A stretch of 64,000 bases of DNA from the NCBI GenBank assembly GCA_039962225.1, contig JAMPKV010000011.1, forward strand, positions 124,001-188,000. Reading direction: 5' to 3'. Source of the DNA: Microcoleus sp. AS-A8. GTDB lineage: Bacteria; Cyanobacteriota; Cyanobacteriia; Cyanobacteriales; Coleofasciculaceae. Positions within the stretch are counted from its first letter, which is position 1. Every line of letters begins with the position of its first letter. Made by a program: the position numbers and the translations under genes. The notes below the pieces were generated by a model, which saw nothing but the letters and a program-made list of their open reading frames with translations, made no database searches and was not told the origin of the DNA. Below are positions 1 to 64,000 of this stretch, one piece after another.

Positions 1-68
1 CAGAATCAATCCTTACCCTAGTTATTGCCCTCAAGGATTAAAATTGGGGCTTCTACCTTGAGAAATTT

Positions 69-1730
69 ATGATTAATAGTCTTCCCCAGACAGTGAGAGC
101 GGCTTTTAAAACAGCTTACTTAAAAGTCATTGCTGTAATTCTTGTAATTGCCCTCATTGGCTTTCCCACTGTTCATCATTATGGAATTTCTGCCGATGAG
201 GGAACAGAAATAGCGATGGTGAGGAGGAACCTAGAACTCATCACGAAAGGTACGCCGATTCCGGGCGATTTAAAGTATTTTGGCCCCGTCTTTAATGTCA
301 CCTCAGAGATAGCTTTTCAAATTCAGCAATTCTTGGTTAAAGGCTTCTCCTATAATCCCCTTGACTATGGAAAAGAGCTTGATAGTGAGCAGTCAAGGCT
401 CAAAGCTTTAGCTGAACGAGCCAGATTCAAGCATTATATGACGTTTTTAGTTTCCCTAATTACCTATGGGGCGGTAGCCGGATTGGTGGGAATTCTATGT
501 GGTGCAGAGTATGCCTGGTTTGGAGCATTAACCTTAGTGTTTTTCCCCCTATTTTGGGGTCATAGTTTTTTCAATCCCAAAGACCCTCCTTTTGCAGCTT
601 TGTTTACGCTGACGACTCTGGCGGGGGCTTACTTAATTAATTATTATCTAACGACTCCAAACCCGCTCAGAGTGGGTAAAAATAAAGCCACTTTATACAC
701 TGTTTTATATGGTGCCTTAATCGGTCTGCTCTCTGGGATACGGATTGGCGGATTTCTGGTTTTATTATTTATTTTAGCTACCTATCTAATCCTTCAAATT
801 AGCCAAGGATTCAACCAAAGAAAAATTATTAATTTTGGCTGGTTTTATTTACTGTTATGTATCACTTGGTTTGTTGTTAACACAATTTGCTATCCAGCCT
901 TTTGGTCGAATCCCATTAGTGGATTTTTGGAAATGATTGGCTATTTGTCCCAACATCGGCTCCAAATCCAAGTCTTATTTGATGGGAAGTTTATCCCCAT
1001 CCAAAAGCTTCCTTGGAATTACTTACCGACTTGGATGTTCATGTCCATCCCTTTGATTTTTCAGCTCGGTTTTGTGGTCGGAATCAGTTTGATAATCGCT
1101 AGATATTCCCAATTATCCAATCTTCAAATAGCCTGCGCCCTATTAGTCTTATTCCAAATTTTATTCATGCCGTTACTTGCCATTGTTAAGCATTCTCCTA
1201 TGTATGATGGAATGCGGCATTTTTTATTTACATTGCCAGGAATTGCAGTGATTTCGGCAACAGCTTTTATTTGGATTTATCAAAAGCTATCTCAGCCAAG
1301 TTTTAAGATTATGGCAGCTACGTTCATCACCGTAGTTTATGCGGCAATCGCGTTTGATATGGTGGCCCTACATCCTTATCAATATATTTATGTGAATCGC
1401 CTATCGGGTGGTTTGGAAAAAGTTCGCGATCGCTACGATACTGAATACTGGGGCTTGAGTTTACGTGAAGGCATGGAGTGGATTAACGAAAATGCTAAAC
1501 CTGGCTCCACTGTTTTAGTCGGTGGTTTTATCTACTCGGCTCAATTATTTGCTCAGCCAAGTGTGAAAGTGATGGGGTACAACGAATCAACAGCAGCAGA
1601 AACACCCAAACCCTATTACTATTTAGCGTGGCCTCGGTGGGATGCTCAAAGTAAGTTACCGGATTGTCCAGTCGTTCATCAGGTGACACGCCTAAGCGTA
1701 CCTTTATCCATTATTAAACGCTGTCAGTAA
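69..1730 (+). CDS. GT-C type membrane glycosyltransferase (ArnT/PMT-like)
   Basis: This is a 553-residue polytopic membrane protein that looks like a GT-C fold glycosyltransferase (GT39/ArnT-like), an enzyme class that moves a sugar from a lipid-linked donor onto a lipid or protein on the outer face of the membrane. Seen directly: one hydrophobic segment at about residues 18-35, an acidic D43-E44 pair (SADEG) just after it as expected for the first external loop of GT-C enzymes, about nine further hydrophobic stretches, and an NPKD motif (about 169-172) typical of this superfamily. A short soluble C-terminal part follows about residue 450. The start is the ATG at 69 after an AT-rich leader; the upstream gene is outside the window. 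Substrate cannot be inferred. The next gene, crcB, is 70 bp downstream on the same strand and may be cotranscribed. Confidence 0.7.
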   Translation: MINSLPQTVRAAFKTAYLKVIAVILVIALIGFPTVHHYGISADEGTEIAMVRRNLELITKGTPIPGDLKYFGPVFNVTSEIAFQIQQFLVKGFSYNPLDYGKELDSEQSRLKALAERARFKHYMTFLVSLITYGAVAGLVGILCGAEYAWFGALTLVFFPLFWGHSFFNPKDPPFAALFTLTTLAGAYLINYYLTTPNPLRVGKNKATLYTVLYGALIGLLSGIRIGGFLVLLFILATYLILQISQGFNQRKIINFGWFYLLLCITWFVVNTICYPAFWSNPISGFLEMIGYLSQHRLQIQVLFDGKFIPIQKLPWNYLPTWMFMSIPLIFQLGFVVGISLIIARYSQLSNLQIACALLVLFQILFMPLLAIVKHSPMYDGMRHFLFTLPGIAVISATAFIWIYQKLSQPSFKIMAATFITVVYAAIAFDMVALHPYQYIYVNRLSGGLEKVRDRYDTEYWGLSLREGMEWINENAKPGSTVLVGGFIYSAQLFAQPSVKVMGYNESTAAETPKPYYYLAWPRWDAQSKLPDCPVVHQVTRLSVPLSIIKRCQ

Positions 1731-1800
1731 TCTGACTTTAACTAAATTTATTACTCTACTAAGACTTCGTCCATAACTACTTCAATCTTAGAAAAAATTA

Positions 1801-2268
1801 ATGGCTCTGAAACATTTCATTAATCGCAGCCTGCAACTCTTAACTACAGCGCCATTTTTAGCTCCAAATGTACTACAACAGCCATCTGTTCGTACTCCCA
1901 TAGCCATTAGTTTAGGCGCGATCGCAGGTGCTCTCTCGCGTTACTATCTCACCTTATGGTTTGCCCAACGCTTTGGCACAGCGTTTCCCTATGGCACCTT
2001 TTTCATTAATCTTACTGGCTGCTTTGCCATGGGGTTCTTCGTCACCTTGGCTTTAGAACACGTAGCAATAATTCCTCCAGAAATTCGTTTAATGGTCACA
2101 ACTGGCTTTTTGGGCGCTTACACGACGTTCTCAACTTATGGGTTAGAAAGTCTTACTTTACTGCGTGAGCGCAATTTTTCTGCTTTCAGTTTTTACTGGG
2201 TTGGTAGTGCCATACTCGGAGTTATCAGTGTTCAGTTCGGCATCATCCTCGCCCACTTCGGAAAATGA
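1801..2268 (+). CDS. crcB: Fluoride channel CrcB/Fluc
   Basis: Fluc proteins are dual-topology dimers that export toxic fluoride by passive conduction. The 155-residue product has four hydrophobic helices and the family signatures: [12 protein letters not shown] near the first helix, the [17 protein letters not shown] helix with the pore Asn, and [17 protein letters not shown] containing the Gly-Thr-Phe-Ser/Thr region around the central Na+ site. The usual length is about 125 residues, so this protein has roughly 30 extra N-terminal residues, either a real extension or an upstream start choice. No fluoride riboswitch was recognised in the 70-bp gap before it. Confidence 0.9.
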
Positions 2269-2336
2269 CTACTGCATTTCATCCTCATCTCATTTTTGTG
2301 TGTCGACCACGCCTTTAACTCTAAGGGTTGCAACAT

Positions 2337-2708
2337 CTATTTCTTCTCATTTTCTTCAATGTTGACCCGATTGCAGTGTTGAACGGTGTAAGCCTCTAAG
2401 CGTTCAGGCACTTCGTATTGCTGACCGGTAAAGGGTTGACTATAGTAACCCTCCTCAAAGCCACGAGCAAATTCGCCCCCTACTGTTCGAGGTTTATACG
2501 CTTCGTTTTTGCGAGCGCTTTCTTGGCCTTCCCGATAACCATCTCTGTAAGCACTGGGATGATCGGCAGCATCCCTAACAACTCGCAATTGTTGGACGGG
2601 AACACAGACAGTTGTCTTTTTCGGTTTAGCTTGAGCTATTGAACAGAAGCATGACGATACAGATGCAATAGCTAAAGTAAACAGAGTAGCCCTGACTATC
2701 TTACTCAT
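2337..2708 (-). CDS. Small exported protein of unknown function
   Basis: A 123-residue protein with a clear N-terminal signal peptide (positively charged start, hydrophobic core, cleavage site near ...SIAQA-KP at about residue 28). The mature part is charged and Gly/Arg/Tyr-rich (AYRDGYREGQES, EFARGFEEGYYSQPF) with three or four cysteines, suggesting a periplasmic or surface-located small protein. No family was recognised. It is convergent with crcB and its 3' end lies 69 bp after the crcB stop. A plus-strand ORF over its end is a shadow. Confidence 0.6.
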   Translation of the reverse strand: MSKIVRATLFTLAIASVSSCFCSIAQAKPKKTTVCVPVQQLRVVRDAADHPSAYRDGYREGQESARKNEAYKPRTVGGEFARGFEEGYYSQPFTGQQYEVPERLEAYTVQHCNRVNIEENEKK

Positions 2709-2931
2709 TGCTTTTGTGTGATCGCTGTTTCTCGTTTTTCTATCTCTGACTTAAGCCAGCTTATGCAGTTGGCTTAAGAGTAGGTTTACCTTAGTTTGTT
2801 GTACAGAGTACCTTAAGTATGTTTTTATCAGACAAAAGGGAATTTATCTAGTGGTTGGAAAGAGAGCCGAATTACTGCGCTAGAATTTCCAAGCGGTAAA
2901 GCAAGCAATTATTAACGAACGCACAAAAAGG
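2709..2931. other. Intergenic region between two minus-strand genes
   Basis: It presumably holds the promoter of the small exported protein gene (end near 2709). A palindrome GTACAGAGTAC lies at about 2800. No RNA gene or ORF is supported here. Confidence 0.3.
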
Positions 2932-5094
2932 TCAACTGGCATCACCAATCAAAGTAAATGCTGCCCAGTCTTTAGGGTTAGGGTGCTGCTTCATGGTCGC
3001 GAGTATGGCTTGACGCAGCGATTGGGCTTTATCAGGATTTTGCTGCCACTGACGATAAAACTCAGTCATCAAAAAAGCTGTAGGAGCATCCGGTACTGAC
3101 CACAGGGACACAATTACACTGGGAACTCCCGCGCTAATAAAAGAGCGAGATAGACCAACCACGCCATCGCCCGTGATGTTACCTCTGCCCGTATCACATG
3201 CACTTAAGACTACTAACTCGGCGTTGAGTTCCATATCTAGTATTTCGTCGGACGTAAGCAAACCGTCATTCAGCCGATTTGCTCTTTTTGGAGCAAGTGC
3301 GATCGCGCCCGGTACGCCGAACTGCTTAAAATCATCCAGTAGCCCGTGAGTTGCTAGATGAATAATCCTCGCTTTAGTCATCTGTTGCCTGACTGTTGTT
3401 TCACTAGCAGAGTTACCCGTAAGCGCCGTGGTATTGAGCAGTTGGGCAATTGCTAAAGCTTCTTGTTCCGCACCTGGTAGCGGCGATAATTCTATCTGTT
3501 CTCCAGACAGGTTCATGATGTTGCTGGGCATCATGGGATTACCGACTACCACTACATTGGTTCCCGATACATTTTGCCGTTTTTCCTGCGTTAGCTGTAG
3601 CACCTGAATGGCTGGTGCGGTCAAAATGGTGTGCTTTTCAATCAGGTATTTGCCTTCTTTGTCTTGTAAGGCGGGGAAGGGAACAAGGAACAGCTCGCCT
3701 TGAGGAATAAAAATGACGTGGGCATTGGGATCAGTGGGCAAGGATTGAGTGATGGGTTCGATTAGCAGTTTGTGGAGTTGCTGTAATTTTTCGCTTTGAG
3801 TTGCTGTATTGTTTGTTGGTTGTACACCCAGGCCACGTCCTCTGACACCGATAGAATCACGGCTGTTAGTAACCAGGTCTTTTAATGATGTATTCAAAGA
3901 TTTAAGATCAACCTGCTTAAATGCCACATCACCTGTAGGATTGATTACCCATATGTAGAGTATCTGATTCGCCATCAGTGAATACTCAACGAGTGTGGCA
4001 TTCTGAACCCCTGCAATTTGCTGGATTTCTTTGATTGTTAGAGATTTGATCGTGGGTCGAGTCTTGGGATTGTTAGATTGTCGCTGTGCTAATAAATCTA
4101 TAAATGCTCTTGCTCTCCCCCGTTCGGCAACTTCTAGAGCAGAATCAGTTTTACCCTGGGCAACCAAAGCCTGTTGCAGTTGTTGGTAGTTGTCGATATT
4201 AGTGTCAAAGAATGAGATATTATCAGCGTCAGTTAATCTGAATCGCAAAAACTCCCAAATCTCAATCGCAGCAAGTAGGGCTTTTTCTGCATCGGCATAT
4301 TGACCCAAAGTGTTGTAAACAGCTCCCATTCTGCTGAATGTCTGCCCTTCCCCTATTTTGTCCTGCACTTGTTGGCAAATAGCCAAGGCTTGCTCGTGGT
4401 ACTTCAAAGCTTGGGCATACTGCCCCTGATGGTAGTAAATTAACCCAATTTGGTTGAGAGTGGCTCTTTGTCCCCTCTTGTCGTCTTCCGTTTTGAAAAT
4501 GCTCCAAGCTTGCTCCAGTAACTTTAACGCTTGGGGAAACTGTCCTAGTTGGCGGTAAGTTGTCCCAAAGTTATGGAGAATTATCCCTTGCGTCACCGTG
4601 TTGTTCTTTTCTTTGGCAATAAATAAAGCTTGTTCGTAGTACTTTAAGGCTTGAGGATACTGTCCCAGTCGGAGGTAAACTGTTCCAATGTTGTTGAAAG
4701 CTACTCCTTCCCCTGCCTTGTTACGCACTTTTTGGTTAATGACTAAGGCTTGCTCGTAGTATTTCAAAGCTTGGGCATACTGTCCCAGACTATCGTAAAC
4801 TAGCCCAATTCTATTCAGAGCTTCTCCTTCGAGTTGACTCCAACCCTTTTTTCTGGCGATCGCTAAGATGCGCTGAAGCGTCTCTAACGCCGACCGAAAC
4901 TGACCCCTTTTAAACTGCCGATTAAGCATCAGGCTTAACTGTGTCACCTGGTTGGCTAATTGTTGTTGGTCTGGAGTTATTTGTGCTTGTGCAGATATAC
5001 CAGAGATTCCTAAAGTTAAGTCCCCCATTTGTAAAGCAGAACTCCAGGAGAGGAACAGGGTGGCGCTGATAAGGCTGAGACGGCGAAGATGCAT
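2932..5094 (-). CDS. Exported TPR-CHAT domain protein
   Basis: CHAT proteins are caspase-like peptidases or pseudo-peptidases; in cyanobacteria TPR-CHAT proteins are common but mostly uncharacterised. From the ATG at 5094 the product is 720 residues. A signal peptide (cleavage near ISAQA-QI, about residue 38) is followed by about six TPR units (repeated pattern LGQYxQALKYYEQAL, about residues 70-330), a linker and a C-terminal CHAT domain (about 440-720). The catalytic dyad is visible: His in HLATHG and Cys in LSACDTG. The frame stays open upstream to 5331, but that would overlap the divergent oxidoreductase gene and remove the signal peptide from the N-terminus, so 5094 is preferred. Substrate and activating signal are unknown. 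Confidence 0.85.
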   Translation of the reverse strand: MHLRRLSLISATLFLSWSSALQMGDLTLGISGISAQAQITPDQQQLANQVTQLSLMLNRQFKRGQFRSALETLQRILAIARKKGWSQLEGEALNRIGLVYDSLGQYAQALKYYEQALVINQKVRNKAGEGVAFNNIGTVYLRLGQYPQALKYYEQALFIAKEKNNTVTQGIILHNFGTTYRQLGQFPQALKLLEQAWSIFKTEDDKRGQRATLNQIGLIYYHQGQYAQALKYHEQALAICQQVQDKIGEGQTFSRMGAVYNTLGQYADAEKALLAAIEIWEFLRFRLTDADNISFFDTNIDNYQQLQQALVAQGKTDSALEVAERGRARAFIDLLAQRQSNNPKTRPTIKSLTIKEIQQIAGVQNATLVEYSLMANQILYIWVINPTGDVAFKQVDLKSLNTSLKDLVTNSRDSIGVRGRGLGVQPTNNTATQSEKLQQLHKLLIEPITQSLPTDPNAHVIFIPQGELFLVPFPALQDKEGKYLIEKHTILTAPAIQVLQLTQEKRQNVSGTNVVVVGNPMMPSNIMNLSGEQIELSPLPGAEQEALAIAQLLNTTALTGNSASETTVRQQMTKARIIHLATHGLLDDFKQFGVPGAIALAPKRANRLNDGLLTSDEILDMELNAELVVLSACDTGRGNITGDGVVGLSRSFISAGVPSVIVSLWSVPDAPTAFLMTEFYRQWQQNPDKAQSLRQAILATMKQHPNPKDWAAFTLIGDAS

Positions 5095-5191
5095 GGGTAG
5101 AGTTTTTGATCGAGAACCTGACTTTTGCTTTCCCTTCACAATATCGGAACGAGTGTTGAATTTAGATACTTGACAAGGCTTGGTGCTTTCA

Positions 5192-7075
5192 ATGGTTAAT
5201 CCAACATTGACAACTGATGTTTTAGTGGTCGGGGGTGGTACGGGTGGTACTGCGGCTGCCATCCAAGCGGCACGTAGAGGCGTCCGAACCATCCTCGTGA
5301 GTGAGTTCTCTTGGTTAGGGGGAATGCTCACTTCTGCGGGCGTTGCAGCACCCGATGGGAATGAGCTAGCCGCCTTCCAAACCGGCCTTTGGGGTGCCTT
5401 CCTGCAAGAACTGCGGCATCGGCAGACAGGGGGGTTAGATAATAGTTGGGTGAGTATGTTTTCTTACGATCCCCGCATTGGAGCCAAGATATTCGCTGAT
5501 TGGGTGCAGCAACTCCCTAACCTGAAATGGATTGCCAGACAAATCCCTTTAGAAGTTTTGCAACAAGGTAACTGCATTACAGGTGTTCGCTTCGCCGATT
5601 TCACCGTCCACGCCAAGATTACCCTGGACGGAACGGAACTGGGAGACTTGTTGGCATTGGCACAAGTGCCCCATCGCTGGGGTTGGGACTTGCGATCTGC
5701 CCAAGGCGGCAGCGCTTCGCTATCGCAGTTTGGAGAACCTAGTGCCCCCATCTCTCCTAATGAGTTAACTCAGCGATATCCAGTGCAGGCTCCAACTTGG
5801 GTGGTTATCCTCAAAGATTTTGGAACTGCCGAGGTTGCCCCAGAAATTCCCCTCCCACCTCATTACACTCCTGAGCTGTTTGCAGGTGCTTGGGATAACT
5901 ACGGTGCAGAGGTGTTTATGAATTACGGGCGTTTACCTGGGGATTTATTTATGATCAACTGGCCCCTACATGGCAATGATTATGGTGAAGGTGTGGGGCG
6001 TTTAGTTGAATTTCCAGAACAGCGACAGCAATTTCTACAGGAAGCCCTTTGGCACACACAGGGTTTTGCCCATTTTATTCAAACTCAACTAGGGCATCGT
6101 TATGGCTTAGCTGACAGCATCTTTCCCGACGCTGCCTTGGGCGGGGGGGCTTATGCGCTACATCCCTACTACCGCGAAAGTCGACGCCTCCAGGGACTAG
6201 TTACAGTGCGGGAACAAGATATTTTACCCGTTGCTGGGGGGCGAGTGGCAGCTTTACCACTCGATGAAACAGGCAGTGCGATCGCTTCGCGCTGCCCCCT
6301 TGGGGCAATCGCCTCTGGCGCTGCGGGTAGCGCAATCACTTCCATCGCTGTGGGAAACTACCCCAATGACCACCATTACCCCGGTGTCAATTTCTCCTTA
6401 AAACCAAAATCGCTCCGTTGGGGAGGACGCTGGACGGGCACACCGTTTACGATTCCCTATGGGTCATTAATCCCTATAGCAACAGATGGTCTTTTAGCTT
6501 GTGATAAAAATATTTCCGTATCTCACATTGCCAATGGAGCAACCCGGTTACAACCCGTCGTGATGAACCTGGGACAAGCCGCAGGGATGGCAGCATCATT
6601 GTGCATTGAACGGGGATGTCAGCCGAGAGATTTACCCGTCAGGTGTCTCCAAGAAGCCTTATTACAAGACTCTGTTGCTCCTGCGGCGATAATTCCTCTG
6701 TTCAATTTGCCAGCTAACCATCCAGACTGGCTGTATTGGCAGCGCTACTACCTGGATCACCCAGAAGACTATCCGGCAACGGGGAATGTCAGTGTTCAAA
6801 AGTTGAGGGGTGAAAGGTTGAATATTACCAGTCGGAAAGAGCCACTAAAATCTTCAACCTTTACTGGCTATTTCCAACGCCGTGAACAGCAGGAATACAG
6901 CCTGACTCTGACTGAGCCAGGGGTTCACACGGGTCAGACTTGGATGCTAATTACGCTAGAACCAGAGGTTGATGAGCAACTTCAGGCTTGTACAGACCAG
7001 CAACGGCTCACGGTTTGGGGGCGTCTTAATCATTCAGGTGGCTGGTTAGTTGTGGAAAAGATGGAGTCCGTGTAA
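5192..7075 (+). CDS. FAD-dependent oxidoreductase (FAD_oxidored family)
   Basis: A 627-residue flavoprotein of the PF12831 type. The N-terminus has the dinucleotide-binding motif DVLVVGGGTGGTAAAIQAA followed by the acidic strand end typical of FAD binding, then WLGGMLTSAG. A second family hallmark is the TLDGTELGDLLALA stretch at about 155. The C-terminal ATRLQPVVMNLGQAAGMAA segment completes the FAD site. Substrate is unknown. TTG and GTG codons lie in frame upstream (5180, 5183), but the ATG at 5192 is the natural start, 97 bp from the divergent CHAT gene. Two small dispersed repeats have been absorbed into the coding sequence in frame (5693-5726 and about 6274-6335), adding low-complexity Ala/Ser/Gly residues probably in surface loops. 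Confidence 0.8.
   Translation: MVNPTLTTDVLVVGGGTGGTAAAIQAARRGVRTILVSEFSWLGGMLTSAGVAAPDGNELAAFQTGLWGAFLQELRHRQTGGLDNSWVSMFSYDPRIGAKIFADWVQQLPNLKWIARQIPLEVLQQGNCITGVRFADFTVHAKITLDGTELGDLLALAQVPHRWGWDLRSAQGGSASLSQFGEPSAPISPNELTQRYPVQAPTWVVILKDFGTAEVAPEIPLPPHYTPELFAGAWDNYGAEVFMNYGRLPGDLFMINWPLHGNDYGEGVGRLVEFPEQRQQFLQEALWHTQGFAHFIQTQLGHRYGLADSIFPDAALGGGAYALHPYYRESRRLQGLVTVREQDILPVAGGRVAALPLDETGSAIASRCPLGAIASGAAGSAITSIAVGNYPNDHHYPGVNFSLKPKSLRWGGRWTGTPFTIPYGSLIPIATDGLLACDKNISVSHIANGATRLQPVVMNLGQAAGMAASLCIERGCQPRDLPVRCLQEALLQDSVAPAAIIPLFNLPANHPDWLYWQRYYLDHPEDYPATGNVSVQKLRGERLNITSRKEPLKSSTFTGYFQRREQQEYSLTLTEPGVHTGQTWMLITLEPEVDEQLQACTDQQRLTVWGRLNHSGGWLVVEKMESV
5693..5726 (+). repeat. Small dispersed repeat, copy 1 (34 bp)
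   Basis: This 34-bp sequence (starting CGATCTGCCC and ending GCTATCGC) is identical to 16712-16745. Here it lies in frame inside the FAD oxidoreductase gene and is read as SAQGGSASLS; in the other copy it is read from the opposite strand. Confidence 0.85.
6274..6335. repeat. Small dispersed repeat inside the oxidoreductase gene
   Basis: A GC-rich palindromic stretch (GCGATCGCTTCGCGCTGCCC, then TTGGGGCAATCGCC and GGGTAGCGCAATC) characteristic of cyanobacterial small dispersed repeats. It is in frame and encodes an Ala/Ser/Gly-rich insertion near residues 362-382. Confidence 0.6.
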
Positions 7076-7137
7076 TACCTACGTAAAACACCGAATTGTA
7101 CCACCAATTCCCTAAATATCCAATAAATTGCCACGAA

Positions 7138-7204
7138 AGTTTTTCCTGACGCCCTCGTAGGAACCCCGTATCAGGTAGTAGAAATCCCGATACGGACATC
7201 TGCT
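7138..7204 (+). promoter_or_regulatory. Duplicated leader element, copy 1, ahead of the PatS-like ORF
   Basis: The 67 bp before the ATG at 7205 align without a gap to the 67 bp before the ATG at 7729. Both begin AGTTTTTCCTGAC and share a CCCGTATCAG box and an AGTAGA core. The element contains an inverted repeat CCGTATC-N16-GATACGG (7166-7195) ending 9 nt before the start codon. It could be an operator or an RNA hairpin next to the ribosome-binding region; no Shine-Dalgarno sequence is visible. Confidence 0.75.
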
Positions 7205-7297
7205 ATGAGCATTTACACCTGTATTTCCAATCAACTCATCTCAGTTGACACCCAAAAATACAACGACAAGTCTCCCCATCGCGGGAGTGGGCGCTAA
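7205..7297 (+). CDS. patS-like: PatS-like peptide ending in RGSGR (candidate HetR inhibitor)
   Basis: A 30-codon ORF (ATG 7205, TAA 7295-7297) whose last five residues are exactly RGSGR (7280-7294), preceded by SPH. In Anabaena, PatS (17 residues, ending RGSGR) and PatX carry this pentapeptide, which binds the HetR hood domain and blocks HetR activity, setting heterocyst spacing. Here the ORF lies 890 bp upstream of hetR on the same strand, in the place where patX-type genes sit in filamentous cyanobacteria. It has no obvious signal peptide, so it resembles PatS more than PatX. The ATG is supported by the duplicated 67-bp leader that precedes it and the next small ORF at the same spacing. What is seen: the ORF, the exact motif at the C-terminus, the location. 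Function is inferred from the family. Confidence 0.8.
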   Translation: MSIYTCISNQLISVDTQKYNDKSPHRGSGR

Positions 7298-7661
7298 TGT
7301 TTAAATGGCATCCGGCTGGTTTTGGGAAAAATGATGCCAACAGCAAACCGTTGAGACTAGATGCTGGAGTTTTGCGTCATGTTACTGTCGGGTAGCCACG
7401 CAAAGATTCTAGCAGCTTGTCTTGGCGGCAAATCGAGACACTTTAGTCTTTATTATCCCACCAGCCTAAAATTTAGCAAAAATATTCTCGATCTTCAACA
7501 ATATGCGGCAGGATTCCTGGCTTACACGCGCAGTGTTAAGTGTGGGAGGAATGCCGTTCTCCAGCTTTTGTCAGTCGTTTGATGTAGCCCTAAATCACCA
7601 AGGGACCCCAATCGCTCACCACCCTAGAGGCAAGCCAACAGCCGCCACACGCCTCAACGGG
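7298..7661. other. Spacer between the two small peptide genes
   Basis: About 360 bp without a supported gene. An inverted repeat TGGCATC-N20-GATGCCA (7306-7339) lies 8 nt after the PatS-like stop codon and could be a terminator or processing hairpin, but it has no T-tract. An ORF of 73 codons (7361-7582) lacks any recognisable feature and is not called. Confidence 0.4.
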
Positions 7662-7728
7662 AGTTTTTCCTGACCCTATAGTCTTAAGCCCGTATCAGTG
7701 AGTAGACACTCTGATACGGGCTTGCCCT
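7662..7728 (+). promoter_or_regulatory. Duplicated leader element, copy 2, ahead of the PatX-like ORF
   Basis: Ungapped homologue of 7138-7204. The inverted repeat is longer here: 11-bp perfect arms AAGCCCGTATC / GATACGGGCTT (7686-7696 and 7713-7723) with the same 16-nt spacer, ending 5 nt before the ATG at 7729. A hairpin this close to the start would be expected to affect ribosome access; alternatively it is a protein-binding palindrome. It differs from the known Anabaena HetR site core (GGGTCTAACCC). Confidence 0.75.
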
Positions 7729-7956
7729 ATGCGTAGTTCCTCTTTGTTCATTTTTTTGTTAAGTTTTTTAACAGTTTCACTATCTCTTGATTCTTGGCTG
7801 ATGGCCTCCGGTTCAACGGCTCTCTTAGAATCGGCTCATGCGACTCAACTGCTAGCCGCTCAAACCCAAACTCACGGGAACCCACGTCCTGAGCCTGGTA
7901 GCAAACGCCGGAGCTTCTACCAATTACAGGAAACTGAGATTCTTCGGTTATTATAA
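7729..7956 (+). CDS. patX-like: PatX-like exported small protein with degenerate pentapeptide
   Basis: PatX proteins are short secreted precursors encoded just upstream of hetR in filamentous cyanobacteria and carry RG(S/T)GR near the C-terminus. This 75-residue product fits by size, position (227 bp before hetR, same strand) and a signal peptide (hydrophobic core residues 6-20; possible cleavage at SAHA-TQ, about 38). The expected pentapeptide region instead reads PGSKR followed by RSFYQ (residues 56-60, DNA 7894-7908): Gly-2, Ser-3 and Arg-5 are kept, Arg-1 and Gly-4 are changed. No frameshift is apparent. It may be a diverged partner, a decaying copy made redundant by the intact RGSGR ORF upstream, or a peptide with altered specificity. 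The assignment rests on context and architecture, not an alignment. Confidence 0.6.
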   Translation: MRSSSLFIFLLSFLTVSLSLDSWLMASGSTALLESAHATQLLAAQTQTHGNPRPEPGSKRRSFYQLQETEILRLL

Positions 7957-9098
<1,142 letters not shown>

Positions 9099-9164
9099 AG
9101 GTGAAAAGAAGGGTTGAATGTTGAAACTTGGGAAGATAATCTGTAATCTCCTCAAAAGTGCAAC

Positions 9165-9220
9165 ATCAATAACAACATTCAAACCTTCAACCTTCAACCT
9201 TCAAACCTTCAAACCTTCAA
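9165..9220. repeat. Heptamer/octamer tandem repeat (AACCTTC type)
   Basis: A run of AACCTTC and AAACCTTC units between hetR and the convergent kinase gene, typical of short tandemly repeated repetitive sequences in filamentous cyanobacteria. It runs up to the stop codon of the DUF92 gene. Confidence 0.75.
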
Positions 9221-9978
9221 CCCAAGCTGTACCAGCGCCCTGCTAAAACCAGCAGCACTGCTACGATCGCACCAATCAGGGTATTGATAAAATTCACCAC
9301 TTCATTCGTCATCCAGTCAAATTTGGATTGAAGGGTTGCCCCAATTAAGCTCTCTACGTTGGTGGCGATGAAGGCAGATATTACACAAAATAAGACATCT
9401 GTCAAGGAAATCAGATTCACCCCCCAACCGATGAAGGCGATCGCAATTGAACCCACGACACCGGCGATCGTTCCTTCCAAGCTAATTGCCCCCTCAGTCC
9501 CCCGCGCCACAGGCTGTAAGGTAGTGATGAGAAACGTTCGTTTTCCGTAGGCTTTGCCCACCTCACTACCACAAGTATCCGAGAGCTTAGTGGCAAAACT
9601 GGCGACATAGCCCAGAAGCAACAAACTCCGATAAGGCGGCGCAACCAATAACGTGCCTAAGGCACAGAGTGCCCCAGTCAGAGCAGAACCCCAGACATTT
9701 TCCGGCCCTCTGGCACCCGATCGCTTCTCCGCAATGCCTGCGGCTTCCTTTTGCTCCATCCCGATGCGGGTAACAGCAGAGCCGACGAGGAAGTAAAACA
9801 TCACAACCACATAGCCCTGCCAACCTAAAGTTCCCCAGATGAGAACACCGAGCAGCCACGCGTGAAATATCCCGGCTGGAGTGAGTAACTTCTTTGGGGC
9901 AATCCAGACAATCGCCAGTAAAACCGTGTTCAAGCCAACCGCAACCAGCCAAGGAGTGAAAGAAGTAGTAAAAAGCAT
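9217..9978 (-). CDS. DUF92 / VTE6-like phytyl-phosphate kinase family membrane protein
   Basis: A 253-residue membrane protein with about six hydrophobic helices. Motifs of the DUF92/TIGR00297 family are visible: GSALTGALCALGT, ASFATKLSDTCGSEVGKAYGK and a conserved glycine-rich SLEGTIAGVVGS segment. Plant VTE6 and its cyanobacterial homologue phosphorylate phytyl-phosphate to the diphosphate for tocopherol and phylloquinone synthesis, so a role in recycling phytol from chlorophyll is likely. The ATG at 9978 is preferred to the GTG one codon upstream. It is convergent with hetR. Confidence 0.8.
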   Translation of the reverse strand: MLFTTSFTPWLVAVGLNTVLLAIVWIAPKKLLTPAGIFHAWLLGVLIWGTLGWQGYVVVMFYFLVGSAVTRIGMEQKEAAGIAEKRSGARGPENVWGSALTGALCALGTLLVAPPYRSLLLLGYVASFATKLSDTCGSEVGKAYGKRTFLITTLQPVARGTEGAISLEGTIAGVVGSIAIAFIGWGVNLISLTDVLFCVISAFIATNVESLIGATLQSKFDWMTNEVVNFINTLIGAIVAVLLVLAGRWYSLG

Positions 9979-10059
9979 CACAAATTTGTGAGGGACATCT
10001 TATTGTGATTTTAGAGTTAAGAACACTCAGACAAAATCTAAATCTAAAATCAGTATGTA

Positions 10060-10098
10060 AGCAACCCACGGCTAAAAGCGCGTGCGCTTCAGCCCGGA
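10060..10098 (-). mobile_element. Right end of the decayed TnpB element
   Basis: Read on the minus strand, this segment directly after the tnpB stop contains a GC-rich palindrome (GCGCACGCGC) and the boundary sequence CTTTTAGCCGTGGG. The same CTTTTAGCCGTGGG occurs at the other end of the element (about 11349-11362), so both ends are probably still present. In this family the 3' region also encodes the guide (omega) RNA scaffold. Confidence 0.55.
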
Positions 10099-11268
10099 TC
10101 AAGCCAATCTAAACAAGGGCAACACTTCGGCAAGGATCAGTGTCCATTGCCCTTCTAATAGACAAGCTATCCCTGGACTTCCGGGGAGGCTTACAGCTCC
10201 CCCAAGAGCGGCAATTAATATTGCCGCATTTATATCAGCATCATGTTCAAATCCACAATGCCCACACTTAAATTTCTTCCCGTTCCGATACGACTTCCCC
10301 TTTTCAGGGTGAACGTGTCGGCAACGCGAACAGGTTTGGCTTGTGTAAGCAGGGGGGACAAACACAACTGGAACTCCGGCAATTGCAGCTTTGTACTTTA
10401 CGAATATCCTGAGTTGATAAAAAGCCCAGTTATTCGTTCTACGCCGCTCAGTTTTGCTGCGTGGTTTTTGGTTGAGGCTATCCCTGATTCCGGTCAAATC
10501 CTCAAACGCCAATGCAGCATCAGATTGCTTTGCCTCAGTTACCAGTTGCTTACTGATGTCGTGGTTCAGCCACTTCTGAAAGCGACGTTCTCTCCCAGAA
10601 AGCCTTCTCAGCAACCGTCTAGAGTTGCGAGTGCGTTTGGATTGAACGTTTGCTCTGACTCTACTAAATTTGTCTCTAACAGACTGGATGTGTTCACCAC
10701 TCCAGGATTTACCTGTAGAGGTGGTAGCAATATCTTTGCGACCAAGATCGACTCCAATCACTTTGGGTGTTTTACCCGTTGGTGGGGTGTCTATCTCAAC
10801 CACAAAGTTGATGTAATAATCGCCCTTCTTAGACTTATTCAGTGTTGCACTGGTGAGGTTTTGCCCTCTGAGCAGCGCAATCTGATATCCACCGATGGAC
10901 AGCTTAAAATCAACCCGTCCACACTTCAAGGTCACGCCCACAGTTTGCTCGGATTCCACATATTTAAAAGTGCGGACATCCAAGCTAATGGAAGTGGGTC
11001 TGAACTTGTGGATTTGCTTGACTGCTTTGGCATTACCAATTACTCGCCGGATAGCCTGACAAACATGATTGGCTTTCAGTCCTGTAACTTCACGAACGGG
11101 CTTATAAACTTTGTGGTGAAGTTTGGTCGTATTTCAACAATTGTCGCGTTTAGCTACTGCGAGTATCTGGTTGCAAGCATCAGCAAATCCCCGCAGAGTC
11201 TCATCGATCTTTGGTCAAAACTCTACAGGGACTATAAGCTTGCATTTAACAGACAGAGATTGAGTCAC
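10099..11268 (-). pseudogene. tnpB: Broken IS200/IS605-family TnpB (RNA-guided nuclease relative)
   Basis: TnpB is the transposon-encoded RNA-guided nuclease related to Cas12. The intact reading frame covers only 10099-10983, but the same frame continues upstream with obvious TnpB N-terminal sequence (VTQSLSVKCKLIVPVEF, then TLRGFADACNQILAV) interrupted by two TGA codons, at 11215-11217 and 11134-11136. The likely original ATG at 11276 is thrown out of frame by a duplicated TG. The nuclease part looks intact: RuvC residues in GVDLGRKD, AFEDLTGI and DADINAA, and zinc-finger cysteines CSRC and CGHC. No tnpA is present. The element sits between the DUF92 gene and the VOC gene, its upstream end only about 20 bp from the VOC start. 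Confidence 0.85.
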
Positions 11269-11384
11269 ACATACATTTTAACTCATCCCGCTAGACAGAT
11301 GGAAACTTCCGGGGTATTGAACTCCATCAGTTTCCCTCCTATTCCTCCCACGGCTAAAAGCCGATGGGTTTCTCGGAGTTTTCT

Positions 11385-11816
11385 ATGAACACAGTGCTGT
11401 TTCATCTCGCGTTTCCCGTTACCGACATTGAGCAGACCAAAGAGTTTTATGGAAATGGACTGGGCTGCGAAATGGGGCGAGAATCCCGTCATGCCTTGAT
11501 TTTTAATTTATACGGTAATCAACTCGTGGCGCACGTTACCCAAGAACCTCCAACGCCACAAAAAGGCATTTATCCCCGACACTTTGGCTTAATTTTCACC
11601 GAAGAATCGGAATGGGAAGCCTTGCTAGAGCGTGTGCAACAGCGCAATTTAACCTTCTACGAACAGCCCAAACTGCGTTTTAAGGGTCAAATTACCGAGC
11701 ATCGCACGTTCTTTTTACAAGACCCGTTTTATAACTTACTGGAGTTTAAGTTTTACCGCCATCATGAAGCAATTTTTGGGGGGCGGGAGTTGGCAGAAGT
11801 TGGCGATCGCGTTTAA
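11385..11816 (+). CDS. VOC family (glyoxalase-fold) protein
   Basis: A 143-residue protein of the vicinal oxygen chelate fold, a superfamily of metal-dependent lyases, dioxygenases and resistance proteins. Seen: FHLAFPVTDIEQTKEFYGNGLGC at the N-terminus (first beta-alpha unit with metal-ligand His) and FFLQDPFYNLLEFKFY at the C-terminus (second metal-ligand Glu region). The ATG at 11364 lies within the end of the adjacent TnpB element, so the ATG at 11385, which gives the usual family start MNTVLFHLAF, is preferred. The native promoter may have been displaced by the insertion. Substrate unknown. Confidence 0.75.
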   Translation: MNTVLFHLAFPVTDIEQTKEFYGNGLGCEMGRESRHALIFNLYGNQLVAHVTQEPPTPQKGIYPRHFGLIFTEESEWEALLERVQQRNLTFYEQPKLRFKGQITEHRTFFLQDPFYNLLEFKFYRHHEAIFGGRELAEVGDRV

Positions 11817-11912
11817 CTGGCATCTTCAGCAGTTGCAATAATCAGTTTGATTTATCCCCCAACCTCTCTCATTTGAGGGGAGGGGAGTAAGATTTTCGGC
11901 TCCCCCTTCCAA

Positions 11913-12602
11913 CTAACGAATTTTTTCCTTTTCCCCCTCCTTATAGGACGGGGCTGGGGAGTTAGCTTTTTCTACTTTTTGAGAATGGTGCAAGATGTCA
12001 GATTTAATAGGTTCAGAAAGGGCAGCGACTATAGCAGCTAGACTGCGAGGATGGACAACCATGAAAGCATGAGCAAAAACTGATAATTTGACATCCCGCC
12101 CTACAGGCATCTGGGAGTTTCGTGCAGGGATAATGATAAAATCCCAAGGTGTCCATAGGGACGTGTAATTAATATGTTCCAGCGTCTGGGCGTCTTGATT
12201 CAAATCTTCCAAAAACACACTACCCGGACGCATCTGAACGCAAGCGCGGCGATGCCAAAGATAGGCTAACCAAGTGCCTTTGTTGGGTGCAGAGATGGTA
12301 ATGAAACGTTGTACCCGATTCATCCCTCCTAGTCGTTGTACGTAGTAGCGTGTTACCAAACCCCCCATGCTCAAGCCAACTAAATCAATAGGTTGTTCTG
12401 GTGGAAATGTTTTATTGATAAAGTCCCTGACTTGTGATGCCATCTCTTCTAAAGGTAAGGTGGCATTATTCGGTGTTAGGTCGATCATATAAACCGGCCA
12501 ACCCTGTTGAATCAAGAAGGGAGCTAGGGTACGGAAGACAGAAGAGGTTCTAAGAATGCCGTGAACCAGCACGACTGGATTCCGGTTGTTCTGATGGTTC
12601 AT
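11913..12602 (-). CDS. Lipase-like alpha/beta hydrolase
   Basis: A 229-residue esterase/lipase of the alpha/beta hydrolase fold. Seen: VVLVHGIL (oxyanion-hole HG), the nucleophile elbow GLSMGG with the catalytic Ser, a following RYYVQRLGG helix, and ITISAPNKGTW, which resembles bacterial triacylglycerol lipases and PGAP1-like esterases. A C-terminal catalytic His candidate is in HAFMVVHPRS. The frame is open to 12680, but that would overlap the end of the upstream gene; the ATG at 12602 lies 7 bp after that gene's stop, so the two are probably one operon. No signal peptide is seen, so it probably acts in the cytoplasm. Confidence 0.8.
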   Translation of the reverse strand: MNHQNNRNPVVLVHGILRTSSVFRTLAPFLIQQGWPVYMIDLTPNNATLPLEEMASQVRDFINKTFPPEQPIDLVGLSMGGLVTRYYVQRLGGMNRVQRFITISAPNKGTWLAYLWHRRACVQMRPGSVFLEDLNQDAQTLEHINYTSLWTPWDFIIIPARNSQMPVGRDVKLSVFAHAFMVVHPRSLAAIVAALSEPIKSDILHHSQKVEKANSPAPSYKEGEKEKIR

Positions 12603-12609
12603 TAATGAT

Positions 12610-15600
12610 TCACTCCCAATTCTGCAACTCAGTAATCCAATTACGAAGCAACGCGGTAATTTGTTCGCGGCGTGTTTCAAAGGTAGCCGCTATCCAAATA
12701 AATGCGATGCCGACCAGAAGCCCAACAACCCATTTGGAGAAGGGGTAATCAAAAATCAGAATTCCTAGTTGATACAAAGCATTAATTAAAAAAGTTGCCG
12801 TGCCTACATAAAGGTATGCTCGAATCCTTAAACCCAGTCCCGCAAAAATTACCAACAAACTAATTATTCCACTTACTAAACCACTCCCTGGATTGCTCCA
12901 TAAAGCCACAACACAAATTGCACCGCTACCCACCAAGCGTAGGAAGTGACGCCTGTGTTTTTCTTCGGGTTGTTTTAGATTGGGATCGACTTGAGCGATG
13001 TAGAGCAAAGACAGTGCCAGCGGAGTGACATACCACAAGGCATCGCTCAGTTTTAGATACCAAAACCAGCGATAGAGCACCCAGTCAATTAACAGGGCAC
13101 TGAGATAGGTAAAGCGAATTTGCTGATTCAGGATGGCAAAGAAAACGTAGTACCCTGCAATAATCAGTAAACTGACGGGGGAATTCCCCATCGGACTTTC
13201 GACAACGGCAATCAGGGGGATAGCGATCGCTGCAACTGTCCAAGGGCGTTTTTGCCAGCCCCAACGTTCCCAAGGCAGGATGAACAGGAAGTAGGCAAAG
13301 ACAGAAGCGATCGCACCTTTCCAAGGCCCCAATGGCCCCGATAATAGACGTGCAATGGGTAAACTGAGCCAATACAGACGTATTCCAAAGGCTTCTAAAA
13401 AGCCCAGATAAACCCAAATTTCTCCACCCCTAACCTCTGGATCGTCGGCTTCCTCCCCCCTGGCAGGCTTGTGGCGTCCCTGAAAGATGGCGTATTGCAC
13501 TAAAAACACACCCACCCCAAATCCCAGCATTAAAGATTGGGGTTGATAAGTGGTAGCACCTATCAAGAGAAGGCTACTCCAAGCCCAGTGCAGATGAGCG
13601 ATCACGTTGAGTTCTTCTTTCGTCAGGTGCAGGTACTTGATTAACCAGGGAGATAGCACTCGGTAGGCATACATAATACTCGTCCCCAGCCCTGCCATCA
13701 CAATTAATCCGTCGCCTGTTGAGCCTCCCGATAGTTGTGAGAGTTGATACAGTAAGATTTCATAAGCAGAAACCGAAACCCCCAACAAAGCAAGGTAGAG
13801 CAGGGGTTTAAATGCCTGACGCCGACGCCCCACGCCGATGGCAATCACAGCAAGAGCAAGGGTTGATAAACCCGTCCAGTTGGCGAAAGTGCCCCAGCGC
13901 AGTACGCTGCCCAAAATCCCATAAAGTAAAGGGATAACATGCCAGCTACTGGGTAAATGACTCCTACCCGTTCGACGCTGCCACCAGTCCCCTGCTAGCT
14001 GGGCAATGAGTCCTAAAGCGAGGTTAGCGATCGCTAAGTTCAGGGCTGAGCGCCCCAAAAAACCCAATCCCTCGGCTGTCAACAATTCCAGACACCAACC
14101 TAGGGCGTAAATGCTCCAGTTCGACGGGTGACGCCAGCTCCGATAAAGGATCGCTCCCATTGTCACAAACCCAGCCACCAGCACCGCCACCTCTGGGGAG
14201 AGAAACCCCCAATAGACAGCTAAGGAGTGAAGTGTGAGTAGGATGAGTTCTAGACTACATAATGCGATCGCCCAACTATCTGTCGCCGGAACATAAAGGG
14301 ATGCCAATTCACTAGAACGGCGCATCAGCCAACTACGTATCAGCCATAAACTGGTGAATGCGATCGCACCCGCTACCAACCAACCCTCTAGAGACAGGGG
14401 CGGTAATCCAGGGATACCCTCCCATAAGCACATCCCCAAGAAACTCAAACCAAACCCGACTGTAATTCCTGCGGCACTAACGTCTCGCCGATAATGGGTA
14501 TTCACGAACATCAGGATGGTGGCAACCCCCAAACTGACTAATCGGACATGGGGGATGCTCAGCGTCAAGAATTGCAGCGCAACCAAGGCAGCTATACTTA
14601 ACGCGCTAGCGAATTGCCTTCGGGAGCCTGATGTCCAAGTCGCTACTCCAGTCAAAGCTAAGGGTGTAACCAGCCACAACAAACCCCAATAAGTCACGTT
14701 AACAGTTGGGTTTTCCCATGCGGCTTGAACATTCACCCACAGCAAGACATAACTCAACCCAGCTAAGGCTAAGCCCAAATGCCAAGCACTGCGACGCCAT
14801 ATTGGGGATTGAGCAATTCTAGTAACTCCTGACTCCTGTACGGGTGACGTATGCGTCGCCTCTACACCTGGCTTCTCACGCCCTAACGTCACTGCCCATT
14901 CGCCTACCATCAGGGCTAACAAAATGGCTGCCCATTCCCCTCGATTCAGGTGTGGCAACAGATAGTCAATGGCGCACAGAATAGTTGTTATACCTGTAAT
15001 GTGAGTCAGGTACACCAGCAGTTCGAGATTACGGCTACTACCCAAAAATCCACGTCGTTGGCTGACAATCCCCAAAGTAATGGTGGAATTGAGTAAATTG
15101 AGCGTCCGCAGCAGGGGATTAACGGAACTGAGGACAGTTAGGAGGGTGCCAAAGGAGAGAGCGATCGCTTCTCCAAACTCAGCCAAATGAATTTTCTCTC
15201 GGCGCTCCAGCCAGTCTATTAACCCGACGATGATGATCAGGTAGGGAAACAGCACCAAGCTTAACAGGGCAAAGGGCGTATCCTCGGAATGGATGAGTTG
15301 GCTGGCGGTTGCCACTAGCTGTGTTTGGATATGGGCTGGAATCAACCGCCAAAACAGCCATAGGGACTGTAAGCCAGTGCACAAAATAGCGGCTAAGTCA
15401 AGCTTCTGCCAAAATCGTTGTAAGCGACTACCAAAGAACCACAAGCCCAATCCACTCACTGCGATCGCTTGCCAGGGAAACTCGACTCCCACCGAAACCA
15501 GCCAGCCTACAAACAGCAACCCACCCCCCAGCCACTCCCAACTCAACTGAGGCAATTCGGATTCCTCGGCTGACAACTTCCGTTGTTGCTGGGATAGCCA

Positions 15601-16758
15601 AGATAGGAACCAGCCGTAGGCACCAATTGCTAAACCGAGCTGCTGGATATCCACACCTGCGACAAAAATGGCTCTAAACAGAAGAATGCCGATGCCATAC
15701 ACCGCGATTTGGAACGTAGCGGGATGTAGGATATCGGGCGAAGCCCTTCCCGCAGGCTGGGATGAATTAATCCTGCCTTGAGGCTTCCGTCTTCTGCATT
15801 CCCAATAGAATGTGGCTAAGGTAGTACTTGTGCCCAAATAAACCGCCACTAGAGGAAATCCGGGCACACTCCAACCCCAGTGCAGGTAACTGAGCGCCAA
15901 ATAATTGAGGATGGGTAAAGGGGGTTGTTGCTCTCGTTTCCAGATGAAAAAGGCGTTAGCGTAGCGTGCGCGTAGCGCAATCGCGCTCAAGATCGGGGTA
16001 GCACAAGCCACCACAATCCAATCGACGGGATTACGCCACAACCCAAAGCCGTCCATCGCCCAAAAGTTGACCGGCACCAGTAGCAGCGTCACAATCTGCA
16101 ACGTCTGAGCCGTCAAGCGTAAATTACTCTGCCGATTTGCCCAGGCACAGACTCCCCAAAACGTTAAGGTATATCCCAATAACACCCCATATTGTCCAGA
16201 GGCTGGGAAATTCTTCCATTGACTGGCAGCTAGCACCCCAGAGGATACCACCACCATGAACACCCCTAGAAACAGCAGCCACCTGACGCTGAGTTCTGCC
16301 TGAAGCGACTGCAACATTTCCGTGAGCCAGGTGGGGGACGGATTGGGTTGTTTTGGTGCGGGTGCCGTCGGTTCCTCTGGAGCAAAGTCTGTGGCGAACT
16401 CCGGTAACCGTTGAGGCATTGGTGTGCGGGGTGATATTGGCGCTGGAGTTGAGGAGGCTGTTGGCGTAACAATTACTTGTGGCAACGGACAGGTAAGATT
16501 TTCTCGGCACAACTTTTGCACGAGACTGTCCGAAAGCAAACCTAAGCGTAAAAACGCATCTAAACCTTCTAACAGTTCAGGATTAGACGTTTGAGTTGTG
16601 AGTTCAACTTTGAGTTGAGTCTGAGACAGTAAACCCAAGCGCCGCCATATACTTAGACCTTTTAACAGTGCAGGCTGAGCCGTACTGGTCGTGACTTCAA
16701 TTGTGACTGAACGATCTGCCCAAGGCGGCAGCGCTTCGCTATCGCGTGGCGATGACAT
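12610..16758 (-). CDS. Giant polytopic membrane protein (DUF2157-like)
   Basis: A roughly 1380-residue protein with a soluble N-terminal part of about 180 residues followed by some 30 hydrophobic helices. The N-terminus has two repeats of the pattern LLxGLxxxLRLGLLS (about residues 32-85), a proline-rich linker, then transmembrane segments to the end. Similar very large membrane proteins with a DUF2157-type start are widespread in cyanobacteria and uncharacterised. The first ~12 residues (RDSEALPPWADR) come from a small dispersed repeat that has been captured as coding sequence, so the true ancestral start could be slightly downstream. It overlaps nothing and is followed after 7 bp by the lipase gene. 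Confidence 0.75.
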   Translation of the reverse strand: MSSPRDSEALPPWADRSVTIEVTTSTAQPALLKGLSIWRRLGLLSQTQLKVELTTQTSNPELLEGLDAFLRLGLLSDSLVQKLCRENLTCPLPQVIVTPTASSTPAPISPRTPMPQRLPEFATDFAPEEPTAPAPKQPNPSPTWLTEMLQSLQAELSVRWLLFLGVFMVVVSSGVLAASQWKNFPASGQYGVLLGYTLTFWGVCAWANRQSNLRLTAQTLQIVTLLLVPVNFWAMDGFGLWRNPVDWIVVACATPILSAIALRARYANAFFIWKREQQPPLPILNYLALSYLHWGWSVPGFPLVAVYLGTSTTLATFYWECRRRKPQGRINSSQPAGRASPDILHPATFQIAVYGIGILLFRAIFVAGVDIQQLGLAIGAYGWFLSWLSQQQRKLSAEESELPQLSWEWLGGGLLFVGWLVSVGVEFPWQAIAVSGLGLWFFGSRLQRFWQKLDLAAILCTGLQSLWLFWRLIPAHIQTQLVATASQLIHSEDTPFALLSLVLFPYLIIIVGLIDWLERREKIHLAEFGEAIALSFGTLLTVLSSVNPLLRTLNLLNSTITLGIVSQRRGFLGSSRNLELLVYLTHITGITTILCAIDYLLPHLNRGEWAAILLALMVGEWAVTLGREKPGVEATHTSPVQESGVTRIAQSPIWRRSAWHLGLALAGLSYVLLWVNVQAAWENPTVNVTYWGLLWLVTPLALTGVATWTSGSRRQFASALSIAALVALQFLTLSIPHVRLVSLGVATILMFVNTHYRRDVSAAGITVGFGLSFLGMCLWEGIPGLPPLSLEGWLVAGAIAFTSLWLIRSWLMRRSSELASLYVPATDSWAIALCSLELILLTLHSLAVYWGFLSPEVAVLVAGFVTMGAILYRSWRHPSNWSIYALGWCLELLTAEGLGFLGRSALNLAIANLALGLIAQLAGDWWQRRTGRSHLPSSWHVIPLLYGILGSVLRWGTFANWTGLSTLALAVIAIGVGRRRQAFKPLLYLALLGVSVSAYEILLYQLSQLSGGSTGDGLIVMAGLGTSIMYAYRVLSPWLIKYLHLTKEELNVIAHLHWAWSSLLLIGATTYQPQSLMLGFGVGVFLVQYAIFQGRHKPARGEEADDPEVRGGEIWVYLGFLEAFGIRLYWLSLPIARLLSGPLGPWKGAIASVFAYFLFILPWERWGWQKRPWTVAAIAIPLIAVVESPMGNSPVSLLIIAGYYVFFAILNQQIRFTYLSALLIDWVLYRWFWYLKLSDALWYVTPLALSLLYIAQVDPNLKQPEEKHRRHFLRLVGSGAICVVALWSNPGSGLVSGIISLLVIFAGLGLRIRAYLYVGTATFLINALYQLGILIFDYPFSKWVVGLLVGIAFIWIAATFETRREQITALLRNWITELQNWE
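15950..15990. repeat. Small dispersed repeat inside the giant membrane protein gene
   Basis: The stretch GCGTTAGCGTAGCGTGCGCG, followed by TAGCGCAATCGCGC, is the typical self-complementary composition of cyanobacterial dispersed repeats. It is in frame. Confidence 0.5.
16712..16745. repeat. Small dispersed repeat, copy 2 (34 bp)
   Basis: Identical to 5693-5726. Here the minus strand is coding and the repeat forms nearly the whole N-terminus (DSEALPPWADR) of the giant membrane protein. Confidence 0.85.
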
Positions 16759-16843
16759 AAGCAGCAATCCCTTCTACTCAATCCCATCATGACTTTAGAT
16801 TGGGAAGGCGCGATCGCCCTCTTGAATAGAAAACAAGCATAGC

Positions 16844-16879
16844 AGAAGAGGCTCAAGCAGCGTTGCTTGAGCCTCTTCT
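16844..16879 (-). terminator. Strong hairpin after rbp
   Basis: A perfect 16-bp stem (arms 16844-16859 and 16864-16879) with a 4-nt loop lies 21 bp beyond the end of the RNA-binding protein gene. On the minus strand it is followed by a weak T-rich tract (TTGTTTTC), consistent with a terminator or an mRNA 3'-stabilising structure. Confidence 0.75.
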
Positions 16880-16900
16880 GAGTCAATTAAGCTTTAAGGC

Positions 16901-17221
16901 TTAGTAGCGATTACGATTTCCTGAAGAGAAGTTTCTATTTCCTCCCCGACCGCCACCGCCACCAGACGGCCCTCTATCTTCGCGAGGCTTCGCCTTATTC
17001 ACCTTCATATCACGACCCATCCACTCAGCTCCATCAAGAGCCTCAATCGCTGCTGTTTCTTCAGCTTCTGTACCCATTTCTACAAAAGCAAAGCCACGTA
17101 AGCGACCTGTTTCACGGTCTGTGGGTAACTGAATCCGCTTTACAGAACCATATTCTGCAAAAACAGCGCTGAGGTCTTCTTGAGTGACCTCGTAGGAAAG
17201 ATTGCCTACATAAATGGACAT
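16901..17221 (-). CDS. rbp: Glycine-rich RRM RNA-binding protein
   Basis: A 106-residue single-RRM protein with RNP2 (IYVGNL, residues 3-8) and RNP1 (RGFAFVEM, about 43-50) and a Gly/Arg/Asn-rich C-terminal tail. This is the type I cyanobacterial Rbp family, several members of which are cold-induced; Rbp2/Rbp3 of Synechocystis take part in thylakoid targeting of photosynthesis mRNAs. The roughly 300-bp region upstream (17222-17531) is without a gene and probably contains a long 5' leader, as in other rbp genes. Confidence 0.93.
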   Translation of the reverse strand: MSIYVGNLSYEVTQEDLSAVFAEYGSVKRIQLPTDRETGRLRGFAFVEMGTEAEETAAIEALDGAEWMGRDMKVNKAKPREDRGPSGGGGGRGGNRNFSSGNRNRY

Positions 17222-17531
17222 AGATTATCTCCAAAATCAGAGGGTGTAGAGAGATAGATTTCGGAGAGAAGCCTGTTAAGACCACAAGGAGTAAAGCCTG
17301 TCAATGCTAGAAACAAACGCTACAACCGAATTTATTCTCATCGGCTAGTCTAGCACAGCGTTTACACCTCATGGTTAGAGAGCAAAAATTGTTACAAAAC
17401 GCAATAAATGGTTGCACAGAAGCGCTGTCCAGACGAGAAGCCTCGTGTTCGCAATCCCTCTCAATACAAAGGAGAGGTACCGTGAACTCCTGAACACCTG
17501 AGTATCTGAGAATACCATCGCCAGGGATTTT
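17222..17531 (-). promoter_or_regulatory. Upstream region of rbp
   Basis: About 310 bp with no supported ORF between rbp and the downstream end of the kinase fusion gene. It likely carries the rbp promoter and a long untranslated leader. No specific site can be assigned. Confidence 0.35.
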
Positions 17532-18809
17532 TTACATAACCTGTTCGACTATAGGTGAGGCAAAAACGGCTAGTCCATTAGGAATACACTCAATTTCCGC
17601 AGGAGTGGTGCCAATAATTTCACCATCCACGACGATTTTTTGAGGTGGATCTGTTGTTACCTTAATCCGCCGGGTTGATAAGTGGATAATATCCGGTCGG
17701 TTGGGCGCAGTCTGGATTAAAGCTGAGCCAAAAAGGCTAAACATGGCATTCACGGCTTGGAGCTTCGTGCTGGGTGTAGCAATGGTCACATCTAACAGAC
17801 CATCTGTCGCAATCACCTGCCCTAATCCTTGAGCCAAAACAGAGGTTGGTGGTGCGGCGTTGGCAACGGTGACGGCTCCTGCCAGGAACTCATTGACAAC
17901 GCCGTCAATCTCAATTTGCGTGGCAAACACTTCGTGTTCGTTGAGTTGTTGAATACCAGCTACGATGTAGGCTAAGGCTCCGAAGCGGCTTTTCGCCTCC
18001 CTGTTGGCTCGTTCAACCATTTCTGCCTCAAATCCAATACCTGCCAGCAAAATCATCGGGAACCCATTGCAGCGAGCCGCATCCACAATACAGGTTGTCC
18101 CCGCTAAAATTGTCTCGCAAGCTCCTCTAATATTGGTGGGAATTCCCAAGGCAACGGCAAAGGCATTGGCAGTTCCCCTGGCGATTATCCCCAAAGGTAT
18201 CCCTGTGCCAATCACGGCTCCAGCTACGGCGGAGATCGTACCATCACCACCCGATGCAATGATCAATTCTGCTCCTTGTGCGATCGCATCCTGAGCCAAT
18301 TGTTCTGCACTGAGTTCCGGGGTTGTCAAGTGAACATTTAAGCGAATTTTGGGTTCTAGAAGCTGCTGGATTAGGGCTAGGTCTTGCTGTGCATTCCCTT
18401 GACCTGAAACGGGGTTAAAGATTAGATAACCTACACGAGTGTGATGCAACATTGCCACGATCGCTTCTGCTGTCGCGAGGTTTGTGGCAAGAGGGATGTT
18501 GTGAACCTCGCAGATACGTAATAGTGCTTGGATATTCGGTTCGTGAGGTTGAGCGTAGAGGGGGTCAAACAGGAAAATTACGGCAATAACTTGACCTGTG
18601 GCAACTTGAGCTGCAATTTGAGCATCGCCTCCCATTGGCCCAGACAACATGCGTTCGACGGGTAAACCGGTTCCTTCTTGGATGCGCTGTCCGGTGCTTC
18701 CGGTTGCCATTAATTTGTAGCGAGCAAGAATCGGTGCATAGGTACGAGCAAAGGCAACAATATCGTCTTTTTTGCGATCGTGGGCAATCAGGGCGATGGT
18801 GGTGGGCAT
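17532..18809 (-). CDS. Methylglyoxal synthase - lipid/diacylglycerol kinase fusion
   Basis: A 425-residue two-domain protein. Residues 1-125 match methylglyoxal synthase (dihydroxyacetone phosphate to methylglyoxal plus phosphate): [30 protein letters not shown] and LFDPL are all present with the catalytic Asp in GGDAQ. Residues 128-425 match the DAGK/YegS/BmrU lipid kinase fold: [10 protein letters not shown], the nucleotide-binding [11 protein letters not shown] and [12 protein letters not shown]. Fusions of these domains are known in cyanobacteria. The combination would link overflow of triose phosphate with a lipid or sphingosine-like phosphorylation; the physiological substrate of the second domain is unknown. 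Confidence 0.88.
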
Positions 18810-19033
18810 AGTTGACTAGACAAGGATTCAGAAGTCAGAAGTCTTCTAGTCAGAATAATGGTTATCGAGGATGAATAGCCAGTTTGCGACGAGCCATAAC
18901 CAAAGCCATCGCGTTTTGGGGAGGGTGGGGGGGAGAGGCGATCGCATTCTTTAGCTACAAGAGATTGGGCGAAGCTGTGTCCACAGTTGATGGCAACATT
19001 TATTTAACTTTCGCGAGTAATATATTTTTTCAT

Positions 19034-20545
19034 CTAAGGCAACCAAAAATCTGGCAATAAATTCTTACCCAAATCGCGCACTGTCTTATTAATCATCCGA
19101 CCTAACTGAATATGGGGTTCATCCGGTTCAACAGGGATAATGTTTGCATTACGTCCATGACCGAAATACGCGATCGCAATATTGGCAGCTTCCAAACCTG
19201 TAACATAAGCCTTCTCCTGTGACCAAGAACCGTGGCGAGTGACAATCCAATCCCCACTCATAAAAACATTCTCGATGGTCGTCACAGATGGCATTAGATA
19301 CTGATAGCTACCCGGTGCAAAATGAGTCACTCCTTGCGGTACCCGAATAACACAACTATCGATAACTTTTGCCTGTCCAAATGCTGGGATACAAGTTGCT
19401 AAATCATGCTGAACTTTTTCTCCAATTTGCTTATCACTTAGAGGTAGCAACTGATTGGCGTGGTAAAAGTCCGCTTCAATGACGCTACCGGGTTCATCAC
19501 GGTATTCGTCTTGCAATGCATTGAGGTCAAAAAATGTCCAGCCTGTTGTGGGGTCAAATCCAAAGCAGGCATTCGAGGGATGGCGGATGTTTATTTTGCG
19601 ATCGAACCACAACCGCGTTGCCAACACATCAATTGACCCTAAATTCTTCAAGTCTCGGAATTCCCGATAATTTTGTAGTGTCGGGCTACCGCTAACTATC
19701 TTTTTCATGCCACTGACGCTAACACTAAAAATCACCGCGTCTGCCTCAAAAACTTCATCGCCGCAGACAACCCCTTTTGCCTTACCCGTGCTGTCAAGAA
19801 GGATGTCGCTGACTCGTTTATTCGTGAGTACCCTGCCGCCAGCTTGCTGAATGCGTTCCACCCAAGGTTTAAATATCATCTCCCCAACCGTTCCCCGACA
19901 CCAAACGACATCAAAATCGGGTTGGTGAGCGAGGATGAAGTAGTAAAGCATCCCCAACGCTGCGGCGGCGGAACACTGTTCCCCAGGTGCAAATAAGCCG
20001 ACTAATAGCATGGGTTCAAAGGAATCTTTGTACAGTCGGGCAGAGACACCAAACTGCTTAAATAGTTCACGGGCAGTTACTTTGTCATAGCGTTGCCATG
20101 CTTCATCCGAGTTATCAAAATCGATGATGCCATAGAGTAAGGGTAAAGCTGAAAGGCGGTCAATAAGTGGCAACCGCTGGAACTGGGTATAGAGAAAGGT
20201 GCCTAATGGAGTGGGGAGTCGGGGTTCATTTTGAAAAATCGGCGATTCCACTTCCAACCCAGCGGGGGAATATTGGGAGGAACGGGTAAACGGGGTAAAC
20301 GGATTCAGTCCCAATTCTCGAACCAGGGCAAAGATATTGCTGTAGGGATACCAGAAGCCATGAATCCCGCCCTCGATGGAACGTCCTCCGGCAGTTTTCC
20401 AGCCTGCCACTAAACCACCAGGATAAGGACTCGCTTCTAGGAGTGTAACGTCGTAGCCCTGTTTGGCTAAGTGGTAGGTTGCTCCTAATCCAGCCCAACC
20501 GGCACCGACAACGACTACCCGTTTTTGTTCTGACGCTGCTGACAT
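19034..20545 (-). CDS. FAD-dependent desaturase/amine-oxidase-like protein
   Basis: A 503-residue flavoprotein of the phytoene/zeta-carotene desaturase and amine-oxidase superfamily. Seen: the FAD motif VVVVGAGWAGLGATYHLAKQG with the downstream GG motif (YPGGLVAGW), a substrate-domain middle, and the C-terminal FAD segment VFMSGDWIVTRHGSWSQEKAYVTGLEAAN. Length fits carotenoid desaturases, but the closest known function cannot be decided by eye. It lies upstream of, and divergent from, the TnpB element. Confidence 0.8.
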   Translation of the reverse strand: MSAASEQKRVVVVGAGWAGLGATYHLAKQGYDVTLLEASPYPGGLVAGWKTAGGRSIEGGIHGFWYPYSNIFALVRELGLNPFTPFTRSSQYSPAGLEVESPIFQNEPRLPTPLGTFLYTQFQRLPLIDRLSALPLLYGIIDFDNSDEAWQRYDKVTARELFKQFGVSARLYKDSFEPMLLVGLFAPGEQCSAAAALGMLYYFILAHQPDFDVVWCRGTVGEMIFKPWVERIQQAGGRVLTNKRVSDILLDSTGKAKGVVCGDEVFEADAVIFSVSVSGMKKIVSGSPTLQNYREFRDLKNLGSIDVLATRLWFDRKINIRHPSNACFGFDPTTGWTFFDLNALQDEYRDEPGSVIEADFYHANQLLPLSDKQIGEKVQHDLATCIPAFGQAKVIDSCVIRVPQGVTHFAPGSYQYLMPSVTTIENVFMSGDWIVTRHGSWSQEKAYVTGLEAANIAIAYFGHGRNANIIPVEPDEPHIQLGRMINKTVRDLGKNLLPDFWLP

Positions 20546-20592
20546 CCTTTACCTCTTGAGTCTCTTTGTTTAGCTTAAATTGACAAGAAGCC

Positions 20593-20654
20593 CCACGTCT
20601 CAACCCGACAGGGTGAGCGTGGATGAATTGCGGGGAGCGCGGAGGTACCTCCGC
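20593..20654 (+). mobile_element. Left end hairpins of the second TnpB element
   Basis: A hairpin with CCACG/CGTGG arms and an internal CTCAACCC/GGGTGAG stem (20593-20622) and a perfect 16-bp palindrome GCGGAGGTACCTCCGC (20639-20654) lie just before the tnpB start. Subterminal hairpins are what IS200/IS605 TnpA recognises in single-stranded form. Confidence 0.55.
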
Positions 20655-20702
20655 TGACCAAATGATGATAGGCTTGCTTATAGTAAATAAATTTCACTCT
20701 AA

Positions 20703-21908
20703 ATGCTCAGGGTTGTTAAGGTCAGACTCTATCCCAATCCACAACAGCAGCAGCTACTAGAACAATCGTTTGGTAACTGCCGTTGGCTGTGGAATTATTG
20801 TCTGAACTTAATGAACCAGACGTACAAAGAGACAGGAAAAGGGTTGTCAGGTTATGAAGTTAAGAAGTTCATCCCACAGTTAAAGAAAGAGCATGAATGG
20901 TTAACTCTGACGTATTCACAGTGTTTGCAGCAAGCCTGCTTAAACCTGGGAGTAGCCTTCAATAACTTCTTTGAAGGAAGGGCGAAATACCCTAGATTCA
21001 AATCAAAGCATGGTAAGCAGTCAATCCAGTATCCTCAACACATCAAGGTTGCAGATAGTCATTTAACTATTCCCAAGATAGGCCAGGTGTCGGCAACTAT
21101 TCACAGAAAAATTGAGGGTAAAGTAAAGACTGTAACTATCTCCAAGAACTGCTCCAGTCAATACTTCGCAGCTATTTTATTTGATGACGGATCATATAAG
21201 CCGAAGTCAAGCACAGATGGCAAAGCGATAGGTATTGACCTGGGACTGAGCCATTTCGCTGTAACCAGCGATGGATCTAAGTTTGATAATCCCCGAATAC
21301 TCTTGCAGCACGAGCGGAATTTAAAGCTCAAACAACAGCAGCTATCTAGAAAACAGAAAGGTTCTAATAACTGCAATAAAACGAGAAAGAGAGTCGCTAG
21401 GGTTCATAGGAAGATTACTAACTGTCGTGAAGATTTTCTGCACAAGCTATCGCGTAGGATAGTGAACGAAAACCAAGTCATTGTGGTGGAAAATCTTAAC
21501 GTTAAAGGCATGATGCAAAATCACTATCTAGCCAAAGCTATTCATCAAGTTGGATGGGGAATGTTTTGCACCATGCTCAAATACAAAGCTGAGGCAGAAG
21601 GGAAGGTTTATCAAGAAGTTGATCGTTTTTTCCCCAGTTCTAAAACTTGCCATGTATGCCTCAACCAAGTCGCCAGTCTACCACTAAAAGTAAGACGTTG
21701 GACTTGTGAAAACTGCCAAACTACTCACGACAGGGACATCAACGCTGCTATTAACCTTCGAGACGAAGGACTACGAATTTTGACCTCTGGAACGGGGGAT
21801 AAAGCCTGTCGCCCAGATGTAAGCCGTAGTAATAGAGGACGCAAGAAATCTACTACTACGCTTTCTGTTGGGCAGGAAGCCTACTGTGTACGCGAAGCGT
21901 CACTGTAG
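20703..21908 (+). CDS. tnpB: TnpB RNA-guided nuclease, solo IS605-type element
   Basis: A full-length 401-residue TnpB. The N-terminus is the canonical MLRVVKVRLYPNPQQ; the RuvC triad is visible as Asp in GIDLGLSHFAV, Glu in VVENLNVKGM and Asp in DRDINAA; the zinc finger has CHVC and CENC pairs. No tnpA lies beside it, so movement would need a TnpA in trans. Homologues use an omega RNA from the element's right end to cut at sites next to a transposon-associated motif. The stop codon lies inside the right-end hairpin, so mRNA and guide RNA overlap. Confidence 0.93.
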   Translation: MLRVVKVRLYPNPQQQQLLEQSFGNCRWLWNYCLNLMNQTYKETGKGLSGYEVKKFIPQLKKEHEWLTLTYSQCLQQACLNLGVAFNNFFEGRAKYPRFKSKHGKQSIQYPQHIKVADSHLTIPKIGQVSATIHRKIEGKVKTVTISKNCSSQYFAAILFDDGSYKPKSSTDGKAIGIDLGLSHFAVTSDGSKFDNPRILLQHERNLKLKQQQLSRKQKGSNNCNKTRKRVARVHRKITNCREDFLHKLSRRIVNENQVIVVENLNVKGMMQNHYLAKAIHQVGWGMFCTMLKYKAEAEGKVYQEVDRFFPSSKTCHVCLNQVASLPLKVRRWTCENCQTTHDRDINAAINLRDEGLRILTSGTGDKACRPDVSRSNRGRKKSTTTLSVGQEAYCVREASL

Positions 21909-21917
21909 GTAGTTCAC
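21880..21917 (+). mobile_element. Right end / omega RNA 3' scaffold of the second TnpB element
   Basis: Long hairpin CCTACTGTG...CACTGTAGG (21880-21909, one mismatch) with an inner ACGC-GAA-GCGT stem, followed by the boundary GGTAGTTCAC ending at 21917. The bases after 21917 would act as guide if the element is active. Confidence 0.6.
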
Positions 21918-22070
21918 GATGACACGATTGGTAGGAGGGCAGGAAGACTGGATGTGTTGTAAAAATTTCTGTGATTTACAGGCTAAACATCAGCAACAGT
22001 GATGAGAGTAGGGACACGGAAACAGGAATTTCTCGGTCTAGACCATAATTTAAAAACGCCTTCTCAAAAC

Positions 22071-22310
22071 CTACCAATTTGGGTCAACATAGAGATTAAT
22101 GGTTAATTCTTTACGACCCGCTGGTACGCCTGTAATGCAGGCACAAATCGTCTCCCCATCATTGAGTTCTACCTCACAAGCATGACAAGTTCCCATCAAG
22201 CAACCTGTGGGAATAAACACACCAGCGCGTTCAGCCACTTGCAACATTGGCTCTCCCACTTCGGCATCAACTGTCACGTTATCGGGTAAGAATTGAATGC
22301 TAACACTCAT
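22071..22310 (-). CDS. Small [2Fe-2S] ferredoxin-like protein
   Basis: A 79-residue plant-type ferredoxin-fold protein. The cluster loop reads PTGCLMGTCHACEVE (Cys-X4-Cys-X2-Cys) and the fourth ligand would be one of the two cysteines in ICACITG. It is shorter than photosynthetic ferredoxins (about 98 residues) and probably serves as a specialised electron donor. It lies downstream of cobQ on the same strand (107-bp gap), but no functional link is known. Confidence 0.85.
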   Translation of the reverse strand: MSVSIQFLPDNVTVDAEVGEPMLQVAERAGVFIPTGCLMGTCHACEVELNDGETICACITGVPAGRKELTINLYVDPNW

Positions 22311-22417
22311 GGGTTGTTAGTAATTAATTGTTAGTTAGTATCACAAAAACGATGGAGTATTAAAGGATGAATAGCTACGCCATTCCCCCAAGATAGTCTA
22401 AACCATAACTTCACCCT

Positions 22418-23929
22418 TCATCCTTCTTGATTAGCTTTTTGAGACGGTAAAAACGGGCTTAAATCTAAATGTTCTTCCACCGTATCCGCCAGCAAGTTTA
22501 ACATCGTTTCTCGTTGTTCGCGGTAATTCGCAACACCTGTAGGCAGAGACGGGAGTCCTCGTTGCTGTCGCAGAAAATTCAACCAGGCACGTCGCCAAGG
22601 CCCATTGTCAAAAAGTCCGTGCAGGTAACTGCCCCAAACCGATTGATTAATGTCAACAATGCCTAAACCAGGGTCATCAAATAGAGGTTTACAAGATGAC
22701 TGTGTATTTCCTTCTTCGGATTCTACTAATCGCGATCGCCCTTGATGAATTTCGTAACCTGAAACAGGTAAACCCACTTGAGGATAATTGGACGTTACAA
22801 TCCGCTGACGTGCAACTTTATTACCTGCAATAACTGTTTTTAAGGGTAACAAACTTAACCCTTGATAACGTCCCTCTTGCCCTTCAATTCCCTCCGGATC
22901 GGCGAGCATTTTGCCCAACATTTGAAAACCACCACAAATTCCCAACACTGTACCTCCGGCAGCGGCGTACTCTTGAATGGCTGCCGCCATACCCGTTTTT
23001 TGTAGGACTAGTAAATCAGCAATGGTTGTTTTACTACCTGGGAGAATCACCGCATCTGGATGTCCCAAGGGTTGGGATGGCATTACATATTTGACGGTGA
23101 CGCTGGGTTCGGATTCGAGCGGGTCAAAATCCGTAAAATTGGAAATTCGAGGCAGTCGAATGACGGCAATCGTGATTTCGCTATTCGCCTTTTTTTGAAA
23201 GTTTCGTTCTAGCAAATCCAGGGAGTCTTCGGCGGGGAATATCTGCTCCATCCAGGGAATCACACCCACGACAGGAATACCCGTGCGTTCTTCCAGCCAG
23301 GTGATACCGGAATCCAAAAGCGATCGCTGACCCCTAAACTTATTAATCACCACACCCTTAATTAAGGCGCGTTCTTCGGGTTCCAAAAGTTCCAGAGTGC
23401 CGACGACGTGAGCAAAAGCTCCACCTCGATCAATATCCACCACCAGCAAGGTAGGAGCATTTAAATGCATCGCCACTCGCATATTCGTCAAGTCGCGGTG
23501 CTTAAGATTAATCTCCGCAGGACTACCCGCACCTTCGCACACCACTAAATCAAAGTCATTCGTCAGACGCCGCAGTGATTCTTCAATCGCCTGCCAACCT
23601 TGAGTAAAATACTGCTCATAGTAATCGGCTGCACTGACTTTGCCGACAGCTTTGCCCATGAGAATGACTTGGGAAGTCATGTCCCCTTGTGGCTTGAGTA
23701 ATATGGGATTCATTTCCACACAGGGCATTACCCCGGCAGCCCAGGCTTGTACCGCCTGTGCATGACCGATTTCTCCCCCATTCGGCGTTACATAGGCATT
23801 CAGCGCCATATTCTGCCCTTTAAAGGGGGTGACACGCCAGCCGCGCCGCGAGAGAATACGACATAAGGCTGTGGCAATTAAAGATTTTCCTGCGTGGGAG
23901 GTTGTACCCACGACCATAATGGCTTTCAT
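22418..23929 (-). CDS. cobQ: Cobyric acid synthase CobQ
   Basis: CobQ amidates four side-chain carboxylates of adenosylcobyrinate a,c-diamide using glutamine and ATP. The 503-residue protein has the complete architecture: N-terminal dethiobiotin-synthetase-like ATPase (MVVGTTSHAGKSLIATALCR, P-loop) and a C-terminal type 1 glutamine amidotransferase with the nucleophile in GICGGFQMLG and the catalytic His in GYEIHQGRS / GSYLHGLFDN. A cobalamin riboswitch was not recognised upstream. Confidence 0.96.
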   Translation of the reverse strand: MKAIMVVGTTSHAGKSLIATALCRILSRRGWRVTPFKGQNMALNAYVTPNGGEIGHAQAVQAWAAGVMPCVEMNPILLKPQGDMTSQVILMGKAVGKVSAADYYEQYFTQGWQAIEESLRRLTNDFDLVVCEGAGSPAEINLKHRDLTNMRVAMHLNAPTLLVVDIDRGGAFAHVVGTLELLEPEERALIKGVVINKFRGQRSLLDSGITWLEERTGIPVVGVIPWMEQIFPAEDSLDLLERNFQKKANSEITIAVIRLPRISNFTDFDPLESEPSVTVKYVMPSQPLGHPDAVILPGSKTTIADLLVLQKTGMAAAIQEYAAAGGTVLGICGGFQMLGKMLADPEGIEGQEGRYQGLSLLPLKTVIAGNKVARQRIVTSNYPQVGLPVSGYEIHQGRSRLVESEEGNTQSSCKPLFDDPGLGIVDINQSVWGSYLHGLFDNGPWRRAWLNFLRQQRGLPSLPTGVANYREQRETMLNLLADTVEEHLDLSPFLPSQKANQEG

Positions 23930-23997
23930 ACTTTGGGTTAGAAGCTGGTTGTACTAGGCTTTCGCGAAAATGTAGACGCCACCGATTGAAGGGTTTA

Positions 23998-24408
23998 TTA
24001 AAAAGGCAGTCTGAACCATCGACTCACCGCATTATAAAGCCGATCTAAAAAGGAGGGGGGAGGTAGGGTTCCCCCTTGGTTTTCCCATTTTTCGACTAAA
24101 TGACGCCCTAAAGGTGTTAAACGAAAACTATCCGTAATGCCCTGACCATCGACTTCACGTCGTAAAATACCGACTTGAATTAACCACATTAACCCACCTT
24201 CGATCGCCAATTCCGATAGGGGGCGTTTTGTGTAATGGTGTTCAACACCTTTTTGTCCTGCGATCGCTTGCAAGGAAACACTTTGCGATCGCATCGCTGC
24301 CAATAAAGGTAACTGGAAGGGTAAACACCGAATGGCTCGTTCTGCACGTTTAAGCGTGCTAGTCGAATATTGAATTGATTGAGTATCCAAAGGTTGAAGT
24401 GAAGTCAT
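23998..24408 (-). CDS. Conserved cyanobacterial protein, probably Npun_F0494 family
   Basis: A 136-residue soluble protein with a winged-helix-like layout: LKRAERAIRCLPFQLPLLAAMRSQSVSLQAIA, then a basic stretch and FRLTPLGRHLVEKW at the C-terminal side, which reads like a wing plus helix. The start resembles the Npun_F0494 family that is restricted to cyanobacteria. Function unknown; a DNA-binding role is a guess from the pattern only. It lies upstream of cobQ in the same direction. Confidence 0.6.
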   Translation of the reverse strand: MTSLQPLDTQSIQYSTSTLKRAERAIRCLPFQLPLLAAMRSQSVSLQAIAGQKGVEHHYTKRPLSELAIEGGLMWLIQVGILRREVDGQGITDSFRLTPLGRHLVEKWENQGGTLPPPSFLDRLYNAVSRWFRLPF

Positions 24409-24587
24409 CGCAACGGTTGGTAAATTAACACCCTACTGACCGCTGGTTCGGTTTTTCTATCTTAAGCGGTTTCTATCAGATCCCGCCCCATCGTTTCTAA
24501 CCAGTACGGTTCATTTCTGGGAAAATTGTAATCTATTGTAATATGTAGAGTTGGATGTTTACTTTAGACCAACAGGATACAAAAACG

Positions 24588-25022
24588 ATGGCTTTACAAG
24601 TTGGTATGGATGCTCCGGCCTTTACCGCCAAAGATAGTGATGGCAATACCATTTCTCTGTCAGATTTAGCCGGCAAAACTGTTGTGCTATATTTCTATCC
24701 TAAAGATGACACCCCCGGTTGCACCAAACAAGCCCAAAGCTTCCGGGACAACTACACCCAATACCAAGGGAAAGATATGGTTGTACTGGGTGTCAGCAGG
24801 GACGATGAAGCCTCCCATAAGCAATTTCAAGAAAAATATGGTCTGCCTTTCCAACTCCTAGCCGATACAGATGGAACCATTACCAAGGCTTACGATGTTG
24901 ATGGGGGGGGTTATGCCAAGCGTGTCACCTACATCATTGACAGTAATGGCAAAATTACCCATGTCGATGACAAGGTGAATACAAGCAACCACGCCCAAGA
25001 TATCTTAGCGGCAATGGGCTAA
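24588..25022 (+). CDS. bcp: Peroxiredoxin Q / BCP, apparently 1-Cys
   Basis: A thioredoxin-fold peroxidase of the PrxQ/BCP family that reduces hydroperoxides. From ATG 24588 it is 144 residues, the family length; the frame extends to 24555 but the family N-terminus is ALQVGMDAPAF. The peroxidatic cysteine is in DDTPGCTKQAQSFRD. In two-cysteine PrxQ proteins a resolving Cys follows five residues later; here that position is Gln and no other Cys is seen in the protein, so it should work as a 1-Cys enzyme needing an external reductant. A terminator follows at once. Confidence 0.92.
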   Translation: MALQVGMDAPAFTAKDSDGNTISLSDLAGKTVVLYFYPKDDTPGCTKQAQSFRDNYTQYQGKDMVVLGVSRDDEASHKQFQEKYGLPFQLLADTDGTITKAYDVDGGGYAKRVTYIIDSNGKITHVDDKVNTSNHAQDILAAMG

Positions 25023-25050
25023 TTGACCAGAATTCATAAATAAAAAATTG

Positions 25051-25082
25051 AGAGGTACGTTCAACCGTACCCCTCCTTTTTA
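25051..25082 (+). terminator. Rho-independent terminator of bcp
   Basis: Stem AGAGGTACG / CGTACCCCT (one mismatch) with loop TTCAAC followed by CCTTTTTAA, 29 bp after the bcp stop. Confidence 0.75.
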
Positions 25083-25109
25083 ATCACTCATTTGGACAAT
25101 CGGATTGAA

Positions 25110-25532
25110 TTAATTGCCCTGTGGGTTTTCCGGCTGAGTGTTAGTGGCTGGATTTTCTAGAAGTTGCGGTTCTGGGTTGCCAATCAGTACTCGTTGTTGG
25201 CGCTTGAATGCTTCAGCCGCATTATTGAGATTTCGATTTTGCTCTTGGGAATACTCGCTCATATCGCGCATACCCCCCAATTGAGACTGATGAATCATTT
25301 GAAAGATATTGAAGTCGCCACCACCCAGGTTTCCACCAAATGAATCTCTCTCATTTTGTCGAGACGCATCTGGGAAACTTTGAATATTGCCTGGAGCGGG
25401 AGCGGTTTGAGCCGAAGCCACTTGAGGGAGAATCATCGAGGCGATGGCTACCGTTGAAACGCCTACGCCAAGAGCTATTCGAGCGAAGCAGGTTGAGGCG
25501 AATGCTGAAACGAACGGGTTAGTGATCTTCAT
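25110..25532 (-). CDS. Exported small protein of unknown function
   Basis: A 140-residue protein with a long signal peptide (hydrophobic core about residues 18-37, cleavage likely at VASAQ-TA). The mature part is Gln/Asn/Pro-rich with a Gly-rich GGNLGGGDFNIFQMIHQSQLGG stretch and a helical region rich in Arg, Gln and Asn. No family recognised. It is downstream of the ABC permease gene (39-bp gap, same strand), so it may share that transcript. Confidence 0.6.
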   Translation of the reverse strand: MKITNPFVSAFASTCFARIALGVGVSTVAIASMILPQVASAQTAPAPGNIQSFPDASRQNERDSFGGNLGGGDFNIFQMIHQSQLGGMRDMSEYSQEQNRNLNNAAEAFKRQQRVLIGNPEPQLLENPATNTQPENPQGN

Positions 25533-25571
25533 GGCGGTTTAGGGCAAATTATGCTAACTCAATAATGACAC

Positions 25572-26465
25572 TTAAGAAATGCGGCGGCGCAGCAAAGGCT
25601 GAATTGCCACTAATATTACAGCATCAAAAACTAACAACACGAGGAGAGCTCCCCCAAAGGAAATAGATGCCCAAGGCGCTTGCATCACAATACTACCGAG
25701 TGACCAATCGCTGTGGTTATACAGATAACGAATCGGCTCGATCGCATAACTCAGAGGATTGAGGCTTGCTACAATTTGCAACCATCCCGGCATAAAGGAT
25801 AGAGGTGCAAGCGCTGTACTGGCGAACAGCAAGGGCAAGTTGGTTACAAAAATTACGGCTATGAGTTCAATGTGTCCAGGTAGGGCAAATGCTAATCCCA
25901 AACTCAACGCCGTTACCCCGACAACTAACAAAAGAACAATCAGGGTAATCACTGCCAATCCTACTGGACTAGGGAAACCCGCTCCTAAAAAGGCGCAAGT
26001 GATAATGATAGCCGCCGCTTGAATCAAACTCAGAGCAATAATATAAATCGCATTGGCGGCAACAATGGAGAACCGAGAAGCTAGAGGTGCTACAAGTAAG
26101 CGATTCAAGAAACCAAATTCTCGGTCAAACATCACGGGCAAACCAGCATTCAGTGCACCAGCGAAGACGGTGAACACTAATACCCCCGCACCCAGGAATT
26201 TTCCATAAGAAAGACCCTCACCAAACAGGTCTTGCGGCGCATTTTGAAACAAGGCACCGAACAGAATGAGCCACATTAAAGGCTGAACTATTCCGGCAAT
26301 TAAGGTAGAAGGACGCCGCTGTAATTGAATGAATAGACGTTTGGTGAGGGCTAAAGTTTCTTGGATAAATTCACCCAAACCTGGCTTATCGCTAATTAAG
26401 GTTTGATTGGATAGGTCGGGTTGTAAGTTAATCTCTGATTTAGAAGGAGTAATGGTTCCGCTCAT
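25572..26465 (-). CDS. ABC-2 type transporter permease
   Basis: A 297-residue membrane protein with six hydrophobic helices and the ABC-2 (DrrB-like) pattern: TLIAGIVQPLMWLILFGALFQ near the first helix, FDREFGFLNRLLVAPLAS in the cytoplasmic loop, and LNPLSYAIEPIRYLYN before the last helices. It forms the membrane half of an exporter with the ATPase encoded 111 bp upstream. The likely cargo class (drug, lipid, polysaccharide) cannot be decided. Confidence 0.9.
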   Translation of the reverse strand: MSGTITPSKSEINLQPDLSNQTLISDKPGLGEFIQETLALTKRLFIQLQRRPSTLIAGIVQPLMWLILFGALFQNAPQDLFGEGLSYGKFLGAGVLVFTVFAGALNAGLPVMFDREFGFLNRLLVAPLASRFSIVAANAIYIIALSLIQAAAIIITCAFLGAGFPSPVGLAVITLIVLLLVVGVTALSLGLAFALPGHIELIAVIFVTNLPLLFASTALAPLSFMPGWLQIVASLNPLSYAIEPIRYLYNHSDWSLGSIVMQAPWASISFGGALLVLLVFDAVILVAIQPLLRRRIS

Positions 26466-26499
26466 CTTATTTTTTATCTTTCAAAGGAATTTGATTGTC

Positions 26500-26562
26500 T
26501 TTTGTGGAGCAGGCATCTTGCCTGCTATTTTTACCCAAACAGGCAGGATGCCTGTCCCACAG
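26500..26562. repeat. Long imperfect inverted repeat between the ABC genes
   Basis: Two imperfectly complementary arms of about 22 bp, each itself a small palindrome (GCAGGCATCTTGCCTGC and ACAGGCAGGATGCCTGT), flank a 16-bp AT-rich centre. Related GCAGG..GCCTG cores occur near 46400 and 59993. It looks like a small non-autonomous repeat and could also act as an RNA structure separating expression of the two ABC genes. Confidence 0.6.
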
Positions 26563-26576
26563 CAGAGATAGTTAAC

Positions 26577-27596
26577 CTACCGCATATTTTGTTTTTTCTC
26601 TGCTTTGGGGTCGCGTGTCCCAGCGGCGGCGAGTTCGGCATCCATTAAGGTTCTACCCGTGGCAGCGAGATAAACATCATCTAAACTGGGTCGCGACTGA
26701 GCAATTCCAAATGTGGGTAAACCCACGTCCTTCAAGGATTGCTGAATGGTCATTAAAGCATCGCTTTGGGGTTTCACAACCAAGTTGAGGGAGTTACCCT
26801 GAGCGCCATTGATAATAATCTCTTGCACAAAGGGTAGAGTTTGAAGCATATCTTTGGCTTTTTCGGCTTCTTCAGTTGGGGAGAACTCACGGATACGCAG
26901 GGTAATGCGATCGCCTCCGACTCGATCTTTCAACTGGGAGGGTGTCCCCTCGGCAATCACAATACCGCGATCGATAATTGCAACTCGATCCGCCAAGGCG
27001 TCAATCTCATCTAAATAGTGGCTGGTAATTACAACCGTGGTTCCTGCTTCCCGCAGCTTACGCAATAAATCCCAAACTACATAGCGGCTTTCAATATCCA
27101 ACCCGACGGTTGGTTCATCTAAGACCAAAACCTCTGGTTGATGCAGCAACCCTGCTGCTAAATCGAGGCGTCTTTTCAGTCCTCCAGAGTAGGTGCCTGT
27201 CTTTTTATCCGCATATTCCTCTAAACCCAACAAGCTAATCACTTCCGTAATCCGCTTTTTGGCAGCACTACCAGGAAGGTGATATAGTGCCGCTTGCAGT
27301 TGCAGAAGTTCTCGCCCCGTGAGCATCTTATCGAGGGCGACTTCCTGCGCGACATAACCGAGGCGTCGTCGTGCTGCCCTTGGGTTGTCAATGACGGAGA
27401 TGCCAGAAACCTCAATTTTACCCGCGTCGGGTGTACTCAAGGTACACAGGCAGCGAATGGTGGTGGTTTTCCCTGAACCATTGGGGCCGAGTAACCCAAA
27501 CAATTCACCGGGTTCTACTTTAAAGGAGATATCCTTGACGGCTTCGACATCGCCGTAGCGCTTTTGCAGATTTTGGACTAAAACAACGGCAGCCAT
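26577..27596 (-). CDS. ABC transporter ATP-binding protein (DrrA family)
   Basis: A 339-residue ATPase with a full motif set: Walker A GLLGPNGSGKTTTIRCL, Q-loop in YVAQEVALD, signature YSGGLKRRLDLAAGLL, Walker B VLVLDEPTVGLD and H-loop VVITSHYLDE. The C-terminal extension of about 90 residues is typical of daunorubicin-resistance-type (DrrA) subunits. It pairs with the permease downstream. Confidence 0.93.
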   Translation of the reverse strand: MAAVVLVQNLQKRYGDVEAVKDISFKVEPGELFGLLGPNGSGKTTTIRCLCTLSTPDAGKIEVSGISVIDNPRAARRRLGYVAQEVALDKMLTGRELLQLQAALYHLPGSAAKKRITEVISLLGLEEYADKKTGTYSGGLKRRLDLAAGLLHQPEVLVLDEPTVGLDIESRYVVWDLLRKLREAGTTVVITSHYLDEIDALADRVAIIDRGIVIAEGTPSQLKDRVGGDRITLRIREFSPTEEAEKAKDMLQTLPFVQEIIINGAQGNSLNLVVKPQSDALMTIQQSLKDVGLPTFGIAQSRPSLDDVYLAATGRTLMDAELAAAGTRDPKAEKKQNMR

Positions 27597-27738
27597 AAGT
27601 ATTCCTATGCCTGGATAGGCTACACAAATCTAAACACTCTTTCTTTCCATTTTAGGGGGTTACCTGCCTTAGGGCGTGAAGCGCTAATCTGGCATCAGAC
27701 CTGTCCCTCTGAATCAGGACGTAAAGGAGCAGATAAGT

Positions 27739-28278
27739 ATGGTGACTACTGCTGTTGTATCAGAAAATTTCTCTGTGGAAGACTTTATGCTAAATCTTCC
27801 AGAACACATGGAATGGGTGGATGGGCAACTGATAGAGAAAAATGGCATGACGTTACAGCATAGTGAAATTCAGGGGAATCTGTACTTTTACTGGAGGAGT
27901 TACAAGACTTCCAGTGGACAAGGGGGAAAAGTCTATACTGACGTACCTTGTCGCACGAATAAGCAAGGAAGGCGTCCGGATGTTGCCTATCTTACGCCTG
28001 AGCTAGTCGCACAGTTTGGCAAGGCAGATATATTGCCACAGAGTTTTCCTCTAATTGCGGAGATAGTTTCTCCGACTGATATTGCTGAGGACGTGTTTCT
28101 CAAAGCGCAGGAATATTTACAGTCGGGTTGCGAGGAAGTTTGGTTAGTGTTTCCCTCAAGTCGTTTAGTCTTAGTGATGACTCAAAGTCAGATAGTAGGG
28201 TTTACAGCGGGTGAAGTGGTTACTACTCAAAAAGTATTGCTGGGTTTTAGTGTGGCGGTAGATGAATTGTTGGCTTGA
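27739..28278 (+). CDS. Uma2-family (DUF820) nuclease-fold protein
   Basis: A 179-residue member of the Uma2 family, PD-(D/E)XK-fold proteins amplified in cyanobacterial genomes. Seen: MEWVDGQLIEKNGMTLQHSEIQ near the start, GRRPDVAYLTPEL with the catalytic-type Asp, and PLIAEIVSPTDIAEDVFLKAQEYLQSGCEEVWLVFPSSRLV with the Glu and downstream positions. Biological role of the family is unsettled; transposon-linked or stress roles have been proposed. Confidence 0.85.
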   Translation: MVTTAVVSENFSVEDFMLNLPEHMEWVDGQLIEKNGMTLQHSEIQGNLYFYWRSYKTSSGQGGKVYTDVPCRTNKQGRRPDVAYLTPELVAQFGKADILPQSFPLIAEIVSPTDIAEDVFLKAQEYLQSGCEEVWLVFPSSRLVLVMTQSQIVGFTAGEVVTTQKVLLGFSVAVDELLA

Positions 28279-28345
28279 GGCTGACAAATTAGCTAGCTTT
28301 TGGGAACACTCACTATAAATACAATCTGCTGACGCCTGTCCCAAT

Positions 28346-29785
28346 ATGCTTTATTGTTCCAATCCCACCTGCTCGAATCCTTTCAGCCCTGATGGGAATA
28401 AGTTTTGCCTTAGTTGTGGTTCACAAACACTCTCACCCCTATTCCGCAACCGCTACCGCGTGATTCAACTCTTGGGTGAGGGGGGATTTGGCAGAACTTA
28501 TGAAGCCATAGATACAGATAGAATAGACGACCCTTGTGTGATTAAGCAATTTTTTCCACAAGTTCAGGGCATGGCAGCGCTGGAGAAAGCGACGGAATTA
28601 TTTAAGCAAGAAGCAAAGCGACTGTATGAACTGGGAGAGCATCCTCAGATTCCCCGGCTGATTGCTTATTTTGAACAAGATAAGCGCCTGTATCTAGTGC
28701 AAGAGTTAATTGAAGGGCAGACTTTACTTGCAGAATTGCAGCAGCAGGGAGCGTTTAACGAAGAAAAGATTCGGCAATTGCTAGCGGATTTGCTGCCAGT
28801 ACTCAAGATTGTTCATGAACGCGGCGTGATTCATCGGGACATCAAGCCAGAGAATATTATGCGCCGCCGTAAGGATGGCAAGTTGATGCTGATTGATTTT
28901 GGCATCTCCAAACAGGTGACAGCAACGATTCTTGGTCACGCAGGTACGACAATTGGGACGCATGGATATGCATCGATAGAACAAATGCGGGGTCAAGTTT
29001 ATCCGGCTAGCGACCTTTACAGTTTGGGCGTTACTTGCATTCGGTTACTAACCCAATGTTTACCAAAGGAAGACGGTTCTGATGAACTTTATGATGCACT
29101 GAATGGTAAATGGATATGGCGAGAACGTCTGCCAAAAAGTATAACTATCAGCCCACAACTGGGGCAAGTCTTGGATAAATTAACCCAAAACTATGTGAGA
29201 GATCGCTATCAATCCGCCGATGAAGTGCTACGAGCATTCAACCCTGCAAGCTCCGCGCCATCGAATTCAAGCGCGGTAACAGCTGTAAGCAATAATATGA
29301 CTTTCTCTTCTGCTCTAAATTCAACGGTGGTAAAAGAATATAGCAAGCTGCAAGAACTACTTGCAGAAGGAAAATGGCAAGAGGCTGATGAAGAAACTCA
29401 GGCTATCATGTTTGAAGTATTCGGTTATCCAAGCATCTTCAATGTATCCCTTTATCCGGAAAACATCAAAGTATTTCCCTGCGAAAACCTGCGTAAGATA
29501 GACCAGCTTTGGGTACAACACAGCAATGGTCGCTTCGGTTTTAGTGTGCAGAAACAAATCTGGAAGAGTGTGAACAAAGAATGGAATTTTTTTTGCGATC
29601 GCGTTGGATGGCGCGTGAATGGTAACTGGCTTTCTTATAACAACCTCACCTTCACATTAGAGGCTCCAGTAGCTCACCTGCCTGGGTTGAGAGACTTACG
29701 ATATGGGAGGTGGTTTGGTCGTCATGGACTATGGGTTCAGTGGTGGGTTATTCTCTTCTCTCGCGTTGAGGCTTGTGGGCTGTGA
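28346..29785 (+). CDS. Serine/threonine kinase - GUN4 fusion
   Basis: A 479-residue signalling protein. Residues 1-27 form a Cys4 zinc ribbon (CSNPTC ... FCLSC). Residues about 35-290 are a Hanks-type kinase with the Gly loop LGEGGFGRTYEA, catalytic Lys in CVIKQFF, HRDIKPENIM and the DFGIS metal site. Residues about 325-479 are a GUN4 domain (LLAEGKWQEADEETQAIMFEV; ending FSRVEACGL). GUN4 binds porphyrins and activates magnesium chelatase in chlorophyll synthesis, so the protein may sense tetrapyrroles. Kinase-GUN4 fusions are a recurrent cyanobacterial theme with unknown targets. No transmembrane helix is apparent, so it is probably cytoplasmic. Confidence 0.92.
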   Translation: MLYCSNPTCSNPFSPDGNKFCLSCGSQTLSPLFRNRYRVIQLLGEGGFGRTYEAIDTDRIDDPCVIKQFFPQVQGMAALEKATELFKQEAKRLYELGEHPQIPRLIAYFEQDKRLYLVQELIEGQTLLAELQQQGAFNEEKIRQLLADLLPVLKIVHERGVIHRDIKPENIMRRRKDGKLMLIDFGISKQVTATILGHAGTTIGTHGYASIEQMRGQVYPASDLYSLGVTCIRLLTQCLPKEDGSDELYDALNGKWIWRERLPKSITISPQLGQVLDKLTQNYVRDRYQSADEVLRAFNPASSAPSNSSAVTAVSNNMTFSSALNSTVVKEYSKLQELLAEGKWQEADEETQAIMFEVFGYPSIFNVSLYPENIKVFPCENLRKIDQLWVQHSNGRFGFSVQKQIWKSVNKEWNFFCDRVGWRVNGNWLSYNNLTFTLEAPVAHLPGLRDLRYGRWFGRHGLWVQWWVILFSRVEACGL

Positions 29786-29881
29786 TGTCCTGTAGTTAAA
29801 GAATACAGCCGCTCCAGCTGTCTGAGAGAGCTGGATGGACTGTGTTCGGAAAGTTTTACTTATTAATCACAAGAATTAGCT

Positions 29882-30091
29882 ATGACTGAAATCGTATTTC
29901 TGGTTGAAGATGACCCAGATGGAGGGTATACGGCTAGAGCCTTGGGCGAGTCAATTTTCACTCAGGCTGATGATATGGAAAGCTTGCGTGAGATGGTACG
30001 TGATGCAGTTCACTGTCATTTCCCTGATGAACAAAACCGCCCTAAAGTAATCCGTTTGCACATAGTCCGTGATGAGGTCTTTGCTTCGTGA
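29882..30091 (+). CDS. hicB: HicB-like antitoxin
   Basis: A 69-residue HicB-type protein: MTEIVFLVEDDPDGGYTARA is the characteristic N-terminal strand, followed by a helix with SLREMVRDAVHCHF. In HicAB modules HicB neutralises the small mRNA-interferase HicA and often represses its own operon. Here hicB comes first, and its TGA overlaps, through GTGA, a GTG that begins a degraded hicA-like sequence, so the antitoxin survives without a functional partner. Confidence 0.85.
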   Translation: MTEIVFLVEDDPDGGYTARALGESIFTQADDMESLREMVRDAVHCHFPDEQNRPKVIRLHIVRDEVFAS

Positions 30092-30174
30092 AACTCCCAC
30101 GATAAGTCCGCAGGGCATAGCATCTCTGCAATAATGTTTTCACCCAGTTCAACTCGCATCATAAAACTACTGCG
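30088..30174 (+). pseudogene. hicA: Degraded hicA toxin remnant
   Basis: The GTG overlapping the hicB stop starts VKLPR, the exact HicA N-terminus, then meets TAA. A frame change gives ISPQGIASLQ (resembling the following HicA helix) and another gives FTQFNSHHKTT, resembling the conserved (R)QTGSHxxLTT with the catalytic His. So the toxin appears frameshifted and shortened to under 30 codons. This reading is from pattern only. Confidence 0.55.
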
Positions 30175-30918
30175 ATGGAAAAACCCTTCAGACTTACCTT
30201 CTCGAACGGACGTGAAGCCGCCGCCATTCGACCCTCTGTGCCCACAGAGTTATCCGTTGAACTCAACCAAATAGGGCTTCAGGGGTCGCGTCCCATTTTA
30301 GTCGTTGTGGGAGGTGCAAGTCAGATTAGTGAAGCTGAATTCTTACGCATCCAACAGTTATTTATCAAAGTCTTAGCGCCTATTGCCGAAAAGTTAGGCG
30401 CTTATGTGGTGGATGGGGGTACGGATGCGGGTGTGATGCAATTGATGGGTATGGCACGTAGCCAAATCGCAGGGACGTTTCCCCTAATTGGTGTCGCTCC
30501 AGAGGGAAAAGTAGCGCTTCCCAATCAGCTCACCCCTCCAGAGGATTCCACACCGTTAGAGCCTCACCATACCCATTTTGTCTTGATTCCTGGGAACGAG
30601 TGGGGAGATGAATCACCTTGGATTGTTCACGTTGCTACAGTACTCGCGAATGGTGCGCCCTCTGTTACCGTGTTGCTCAATGGTGGTGAGGTTACATTCA
30701 AAGATGCTTTTCAAAGTGTCATTGCAGGGCGATTGGTGATCGTCATTGCCGGTAGTGGTAGAACGGCAGATAAGATAGCAGATGCCTTGGATGGCAAAGG
30801 GACTGATCAGCGAGCGATAGAATTAGCTGATTCTGGCTTGGTACTAGACATCAACTTAGAAGAGGGTTTCAATCATCTTGCTCAAGCGATTGAGGAGCTG
30901 CTTTCTGCTCAGAATTGA
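30175..30918 (+). CDS. SLOG/LSDAT-like nucleotide-sensing domain protein
   Basis: A 247-residue protein that resembles the prokaryotic LSDAT branch of the SLOG superfamily (Rossmannoid domains that bind nucleotide-like ligands, also found in TRPM channels). Seen: the glycine-rich ILVVVGGASQISEAE, the diagnostic VVDGGTDAGVMQLMG and FPLIGVAPEGKV, then HTHFVLIPGNEWGDESPWI. SLOG domains are frequent in nucleotide-based conflict systems, where they sense a signal for an effector, but no effector is fused here and the neighbours (hicB, VOC) are not an obvious partner. Function not assigned. Confidence 0.7.
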   Translation: MEKPFRLTFSNGREAAAIRPSVPTELSVELNQIGLQGSRPILVVVGGASQISEAEFLRIQQLFIKVLAPIAEKLGAYVVDGGTDAGVMQLMGMARSQIAGTFPLIGVAPEGKVALPNQLTPPEDSTPLEPHHTHFVLIPGNEWGDESPWIVHVATVLANGAPSVTVLLNGGEVTFKDAFQSVIAGRLVIVIAGSGRTADKIADALDGKGTDQRAIELADSGLVLDINLEEGFNHLAQAIEELLSAQN

Positions 30919-31010
30919 AGCCTGACGAACAAAGACAAAACTTTGATTCCTAAAAATGCGATCGCTCTTTCACTACCATGAAATTGGACTGTAGCCGATG
31001 AAAAACAACG

Positions 31011-31388
31011 ATGCAAATCCATCATGTAGCCATAATTTGCTCAGACTACGAAAAATCCAAACACTTCTATGTTGATATTTTAGGATTTCCGATTATCGAA
31101 GAAACCTATAGAAAAGAACGACACTCTTACAAACTCGATCTACAAGTTGGTGAAAGCGATCGCATCGAGTTGTTTTCCTTCCCCAACCCACCGCAAAGAC
31201 CGAGTACACCGGAAGCCTGCGGATTGAGGCACTTAGCGTTTGAAGTTAACGATATCCATGCATCAGTGGCTCAACTGCAAGCCAAGGGAATAGAAGTCGA
31301 AGCGATTAGGCTCGATGAGATTACAGGTAAAAAATATACCTTCTTTAAAGACCCCGATAACTTACCGCTAGAACTCTATGAGAAATAG
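31011..31388 (+). CDS. VOC family protein, YaeR/GloA2-like
   Basis: A 125-residue glyoxalase-fold protein. The metal ligands fit: His in IHHVAIIC, Glu in IELFSFPNP, His in GLRHLAFEV and Glu in LPLELYEK. This is the YaeR-like group; the family's physiological reaction is uncertain, lactoylglutathione lyase being the usual label. Confidence 0.82.
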   Translation: MQIHHVAIICSDYEKSKHFYVDILGFPIIEETYRKERHSYKLDLQVGESDRIELFSFPNPPQRPSTPEACGLRHLAFEVNDIHASVAQLQAKGIEVEAIRLDEITGKKYTFFKDPDNLPLELYEK

Positions 31389-31443
31389 GCCAAAGGCTGG
31401 GTGTAGTAGTTAGTGAATTGCAGCTATCCGCTTTACATTAACT

Positions 31444-32748
31444 ATGCGACATCTTGTAACGATACTGACTCCTGTAGCTTTCCTTGCCTTGGGTGTTCTG
31501 AGTTCAACTAACGTGCGATCGCCTTTGGCGCTGCGCTCCGCGCAATCGCTCCCTTCTCGTTTAGATACCCTAGCCGCAGCCGCTCAAGCCACCTCAACCG
31601 CCAAGTCTTGGGAAAATGCCCAACCCGTTCACACCCTCAAACCCCTCGGAGAAGCGCCACCTATGTGTGCTGGGTTTTCCGTTAGATCTCAGGCGTTTAG
31701 CCCCAATAACCAAATTCTTGCGGTTGGTGTTCACGGCTCTGTTGAGCGTCTGTGTGGTGGTGCGCCTAGCACTCTCAGCCTATGGAATCTGCAAACAGGG
31801 CAAAAAATCAAAACACTTGTTGAGGGAGGTGCAGGCGAGGCACTGCTAGCGGAGGAAAAATACCGCAATCAAGAACCCGACGATCCGAACGCTATTGTCG
31901 GTGATATTGCTCATGATGTCGCCTTCACGGGCGATGGACAAACATTAGCGGCGGCGATGTCCGATAAAACTATTAAGCTGTGGAATGGGAAAACTGGGCA
32001 ACTCATCCGCACTCTCAAAGGACATGCCTATGCCGTTCATGCGATCGCAATTACACCCAATAATCAAACCTTAATCAGTGGCAGTTCTGACCAAACCATT
32101 AAACTGTGGAACCTGAAAACCGGGCAACTCATCCGCACCCTCAGAGACTCACAGCCAGTTTATCAGTTGATCCTCAGTTCGGATGAACAGAGCCTTGTGA
32201 GTATCACGTCAGCTAGCAGTCTCTCCTATGGCTTGGGTGACACAACAGTTAAACTTTGGAATCTGAAAACGGGGCAAGTCGTCCGCACCTTTTCAGATTT
32301 CGCCGATTCCTCCGCACAGCCTCTGTTGAGTCCAGATGGTCAGATTCTCGTCACGGGTAGCAACGATAATAGCATTAGGTTTTGGAACGCCCGTACAGGG
32401 GTACGCATACGCTCCTTAATCAGCCATTCGGGCACAGTTCGTCGCCTTGCCATTAGTCCAGATGGTCAGTTTCTCGCCAGTAGCAGCGCTGATGGTAGTG
32501 TCAAACTGTGGAACTTTAAAACAGGTCAGATCATTCGTACCATCTCTAATGTAGGAGACATTTATAACCTTGCCTTCAGTTCAGATGGACGGACACTAGC
32601 CATGCATGATGCGAAGGGGCTTCACTTATGGAATTGGCGATCGCCCCAAAAAATCCGCACCATTGAGGCGAATTCTGATTTTGCCTTCACCCCAGACGGA
32701 CAAACCTTGCTGACTTCGCGTAACTATAGCCAACAGGTTTGGCGCTAG
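31444..32748 (+). CDS. Exported WD40 repeat protein
   Basis: A 434-residue beta-propeller protein. The N-terminus is a signal peptide (hydrophobic core about residues 5-20). About seven WD40 blades follow, each with the pattern LKTGQLIRTL, S-DGQ-LAS, IKLWN. A small dispersed repeat (about 31519-31549) lies in frame near residues 27-35. WD40 propellers are protein-interaction scaffolds; with a signal peptide this one probably works in the periplasm or outer compartment. It ends just before a bidirectional hairpin. Confidence 0.88.
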   Translation: MRHLVTILTPVAFLALGVLSSTNVRSPLALRSAQSLPSRLDTLAAAAQATSTAKSWENAQPVHTLKPLGEAPPMCAGFSVRSQAFSPNNQILAVGVHGSVERLCGGAPSTLSLWNLQTGQKIKTLVEGGAGEALLAEEKYRNQEPDDPNAIVGDIAHDVAFTGDGQTLAAAMSDKTIKLWNGKTGQLIRTLKGHAYAVHAIAITPNNQTLISGSSDQTIKLWNLKTGQLIRTLRDSQPVYQLILSSDEQSLVSITSASSLSYGLGDTTVKLWNLKTGQVVRTFSDFADSSAQPLLSPDGQILVTGSNDNSIRFWNARTGVRIRSLISHSGTVRRLAISPDGQFLASSSADGSVKLWNFKTGQIIRTISNVGDIYNLAFSSDGRTLAMHDAKGLHLWNWRSPQKIRTIEANSDFAFTPDGQTLLTSRNYSQQVWR

Positions 32749-32775
32749 AGGAGACTTGTGGAGTGGCAACGGTTC

Positions 32776-32808
32776 AGATCCCCGGCTTTTCTAAGAAGTC
32801 GGGGATCT
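32776..32808. terminator. Bidirectional hairpin (cyanobacterial palindromic repeat type)
   Basis: AGATCCCCGGCTT / AAGTCGGGGATCT form a 13-bp stem (one G-T pair) with a 7-nt loop between two convergent genes. Near-identical AGATCCCCGACTT palindromes are common repeats in cyanobacterial genomes. Confidence 0.7.
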
Positions 32809-32819
32809 CGTTTCTCACC

Positions 32820-33560
32820 TCAAGCGACTGGAGCGCTTAAGTATTGCTCAAGGGCTTCAGAACCGCCAATGAGTTTTCCGTCAATAAATACTTGTGGAAC
32901 CGTTGTTGCACCCGTAGCAGCCCGTAAAGAGCGCATGGTGGCATCTTTGCCCACAACGATTTCTTCATAATCAATGCCCCGTTCCTTGAGAGCCTGCTTC
33001 GCACGGGCACAGAACGGACAACCCACTTTAGTAAACAGTGAAACACACTGGGGCTTAGCGGCATCGGGGTTAATGAAGTTGAGCATTGTCTCCGCGTCAG
33101 ACACCTCAAACGGATCGCCCTCTACTTCTGGTTCGATAAACATTTTTTTGATCACGCCATCGGTCACTAACATAGAATAGCGCCATGACCGCTTACCAAA
33201 ACCTAGATTTTCTTTGTCAACGAGCAGTCCCATTTGTTCGGTAAATTCACCGTTACCATCGGGAATGAAGGTGATGTTGTCTGCCTCTTGCGTTTTCTTC
33301 CACTCATTCATCACAAAGGTGTCGTTGACTGACATACAGATAATGTCATCAACACCGTTTTCTTTAAATGTTTTTGCCAACTCGTTGTAGCCCGGTACAT
33401 GGGTGGATGAACAAGTAGGTGTAAACGCTCCAGGTAGAGAAAAGACAATCACAGTCTTACCCTTAAACAGCTCATCTGTTGTGATATCAACCCATTGATT
33501 ATCATTGCGGGTTCTGAATGTGACATTAGGTACTCTTTCCCCTTCGCGGTTTTTCAGCAT
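32820..33560 (-). CDS. Peroxiredoxin 5 - glutaredoxin hybrid
   Basis: A 246-residue fusion. Residues 1-165 are a Prx5-type peroxiredoxin with the peroxidatic Cys in [16 protein letters not shown]. Residues 170-246 are a glutaredoxin with the CPFC redox site ([14 protein letters not shown]) and the glutathione-site [14 protein letters not shown]. Such hybrids reduce hydroperoxides with glutathione, the glutaredoxin domain recycling the peroxidase in cis. The gene is divergent from the next ORF's end and preceded by a region with inverted repeats. Confidence 0.93.
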
Positions 33561-33706
33561 TTATTTTGTTCCTAGGTGATGTTAACTTGTAGTCGTTATG
33601 AATTTACTTCCTATAGTGTACTCATAACGAGTATGATTTGCCAAGAAAATTCCACCAAAAACTCAACTCGTTTTTTCCGAGTCCGAAATCCCTCAGATTT
33701 TCCGAA
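33561..33706 (-). promoter_or_regulatory. Upstream region of the Prx-Grx gene with nested inverted repeats
   Basis: CGTTATGA (33594-33601) and TCATAACG (33622-33629) form an 8-bp inverted repeat, and TACTCATAACGAGTA (33619-33633) is a second, overlapping one. These could be operator sites for a redox regulator; none can be named. Confidence 0.35.
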
Positions 33707-34108
33707 TTAATCTACCTTAGGGGGGATAACAATCGCCATATACTCTCGGTAACTGCAAATCTTGTCGCCGCGCACGTCAAAAGAAACGGCTATTTGGTTT
33801 TGGTAGGGATTCCCGCGCAACAACCCTTCAGAGCGAAACTCAAATACCGCCGTCGTCTCGTTGCTAGTCACACGCTCTAAAGTTAGCGTTAACCCTTGAT
33901 CCATGACTTGAGAGACGTACTTGAAGAAAGCGGCGGCTCGTTCCTTCCCGACGTTCAACCCTTTGTAGGCACCCACCGGAAACCAGAACGAGAAATCTTC
34001 CGTTAATAAGTCCAAAAACGGTTCCCACTCACCAGTAGCTAAAGCATGAGAGAAGTGATTGAAGGCTTGCTGGGCAGTTGCCATTGTTTCTGGTTTTGTT
34101 TGTGCCAT
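33707..34108 (-). CDS. NTF2-like / SnoaL-fold protein
   Basis: A 133-residue cone-shaped alpha+beta barrel protein of the NTF2-like superfamily: AFNHFSHALATGEWEPFLDLLTEDFSFWFPVG at the start and VSFDVRGDKICSYREYMA near the end. The superfamily includes isomerases, dehydratases and non-catalytic binding domains; which one applies is not visible. Confidence 0.75.
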   Translation of the reverse strand: MAQTKPETMATAQQAFNHFSHALATGEWEPFLDLLTEDFSFWFPVGAYKGLNVGKERAAAFFKYVSQVMDQGLTLTLERVTSNETTAVFEFRSEGLLRGNPYQNQIAVSFDVRGDKICSYREYMAIVIPPKVD

Positions 34109-34476
34109 TCTTGCTACCCTTCCACAAACGCGCTCAAACTTCCTATCCGGCGATATATAGTCAGCCTACCCAAGTCAGGCTCCTTTGTCGTTGACCAAAA
34201 AGCTGTTCCTGCTTCTAGACTGGGTTGACAGTCACAGACGAGTGTGAGTATACCCATAATTTTGCCGCTACTGGAATCATACCCTTAGCGCTAGCAATAC
34301 TGAATTGTTATCTAAATCATCTGGGAAGCTAATGGGGAGTTCCAAACCCCTCCCCCTTAGATTAATTATCATTATCAAGAATGAGGAGGTACAGGTAATC
34401 AAAAACAGTCCCGAATCGGGGTATAAGTTACTTTAAAGTGTTTTATGTCTTCCTTTGTGCAAAGTTCAATTGATTT
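34109..34476. promoter_or_regulatory. Divergent intergenic region with a candidate Fur box
   Basis: About 370 bp without a gene. On the minus strand 34358-34376 reads GATAATGATAATTAATCTA, matching 15 of 19 positions of the Fur consensus GATAATGATAATCATTATC, with the first 12 exact. It is about 100 bp upstream of the next plus-strand gene. A pyrimidine-rich tract (CCAAACCCCTCCCCC) lies next to it. Confidence 0.45.
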
Positions 34477-34860
34477 ATGACACCCAAATTTAAAAATATG
34501 GTTGCGTGGCACCAGGCTGAACTGGTGATGCAACCGGCTTTAATCCGTATCATCGATCAGATTCGCAAACAGCTCGAAAGTACAACTTGGAAGGCAACTT
34601 ACAAGGATGTTCAGGCTCCAATCCCAGGCTATGAGCTGTGTCTAGAAGGCAATGGCAAGGAAGTGTGTGTCAATATTTGGGAGCTTTGTTATCAAGTTTG
34701 TTTTCTCAACTACACTTTGACACACACTGAACTCGAAAGCCAGGAAGTAGAGATTGATACCAACCTCATTGATGAAGCCGGTGAGGTGGATTGGCAATAT
34801 CTAGACACAAAGGCACAACGCTTGGTGGCAGAAGTTTTTGCCAGCTTACCCCTGGCTTAG
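34477..34860 (+). CDS. Conserved hypothetical protein
   Basis: A 127-residue soluble acidic protein without a recognised domain. Features: MVAWHQAELVMQPALIRIIDQIRKQLE helix at the N-terminus, a central strand-rich part with three cysteines (LCLEGNGKEVCVNIWELCYQVCF) and a negatively charged C-terminal helix. It lies 40 bp upstream of the YgfZ-like gene, so it may be its operon partner, and downstream of a candidate Fur box. Confidence 0.65.
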   Translation: MTPKFKNMVAWHQAELVMQPALIRIIDQIRKQLESTTWKATYKDVQAPIPGYELCLEGNGKEVCVNIWELCYQVCFLNYTLTHTELESQEVEIDTNLIDEAGEVDWQYLDTKAQRLVAEVFASLPLA

Positions 34861-34900
34861 CTTTTGCCATGAGCGATGCGCTTCCATAGGAAGATAGCTA

Positions 34901-35983
34901 ATGGAGGCGAAAAGCAGGAAGAAAATGATTCAAGAATTACACGATGTTCAGCAAAAGGCTGGGGCGACTTTTGAGTCAGTTGGCGATGTAACGATTCCCG
35001 TAAGTTTCGGGAACGATACAACCGCGATTCAAGCCGCACGTCAGGGTGTTGCCTTGGTGGACTTATCCCATTGGGGATTGCTGAAAATCTCCGGTGATGA
35101 CAGACTGCGCTACTTACACAACCAAAGTACCAATGACTTCCAAAAACTCAAACCAGGACAGGGCTGTGATACGGTTTTTGTCACCTCTACCGCCCGCACC
35201 ATTGACTTGGCAACGGCTTATGTTACAGAAGATGCCGTGTTCCTCCTCGTCTCTCCCAATCGGCGTCAGCAACTGATCGAGTGGCTGGATCGTTATATTT
35301 TTCCCATGGATCAGGTGGAATTAAAGGATGTGTCCCACGAGAATGTCACCTTCAGCTTAATTGGGTCAGTAAGTGATGCTTTGTTGCAACAATTAAGTGA
35401 TGAAGTTCTGATCGAGGATGCCTATGCCAGTCACCAAGAACTAATGCTTAATGGACTTCAAGTACGTGTGGCAGTGGGCAACGGCTTGGGATTACCCGGA
35501 TATACGCTGATCGTTTCTGCGAGTCATGCCGCGAGACTCTGGCAGGTGCTGACAGAAGCGGGAGGGATGCCTATGGGCGATCGCATCTGGGAACAACTGC
35601 GAATTCAGCAAGGGCGTCCTGTGCCCGATCGCGAACTCACCGAAGATTATAATCCGCTGGAAGTTGGTTTATGGCAAACCATTTCTTTTGATAAAGGTTG
35701 TTACATTGGTCAGGAAACGATTGCCCGATTAAATACTTATAAAGGCGTCAAGCAACAACTCTGGGGCGTCCGCCTGAAAGCACCGGTTGAACCGGGAGCC
35801 GTGGTCATGGTAGGAGAAGAAAAAGTCGGTAAGCTGACCAGTTTGACAGAAACTGACCAAGGGTTGTTTGGTTTAGCTTATATCCGCACGAAAGCGGGTG
35901 GCAAGGGATTAAACGTGCAAGTTGCAGATGTAGAGGGTGAAGTCGTGGATGTTCCGTTTTTAACCCATGATTATCCAGCTTGA
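34901..35983 (+). CDS. ygfZ: YgfZ/GcvT-like folate-binding protein
   Basis: A 360-residue protein of the aminomethyltransferase (GcvT) fold. The diagnostic YgfZ motif KGCYIGQET is present near residue 266, with its essential Cys. YgfZ proteins bind tetrahydrofolate and maintain certain iron-sulfur enzymes, notably radical-SAM methylthiotransferases of the MiaB/RimO type; a RimO gene is in this window, though far away. The N-terminus shows VALVDLSHWGLLKISGDDRLRYLHNQ, standard for the family. An alternative ATG at 34925 would shorten it by eight residues. Confidence 0.88.
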   Translation: MEAKSRKKMIQELHDVQQKAGATFESVGDVTIPVSFGNDTTAIQAARQGVALVDLSHWGLLKISGDDRLRYLHNQSTNDFQKLKPGQGCDTVFVTSTARTIDLATAYVTEDAVFLLVSPNRRQQLIEWLDRYIFPMDQVELKDVSHENVTFSLIGSVSDALLQQLSDEVLIEDAYASHQELMLNGLQVRVAVGNGLGLPGYTLIVSASHAARLWQVLTEAGGMPMGDRIWEQLRIQQGRPVPDRELTEDYNPLEVGLWQTISFDKGCYIGQETIARLNTYKGVKQQLWGVRLKAPVEPGAVVMVGEEKVGKLTSLTETDQGLFGLAYIRTKAGGKGLNVQVADVEGEVVDVPFLTHDYPA

Positions 35984-36035
35984 GAGATATCTGAAGAACA
36001 GAAAACGCAGCACCAACAAAATCTAAAATCCCAAA

Positions 36036-39000
36036 TTAGGAATGCCGGATGGGAATCTCAATCATAAACTCAGTGCCCTGCCCCGGAACAGAAATGCACT
36101 GTAATTGTCCACCGTGTTTTTCAACAACAATTTGGTAGCTAATCGACAATCCTAAACCCGTACCTTTGCCCGCTGGTTTCGTGGTAAAAAAGGGGTTAAA
36201 CAGCTTTTGTTTAACCTCTTCCGTCATGCCTAGGCCATTATCTTTGATGCGAATGATCACCCAGTGGTTATCTCTTGTTTCGGTGCAAATCTTGATTTTC
36301 GGCTTTGTTGCATAGTTAGGTTGGGAAATTTTTTCGATCTCCCCCAGTGCATCGGTGTGAATCACCAGGGCATCGTGATCGTGAGCAAAACGGGACGCGA
36401 TCGCGTCTATCGCGTTGCTAATCAAATTCATAAATACTTGGTTCAACTGCCCTGCATAACACACCACCTGTGGCAGATTTCCATAGTTTTTGCTCACCTC
36501 AATTTCCGGACTTCCTCCCTTGGCTTTTAAGCGATGCCGCAAAATCATGAGAGTGTGATCAATCCCTTCATGAATATCAACCGAACTCATTTCATCTTCA
36601 TCAGGTCTGGAGAAGTTTCGCAGCGATAGCACGATTTCGTTAATGCGGTCAGCACCCACTTTCATTGAATTCAGTAATTTGGGCAGGTCTTTGATAATAA
36701 AATCCAGGTCGATTTCTTGAAGTTCATACTTAATTTCTTCAACCGGCTGAGGATAGTAATCTTGGTAAAGATGCACGATTCTCAGCAAATCTTGGATATA
36801 GTCACAGGCATAGTTGATATTGACGGTAATGAAGCTGACGGGATTGTTAATTTCGTGAGCTACACCTGCCAGCAATTGCCCTAAGCTGGACATTTTTTCA
36901 GTCTGCACCAACTGAGCTTGAGTTTCCTGCAAATCCTGTAGCGCTTGTTCTAATTCTGCGGCTTTGGTATTGGCTCGCGAGTTGGAAATTTGCAGATCTA
37001 AGTTTTGTTGAGCAAGTTGGGCGGCGGTGCATTTTTCCTTCTCCAACAGGCAGGCGTGAGCCAGAGCAATGCCAACTTGAGCGGCGACGGCTTCCAACAG
37101 TTCAATGTCACTACTCGTCCAATAGCGGTAGGCATCACACTGATGTAAGCTAAGCACACCATTGGGTTGGCCTTGATAAGATGTGCGAATTGCCAACATC
37201 GATTGGATATCCATCGCCTGACACAGATGGAGGGTGTTGGCGAACAGGGGTTCAGTGTAAACATTGGTCGAAGCGATCGCCCGATCGGTAGCTAACACCT
37301 GCTGGATGTGAACATTCCCCTCCACCGGAACTTCAAACGCCTCGATCGAGGAATAGCCGGCTTCTAAATACTCCGCCACTAAAGATAATGTGGGTTGGGG
37401 TGCGGCTTGATAAAGAAAAATCATGCAGCGATTCACCAACAGCGCTTCTCCCAGTTGCGTCACTGTGGTTTGGAAGATGTGCTGCGGATCAAGGGAGGAG
37501 CGAATCTCGCTGGTGATTTGCTTAAGTAATTCAGCACGTTCGTAAGAACGCCGGAGCGCCGCTTCTGCCTGCTTGCGTTCTGTAATATCCGTATGAATAG
37601 CGATCGTGCCGACTACCTCACCGGTAACATCTTTAATGGCATCGATTCGCAAGGCAATTTGCCGTCTGGAATGGTTACGAGACACCATCTCGACTTCACC
37701 CTGCCAGGATTGACCACTGACTGCGATCGCCAACACCTCGTGCATGACCTTAGCATCTGGAAACAGGATGGTAAATCCGCCAGCCCCATTGAGCTGCTCC
37801 AGCGTATAGCCGAACATTTGACCAAATGCGGGATTGAGGTAGGTAAACCGAACCAGCAGCGTGTCAGCAATGGCGATCGCATCACTGGCGTTTTCAACGG
37901 CTTTGCTAATGTGTAGGAGTGCCGCTTCTGTGCGTTTGGCAGCGGTGATGTCTTCGACCATACTCACCACAAACAACAGGCTCCCGGATGAATCGCGAAC
38001 CAGTGAAACACTCAGGCGTCCCCAAACCAAGTAACCTTGTTTGTGGAAGTAGCGCTTCTCCATCTGGTAGGAGGGAATAGAACCTGCCAGGAGTTCCTGG
38101 TAGAGGGTAGCATCAGCGGCTGTATCGTCGGGATGAGTAATCGTGATCTGCCGCAGTTCCTGTTCGCTGTAACCGAACATTTGGTGTAAGGCTCGATTGC
38201 TGGCAATGATCTCTCCAGAGGGGTCACTCAGCGCAATTCCCAGCGCTGCATTTTCAAAGATGGCTCGGAAATGAGCTTCACTAGGCTGTCGCGACTCCTG
38301 AAGTCGGAAGCGCTCTGTCACATCACGAGCGGTGACGGCAATACCTTCTACTGTCTCATCCGCTAATAAATTGGTAGCCGTGACTTCTAACATGCACCAA
38401 GAGCCGTCTTTACACAAGGCACGGAAAGTAATTGGTGATAACATTGAACCAGGGTCTGCGACCCGCAATTGCTTCCAAGCCGCCTTCACGGCTGCGACAT
38501 CTTGGGGTGCAATGTACCTGAAGCCATGTTGCCCCACTAATTCTTCGGGGGAGTAACCCAGGATACGTTCCAGGGCAGGGCTGTTGTACAGGATGGTACC
38601 ACTGGCAGAGACAACGGTAATCAGGTCACAAGAGTGTTGAATCAGCGATCGCCATTTGGCTTTACTTCGTTCTATCACGGCTTCGGCTTGCTTGGTCAGC
38701 GCGAGGTTACGGGCAAGAGTGACGTACTCCAGCTCTCCCTTTTCCGGATTGTGGGGCATACTGCCTGAGGAGAGATGGGGCGAATTGGCGCTGAGAGAGT
38801 GTAGCTGTTCTAAAAGGGGTTCCAGAGCCGCTGTTCGTTCTTTTAGTCGGACTTCCAGAGCCTCATTGGTCTGTTGTAGGGCGGCAATCACGCGCTCTTG
38901 ACGGGTGATATCTGTAGCGATACCATCCAAGCGAGTCGGTTGGCCTGCGCTATCGTAAATCACTTGCAGGCGATCGCGCAACCAGCGGATTTCGCCACTG

Positions 39001-39707
39001 GGACGGACAATCCGATATTCCATACCTCCACCGCCTGTTTCCAGAACTTTCTGTCTTTGAGTCCATACGTGAGGGCGGTCTTCTGGATGAATAATGTCTA
39101 ACCAAAGCGTTTGGTTCTCAAAAAATTCGTGACTGGGACGCCCATAGATGGACTCAGCGGCGGGATTAAGGTATATCAACTCAAAGCGATCTAGGGTCGC
39201 TGACCAGACCACATCTTCTAAGGCATTAAGAAGGTGGTTGAGTCGTTGTTCACAGGTATTCAGCGAGGCTGCGAGTTTTTGGTCTTCCGGTTTATGAGCT
39301 GGCGGCTGACGCGGCGTTCCTTCTGCCTGCTTGTCTGAGGTAATGTCCTGACACAGTCCAGTAATCTTGACCGGATGAGGACTCCCGTCACCATACACCT
39401 CTCCTTCGCTTTTTAGCCAACGAATACTGCCATCTGGGCAGTGAATGCGAAATTCAATGCTGTAATTTGCTTGTTTTCGGATGGCGCGGGCGAGTGATCT
39501 CGTCACAAAGCGACGATCTTGTACACAAATCTGCTGGAGTAAGCTTTTATAAGTCCCCTTTAACGTGCTTGGGGCTAAACCCCATACCGCTTCAAAGTTC
39601 TCAGACCAGGCAACTTGACCCGTCAGGAAATGCCACTCCCACATCCCACTCTTCGTGGCCTGCAACGCTAACTTCAGACGGGTGTCACTCTTGTCCAAGT
39701 ATTGCAT
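36036..39707 (-). CDS. Multi-PAS/GAF sensor histidine kinase
   Basis: A 1223-residue cytoplasmic kinase with no transmembrane helix. Order by eye: PAS (about 5-125), PAS (160-275), coiled coil (275-320), PAS (350-470), PAS (475-595), PAS (600-720), GAF (730-890), coiled coil, HisKA with the phospho-acceptor His in AGVAHEINNPVSFI (about 960), and HATPase_c with N box NLISNAIDAI, G1 DNGLGM and G2 GTGLGLSIS. The His box is of the NPVSF-type seen in many cyanobacterial multi-PAS kinases. No receiver domain or response regulator is adjacent, so the partner is elsewhere. Signals are unknown; PAS ligands cannot be predicted here. Confidence 0.92.
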   Translation of the reverse strand: MQYLDKSDTRLKLALQATKSGMWEWHFLTGQVAWSENFEAVWGLAPSTLKGTYKSLLQQICVQDRRFVTRSLARAIRKQANYSIEFRIHCPDGSIRWLKSEGEVYGDGSPHPVKITGLCQDITSDKQAEGTPRQPPAHKPEDQKLAASLNTCEQRLNHLLNALEDVVWSATLDRFELIYLNPAAESIYGRPSHEFFENQTLWLDIIHPEDRPHVWTQRQKVLETGGGGMEYRIVRPSGEIRWLRDRLQVIYDSAGQPTRLDGIATDITRQERVIAALQQTNEALEVRLKERTAALEPLLEQLHSLSANSPHLSSGSMPHNPEKGELEYVTLARNLALTKQAEAVIERSKAKWRSLIQHSCDLITVVSASGTILYNSPALERILGYSPEELVGQHGFRYIAPQDVAAVKAAWKQLRVADPGSMLSPITFRALCKDGSWCMLEVTATNLLADETVEGIAVTARDVTERFRLQESRQPSEAHFRAIFENAALGIALSDPSGEIIASNRALHQMFGYSEQELRQITITHPDDTAADATLYQELLAGSIPSYQMEKRYFHKQGYLVWGRLSVSLVRDSSGSLLFVVSMVEDITAAKRTEAALLHISKAVENASDAIAIADTLLVRFTYLNPAFGQMFGYTLEQLNGAGGFTILFPDAKVMHEVLAIAVSGQSWQGEVEMVSRNHSRRQIALRIDAIKDVTGEVVGTIAIHTDITERKQAEAALRRSYERAELLKQITSEIRSSLDPQHIFQTTVTQLGEALLVNRCMIFLYQAAPQPTLSLVAEYLEAGYSSIEAFEVPVEGNVHIQQVLATDRAIASTNVYTEPLFANTLHLCQAMDIQSMLAIRTSYQGQPNGVLSLHQCDAYRYWTSSDIELLEAVAAQVGIALAHACLLEKEKCTAAQLAQQNLDLQISNSRANTKAAELEQALQDLQETQAQLVQTEKMSSLGQLLAGVAHEINNPVSFITVNINYACDYIQDLLRIVHLYQDYYPQPVEEIKYELQEIDLDFIIKDLPKLLNSMKVGADRINEIVLSLRNFSRPDEDEMSSVDIHEGIDHTLMILRHRLKAKGGSPEIEVSKNYGNLPQVVCYAGQLNQVFMNLISNAIDAIASRFAHDHDALVIHTDALGEIEKISQPNYATKPKIKICTETRDNHWVIIRIKDNGLGMTEEVKQKLFNPFFTTKPAGKGTGLGLSISYQIVVEKHGGQLQCISVPGQGTEFMIEIPIRHS

Positions 39708-39866
39708 AAAGCGTAACGATGATGAGCGATAGCTTAGTGGATATCACAAGAATTTATACTCAGCCGAATACCTCAGGGTATAGCTGCGTCTAACCCCGGC
39801 CTAGTTTTTTCTTGCTGTTGCACCCGATGAAGTTGTGCCGATAGGATGGCTTCCCTTCTAGTATCC

Positions 39867-40202
39867 TCAAGACTGCGCCGCAGGCGAATGATACTTAGGG
39901 TAGAGCATAGACACAATAGGACAGCCTCCTTGGAGATGTCGCTCGACCACCGCAGGCACTTCTTTGGGGTGGACGGCACTGTACCAAATTTGCTCAGGCG
40001 TCACCAGTACAATAGGCCCGTTGCCGCATTGTCCCAGACAACCACTACCTATTACTGTGATACCCGTCACTCGTGAGTGTTGAAAAGCTGTTAGGACGTT
40101 TATAGCACCTAGCTTACGGCAGCTACGTCCCTGGCAGATAAGTACCTGTCTCGAAGATTCTGGACTGTGATTACCCACTAAGTCACTCAACTCAATTCGC
40201 AA
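39867..40202 (-). CDS. Thioredoxin-like [2Fe-2S] ferredoxin family protein
   Basis: A 111-residue protein with the thioredoxin-like [2Fe-2S] pattern: CQGRSCRKLGA (Cys-X4-Cys) near residue 23 and GCLGQCGNGPIVLV (Cys-X3-Cys), as in NuoE/HoxE-type and Shethna-type ferredoxins. No ATG is in frame near the start; TTG at 40202 or GTG at 40175 are the candidates. It lies 233 bp downstream of cysK on the same strand. Electron partner unknown. Confidence 0.75.
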   Translation of the reverse strand: MRIELSDLVGNHSPESSRQVLICQGRSCRKLGAINVLTAFQHSRVTGITVIGSGCLGQCGNGPIVLVTPEQIWYSAVHPKEVPAVVERHLQGGCPIVSMLYPKYHSPAAQS

Positions 40203-40435
40203 TTATTTTTAGACTGACTTAGAGCCTAAAAATTGTGCAAATTTTTTGTAAATCTGGATGTACTTTACTACAGAATAATAACGTTGTGATCTAAAAAGCA
40301 GCTCTCCCGCTCTTAGCTTGCTCAGGCAACTTGACATCATTAAAAGCCTGACAAGAGGGGATTTTAGTTCAAGATTCGGGCAAACCATCAGCCCCATGGA
40401 GATTTTCCACACCCAGAACGGGAGAGCTACTGTTT
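40203..40435. other. Intergenic region between cysK and the [2Fe-2S] gene
   Basis: About 230 AT-rich bases with no supported gene, including short runs (TTTTTGTAAAT, GTACTTTACTACAG). Probably the promoter region of the downstream small gene and the 3' end of cysK. Confidence 0.3.
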
Positions 40436-41410
40436 CTAATCCGGTGAGAGTCCTTTCGACGCCAACCATTCCCGATTGAATAGCCGAGACTGGTAACGAC
40501 CCCCGCCATCACAAAGGATAGTAACAATCGTATGACCTGGACCCATTTGTTTGGCAAGGGCGACGGCGGCTGCCACATTGATGCCCGAAGAACCCCCTAA
40601 AAAAAGTCCGTCTTTTTGAAGCAATTGATAAACAACTCGCACACACTCATGGTCATCGACTCGAATCGCATCATCAGCAGGTGCACCTTGCATATTCGAC
40701 GTGATGCGACTGCTACCAATCCCCTCCGTAATCGAATTCCCCTCCGTCTTGGGTTCGCCAGTCTTGACATAACTGTACAGCCCACTGCCCATCGGGTCGG
40801 CAACAACCGTTTTAACGTTGGGGTTTTGCTCTTTCAAGTACATAGCCACACCCGCATAAGTCCCGCCTGTCCCGGTAGCTGTCACCCAGGCATCAATCTT
40901 GCCATTGGTTTGCTGCCAAATCTCTGGCCCCGTGGTTTCGTAGTGAGCTTGCCGATTGGCTAAATTATCAAACTGATTCGCCCAGATGGCATTTTCCATC
41001 TCGGATGCTACCTGTCCAGAAAGCCTAACGTAATTATTGGGATCGGAGTAGGGTACAGCAGGAACAGGGCGAACTTCGGCACCCAGTGTCCTCAGGGCGT
41101 CCATTTTCTCTTGGGATTGAGTATCTGGAATAATAATCAAGCACTTATAGCCTCTGGCATTACAAATATGAGCCAGACCAATGCCCGTATTACCGGCTGT
41201 GCCTTCGACAACAGTTCCCCCAGGCTTGAGTAAGCCTTTTTCTTCAGCCTCTTTGATTATGTACAGTGCCGCTCGGTCTTTGACGGAACCGCCAGGATTG
41301 AGGAACTCAGCTTTCCCTAAAATTTCGCAACCGGTTTGCTCACTGAAACTTTCTAACCGAATCAGTGGTGTGTTGCCAATTGTTCCGACGAACCCTGCTT
41401 TGATATCCAT
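40436..41410 (-). CDS. cysK: Cysteine synthase A (O-acetylserine sulfhydrylase)
   Basis: CysK makes L-cysteine from O-acetylserine and sulfide with pyridoxal phosphate. From ATG 41410 the product is 324 residues. The PLP lysine is in NPGGSVKDRAALYII; the substrate loop VEGTAGNTGIG, the phosphate-binding GTGGTYAGV and the C-terminal GGSSGINVAAA are all present. The reading frame extends upstream to 41473, but DIKAGFVGTIGNTPLIRL is the family start. It lies upstream of the small [2Fe-2S] gene. Confidence 0.95.
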   Translation of the reverse strand: MDIKAGFVGTIGNTPLIRLESFSEQTGCEILGKAEFLNPGGSVKDRAALYIIKEAEEKGLLKPGGTVVEGTAGNTGIGLAHICNARGYKCLIIIPDTQSQEKMDALRTLGAEVRPVPAVPYSDPNNYVRLSGQVASEMENAIWANQFDNLANRQAHYETTGPEIWQQTNGKIDAWVTATGTGGTYAGVAMYLKEQNPNVKTVVADPMGSGLYSYVKTGEPKTEGNSITEGIGSSRITSNMQGAPADDAIRVDDHECVRVVYQLLQKDGLFLGGSSGINVAAAVALAKQMGPGHTIVTILCDGGGRYQSRLFNREWLASKGLSPD

Positions 41411-41576
41411 GTTTTTCGCTCTTGTGTATTTAGTTTGATATTTTTCCCCTGCTTCTGAACGGAGGAATTGCACAATATAACTTACTCTAATTGTTGACTC
41501 TTAAAGGTGTTTTAGCTAATTCGCTGGAATCTCCAGCCTTCTCAGATAGCGTTGGCAGCCGTTTCATCACCGTGAC

Positions 41577-41620
41577 ATCCTCCCCCACCATAATCTTTGA
41601 TTATGGTGGGGGCTTCCCAA
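41577..41620 (-). mobile_element. Right end / omega RNA hairpin of the third TnpB element
   Basis: A perfect 14-bp stem, CCCCCACCATAATC / GATTATGGTGGGGG (41582-41595 and 41599-41612), with a 3-nt loop lies 11 bp after the tnpB stop. It is the expected 3' guide-RNA scaffold and transposon end. Confidence 0.65.
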
Positions 41621-41623
41621 GAA

Positions 41624-42883
41624 TCACTTCTTAGGTTTCCTGGTTTTTCCCTTACGGGATCGCGACACTTGCCTAGATTGAGTTACCTCAATCCCCGGTA
41701 GCTCGTCTGCACAGGCAGTTTCCATTCCGCTGTGTCCCAGCGTACTAATTAATTTGATTCCTCGGTTTCTGATATTTTGACCTGCTGCTACGTCCCTATC
41801 GGTTTTGTATCCACAATGAGGACAATCATGAACTCTGACAGACAGGTCTTTTTTAACTTCTTCCCCACATTCAGGACACTGTTGAGAAGTCCCTCTCGCA
41901 TCGACCTCGCTGAAGAACTTTCCTCTCTTCCAACACACATACTTAACGATGCTTCTCAACTGTCCAAATGCAGCGTCAAGCATATGTTTTCCAAACATCC
42001 CCTTAGCACTGGTGCGATAATCCAAGTCTTCCATGAACACCATATCGCCAGCATCACAGAGGGCATGAGCTTGTTTGTAATGAAAGTCCTTCCTCGTGTT
42101 GTCGATTCTGTGGTGAAGACGAGCAACTTTAAGGCGTTGTTTCTCGTAGTTTTTCGACCTCTTCTGTTTCCTAGAGAGTCTGCGTTGCAGCAATTTCAGC
42201 TCGATGAGCAGGCTCTTAAAGAACTTGGGGGGCTTTACGAGAACGCCGTCACTGGTTGCCAAAAACTTCTCCAATCCCACATCAACCCCAATGGGATGTC
42301 CATGAGGAGTTGGAGCAGGAATCCTGATATCGCATTGCAAGGAGATAGATGCATACCAATGATCTGCTTTTCTCAAGATTCGCACTTGCTTGACCGCAAA
42401 ACCAGAAGGAATAGGTCTGTGCAAGTTGATTGGAATTGCTCCAATCTTTGGCAGCTTAAGGTGCAAGTTCGTTACTGGATTCTCTTTAAATTGAGGGAAC
42501 AACAACGACTTAAACTGCCCGTATTTCTTGAATCGAGGAAAGCCAAATCCTCTGTTTTGAAAATACTCCCAACCTCTATGCAACTGCTTAATAGCTTGCT
42601 GAAGAACCTGAGAGGGAACTTCACCCAGGCTAGGAAATTCCTTCTTAGCTCGTGGCAAGTTGTTAAGCTGTTGAATTTCGCCAGGAAACTTCAAGTCGGC
42701 AGGAAGGATATATTCCTTCTCCAAAGAGCATCTATCAACCAAGCACTTTCTACTGTCACACCAATCTTTCATCTCCCGCAATGCATAGTTGAATGCACCC
42801 CGACAGATTTCCATCCACTCAATGAGTTGTTGCTTTTGAGTGGCATCTGGATAGATTCGGTAACGGGAAGTAAGTGCCAGCAT
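41624..42883 (-). CDS. tnpB: TnpB RNA-guided nuclease, solo element
   Basis: A full-length 419-residue TnpB different in sequence from the other two in the window. N-terminus MLALTSRYRIYPDATQKQQL; RuvC triad as Asp in GVDVGLEKFLATSDG, Glu in VFMEDLDY and Asp in KTDRDVAAGQN; zinc finger CPECG and CPHCG. No tnpA nearby. An inverted repeat CCAGTA...TACTGG (42885-42908) abuts the start codon. The element separates cysK and the 1-Cys peroxiredoxin gene. Confidence 0.92.
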   Translation of the reverse strand: MLALTSRYRIYPDATQKQQLIEWMEICRGAFNYALREMKDWCDSRKCLVDRCSLEKEYILPADLKFPGEIQQLNNLPRAKKEFPSLGEVPSQVLQQAIKQLHRGWEYFQNRGFGFPRFKKYGQFKSLLFPQFKENPVTNLHLKLPKIGAIPINLHRPIPSGFAVKQVRILRKADHWYASISLQCDIRIPAPTPHGHPIGVDVGLEKFLATSDGVLVKPPKFFKSLLIELKLLQRRLSRKQKRSKNYEKQRLKVARLHHRIDNTRKDFHYKQAHALCDAGDMVFMEDLDYRTSAKGMFGKHMLDAAFGQLRSIVKYVCWKRGKFFSEVDARGTSQQCPECGEEVKKDLSVRVHDCPHCGYKTDRDVAAGQNIRNRGIKLISTLGHSGMETACADELPGIEVTQSRQVSRSRKGKTRKPKK

Positions 42884-42985
42884 TCCAGTATTATACTATA
42901 TTTACTGGAGAGTCATTTGTCATTAAATGTTAAAAGAGAGGGCATCGAACCTCCTCACTAAAGCTCCGGTCTTTTAACCACCTTT
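42884..42985 (-). mobile_element. Left end region of the third TnpB element
   Basis: Non-coding region upstream of tnpB. On the minus strand it contains CCGGAGCTTTAGTGAGGA, which recurs at 58579-58596 in an otherwise unannotated intergenic region. Confidence 0.45.
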
Positions 42986-43080
42986 CATCCCACCACTCAA
43001 CTGTCAAGGGTACTAGATACGCTCGATATATCCCCTTCCCCCTATAGTGGGGGTCTTCCCGGCGAATCAGATAAAAGTAA

Positions 43081-43110
43081 ATCGGGTGGGCATTGCCCAC
43101 CCGATAACCC
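43081..43110 (-). terminator. Terminator of the 1-Cys peroxiredoxin gene
   Basis: Perfect 11-bp stem ATCGGGTGGGC / GCCCACCCGAT (43081-43105) with a 3-nt loop, 15 bp after the stop; on the minus strand it is followed by TTTACTTTTAT. Confidence 0.8.
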
Positions 43111-43119
43111 TTAAATCTT

Positions 43120-43758
43120 TTACTTATTGGGTTGGGGGGTCATCCGCAGGTAAGGCTTAACGACCTCATAGCCTTTGGGGAATTTCTCCTTGAGTACCTC
43201 TGGGTCTTTGAGAGTAGGGACAATCACGCAGTCGCCGCCATCTATCCAGTTAGCTGGAGTTGCCACGCTGTAATGATCGGTTAGCTGTAAAGAGTCAATC
43301 ACCCGTAAGATTTCATCAAAGTTACGTCCCGTGCTCGCGGGGTAGGTGAATGTCAGTCGCAGTTTCTTCTGATTGTCAATGATGAAAACAGAACGTACTG
43401 TTAAATTATTCAACGAGTTGGGATGGATCATGTCATAGAGGTCAGAGACCTTTTTATCCGGGTCAGCCAAGATCGGATAATTGACTGTGGTATTCTGAGT
43501 TTCGTTGATGTCTCCAATCCAGCCTTTGTGGGACTCAACATCGTCAACACTTAAAGCGATTACCTTAACGTTGCGTTTATCAAATTCCGGCTTAAGCTTG
43601 GCAACAGCACCTAATTCAGTGGTGCAAACAGGAGTAAAATCGGCGGGATGGGAAAACAGCACGACCCAACTGTCGCCTGCCCAGTCATAAAAGTTAATCT
43701 CGCCTTCGCTAGAAGCTTGAGTAAAGTTGGGTACTGTATCACCGAGTCGCAGTGCCAT
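43120..43758 (-). CDS. 1-Cys peroxiredoxin (Prx6 family)
   Basis: A 212-residue Prx6-type peroxidase with the peroxidatic Cys in FSHPADFTPVCTTELG and a long C-terminal extension (ATPANWIDGGDCVIVPTL, YLRMTPQP), the family hallmark. It reduces hydrogen and organic peroxides and often serves in desiccation or high-light stress. It is the third peroxiredoxin in the window. Confidence 0.95.
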   Translation of the reverse strand: MALRLGDTVPNFTQASSEGEINFYDWAGDSWVVLFSHPADFTPVCTTELGAVAKLKPEFDKRNVKVIALSVDDVESHKGWIGDINETQNTTVNYPILADPDKKVSDLYDMIHPNSLNNLTVRSVFIIDNQKKLRLTFTYPASTGRNFDEILRVIDSLQLTDHYSVATPANWIDGGDCVIVPTLKDPEVLKEKFPKGYEVVKPYLRMTPQPNK

Positions 43759-44052
43759 AGCAGAGTTTCCTTATCCTTGTGGCTTAAGATGAACAATCTT
43801 AGATCTTGCCACATAAGACCTATTCTCCGGTCGGGCTTTAGATCTATTTAGGATTTGGGCGAGGCGAGTACCCCAAGCGTAGCGCCCAAATCGTAATTGT
43901 CTAGGCAGGGATGAGGAATTGGCTTTGGGAAAGCAACTGAGAGACACGCTTTACTGATATAAAATGAGATGATAGAAAACAAAAATTAAACTAATTGAGG
44001 AAAGGCGTTAATCTTTTCTCATTCTGTGTTGTGTAAGGAAGGAGTTAAGTGG
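43759..44052. promoter_or_regulatory. Divergent promoter region of prx and psbU
   Basis: About 290 bp without a gene. A purine-rich Shine-Dalgarno AAGGAAGGAG ends 8 nt before the psbU ATG at 44053. Confidence 0.4.
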
Positions 44053-44505
44053 ATGAAGAAAGTAGTTCGCATCGTAGCACTCATGAGCTTGCTAGTAGCC
44101 TGCTTAGGATGTTTCGGGCTACCTCAAAAGGCCGTGGCTTCGCCGCTGTCTTCGGGTTATGAGGCTGTGTTAAGTAATTTTAATGGGCAAACACCTGTAT
44201 TGCTCGCTGAATCTTCACTGCGAAATCTGGCTGATGACAAGCTTTCCACTGAGTTTGGCAAAAAAATCGATTTGAACAATACCCATGTGCGAGCTTTTCG
44301 GAAGTATCCAGGGATGTACCCCACTCTGGCTGGAAAAATCGTTCAGAATGCTCCCTATGAAAAGATAGAGGATGTTTTGGATATTCCAGGGCTGACGGAT
44401 CGCCAAAAAGAGCTACTGCAAGCTAATTTTGACAACTTTACGATCACTGATCCATCAGATGTGTTCGTAGAGGGTGGAGACCGCTTCAATCCTGGCGTTT
44501 ACTAA
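44053..44505 (+). CDS. psbU: Photosystem II extrinsic protein PsbU
   Basis: PsbU (12 kDa) sits on the lumenal face of PSII and stabilises the oxygen-evolving centre. From the ATG at 44053 the precursor is 150 residues: a thylakoid-lumen signal peptide (hydrophobic core about residues 5-22, cleavage near KAVAS-PL) and a mature domain with two helix-hairpin-helix units, including NTHVRAFRKYPGMYPTLAGKIV and YEKIEDVLDIPGLTDRQKELL. An upstream GTG at 44026 is in frame but a strong Shine-Dalgarno supports 44053. A terminator follows. Confidence 0.96.
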   Translation: MKKVVRIVALMSLLVACLGCFGLPQKAVASPLSSGYEAVLSNFNGQTPVLLAESSLRNLADDKLSTEFGKKIDLNNTHVRAFRKYPGMYPTLAGKIVQNAPYEKIEDVLDIPGLTDRQKELLQANFDNFTITDPSDVFVEGGDRFNPGVY

Positions 44506-44537
44506 ACACAGCGCAAATCATTATCATTTTGTGTTCA

Positions 44538-44560
44538 ACCCACTCCATTCCGGAGTGGGT
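44538..44560 (+). terminator. Terminator of psbU
   Basis: Stem ACCCACTCC / GGAGTGGGT with a 5-nt loop followed by AATTTATTAAAATTT, 33 bp after psbU. Confidence 0.65.
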
Positions 44561-44603
44561 AATTTATTAAAATTTATTAAATTTATTCAGGAACTGACCG
44601 AAC

Positions 44604-46349
44604 TTGAATTCGCTTTCCGCCAATTCTGATCATTCTGAGCTTGAACTGAACATTCCCACTCACTTTGATGTTCTCGTCGTCGGTGCGGGTGCGGCTGGGC
44701 TTTATGCCGCGCTTTGCCTGCCATCTTCCATGCATGTGGGCTTAATTACAAAAGACACTTTATCTACAGGTGCCAGTGACTGGGCACAAGGGGGTATTGC
44801 TGCCGCCATTGACCCAACAGACTCGCCAGTACTACATATAGAAGATACGATGCGAGCCGGTGCGGGTCTTTGTGACCTGGATGCCGTGGAATTTTTGGTA
44901 GACCAGGCACCAGAGTGCATTCAATCGTTGGTCGATTTGGGCGTTGCCTTTGATCGCAAGGAGAATCACTTAGCTTTAACCTTGGAAGCGGCTCATTCTC
45001 GTCCCCGCGTGCTTCATGCCGCTGACACCACAGGTCGAGCCGTAGTCAGCACGCTCACAGCTCAAGTGCTGGCTCGAAGCAATATTAAAGTTTTACAACA
45101 AGCGTTTGCTTTGTCGTTATGGCTGAATCCGCAAACAGGCCATTGTCAGGGAATCAGCCTAATTTACAACGGTCAGCTCAATTGGGTCAGGGCGGGGGCT
45201 GTAGTATTGGCAACCGGCGGTGGCGGTCAGGTTTTTGCTCAGACGACCAATCCAGGAGTGAGTACAGGGGATGGGGTGGCGATCGCTTGGCGTGCTGGAG
45301 CCATTTTGCGTGACTTAGAATTTGTGCAATTTCACCCAACTGCCCTCACGAAAGTCGGTGCCCCCCACTTTCTGATCAGTGAAGCAGTACGAGGAGAAGG
45401 TGCTCACTTAGTGGATATCCAAGGACGGCGATTTACCTTTGACTACCACCCCGATGGAGAACTTGCGCCCAGAGATGTCGTCAGTCGCGCCATTTTTAGT
45501 CACTTAAAGCAATTTCCGGATCAAGGGGAAGAAGGGGGGAACAAAAGTGGAGTAGGTCATGTCTATTTAGACTTACGACCGATTCCCACGGAGCAAATTC
45601 GCTACCGATTTCCTAACATTATCCAAGTCTGTCAACATTGGGGAATTGATGTCTTTCATAACCCCATTCCTGTCGCACCGGCTGCTCATTACTGGATGGG
45701 GGGAATAGCGACGGATTTGAGCAACCGTACCTCAATTCCCGGTTTATATGCCATTGGAGAAACCGCCAGTACGGGTGTCCACGGGGCAAATCGTCTCGCC
45801 AGCAATTCACTTCTGGAATGTATCGTTTTTGGTGCTCAATTGCGGCGAATCACGCCTAACGAATTACAACTGACAACGGATGAACTCTCCATCCCTCATC
45901 CCCCATCCCCCATCCTCCATTTAGCTGTGACAGAGTGGGAAACTCAAAAAGACAAGATAGCCGAAATACGCCTCAATCTACAACTTTTAGTGTGGCAAAG
46001 TGCGGGGATTTGCCGCCAACAGGACGTTTTGGAGAATGCGATCGCGACGTTAGATCGTTGGCGTTCCGAATTTACGGATCTTCCCTTGAGCCAGCAGTTG
46101 TTAAATTTACCTCCCCTTCAGGCTGTTAGATTAGACTTACCGGATGCGGATCGGCAATTGCGGGATTGGGGAGAAACTTATAACCTACTCGATGTAGCTT
46201 ACCTAATTCTTAAAAGCGCTATCTTCCGCACAGAAAGCCGAGGTGGACATTACCGACTGGACTACTCAACCGCTAATCCCAACTGGCAAGTTCATACCTT
46301 AGTGCAAAATAATCGATGGTGGAAATCCCCACCTATTGGGGAGAGATAA
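44604..46349 (+). CDS. nadB: L-aspartate oxidase NadB
   Basis: NadB oxidises L-aspartate to iminoaspartate, the first step of de novo NAD synthesis. The 581-residue protein has the FAD motif DVLVVGAGAAGLYAAL, the ASDWAQGGIAAAI segment, the active-site region HPTAL, REVRGEGAHLVD-like RGEGAH and the C-terminal TSIPGLYAIGETASTGVHGANRLASNSLLE. No ATG precedes the FAD motif; the start is probably the TTG at 44604. A pyrimidine-rich repeat (about 45889-45922) inserts SIPHPPSPILHL in the linker before the C-terminal helical domain. Confidence 0.94.
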   Translation: MNSLSANSDHSELELNIPTHFDVLVVGAGAAGLYAALCLPSSMHVGLITKDTLSTGASDWAQGGIAAAIDPTDSPVLHIEDTMRAGAGLCDLDAVEFLVDQAPECIQSLVDLGVAFDRKENHLALTLEAAHSRPRVLHAADTTGRAVVSTLTAQVLARSNIKVLQQAFALSLWLNPQTGHCQGISLIYNGQLNWVRAGAVVLATGGGGQVFAQTTNPGVSTGDGVAIAWRAGAILRDLEFVQFHPTALTKVGAPHFLISEAVRGEGAHLVDIQGRRFTFDYHPDGELAPRDVVSRAIFSHLKQFPDQGEEGGNKSGVGHVYLDLRPIPTEQIRYRFPNIIQVCQHWGIDVFHNPIPVAPAAHYWMGGIATDLSNRTSIPGLYAIGETASTGVHGANRLASNSLLECIVFGAQLRRITPNELQLTTDELSIPHPPSPILHLAVTEWETQKDKIAEIRLNLQLLVWQSAGICRQQDVLENAIATLDRWRSEFTDLPLSQQLLNLPPLQAVRLDLPDADRQLRDWGETYNLLDVAYLILKSAIFRTESRGGHYRLDYSTANPNWQVHTLVQNNRWWKSPPIGER

Positions 46350-46531
46350 TGGTCAATTTGTCAGCTGTTGTGCATTTAACTTGCATGAGGAGGATAGGCA
46401 GGATGCCCATGTCACAAGAAATCTCTCCTCTTGGAATCTGCAATTTAAATGATTGTTAGCTTAATAGACCCGGTAAAAGGCAAAGGGAAAAAGTCACTGC
46501 TGTCCTCTTTACCATTCACTCATGCCCCTTT

Positions 46532-46777
46532 TTAACGAGTTCCGGAGCCTCGTGTAGTATCTGGCCCTTGATTATCGGGTGGGTTGAAAGAATCCTGAGA
46601 TGGATTCATGCGAGCAAGTCTTGATGGAACCTTGTTAGAAGAAGCAATCCATGATGAACTTGAGGCGGCTTTGTTAGATATATTGAAGTCCCGATTTACA
46701 CCGATGAGCATAGGATTGAATAGCTGCAAACCGATTAGCAATGTTGCAATACTAGTGAATCGGTGACAAAGGCACAT
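46532..46777 (-). CDS. Small exported protein ending RGSGTR
   Basis: An 81-residue ORF with a hydrophobic N-terminal segment (about residues 9-26) and a polar C-terminal half rich in Ser, Asn and Pro, finishing PPDNQGPDTTRGSGTR. Similar PPDN/PPNRG...GTR tails are frequent in cyanobacterial exported proteins (for example in DUF928 and CHAT-linked proteins), so this is probably a small relative. The tail superficially resembles the HetR-binding RGSGR but has an extra Thr. Function unknown. Confidence 0.5.
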   Translation of the reverse strand: MCLCHRFTSIATLLIGLQLFNPMLIGVNRDFNISNKAASSSSWIASSNKVPSRLARMNPSQDSFNPPDNQGPDTTRGSGTR

Positions 46778-48046
46778 GGCTATAAACCAGCGGTTTTAAG
46801 AGTTCATACGTTCAGTATATTCAGGGAAATTAACCATATAAGGCTATTCATCAAAGCTTTACAGCCCTTTTACCGAAGGTTTATCCACATCTAGATGAAA
46901 AATCATTTCCACGCCTATTGAATAATTTGATTTCTGAAAAAATAACCGTAAATTTACTAATTTTTGTCAATTTATTTGCCTAAACTCATTTCATTTTCGT
47001 GATTTTACGGCAATGTTTTCATAAAGCTTGTTTTAAGTTGCTAATTTCAGTAATTTTACGAGAATGCTTGACGTGAAAGATAGCCTCTGGGTCAGGGCCT
47101 GTTTGGAAAGCCCTAAGTACGTACATTGATGACTGGATCAAATTGTTCAGTGATAGCTCACTTGATAGTCCTGCTTGATAGGTTTTTACAGATTAAAAAT
47201 AAAGCTCTCTGTGTAATACTCTATTTGTCAGGTTTTGCTTTATTTGTAATACATAGACTTTCTGGTTAGACTGTTGTAATACGAGGATGAGAGAGACGAC
47301 TCATCTCAGCGGCGATCTCATCTCAGCGTCATGGCTCAATCAGTTATCCGGATTGAGCCTTTCAACTTCAGAAGTCAAGGATAGCGAAGAATTTCAGGCA
47401 ATGACTTAGTGGAGGCAAGGCACTCTAGCTACTCGGATTGAGTACGCTGTTAATCAATGTGATAAGCTAAAGCCAGAAGTTTAACGGCTGTAAAAACTCT
47501 TACGTCAAGAATCAATGACAGAGATGCGGAAACGTCAATTTTTTGTGTGATATATTAGAGAAAGTTAATAGCCAAACTTTGAAAAATTGACTCTTAACTA
47601 ATTGACTGGAAACACTCACGAAAGTAGCTATAGAATCCGCGTAAAGCCGAGGCGAAAGCCAAACACTTCTTCTTTTTTGAAGCTCACTCATGGCCTGTTA
47701 GGCTTGGTTAACGTCCTATGACTCTGCACTTGTCTCACTTTAGGTAGTACTTGTACATTAATCGGCTTACTAGACTAAATCGGCACTTCTTACGTCATAA
47801 CGATATGTAAAGAATTCTTAGAAGCCGTTTTTTAGCCGCTCGCTGGGTTAAAGGTGCAAGTTAGGTTGGAGTTAATCCTCAGAACGGATGATGTAATTTG
47901 ATAGACCCATCAATATGCTGAAAAAAAATTACATTCAATTTACAAAATCTTTATATAAAGATAAGTAGTAATAATATTATTTTTAATACAACTAATTTAA
48001 AAGTTTGATAACTTGTTCTAATAGACTTGATTGAAAGGGAAAAAAA
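46778..48046. other. 1.27-kb AT-rich non-coding region
   Basis: No supported ORF on either strand. Features seen: a hairpin GGCTCAATC / GATTGAGCC with a 9-nt loop (47333-47359), a 12-bp direct repeat CTCATCTCAGCG (about 47300 and 47318), a short hairpin AGGGC/GCCCT near 47094-47114, and very AT-rich sequence immediately before the RHH-PAS gene. It could host a long regulatory leader, a small RNA, or the remains of a lost gene. Confidence 0.4.
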
Positions 48047-49642
48047 ATGGCTACTAAGGTAGTGACCTTCAGGTTACCAGACGACCTTATGGAGGCGATT
48101 ACCTCACAAGCTCAGGCAACTGGCAGACCCAGAACAGCCGTAGTTGTTGATGCACTTAAACAAGTGTTTGGCGTGCCCTCTCCCAAAACTGTGCCAACTT
48201 CAAATGCAAGACTTCACCAACAACAAGGGGTAATAGGTCAAGAAGTTGGCAGCTTGAAGCAGCAGCCAGTTGAGTTAATACGAGGCACGACGTTATACAG
48301 TAACTCAGAGCGTCAGAAGGAGTTTGAGCAGTCTTTATCGTCTGGTCAAGCATTATGGGATGAAGTCTCTTCAGGCCAACCGAATACCTCTCACTCTCAC
48401 GAATGTGGTGTGGGAGTCGATGTGCCAGATACTCGTGAGGAAGTTAGCCCCGATCTAGAATCTCCCGGCAGTATTCCAGAGGAATATGAAGAAACCCTGG
48501 AACAATTGTCAGCGAAGGTTGAGCAGCGAGCGAGGATGCTAGAGCAGGTTCTCTCGGCCTCTGTCGATCATATCTGTATGTATGATCGGTTGGGACGATA
48601 TACTTACGCGAACCGTGCCTTTATGCAGTCCTTCCAACTGGAGCGGACAGATCTTTATGGTCAGACTTGGCAGCAGGTTGGTTTACCCGCCGAGGCGATG
48701 AAGACGTTTGAGCCCAAATTGCAAATTACCTTGGCTACGGGACAATCCATCGCGGAGGAAATCAGCCTACCCACGGTTAATGGCGTTAGAGACTACGAGT
48801 ACATTCTTAGCCCTATCCATAGCACGGACGGCAGCATTGAGGCTGTAGTTTATACCGCTAGAGATATTACAGAGCGCAAGCAGGCAGAAGAATTACTGCG
48901 AGAATCTGAAAAAAATTACCGAAATCTATTTGAATGGGCGCACGATTCCATCTTTATCACCGACTCTTCAACGAATATCCTGTGGGATGTCAATGAACAT
49001 GCCGCACGTCGATTAGGCTATACCCGCAAACAGATTCTGGCTTTACCGCCGGAAAAATATAGTCCACCCATGGAACCGAAGCATCGGGAAGCTGTTTTGC
49101 GACAGTTGTGGCAAACGGGTCATGTCGTATTCGAGCATGTTCACAACTGCAAGAATGGCAGACAAATGCCCATTGAAGTCAGTAGTCGAGTGATTGAATA
49201 TGGGGGTCAACTCGCGATTCAAAGCTTTGTCCGTGATATTACGGTACGCAAGCAAGCCGAGGAAAGGCTGAGTTTATATCGAGAGATCGTTGCTCAATCC
49301 AAGGAAGCGATCGCCATTCTCGATTTGCAGGGTCGTTATGTAGAACAAAATCCAGCACATCGTTCGCTTTTGGGATACTCGGATGAGGAACTTCGGGGTC
49401 GAATCGCTAACTTCCACCTAGAGGAAGATGGATACACTCGCCTGATTCAGGAACTCATCAAGAAGGGTAGTTATCGTGGCGAAGTGACCAGTCATACCTC
49501 TAACGGAGAGTTACTGACGTTGGAACTCAATGCGGTAGTTCTGCGAAACGAGGCGGGTAAACCCGTTTGGTATTTGATACTTCCTCGTGTGAAGCAAGGC
49601 TCGAAGGCGGTGAACTCGCCTCCTGTGATTCCAAATACCTGA
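48047..49642 (+). CDS. RHH DNA-binding domain - PAS repeat fusion regulator
   Basis: A 531-residue protein with an unusual layout. Residues 1-42 (TKVVTFRLPDDLMEAI...RPRTAVVVDALKQVF) look like a CopG/Arc-type ribbon-helix-helix domain. After a polar linker and coiled coil (about 140-170) come three PAS domains (about 172-282, 290-405, 408-510), each ending in the DITxRKQAE-type helix. No histidine kinase, GGDEF or other output domain follows, so the RHH is the only plausible output. It may be a one-component, ligand- or redox-responsive DNA-binding regulator that dimerises through its PAS and coiled-coil parts. The start follows a good ribosome site (GAAAGGGAAAAAAA). Targets unknown; self-regulation through the long upstream region is possible. 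Confidence 0.8.
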   Translation: MATKVVTFRLPDDLMEAITSQAQATGRPRTAVVVDALKQVFGVPSPKTVPTSNARLHQQQGVIGQEVGSLKQQPVELIRGTTLYSNSERQKEFEQSLSSGQALWDEVSSGQPNTSHSHECGVGVDVPDTREEVSPDLESPGSIPEEYEETLEQLSAKVEQRARMLEQVLSASVDHICMYDRLGRYTYANRAFMQSFQLERTDLYGQTWQQVGLPAEAMKTFEPKLQITLATGQSIAEEISLPTVNGVRDYEYILSPIHSTDGSIEAVVYTARDITERKQAEELLRESEKNYRNLFEWAHDSIFITDSSTNILWDVNEHAARRLGYTRKQILALPPEKYSPPMEPKHREAVLRQLWQTGHVVFEHVHNCKNGRQMPIEVSSRVIEYGGQLAIQSFVRDITVRKQAEERLSLYREIVAQSKEAIAILDLQGRYVEQNPAHRSLLGYSDEELRGRIANFHLEEDGYTRLIQELIKKGSYRGEVTSHTSNGELLTLELNAVVLRNEAGKPVWYLILPRVKQGSKAVNSPPVIPNT

Positions 49643-49721
49643 GCTCAAAAGTGTGAGGGATGAAGTGTAAAGTACGAAAATTGGGGAAAAGCGAGAGAGG
49701 ACTTACCTTTAATCCTGTTTA

Positions 49722-49765
49722 TCTTTCACCCTTCAAACTTTATCCTTCATCCTTTATTTCCCTAG
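49722..49765. repeat. Heptamer-like repeat before ggt
   Basis: Pyrimidine-rich units (CACCCTTCAAAC, TATCCTTCATCC) resemble the short tandem repeats found at 9.2 kb and 61 kb. Non-coding. Confidence 0.45.
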
Positions 49766-49815
49766 TCTCTCCAAAAAATAGATAATATTGGCAATGTTAG
49801 ATCGGGAGACTGGCG

Positions 49816-51579
49816 TTGACCATTGCATCTAAACTTGCCTTACGTTCTGGTCTGCTAGCCCTCAGCCTCGGTGTTGCTTTCCTGGTAACAAGGGTGGGGC
49901 TTACCCAAAACAGTCCTCAACCAGAGCCTTCGAGCGATCGTATCGAGCGCGAAGCTGTCCGTACACAGAAGGAGCTGGCGGTGTCAGCTAACCCGCTAGC
50001 CTCAGCCGTGGGTCGTGACATACTCCGTCGTGGGGGTAATGCCATTGATGCCGCGATCGCAGTTCAATTAGTACTGGGCTTAGTTGAGCCACAGTCCTCC
50101 GGGATTGGCGGCGGTGCGTTCCTCGTTTACTACGACCGTCAAACAAAACAAGTTCATACCTATGATGGTCGGGAAACAGCTCCTGCGGCGGCTAAACCCG
50201 ATCGCTTTTTAGCGACGGATGGCAAACCGCTACAGTTTTACGACGCCGTCGTTGGAGGGAAATCGGTAGGCGTACCAGGGACAGTGAGGATGCTAGAACT
50301 GGCACACCAGAAACATGGCAAGTTACCCTGGGCGCAACTGTTTCAACCCGCTATCCGACTCGCTGAGCAAGGCTTTCCCCTCTCGCCACGCTTGCACACG
50401 CTGCTGAGCAAAGAACAGTTTATACCCCGCTTCGAGCCAGCCAGGAGTTACTTCTACCAAGCCAATGGTCAACCCAAGCCCGTCGGCACCCAACTGGTGA
50501 ATCAGCCCTATGCCGAAGTATTGCGTCAAATCGCCAAACGCGGTGCGGACGCCTTTTACAAGGGCGAGATTGCTGGCGATATTGTGGCTACCGTGACAAA
50601 GGCAACTGTACCGGGCGACTTAACAACCGCTGACCTGGCAGGATATCAGGCAAAAGAACGCAAGCCGGTCTGTGGAGTTTACCGAGTTTATAAGATTTGC
50701 AGCATGGGTTCTCCGAGTTCTGGGGGTCTAACGGTGCTACAAATTCTGGGAATGCTCGAACGGTTTAATCTGGCTAGGGTGAAGCCGAACTCTGTCGAAG
50801 CCATCCACCTCTTCTCGGAAGCCGCACGGCTGGCTTATGCCGATCGCGGACTGTATATGGCTGATGCGGATTTCGTGCCAGTGCCAACGGACGAATTAAT
50901 CGACCCAGAATACCTCCAGCGTCGCGCCCAACTCATTAATCCCAAGCGGGCGATGAGTGAAGCCAAACCGGGTCAGCTATCGTCACAGAAGGCACAAAAT
51001 TGGGGGCAAGATGATTCGAGAGAGTATCCCTCTACCAGCCACCTCAGCATTGTCGATCGCTCCGGTAACGCGGTAGCCATGACAAGCAGCATTGAAGATG
51101 CCTTTGGTTCGAGGTTGATGGTGCGAGGCTTCTTACTCAACAACGAACTCACAGATTTTGCGTTTTCCCCGACAGTAGAGGGCAAGCCAGTTGCGAATCG
51201 CGTAGAACCGGGGAAGCGCCCTAGAAGTTCGATGGCTCCCACCATGGTATTTGACCGCAATGGCAAGCTAGTAATGGTGGTTGGTTCTGCTGGTGGCAGT
51301 CGCATTATCAACTACGTTGCCAAGGCACTGGTTGGGGTGCTGGACTGGAAACTCGATAGCCAGCAAGCCTTATCACTTCCTAATTTTGGCAACCGGAATG
51401 GGCCAACGGAACTGGAGAAGGGTACGCAGATTGAGCAACTCAAGCCTGCCTTAGAAGCCATGGGGCATACGGTGCAAATTGTAGAACAAACCAGTGGTTC
51501 GCACGCGATCGTATTGACAAATCAAGGGCTGATTGGTGGTGCCGATCCTCGCCGTGAGGGAGTAGCTTTAGGGGACTAA
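49816..51579 (+). CDS. ggt: Gamma-glutamyltransferase
   Basis: GGT is an Ntn-hydrolase that cleaves glutathione and other gamma-glutamyl compounds in the periplasm. The 587-residue precursor has an N-terminal signal/anchor (about residues 8-28), the ANPLASAVGRDILRRGGNAIDAAIA start of the large subunit, and the self-cleavage site with the catalytic Thr in STSHLSIVDRSGNAVAMTSS (about residue 405). GSAGGSRI in the small subunit helps form the oxyanion hole. The start appears to be TTG at 49816. Confidence 0.93.
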   Translation: MTIASKLALRSGLLALSLGVAFLVTRVGLTQNSPQPEPSSDRIEREAVRTQKELAVSANPLASAVGRDILRRGGNAIDAAIAVQLVLGLVEPQSSGIGGGAFLVYYDRQTKQVHTYDGRETAPAAAKPDRFLATDGKPLQFYDAVVGGKSVGVPGTVRMLELAHQKHGKLPWAQLFQPAIRLAEQGFPLSPRLHTLLSKEQFIPRFEPARSYFYQANGQPKPVGTQLVNQPYAEVLRQIAKRGADAFYKGEIAGDIVATVTKATVPGDLTTADLAGYQAKERKPVCGVYRVYKICSMGSPSSGGLTVLQILGMLERFNLARVKPNSVEAIHLFSEAARLAYADRGLYMADADFVPVPTDELIDPEYLQRRAQLINPKRAMSEAKPGQLSSQKAQNWGQDDSREYPSTSHLSIVDRSGNAVAMTSSIEDAFGSRLMVRGFLLNNELTDFAFSPTVEGKPVANRVEPGKRPRSSMAPTMVFDRNGKLVMVVGSAGGSRIINYVAKALVGVLDWKLDSQQALSLPNFGNRNGPTELEKGTQIEQLKPALEAMGHTVQIVEQTSGSHAIVLTNQGLIGGADPRREGVALGD

Positions 51580-51676
51580 TAGCATTGTCGTTTGTCGTAA
51601 CCCGCTCGTAGTAACCGCTTTAGCGGCTATAAAAAAACTCTATGTATGAATATCGTCGCCTAAGTGCAAAATTCTC

Positions 51677-52291
51677 ATGTCTACTTTAAGCTCAGCCTCA
51701 ACCGCAAACCCCACAGAAACCCTGTCTGAAGAATCTCCTGAGAAAAAAATCTGGACAGATGCCGAATTCATAGCGCTGCCCAAAGATGGGCATCGATACG
51801 AACTGGTTAACGGAGAACTCATCGATATGGGAAATTCGGGTGCAAAGCATGGCTATGTTTGTAGTACCTTGATGATTTTGCTAGGCGGATATGTCCGTAT
51901 CCAAAAACTAGGGGCGATGTTCGACTCCAGCACTGCCTTCAAAATGAAATCCGGTAACAAACGCTCTCCCGATATTTCCTTTGTCGCTAAAGAACGACTA
52001 CAAGGAATGGAAGAACTGCCTGATGGTTTCTTAGAGGGTGCCCCCGATTTAGCCGTAGAAATCCTTTCTCCCGACAATACTGTTGAAGAAATGCACCACA
52101 AAATTGTGGAATATTTCGAGAACACTGCTCGTCTGGTGTGGGTGATTCACCCCAGTGAGCATTAGGTTCTAGTCTATCGTTCGCCTCAACCTGATCGCCT
52201 GCTCAAATCCACTGACGCGATCGATGGAGAAGAAGTCATTCCTGGCTTTACCCTGGCTGTATCGGAGCTATTCCAAAAACTTTCTTTCTAA
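51677..52291 (+). pseudogene. Uma2-family gene with an in-frame amber codon
   Basis: The reading frame from 51677 is a Uma2/DUF820 protein (DAEFIALPKDGHRYELVNGELIDMG; RSPDISFVAKERL; PDLAVEILSPDNTVEEMHHKIVEYFE). It stops at TAG 52163-52165 after HPSEH, but the same frame continues for another 41 codons with the expected C-terminus (VLVYRSPQP...EEVIPGFTLAVSELF) to TAA 52289-52291. One nonsense change, probably TGG to TAG, would account for it. The catalytic positions lie before the stop, so a truncated protein of 162 residues could still be made. Confidence 0.85.
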
Positions 52292-52443
52292 TCTGTCAAA
52301 TGGGGGAGGTGACGATGGGGAGTTATTAAGGCTTTTCGATAATTTCACCAATTGACTGTGCTTTTTGATTTGAGGTTGTTACTTGGAATAGATAGTTGGG
52401 AACTCTATAAGTACATCCTCACACGAGCAAGTCAATCAGCGGC

Positions 52444-53280
52444 ATGACTATTAATTTAGCCAGAAGCTTAACACCTGAAGAGCAAGAATTGGAAAACCAT
52501 CAACGCGAACTGGCTGCACTTGAGGCAGAGTTGGCTGAGCGAGAGTTGGATTTAGCAACGGTTCAGGCAGAGTTACACACCTTTGAGCGGGAATATCTAC
52601 GAGTTGTTGGCATCCGATATGCCGAACTGGATGAGATAGAGGCTGAGATTGCTAGGTATTTAGCATTCTTGAATCCAAAAGACTCTGAGACTCGAAAGCA
52701 GGCTGAAGAAGCTTGGGAAAAAGCACAAGCCTCTAAGCAGGCTGCTCATGAAGCACAAGCATCAGCTAGGGCAAAAGACTCTGAACAAACTACTGACGAG
52801 AATACAACTGACGGCTCCAGGTTTTTGAGAGACTTCAAGCCATTGGAGAGTCTGAAGAAACTGTATCGGGAAGTTGCTAAACGTATTCATCCAGATTTGG
52901 CGACAGATGAAATTGAGCGCCAGCGCAGACAGCAACTCATGGCTGAGGCGAATCAATCCTATGAGGATGGAGATGAGGAAGGACTGCGTGCAATTTTACG
53001 TGAGTGGGAAAACAGTCCTGAATCGGTTCAAGGGGAAGGAATCGAGGCTGAACTCCTTCGCACTATTCGCAAAATTGCCCAAGTTCGGGAGCGATTAAAG
53101 AAGATTCAGGTAGAAATTGAGGCGTTGAAGCGATCGGCACTTTACCAACTTAGAGAAAAAGTCATTGCTACACACCAGGAAGGGCGTGACTTGTTAGCAG
53201 AAATGGCAGATCAAATTGATGAGCAGATTGCTGCTGCAAAAGTACGGTTAGAGGAATTGAAAGCTAAGGTAGGTTTTTGA
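52444..53280 (+). CDS. Coiled-coil protein with J-domain-like segment
   Basis: A 278-residue, strongly charged protein. Residues about 12-80 and 205-278 are predicted coiled coils (heptads of Leu/Ile with Glu/Arg). Between them, about 130-180, LKKLYREVAKRIHPDLATDE carries the HPD tripeptide that J-domains use to stimulate Hsp70 ATPase; the rest of the J-domain (AEANQSYEDGDEEGLR) is degenerate. Its TGA lies just before the WD40 gene's ATG, so the two are translationally linked. It may recruit an Hsp70 to the WD40 partner. Confidence 0.7.
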   Translation: MTINLARSLTPEEQELENHQRELAALEAELAERELDLATVQAELHTFEREYLRVVGIRYAELDEIEAEIARYLAFLNPKDSETRKQAEEAWEKAQASKQAAHEAQASARAKDSEQTTDENTTDGSRFLRDFKPLESLKKLYREVAKRIHPDLATDEIERQRRQQLMAEANQSYEDGDEEGLRAILREWENSPESVQGEGIEAELLRTIRKIAQVRERLKKIQVEIEALKRSALYQLREKVIATHQEGRDLLAEMADQIDEQIAAAKVRLEELKAKVGF

Positions 53281-53282
53281 GC

Positions 53283-55397
53283 ATGAGTAGTGACAAGGAG
53301 GAAAAGAAGAAAAGTATTGTTCCAGTAGGTGAGCCGAGGCTGATAAGGTATTCTTCTCGTTTGATTCAAAGGGGATTGGATTTAGCGAAGGAACTGGATA
53401 AATCTGAGGCAGGCTTAGAGGTTTCCAGGCAGACAAGTGAAATTACCACGCCTCAAAAGCTGATTTGGAAATGTATACGCACTCTCATAGGGCATTTGAA
53501 CGTTTATTCTGTAGCTATCAGCCCTGATGGTCAGACCCTTGCCAGTTGTGGTGATGATAAGACTATCAAGATTTGGAACCTGAACACAGGCGACTTACTT
53601 CGTACCTTTACGGGGCATTCAGATATAGTTTGGTCTGTCACCTTTAGTCCCGATGGACAAATCCTTGCTAGTTGCAGTGAAGATAAAACAGTAAAGATAT
53701 GGAAGCTGGATACCGGGGAGTTGCTCAGTACACTATTAGGGCACTCAGAGGCAGTAGTGTCTATCACTTTTAGTCCTGATGGAAAAATCCTTGTCAGTGG
53801 TAGTGGAGACAAAACAGTTAAAGTATGGAATTTAAGTACAGGAACACAACTACATACTCTCTCAGGGTATTCAGGTGCGATCCTTTGGCTTGCTATCAGT
53901 CCTAATGGTCAGACTCTTGTCACTGGAAGTGAATATAGTGGAATAAAACTTTGGGAGCTGGCTACAGGAAATTTTCTGGGTACTTTTTCGGAGTTATATT
54001 TTCTAGCCACCATTAGCCTTGATGGAAAGACGCTCGCCTATGCTAGTGATTGGAACAGTTCAAGAACCATTGAATTATGGAATCTGGAAAGTGATGAACT
54101 GCTGTGTTATTTGGCAACTGAAAGCGAGGTTAACAACCAGTATAGTTCTATCGCTGTCAGTTCTGAAGGTAAAAACGTTGCTGGTGGCACTGAAGACGGG
54201 ACAATAAAAATTTTTGATCGGGACATTGGCAAACTAATTTATATCCTCTGTGGGCATTCAAAATCGGTTCTGTCTGTAACTTTTAGCCCTGATGGTCAGA
54301 CCCTAGTTAGTGGGGGTTCGGATGGCTCTATCAATATTTGGCGAATGTCCCCTTCTGCTGAAACAGAAGATACAATACGTCAAACACAGCTTTGGAATTG
54401 TGTACACACCCTCACTGGACATTCAAGCAATGTTTCGTCAGTTGCTATCAGTTCTGATGGGCAGACCCTCGCGAGTGGCAGTTGGGATAATACGATCAAG
54501 CTTTGGAATCTACATACTGGGAAGCGACTACACACCCTTGATGCTCATTCAAGCTCGGTTCTCTCTGTCGTCATCAGTCCCGATGGGCAGAAACTTGCTA
54601 GTGGTCACTCTGGAGGCTTGTTAGATCGATCCTTCGGCTCAATAAACATTTGGGATCTTAATACTGGAGAACTCCTACATAACATAGGTGGATATGGTGA
54701 AGTTCTTGCCATCAATCCTAGTGAGAAGACTTTAGTTAGCAGCTCATTCAGCAGCACGACATCTCCAACTTTAATAGATGTCTGGAGTTTAGATACAGGA
54801 GAACGGCTGCGTACCTTCTCTACTAAGCAGTTCGATCACATGTGCTTCTCAATCGGTCTTAGTAGCCCTCTGCCTGATTTTTGTTTCAAAATCGAATCTC
54901 TTGCTATTAGTTCCGATGGACAAATGCTTGCTAGTGGTACGAACGACGGTAAGATTCATCTATGGAATTTATACACTGGGGAGATAGTTCACACTTTCAC
55001 TGGGCATTTGTTCGAGGTCGTTTCTGTAACATTTAATCCAGATGGACAGTTTCTTGCTAGCGCTAGTGAGGACGGAACAGTTAAACTCTGGGACTTGCAC
55101 ACCAAAGCTTTGGTTCATACTCTTCCAGCAGGTTTCAGTGACATCGACGATCCAACCAGTGTTCGTTTAGTTGCTTTCAGCTCAAATGGGCAAACTCTTG
55201 CTAGTGCCAGTTGGGCATTTATGACGTGGAATGTGAGTACTGGGGAGCGTCTCTACACTTCTGGTTCCGGGATAGTTAGCTCTGTTGTTGCGTTCAGTCC
55301 CCATCAGCAGACTATTGTTAGTGGCTTTGGTAACGACATTGAGGTTTGGCAGTTGTCTCCAGTGACGATGATAGGGGTTAGTGACCCTACAGCTTAG
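53283..55397 (+). CDS. Double WD40 propeller protein
   Basis: A 704-residue cytoplasmic WD40 protein starting 3 nt after the J-domain gene. After a charged N-terminal segment of about 60 residues there are roughly 14 WD40 repeats, and the second half restarts with a near copy of the first blade (LWNCVHTLTGHSSNVSSVAIS against IWKCIRTLIGHLNVYSVAIS), so two seven-blade propellers are likely. No effector domain is seen. With its J-domain neighbour it forms a two-gene unit of unknown function. Confidence 0.88.
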   Translation: MSSDKEEKKKSIVPVGEPRLIRYSSRLIQRGLDLAKELDKSEAGLEVSRQTSEITTPQKLIWKCIRTLIGHLNVYSVAISPDGQTLASCGDDKTIKIWNLNTGDLLRTFTGHSDIVWSVTFSPDGQILASCSEDKTVKIWKLDTGELLSTLLGHSEAVVSITFSPDGKILVSGSGDKTVKVWNLSTGTQLHTLSGYSGAILWLAISPNGQTLVTGSEYSGIKLWELATGNFLGTFSELYFLATISLDGKTLAYASDWNSSRTIELWNLESDELLCYLATESEVNNQYSSIAVSSEGKNVAGGTEDGTIKIFDRDIGKLIYILCGHSKSVLSVTFSPDGQTLVSGGSDGSINIWRMSPSAETEDTIRQTQLWNCVHTLTGHSSNVSSVAISSDGQTLASGSWDNTIKLWNLHTGKRLHTLDAHSSSVLSVVISPDGQKLASGHSGGLLDRSFGSINIWDLNTGELLHNIGGYGEVLAINPSEKTLVSSSFSSTTSPTLIDVWSLDTGERLRTFSTKQFDHMCFSIGLSSPLPDFCFKIESLAISSDGQMLASGTNDGKIHLWNLYTGEIVHTFTGHLFEVVSVTFNPDGQFLASASEDGTVKLWDLHTKALVHTLPAGFSDIDDPTSVRLVAFSSNGQTLASASWAFMTWNVSTGERLYTSGSGIVSSVVAFSPHQQTIVSGFGNDIEVWQLSPVTMIGVSDPTA

Positions 55398-55424
55398 ATC
55401 TTTGTGCATCTGTAATTACAAAAC

Positions 55425-55742
55425 TTAACTAGTAAAATTTTTACTAGCCTTCAGAATCTCAAGACCCGTCTCAATACGCTGTAGCACCCAATTAGCATTT
55501 TTTTTTGACCAAGCTAAGTCCTCAATCAAGTATCTCTCAAGTTCAGAAATATTTATCTTACTACCAAAACGTGAAATAGCACAAATAAATCTATCTAGTC
55601 TCCGAATATCTTTTGGATGTTTAATATATCGAGGGCTAGAATCCCACATACATAATGGGTTCACGTAATTTTCAAAAAACTGTCTTGTTTTTTTACCTTT
55701 GATAATCTCTTTTAGTCTTTTCTGTTCAGAGGCATATCTCAT
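55425..55742 (-). CDS. Hypothetical protein, AT-rich
   Basis: A 105-residue lysine-rich protein from ATG 55742 (the frame also extends to a TTG at 55793). It has no recognised domain; helices such as RYLIEDLAWSKKNANWVLQRIETGLEIL suggest a small all-alpha protein. Base composition is more AT-rich than the flanking genes, which hints at recent acquisition. It is convergent with the WD40 gene. Confidence 0.45.
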   Translation of the reverse strand: MRYASEQKRLKEIIKGKKTRQFFENYVNPLCMWDSSPRYIKHPKDIRRLDRFICAISRFGSKINISELERYLIEDLAWSKKNANWVLQRIETGLEILKASKNFTS

Positions 55743-55891
55743 AATACTAACGGCTCTATCAGCCCCTAACGAAAAATGCTTTATTTTTATCAAATATCAG
55801 GATTAGGCATAAAATAAAACAAAATAGGAAACCGCTACCGCTGAAGCGGTTACTATGAGCAATTCCTACGTGACGGATTAAACCGTATATT

Positions 55892-58120
55892 CTATAAAGA
55901 ATGAGCAAATTGATATTGATTTCGACCGAGTTGTTTGGAGCGATACATGGCGGAATCAGCACTCTTAATTAAAGTTTCCTCCTCTTCCCCATCATGGGGA
56001 TAGATACTAATTCCAATACTGCCAGTTACAAAAACATTTTGCCCATCTAACACAAAAACTTGAGACAGATTCTCTAAAATCTTCTCGGCAATTTGGGCGG
56101 CATATTCCACTTTTGCAATATTGGAGAGAATCACGGTAAACTCATCACCTCCCAAACGCGAGACAATATCACTACTGCGTACAGTATGTGTAAGTCGTTG
56201 AGCCACAATCTTCAACAGTTGATCGCCAATATCATGTCCCAACGTATCATTGACCTGCTTAAAACCATCTAAATCAATAAACATGAGTGCGACCAACTGA
56301 TTATTGCTTTGTGCCCAAGTCAAAGACTGACTCAGGCGTTCGTGGAACTGCTTACGATTAGCAAGGCCAGTTAGGGGGTCATGATAAGCCAGATAACGCA
56401 ATCGATCTTCTGAAAGTTTGAGTTCCTGGTTAGAACGAGTCAAATCTTCAGCCGTTTGTCTAAGTGCTTCTTCCGCTCGTTTACGCTCTGTGATATCTCG
56501 AATAATCCCAACCAGAAAGAGATTGCCAGCAGCGTCTTTGTGGAGAGACTTTTTGGTAGAAATTAGATGAGTTATGCCAAAGGCATCCGTAAATTTTCCT
56601 TCAGATTCCTGGGGTTGACTGGTTTGAAAGACAAGTTCATCTTGAGTCCAGAAAATTTCTGCTTCATGCTGGGGAAAAATATCATAGTCTGACTTTTCCA
56701 TTAAAGTTTCCAAAGGATAGCCGATGAACTTACAATACGCATGATTCAAAATAATCCAGCGATGCTCTTTATCTTTAACAAAAACGGGGTCAGGAATAGT
56801 ATTAATAACAGTCTGCAAAAATTCTTTGGAGCGCTTTAATTCTTCCTGAATATGAGCCAAATGGTTGGTAATCAACACCGCCGAACCGATGAGTCCAAGC
56901 ACAGCAGGGACGAATGGCAACCACCAACCCGCCCAAAAAGCTAGGTAACAGATGCCACCCAGCGCCATACTGGCTAGGAGGAGACGCACAGAGGCACGTC
57001 GAGGTAATGTTCTTTGGCTTCGTCGGAACTGATGCCCCTGAGCGAAGCGACTTCGCCAGCGCATATGCCAAATCAGTTCAGCACCCAAAAACGTCCAACT
57101 GAAAATCCATAAGAGTTCCAATGGATTCGACCAAACCTTGATTAAGGGTCGTTCCTCAAGGACGCTACTCAGGATTTGACTGATAAAATTAGCGTTGATT
57201 TCAACCCCAGACATCGGTTGTGCTGAACCGATCAAACTATTGCTATAGGGGACGTAAAAGAAATCTTGTAAACTCGGTGCGGTTGAACCAATCAAAACAA
57301 TGCGATCGCGCATCCAACTGGGATCAACTCGGTTTTCCAGCACATCTGCCATAGAAAGGGTGTGAAAGCTACCGGGGTGTCGAAAGTTAACTAAAACTTG
57401 ATACCCTTGACTATCCGTTCGTGCATAACCCCCGTCATTGCCTTGGAAGGCAGGAAATACCCTCCCACCCAGTTGCAAATAGTTAGGATTAACCTTGGCT
57501 GCTTTGGGCATAATGCCTTCTGCCTCTAGATAAATCAAAGCCAGCTTGAGCGCAAAACTTTGGCGGGCTTGGCCAGCCACATGCCAATAAAATAAACTTC
57601 GACGTAATTTGCCATCGTTGTCTACTACAACATTATTGAACCCAATCTGTTGACGTTGATTTAACACCCTTGGGGGGGCAACACCCAAACTCGTGCCAAA
57701 GCTTGTTTTACCTGGAAGTTTCTCAATCCCAATCAAATTGGGAATAGTTTTACTAGCTTTGATAAATTCCTCATGACCCGGTTCAACCGGTAAATCGCGA
57801 TAAATATCTAAACCAATTGTGCGGGGTTGATAACTGTTTAATTTCATCAACAGTTGAGCCATTAAGCGGTCGGAAATCGGCCATTGTCCTGCCTCCTGTA
57901 GGTCTTGTTCCCTAATTTCAACAATTACAATCCGAGGATCGATGGGTTCTTTTACACGCAGGGTGAACAGTTGGTCGAAAGCGGCAAGCTCTGATGACTG
58001 TAGTAACCCCATGAGACGAAGAAGAATGATAGCGCCTGTGACGCCAACAGAGGCTTTTAAAACTGGACGTTCGCCGTGAAACCACTGCTTTAGCCTTCGA
58101 CCTAGACTTGCTTTTAACAT
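55892..58120 (-). CDS. CHASE2-PAS-GGDEF diguanylate cyclase
   Basis: A 742-residue membrane sensor that should make cyclic di-GMP from GTP. Order: a transmembrane helix (about 24-42), an extracytoplasmic CHASE2 domain (about 45-345), a cluster of three transmembrane helices (about 350-425), a PAS domain (about 440-560) and a GGDEF domain (about 580-742). The active site is the intact RLGGDEFTVIL, and a product-inhibition I-site RSSD lies five residues before it, so the enzyme should be active and feedback-regulated. No EAL domain. The CHASE2 ligand is unknown. Confidence 0.93.
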   Translation of the reverse strand: MLKASLGRRLKQWFHGERPVLKASVGVTGAIILLRLMGLLQSSELAAFDQLFTLRVKEPIDPRIVIVEIREQDLQEAGQWPISDRLMAQLLMKLNSYQPRTIGLDIYRDLPVEPGHEEFIKASKTIPNLIGIEKLPGKTSFGTSLGVAPPRVLNQRQQIGFNNVVVDNDGKLRRSLFYWHVAGQARQSFALKLALIYLEAEGIMPKAAKVNPNYLQLGGRVFPAFQGNDGGYARTDSQGYQVLVNFRHPGSFHTLSMADVLENRVDPSWMRDRIVLIGSTAPSLQDFFYVPYSNSLIGSAQPMSGVEINANFISQILSSVLEERPLIKVWSNPLELLWIFSWTFLGAELIWHMRWRSRFAQGHQFRRSQRTLPRRASVRLLLASMALGGICYLAFWAGWWLPFVPAVLGLIGSAVLITNHLAHIQEELKRSKEFLQTVINTIPDPVFVKDKEHRWIILNHAYCKFIGYPLETLMEKSDYDIFPQHEAEIFWTQDELVFQTSQPQESEGKFTDAFGITHLISTKKSLHKDAAGNLFLVGIIRDITERKRAEEALRQTAEDLTRSNQELKLSEDRLRYLAYHDPLTGLANRKQFHERLSQSLTWAQSNNQLVALMFIDLDGFKQVNDTLGHDIGDQLLKIVAQRLTHTVRSSDIVSRLGGDEFTVILSNIAKVEYAAQIAEKILENLSQVFVLDGQNVFVTGSIGISIYPHDGEEEETLIKSADSAMYRSKQLGRNQYQFAHSL

Positions 58121-58968
58121 CTACCTGACTGCACGATTGTTGCAAGATGCAGCTATATACAGCATATCGATACAATTTGTTATCAACCAACTGATTGTAT
58201 AGTTGTTTTTTATAGCATTAGAAATTATGGCCTGTTCGCGTTCCCTGAGTAATCAGAAGATAGGTTTAATAGCCGGTCTGACAACCTAGTTGAAAAAGTG
58301 CTGTGTATCTGAAAAGTTCAGCCTAGATTTCCCTGACGCATATGCAAGGTTGAAAGAGCCTGTTGCAGAAGTTATACCTTTTCCCTTTGACTTGCTACAT
58401 CTTAAACTCCACCCCAACCTCCTCATTCTCATCCTTACCTTCGGTTCCGAACACACCACTTGCCCAAGCGTAAAAAGAGGGGAGTAAAACGAGAGCTGTT
58501 GCCAATGATCAGAGAAACGGTATTATTCGCCAATTATACTCAAGCCAAATTGGTATAGCAAAAGGCACCGGAGCGACCGCCGGAGCTTTAGTGAGGATGA
58601 TGAGGCAGCGGAGATCATACGAGGAGGCTCCAAGGCAGAAGGGATGCATATTGACGGGTCAATGTTTCAGTATTTGGCGAGAGTCAAGAGTCGCCTTGGG
58701 GACTGCTATATTACAAAAAATCGCTAAGAAACCTCACCGCCATCCTGCAAGTTTCGATAGAAGCAAAAGTTCCCAAAAGTTGAGACAGCAAAAATAAAAA
58801 TCCCAACCTTTGAAAGGAAAGGTTGGGATTATCAACGGAAGAACTTCCAAGAATCGGTATAAGTAGTCGTTGCTCCGACACGCTCCTAGAGAGGATAAAA
58901 GTCTGTAAAATCAATCTTCTCTCGAATGCTTCACCTCCCTAGAGCCTTGCCTTGAGATGGGGGGAATG
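58121..58968. other. Intergenic region with repeat fragments and a terminator hairpin
   Basis: About 850 bp without a convincing gene; a 68-codon ORF (58591-58797) overlaps repeat-like sequence and is not called. It contains CCGGAGCTTTAGTGAGGA (58579-58596), shared with the left end of the third TnpB element, and a strong hairpin at 58799-58830. Confidence 0.45.
58799..58830. terminator. Hairpin with 13-bp perfect stem
   Basis: AATCCCAACCTTT / AAAGGTTGGGATT with a 6-nt GAAAGG loop, downstream (about 140 bp) of the VKOR gene on the minus strand. On the minus strand it is followed by TTTTTATTTTTGC, so it is a good terminator for a leftward transcript. Confidence 0.7.
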
Positions 58969-59958
58969 TCATTGGGTTGACTGTCCTGGCAACGTGTATT
59001 TGAAGTTTCGTGAACCTTGATAGTTGGTCAAATCAGCAAGTTCTTCGAGAGTTTTCACGCCAGAGGTCAATTCACCGTTAATTTGCCAGCTAGGGAAATA
59101 TTTAACGCCAGCTTCTTTACAGACTTGTGGCTGAGCATTTTTGCCATCAGTGGAACACTCAACATAGTTGAGTTCCTTGTAGGCAGGTTTCCCGAAAAGC
59201 TGCTTCTGCTCATAGCAGTGAGGACACCAGTAGGCACCGTATTCCTTGGCACCCACTTTTGCCAGATGACGCGCTAGATCGGTTTCAGCTTCACCAGAGG
59301 TTGTTGTGACTTCCCAACCAATTACGGGTTGTGGCGTGGTAGTGGCAACAGGAATTGGGGTGCGAGAACCGATGGTCTTGGCTGGCGCACCACCCCCTTG
59401 GGCGTAAGCTCCCAAAGTCCCAATGATGGCTACCATGCCAACCAAAATACCCGTGAACAAGAGTTGGCCAATATCCTCCCACGCACGACCTAGGATTGCC
59501 AGCACCAATAGGGTAATGGAGAACAGAGCTGAGGCTAAGCAGTAGATACAAAATGCCTTGATTTTAAAGGACATCAGGTATACCAAGTAACCACTGAAAA
59601 CCACCATAGCGATGCTACCGGCAAATATCAGCAGCCAAGTCCAGTTCTCCACATCGCTGCGGAGGTCTTTTTGCTCGGATGATTTCAGCAATTGAGGAGC
59701 GAAAGCAAACAGGGCAATAGCCGCATAGGACACAAGACCAAACAAGCTCAAAGGCACACCGAACACCTTGGCATAGCTGCTCTCCAAAACAGCTTGGCAG
59801 TTGATCGGGCCAGTAGTCGGGCACCCCGCTACTTTTTGGAAAACCCCATACTCGATTAGCGTGAGATAGGCAGTGTCTAGAACACCGAGAAGTGCGATCG
59901 CGCCGATTAGCTGACGAGACCAACGGTGAATCCAGGGAGCAGAACGTCGGCGACTCAT
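58969..59958 (-). CDS. VKOR-thioredoxin fusion protein
   Basis: A membrane disulfide-forming system in one 329-residue chain. Residues about 20-195 are a VKOR domain with five hydrophobic helices, the loop cysteines in VAGCPTTGPINCQAV and the quinone-site CxxC in KAFCIYCLAS. Residues about 225-329 form a thioredoxin-like domain with the WCPHC redox site. In Synechococcus the equivalent protein passes electrons from lumenal proteins to quinone and so makes disulfides in thylakoid lumen and periplasm. The frame is open to 60012, but the ATG at 59958 gives the family start. Confidence 0.93.
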   Translation of the reverse strand: MSRRRSAPWIHRWSRQLIGAIALLGVLDTAYLTLIEYGVFQKVAGCPTTGPINCQAVLESSYAKVFGVPLSLFGLVSYAAIALFAFAPQLLKSSEQKDLRSDVENWTWLLIFAGSIAMVVFSGYLVYLMSFKIKAFCIYCLASALFSITLLVLAILGRAWEDIGQLLFTGILVGMVAIIGTLGAYAQGGGAPAKTIGSRTPIPVATTTPQPVIGWEVTTTSGEAETDLARHLAKVGAKEYGAYWCPHCYEQKQLFGKPAYKELNYVECSTDGKNAQPQVCKEAGVKYFPSWQINGELTSGVKTLEELADLTNYQGSRNFKYTLPGQSTQ

Positions 59959-60028
59959 GATTAGTTGTGGGTTGTTCTTTGTGAGTGGGTAGACAGGCAG
60001 CACGCCTGTCATGAGTTGCTTAATCTAT

Positions 60029-60877
60029 TTACGAATGTAGCTTGACGGAAGCCATGGGTTGTGGTTCGATTTTTGCCGCAACGCTGCATCGCGCCGCTTC
60101 CACAAATTGACTGACGCGAATCGGGTCAATAGGTTGCTCAATCCGCCCCCGCCGCTTCAGAGAACTGGAAACAATCACGCCGTCAGCCGCTTGCATCAGG
60201 GTGGAGATGTTTTCCCAGTTCGCTCCACTACCAATAAAAACGGGTGTACCGTTAGCGGCAGCAGAGGCCAATTCCAAGTCTTCTAAAGACGGAGGGCTAC
60301 CCGTCGCCCAACCTGAAAGAATCACGCCATCGGCTAACCCGCGTTCGATCGTCTCCTGCACCGCTGTTGTGAGATTGGGGGAACCCAAAGGCCGCGCATG
60401 TTTGACCAAAACATCTGCCAAAATTTTGACATCACTGCCCAGTTCCCGGCGGTAGCGGAGCAATTGATGAGCCTGTCCTTCAATGAATCCTTGGTCTGTT
60501 GCCATGACCCCGGTGAGGACATTAACCCGAATAAATTGGCAAGGGACGCAGGTGGCGATCGCTAAAGCACTGTGGGCATCGTTCCGTAATACATTGATCC
60601 CCACTGGCAGCGTCACCAGATTCATCAGTTGCTGCACAATCAGCGTCATGGCACTAACCACAGCGGGATCGACCTGGTTTTTCGTAAATGGGGCGTCAAA
60701 AAAGTTCTCGACGATTACGCCATCGACTCCCCCAGAAGCCAGTGCTGTCACCTCCTGCTCTGCGCGATCAATGACCGCCTTCAAGCTCCCTCCCCAGCGG
60801 GGCGATGTGGGGAGCGGCAGTAGATGAACCACACCAATAATTGGATTCGGTGTCTTGAAAATTTGAAGTAAGTCCAC
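60029..60877 (-). CDS. btpA: Photosystem I biogenesis protein BtpA
   Basis: BtpA is a peripheral thylakoid protein needed for stable accumulation of PSI reaction-centre subunits. The protein is a TIM-barrel-like member of the BtpA/SgcQ family: IGVVHLLPLPTSPRWGGSL, GGVDGVIVENFFDAPF and the C-terminal GVIVSSSLKRRGRIEQPID are diagnostic. The start is taken as GTG 60877 (VDLLQIFKTPNPIIG), which matches the family N-terminus; the frame extends six codons further to a GTG at 60895. It lies 70 bp upstream of the VKOR gene in the same direction. Confidence 0.94.
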   Translation of the reverse strand: MDLLQIFKTPNPIIGVVHLLPLPTSPRWGGSLKAVIDRAEQEVTALASGGVDGVIVENFFDAPFTKNQVDPAVVSAMTLIVQQLMNLVTLPVGINVLRNDAHSALAIATCVPCQFIRVNVLTGVMATDQGFIEGQAHQLLRYRRELGSDVKILADVLVKHARPLGSPNLTTAVQETIERGLADGVILSGWATGSPPSLEDLELASAAANGTPVFIGSGANWENISTLMQAADGVIVSSSLKRRGRIEQPIDPIRVSQFVEAARCSVAAKIEPQPMASVKLHS

Positions 60878-60953
60878 GTATCTACCTAAAAACACCGGCT
60901 ACTTTCTGCCCTACCTGTCAATGCTCTCCGATTGAGAGCCAACAAGGGTGACT

Positions 60954-61003
60954 CGAACCTGGGTTGAGGGTTGAAGGTTGAGGGTTGAAGGTTAAAGGTT
61001 AGC
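60954..61003. repeat. Heptamer tandem repeat (GGTTGAA/GGGTTGA type)
   Basis: About six units of GGTTGAGGGTTGAAGGTTGA-type sequence between btpA and rimO; the reverse complement of the 9.2-kb repeat. An 84-codon minus-strand ORF through it (60886-61140) is not considered a gene. Confidence 0.75.
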
Positions 61004-61338
61004 ATGTGCCAACCCGCAATCCTCGCCAACCGACCCACTTGCCCTATTGTTCGCGCAGCCTGAGCCGTAGCGATCGCCAGAGCGTCACTTTCAACTGTTT
61101 TTCCCAAGCTCCAATCACCTCGGTCAGGGAATGTTGGCATAAATAGCTCTTTTTTTGCTACTCGTTTGGATATCTCAATAAAATTTTATCTACAATAAGT
61201 AACGGGGGTTAAGAAAGGATAAGGAACATCCGGACTACTGGAGTGTGGGTGGGCCGAATGCTTAATGATGTAAAATGCACCTTTACAAGGTCGCGACCCC
61301 ACTCACTCAAGCCGTAGTAAACACAACCGCATGACCGC
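61004..61338. promoter_or_regulatory. Divergent region between btpA and rimO
   Basis: About 335 bp. No RNA gene recognised. It presumably carries the promoters of both genes; an ATG at 61331 is out of frame with rimO. Confidence 0.3.
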
Positions 61339-62694
61339 ATGGGCAACAAGCCAACTATCGCAATTTCTCATTTGGGCTGCGAAAAAAATCGCATCGACAC
61401 GGAACACATGCTGGGCCTACTGGTTCAAGCCGGTTATCCGGTCGATACTAATGAAGAGTTAGCGGATTATGTTATTGTAAATACCTGTAGTTTTATTGGA
61501 GCAGCTCGTGAAGAGTCTGTCCGCACCCTGGTCGAATTAGCAGAAGCTGATAAAAAAATTGTCGTTACTGGCTGTATGGCGCAACACTTCCAGGCCGAAC
61601 TCTTGGATGAGTTGCCTGAAGCTGTGGCAGTAGTTGGGACAGGCGATTATAACAAAATCGTAGATGTGATTCAACGAGTAGAAGCGGGCGAACGCGTTAA
61701 GCAAGTTTCGGCACAACCGACATATATTGCTGACGAGACAACTCCGCGCTACCGAACGACCTCGGAGGGTGTTGCTTACCTACGGGTAGCTGAAGGGTGT
61801 GACTACCGCTGTGCGTTCTGTATCATTCCCCATCTTCGGGGAAAACAGCGCTCGCGCACGATTGAATCCATCGTCGCGGAAGCCAAACAACTGGCTTTTG
61901 AAGGCGTGCAGGAAATCATTTTGATTTCTCAAATTACGACCAACTACGGTTTAGACCTTTATGGCGAACCGAAGTTAGCAGAACTCTTACGAGCGTTAGG
62001 TCAAGTGAACATCCCTTGGATTCGGATGCACTACGCCTATCCAACGGGTTTGACCCCAGCCGTAATTCAGGCCATTCAGGAAACCCCGAATGTCCTTCCT
62101 TACCTGGATTTACCCCTACAACACTCCCATCCAGAAATCCTGCGCGCCATGAACCGCCCCTGGCAGGGACAGGTGAATGACAGGATTATTGAGCGCCTCA
62201 AAACAGCACTGCCCGATGCAGTGCTGCGGACAACCTTTATCGTCGGGTTTCCTGGTGAAACAGACGAACACTTCGATCACTTACTCCAGTTTGTCCAGCG
62301 CCATGAGTTTGACCATGTAGGTGTCTTTACCTTTTCTCCGGAAGAGGGTACCTCGGCCTACAACTTGCCAAACCAACTACCCCAAGACGTAATGGATGCC
62401 CGTCGGGATGCCCTGATGGCAGCTCAGCAGCCCATCTCCTGGAAAAGGAATCAGGCTTGTGTCGGTAAGGTGGTTGATGTCTTGATTGAGCAAGAACACC
62501 CTGAAACAGGTGAATTAATTGGTCGCTCTACTCGATTTGCCCCTGAGGTAGATGGATTGATTTACGTCCAAGGCAATGCTCCCTTGGGCACAATCGTGGG
62601 AGTGGAAATTACTGATGCGGATGCCTACGACCTGTATGGTTCTGTAGTCCCTCATTCTTCGTCAGTTGTTAAAGGATTACAGGTGGCTCTTTAG
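61339..62694 (+). CDS. rimO: Ribosomal protein S12 methylthiotransferase RimO
   Basis: RimO adds a methylthio group to the conserved aspartate of ribosomal protein S12 using two iron-sulfur clusters and SAM. The 451-residue protein has the N-terminal UPF0004 cluster cysteines ([20 protein letters not shown]), the radical-SAM motif [11 protein letters not shown] and a C-terminal TRAM domain ending in [17 protein letters not shown]. YgfZ (34.9 kb) is the factor that supports such enzymes in other bacteria. Confidence 0.96.
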
Positions 62695-62870
62695 AAGTAT
62701 TGCAGGGCGAGCAATTGTTCAGGATAAGTCGGTTAGAAGACGAGTTTCAACTTCCAACCTTCTCACCTGAAACGTGCCCCCCTTAAACTTTTCAACCTTG
62801 CCCCCCTTAACGCTTTGACAACGGATTCTCGATCACTAACAACTAAAAACCTAACAGCGAACACTAACCT

Positions 62871-64000
62871 ATGACCCTTTCCTTTAAAAGCCTGGGCCTG
62901 TCTGAAGCTCGTGTCAATCAACTGGAAAAATTGGGCTTTACAGCACCAACCACCATTCAAACCCAAGCAATTCCCGAAATCCTAGCGGGGCGTGATGTCG
63001 TCGGTCAATCCCAAACGGGTACTGGCAAAACAGCGGCATTTTCGCTGCCCATACTAGAGCAGATTGACCTAGACAACCGAGTCGTACAAGGCTTAATTCT
63101 GACGCCAACGCGAGAGTTAGCCTCTCAAGTCGCTGATGCGATTCGTGACTTCTCTGGCAACCGCCGATTGTCAGTCCTGACAGTTTGTGGCGGTCAATCC
63201 ATTGAACGGCAAATCAAAAGCCTGCAACGTGGCGCTCAACTCGTCGTGGGCACACCAGGACGGGTGATCGATTTACTCGACCGGGGTGACTTGAGATTGG
63301 ATCAAGTGCGCTGGGTGGTGCTGGATGAAGCCGATGAAATGTTGAGCATGGGCTTTATTGATGATGTCAAGAAAATCCTCCAACAATCACCGAAAGAGCG
63401 TCAGACGGCTTGTTTCTCAGCCACCATGCCCCGCCCGATCCGGGATTTAATCAACAACTTCCTGAAATCACCCATTACCGTCACCGTTGAGCAACCCAAA
63501 GCAACCCCGTCGCGGATTGAACAACGCGTGTATATGGTGCCGCGTGGTTGGACCAAGGCCAAAGCACTCCAGCCCATCATGGAACTGGAAGACCCGGAAG
63601 CCGCATTAATTTTTGTGCGGACACGCAAAGCAGCGGCTGAACTAACCAGCCAATTGCAAGCCGCAGGTCACAGTGTAGATGAGTATCACGGCGACCTGAG
63701 CCAGTCCCAACGAGAGCGCTTGCTGTACCGCTTCAAGGCCGGTCAGGTGCGCTGGGTTGTGGCAACCGATATTGCCGCACGCGGCTTAGATGTGGATCAC
63801 CTCACCCATGTGATTAATTACGACCTGCCTGATCAGGTGGAAAGTTATATTCACCGCATCGGTCGTACCGGTCGCGCGGGCAAGACGGGGACGGCAATTA
63901 CCATAATTCAACCGTTTGACCGTCGCAAGCTGAACCTGATTGAGCGAAAAGTGCGGCAAGCCTTGGTCGTTTCCCGCATTCCGACGCGCTCCCAAATTGA
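62871..64000 (+). CDS. DEAD-box RNA helicase (3' truncated by window end)
   Basis: The gene starts at ATG 62871 and runs off the window. About 376 residues are visible, covering the whole helicase core: Q motif region FTAPTTIQTQAIP, motif I SQTGTGKT, Ia PTRELAS, Ib TPGR, II DEAD in VLDEADEM, III SAT, IV IFVRTRKA, V ATDIAARGLD and VI HRIGRTGRAG. In cyanobacteria, DEAD-box helicases such as CrhR are induced by cold and redox change; whether this is that orthologue cannot be told because the C-terminal extension is missing. Confidence 0.95.
   Translation, partial: MTLSFKSLGLSEARVNQLEKLGFTAPTTIQTQAIPEILAGRDVVGQSQTGTGKTAAFSLPILEQIDLDNRVVQGLILTPTRELASQVADAIRDFSGNRRLSVLTVCGGQSIERQIKSLQRGAQLVVGTPGRVIDLLDRGDLRLDQVRWVVLDEADEMLSMGFIDDVKKILQQSPKERQTACFSATMPRPIRDLINNFLKSPITVTVEQPKATPSRIEQRVYMVPRGWTKAKALQPIMELEDPEAALIFVRTRKAAAELTSQLQAAGHSVDEYHGDLSQSQRERLLYRFKAGQVRWVVATDIAARGLDVDHLTHVINYDLPDQVESYIHRIGRTGRAGKTGTAITIIQPFDRRKLNLIERKVRQALVVSRIPTRSQI

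What the first reader, a model, noticed from the sequence alone, without database searches (positions are those of the whole stretch)
7205..7297. Unannotated 30-codon gene ending exactly in the PatS pentapeptide RGSGR, upstream of hetR
The ORF ATG 7205 to TAA 7295 is below usual gene-calling size limits and ends in RGSGR, the sequence that in Anabaena PatS binds and inhibits HetR. It lies on the hetR strand, 0.9 kb upstream. Seen: ORF, exact C-terminal motif, position, duplicated leader ending at its ATG. Established: RGSGR peptides bind the HetR hood domain. Inferred: this is a functional HetR-inhibiting peptide. It lacks a signal peptide, unlike PatX, so its route between cells would differ.
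Basis: partly seen in the sequence, partly recalled or inferred. Interest (0 to 1): 0.93.

Follow-up and report, generated by a model that had tools for sequence, protein, structure and literature searches.

The report
Signal-less PatX offshoot beside hetR
A filamentous cyanobacterium carries a tiny conserved gene whose 30-residue product ends in the motif known to switch off the developmental regulator HetR; it looks like a copy of the exported inhibitor PatX that lost its export signal, while a neighbouring copy kept the signal and lost the motif.

Summary
The ORF 7205-7297 (gene A) is real. It encodes MSIYTCISNQLISVDTQKYNDKSPHRGSGR and stops right after RGSGR, 0.9 kb upstream of hetR on the same strand. 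Orthologues of exactly 30 codons occur in four other taxa; over PHRGSGR all ten pairs show silent changes only. A DIF1-like TCCTGA lies 61 nt before its ATG, in a leader shared with patX genes. In all five taxa a second gene B (window 7729-7956) keeps a PatX-like hydrophobic N-terminus but has a damaged motif. A third PatX paralogue elsewhere in the genome reads PGCGR. So the patX copies decayed in opposite ways, and only gene A keeps the HetR-binding motif, without an evident export signal. Most likely it is a cytosolic, PatS-like HetR inhibitor derived from PatX. Short forms (9 of 53 distinct hetR-linked RG[ST]GR proteins) all end exactly in RGSGR. Expression, binding and inhibition are untested. 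Against: in Nostoc a signal-less PatX was inactive unless its peptidase was also cytosolic. No nifH passes its cut-off, so the role is probably not heterocyst patterning.

The parts
7144..7149 (+). DIF1-like motif TCCTGA of gene A, 61 nt before its ATG
   Evidence: published DIF1 is TCCGGA, so this is a one-base variant
7165..7196 (+). dyad CCCGTATCAG / CCGATACGGA-type arms (7165-7174 and 7187-7196) over the presumed -10 and start region of gene A
   Evidence: 132 of 180 cells pair in register over 18 leaders of equal length, at most 75 of 180 when shifted by up to 5; the register was taken from the gene B leader
7205..7297 (+). gene A: 30-codon ORF, patX-derived, no hydrophobic N-terminus, ends HRGSGR-stop
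7668..7673 (+). DIF1-like motif TCCTGA of gene B, 61 nt before its ATG
7686..7723 (+). inverted repeat in the gene B leader, 18-nt arms, 89% complementary
   Evidence: conserved dyad
7729..7956 (+). gene B: 75-aa PatX-like protein with hydrophobic N-terminus and damaged motif (PGSKR in place of RGSGR)
   Evidence: (16 bits, below cut-off)
8184..9098 (+). hetR, the presumed target of the gene A peptide
   Evidence: Pfam and NCBIfam matches over cut-off; hood residues R223, E253, E254, D256, D270, D278 present

Best explanation
Gene A is a functional, minimised derivative of patX. In this lineage patX was duplicated upstream of hetR. The upstream copy kept the patX promoter, the start residues (MRIYSSI-like) and the motif-bearing end, but lost the hydrophobic signal region; it now encodes a 30-residue precursor ending exactly in HRGSGR. 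The downstream copy (gene B) kept the signal-like N-terminus and lost the motif. Mechanism: when the DIF1-type promoter is active, gene A is translated in the cytosol; its free C-terminal RGSGR, with or without N-terminal trimming, binds the HetR hood and releases HetR from DNA. This gives negative feedback on HetR inside the producing cell, and perhaps in neighbours through cell-cell channels. Shown: the sequence, the leader, conservation, selection on the motif, the damaged motifs in the sister copies, intact HetR contact residues. Inferred: expression, HetR binding, cytosolic action, trimming, transfer, and the order of the evolutionary events.
For: Gene A is 30 codons long in all five taxa found. 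Over codons 24-30 (PHRGSGR) the ten pairs show 0 amino-acid changes and 1 to 5 silent ones; over the whole gene pN/pS is 0.26 to 0.59. TCCTGA at 61 nt in four of five; in the fifth (L007) these bases read N. Leader plus start residues match canonical PatX of relatives. Among hetR-bearing genomes of the family, 15 of 15 without gene A have a hydrophobic RGSGR-PatX; in the 4 with gene A none was found and gene B's motif is damaged. 9 of 9 low-hydropathy hetR-linked forms end in RGSGR, against 7 of 44 others. HetR has the six residues that contact or influence PatS6, of which R223 lies by the peptide's C-terminal carboxyl.
Against: No expression or binding data. PatX without its signal did not interact with HetR in a two-hybrid test and did not stop heterocysts in Nostoc, unless PatP was cytosolic too. 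In Leptolyngbya the effects of patX looked independent of hetR. Absence of a signal was judged by hydropathy only; no SignalP was run. The first 23 residues evolve fast (pN/pS 0.46 to 0.82), and without the last seven residues the likeness of gene A to its own gene B is weak (z 1.6 to 3.2). A single origin of the five gene A taxa is neither shown nor rejected (AU p 0.222; held-together tree 6.9 log units worse).
Confidence: 0.66

Rival explanations
1. Gene A is still an exported PatX: its weakly hydrophobic first half, or an unknown route, takes it out of the cytosol, where a PatP-like peptidase trims it as for Nostoc PatX.
For: Export was needed for PatX activity in Nostoc. The first residues resemble those of canonical PatX.
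Against: Best 12-residue hydropathy is -0.02 to 1.30 in the five gene A proteins, against 1.79 to 2.88 in the 44 hydrophobic ones; gene B of the same loci keeps 2.32 to 2.73.
Confidence: 0.14
2. Gene A is a decaying relic of a duplicated patX with no present function.
For: Fast change over codons 1-23; sister copies have damaged motifs.
Against: No amino-acid change over PHRGSGR in five taxa while silent sites and the stop codon changed; length and leader are kept.
Confidence: 0.08
3. The conserved element is DNA or RNA (promoter dyad, leader RNA), and the ORF is incidental.
For: A dyad in the leader is conserved.
Against: Changes over the motif are purely silent; no Rfam match in 7000-8250 up to E 0.1.
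Confidence: 0.03
4. Genes A and B work as a pair: B is an exported or membrane partner (carrier, receptor or competitor) for the A peptide.
For: They occur together in 5 of 5 gene A loci; gene B between the two closest taxa has pN/pS 0.31, with its motif region identical.
Against: Nothing shows interaction; gene B's tail differs in length and motif between taxa; L103's gene B has no TCC[TG]GA leader.
Confidence: 0.09

Closest known systems
PatX (NCBIfam NF047413)
   Same: leader with DIF1-like motif, position upstream of hetR, first residues, HRGSGR motif
   Different: no hydrophobic signal region, half the length, motif at the extreme C-terminus, 19 bits against a cut-off of 30
PatS of Anabaena/Nostoc PCC 7120
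   Same: short, no signal peptide, RGSGR as the last five residues (13-17 aa peptide, PMC7476756 passages)
   Different: 30 residues; HRGSGR rather than ERGSGR; patX-type leader and place beside hetR; genome without a nifH over the cut-off
HetN
   Same: RGSGR motif
   Different: HetN is a putative ketoacyl reductase carrying the motif within the protein (PMC4649674 passages); gene A is a 30-mer

Membership tests
PatX | RG(S/T)GR motif | tested here: met
   RGSGR at residues 26-30, invariant in five taxa
PatX | hydrophobic, Sec-type N-terminus | tested here: not met
   best 12-residue hydropathy 1.12 in the window, against 1.79 to 2.88 in the 44 hydrophobic proteins; hydropathy only
PatX | DIF1 motif shortly upstream (within 69 nt, as I recall the abstract of Elhai and Khudyakov 2018) | tested here: inconclusive
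   TCCTGA at 61 nt; published consensus is TCCGGA. TCCTGA is what most PatX leaders in my set carry
PatX | NCBIfam NF047413 score over cut-off | tested here: not met
   19 bits of 30; orthologues 15.9 to 24
PatX | binds HetR after export and processing | not testable with these tools
   the partner HetR has the hood residues checked; consistent, but no test
PatS | short peptide without signal, ending in RGSGR | tested here: met
   30 aa, RGSGR then stop
PatS | extended ERGSGR motif (PMC5812504 passages) | tested here: not met
   HRGSGR in five of five taxa
PatS | patterning of heterocysts in a nitrogen fixer | tested here: not met
   best nifH match 217 bits against a cut-off of 394 in a genome rated 100% complete; no direct test of heterocysts
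HetN | ketoacyl-reductase protein with internal RGSGR | tested here: not met
   30-aa ORF

The most novel reading that the evidence does not exclude
PatS-like inhibitors have arisen more than once by removal of the signal region from a patX gene. Here a morphogen that is matured outside the cell became a cytosolic HetR inhibitor with its motif fixed at the free C-terminus, while the exported copies lost the motif and took other roles. The same step may have happened independently in Microseira-like genomes and perhaps in two Leptolyngbya-like ones. Surveys that demand a Sec signal would score such genomes as lacking PatX.
Probability: 0.45. Interest if true: 0.83.

Novelty: new variant of a known kind. 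Interest (0 to 1): 0.72.

Why it matters
PatX is regarded as the ancient exported partner of HetR, and export was recently reported to be essential for its action (PMC12756182). A lineage in which the only intact RGSGR found sits on a signal-less peptide implies either that export can be dispensed with or that another route exists. It also offers a concrete path from PatX to PatS, and a natural experiment on what HetR and its inhibitor do in filaments that seem unable to fix nitrogen.

Tried and rejected
Chance ORF: rejected by conservation and simulation. Another intact PatX hidden in the genome: the NF047413 search at E up to 1 gave 7 matches, one over the cut-off, the PGCGR paralogue. Sub-cut-off matches of that search mean little by themselves, since it also rings in 11 of 14 control genomes (0 over the cut-off). 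A pattern for H-R-G-[S/T/C/R...]-G-R/S gave 6 matches: three HRGCGR (frames of 25, 163 and 190 aa), two HRGTGR (frames of 65 and 20 aa, not PatX-like) and gene A. An RGSGR preceded by a residue other than His inside a longer protein was not excluded. RNA family: none. The ORF 7361-7582 between A and B is cut short in L082 and absent from the L002, L103 and L007 lists, so I do not call it a gene. Single origin of the five gene A taxa: neither shown nor rejected.

Limits of the counts. Of 147 hetR loci, one (L100) was dropped for a short flank; duplicate removal was imperfect (for example L033/L127 and L066/L130 stayed as pairs), so the 58 of 128 loci with an RG[ST]GR ORF within 3 kb is rough, and the 70 without one include most heterocyst formers in the set. 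The counts I use are those: 54 distinct proteins, 53 after collapse at 90%. Related proteins there are not independent, so the Fisher p (2.6e-6) overstates the association; the hydropathy limit of 1.6 was set after seeing the gap between 1.37 and 1.79. In one search the label test compared the short groups only with each other and says nothing on independence.

Papers. PMC12756182: abstract, results part 1 of 3, sections 14, 15 and 32, and passages. PMC7761841: abstract, introduction and one passage. PMC4649674, PMC7377430, PMC7476756, PMC11298460 and PMC5812504: passages only. Elhai and Khudyakov 2018 is not held; what I say of its abstract is recalled, and whether it already lists these taxa is unknown to me. 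Searches in which I saw no report of a signal-less PatX: of which I read listings and the papers named above. The name PatS-like sequence and the strain identity of the window were not taken from any call.

Full report
Observation. The ORF exists as described: ATG 7205, TAA 7295-7297, product MSIYTCISNQLISVDTQKYNDKSPHRGSGR. Its leader is repeated 524 nt downstream at 71% identity over 82 nt, running into the ATG of a 75-aa ORF at 7729. hetR starts at 8184 and is recognised by Pfam and NCBIfam. One of 1233 window ORFs of 15 aa or more ends in RG[ST]GR; none of 190,599 simulated ones does.

Conservation. I took 80 named hetR loci (best 80 of 336) and the hetR loci of the window's family, where 19 of 20 genomes have hetR. 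Gene A occurs in 4 of those 19 (G000, G001, G004, G006; loci L001, L082, L103, L087, the last the same sequence as named locus L007) and in Symplocastrum torsivum (L002), always with 30 codons. The other 15 of 19 have a hydrophobic PatX with RGSGR behind a TCC[TG]GA leader. Over the last seven codons the ten pairwise comparisons of gene A show 0 amino-acid changes and 1 to 5 silent ones; the stop varies between TAA and TGA. For the whole gene pN/pS is 0.26 to 0.59, for codons 1-23 0.46 to 0.82. So the selection is on the motif-bearing end.

Leader. TCCTGA lies 61 nt before the ATG of both gene A and gene B. Of 59 hetR-linked RG[ST]GR ORFs, 57 have such an element (T[CA]C[TG]GA in that script) 50-72 nt before the ATG. 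The published DIF1 motif is TCCGGA at the -35 region. In L007 the bases in question read N for gene A; L103's gene B lacks the element. A dyad covers the presumed -10 and start region: over 18 leaders of equal length 132 of 180 cells pair in register, at most 75 of 180 when shifted by up to 5; the register was read off the window's gene B leader, which favours it.

Gene B and a third copy. All five gene A loci carry, between A and hetR, an ORF with a hydrophobic start (2.32 to 2.73) and a damaged motif: PGSKR (L001, L082), PGSGR (L002), RGARR (L103), PASPP (L007). L103's gene B passes the PatX cut-off (40.1 bits); L002's (27.1) and the window's (16) do not. Between the window and G001 gene B has 13 silent and 12 other changes over 65 codons, pN/pS 0.31. 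A third copy lies at G000:C10:313386-313583(-), 34.1 bits, with PGCGR where RGSGR would be, and has an orthologue in G001; their pN/pS is 0.51. Within what my searches could see, the only RGSGR on a PatX-like protein of this genome is on the signal-less one.

Descent. Gene A shares the leader and start residues with canonical PatX. Its whole sequence aligns with the gene B of its own locus at z 12.3 (L002), 10.4 (L103), 6.9 (window), 6.6 (L082) and 2.2 (L007), and with four canonical PatX at 3.2 to 6.4; without the last seven residues the own-locus values fall to 1.6 to 3.2. The oxidoreductase-to-hetR distance is 914 to 1112 nt in the five two-gene loci and 644 to 786 in the near one-gene loci L003, L005 and L098, but some farther one-gene loci also exceed 990. 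I read this as duplication, then loss of about 30 hydrophobic residues in the upstream copy and of the motif in the downstream one; the order is inferred.

Wider picture. Among 53 distinct hetR-linked RG[ST]GR proteins, 9 have low N-terminal hydropathy; all 9 end exactly in RGSGR, against 7 of 44 others. They are the five gene A proteins, L033 and L066 (Microseira wollei and a relative) and L023 and L047. In the HetR tree L033 and L066 group with canonical bearers L018, L020 and L031 (100/95), and L023 and L047 with L017, L019 and L043 (97/95), away from gene A. The four proteins have no match to the PatX model, nor has any of their four genomes at E up to 0.3. Of 40 further stretches from the order, 19 showed an RG[ST]GR-type ORF and two of these (G102, G171) the short form; their contig lengths equal those of L033 and L066, so they add no new case.

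Mechanism. HetR here has the residues matching R223, E253, E254, D256, D270 and D278 (numbering offset of 5 taken from the alignment), which contact or influence PatS6; R223 lies by the peptide's C-terminal carboxyl (PMC4649674 passages). A motif that ends the protein needs no C-terminal trimming. In Nostoc PatX is exported and cut by PatP; without its signal it is inactive, but it becomes active if PatP is cytosolic too (PMC12756182), and the authors hold PatS and HetN precursors to be processed in the cytoplasm. Gene A would thus need a cytosolic trimming enzyme or activity of the 30-mer itself. I did not look for PatP, HetC or HetZ in this genome. No nifH passes the cut-off (217 against 394 bits), so the process controlled is probably filament biology, not heterocysts. 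That patX effects looked independent of hetR in Leptolyngbya (PMC11298460 passages) is a warning.

Classification. It fails two PatX criteria tested (hydrophobic N-terminus, model cut-off) and two PatS criteria (ERGSGR, nitrogen-fixing host), so I file it as neither: a PatX-derived variant that works like PatS. The 2025 survey kept PatX candidates only above model cut-offs and with a Sec signal; by its stated method it would exclude this class.

Noticed in passing
L006, L008, L016 (Symploca sp.), L076: PatX polyproteins: 160, 181, 139 and 136 aa with 5, 4, 4 and 4 copies of RGSGR in repeats upstream of hetR, like a precursor that yields several peptides.
   Followed up: no
L102, ATG 814 nt before hetR: A 166-aa PatX-like protein with hydrophobic start carries four RASGR copies and no RGSGR, a possible lineage-specific change of the HetR ligand.
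   Followed up: no
L146 (G183), 2215 and 1308 nt before hetR: A tandem pair of patX genes, both with hydrophobic start and intact motif (RGSGR and RGTGR): a duplication without the opposite decay seen in the window.
   Followed up: no
L172 (G002), L174 (G013), L181 (G005), L182 (G010): Extra patX-like genes with TCCGGA leaders on contigs other than that of hetR: 48 aa ending in RGSGR in two, RGNGR in two.
   Followed up: partly
window 7165-7196 and 7689-7720: Conserved dyad over the presumed -10 and start region of patX-type promoters, perhaps an operator.
   Followed up: partly
window 10099-10983 (-): IS605 OrfB / TnpB-like protein.
   Followed up: no
window 5464-5751 (-) and start of ORF 12610-16767 (-): The string SEALPPWADR is encoded in two unrelated ORF listings, suggesting an interspersed repeat.
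   Followed up: no
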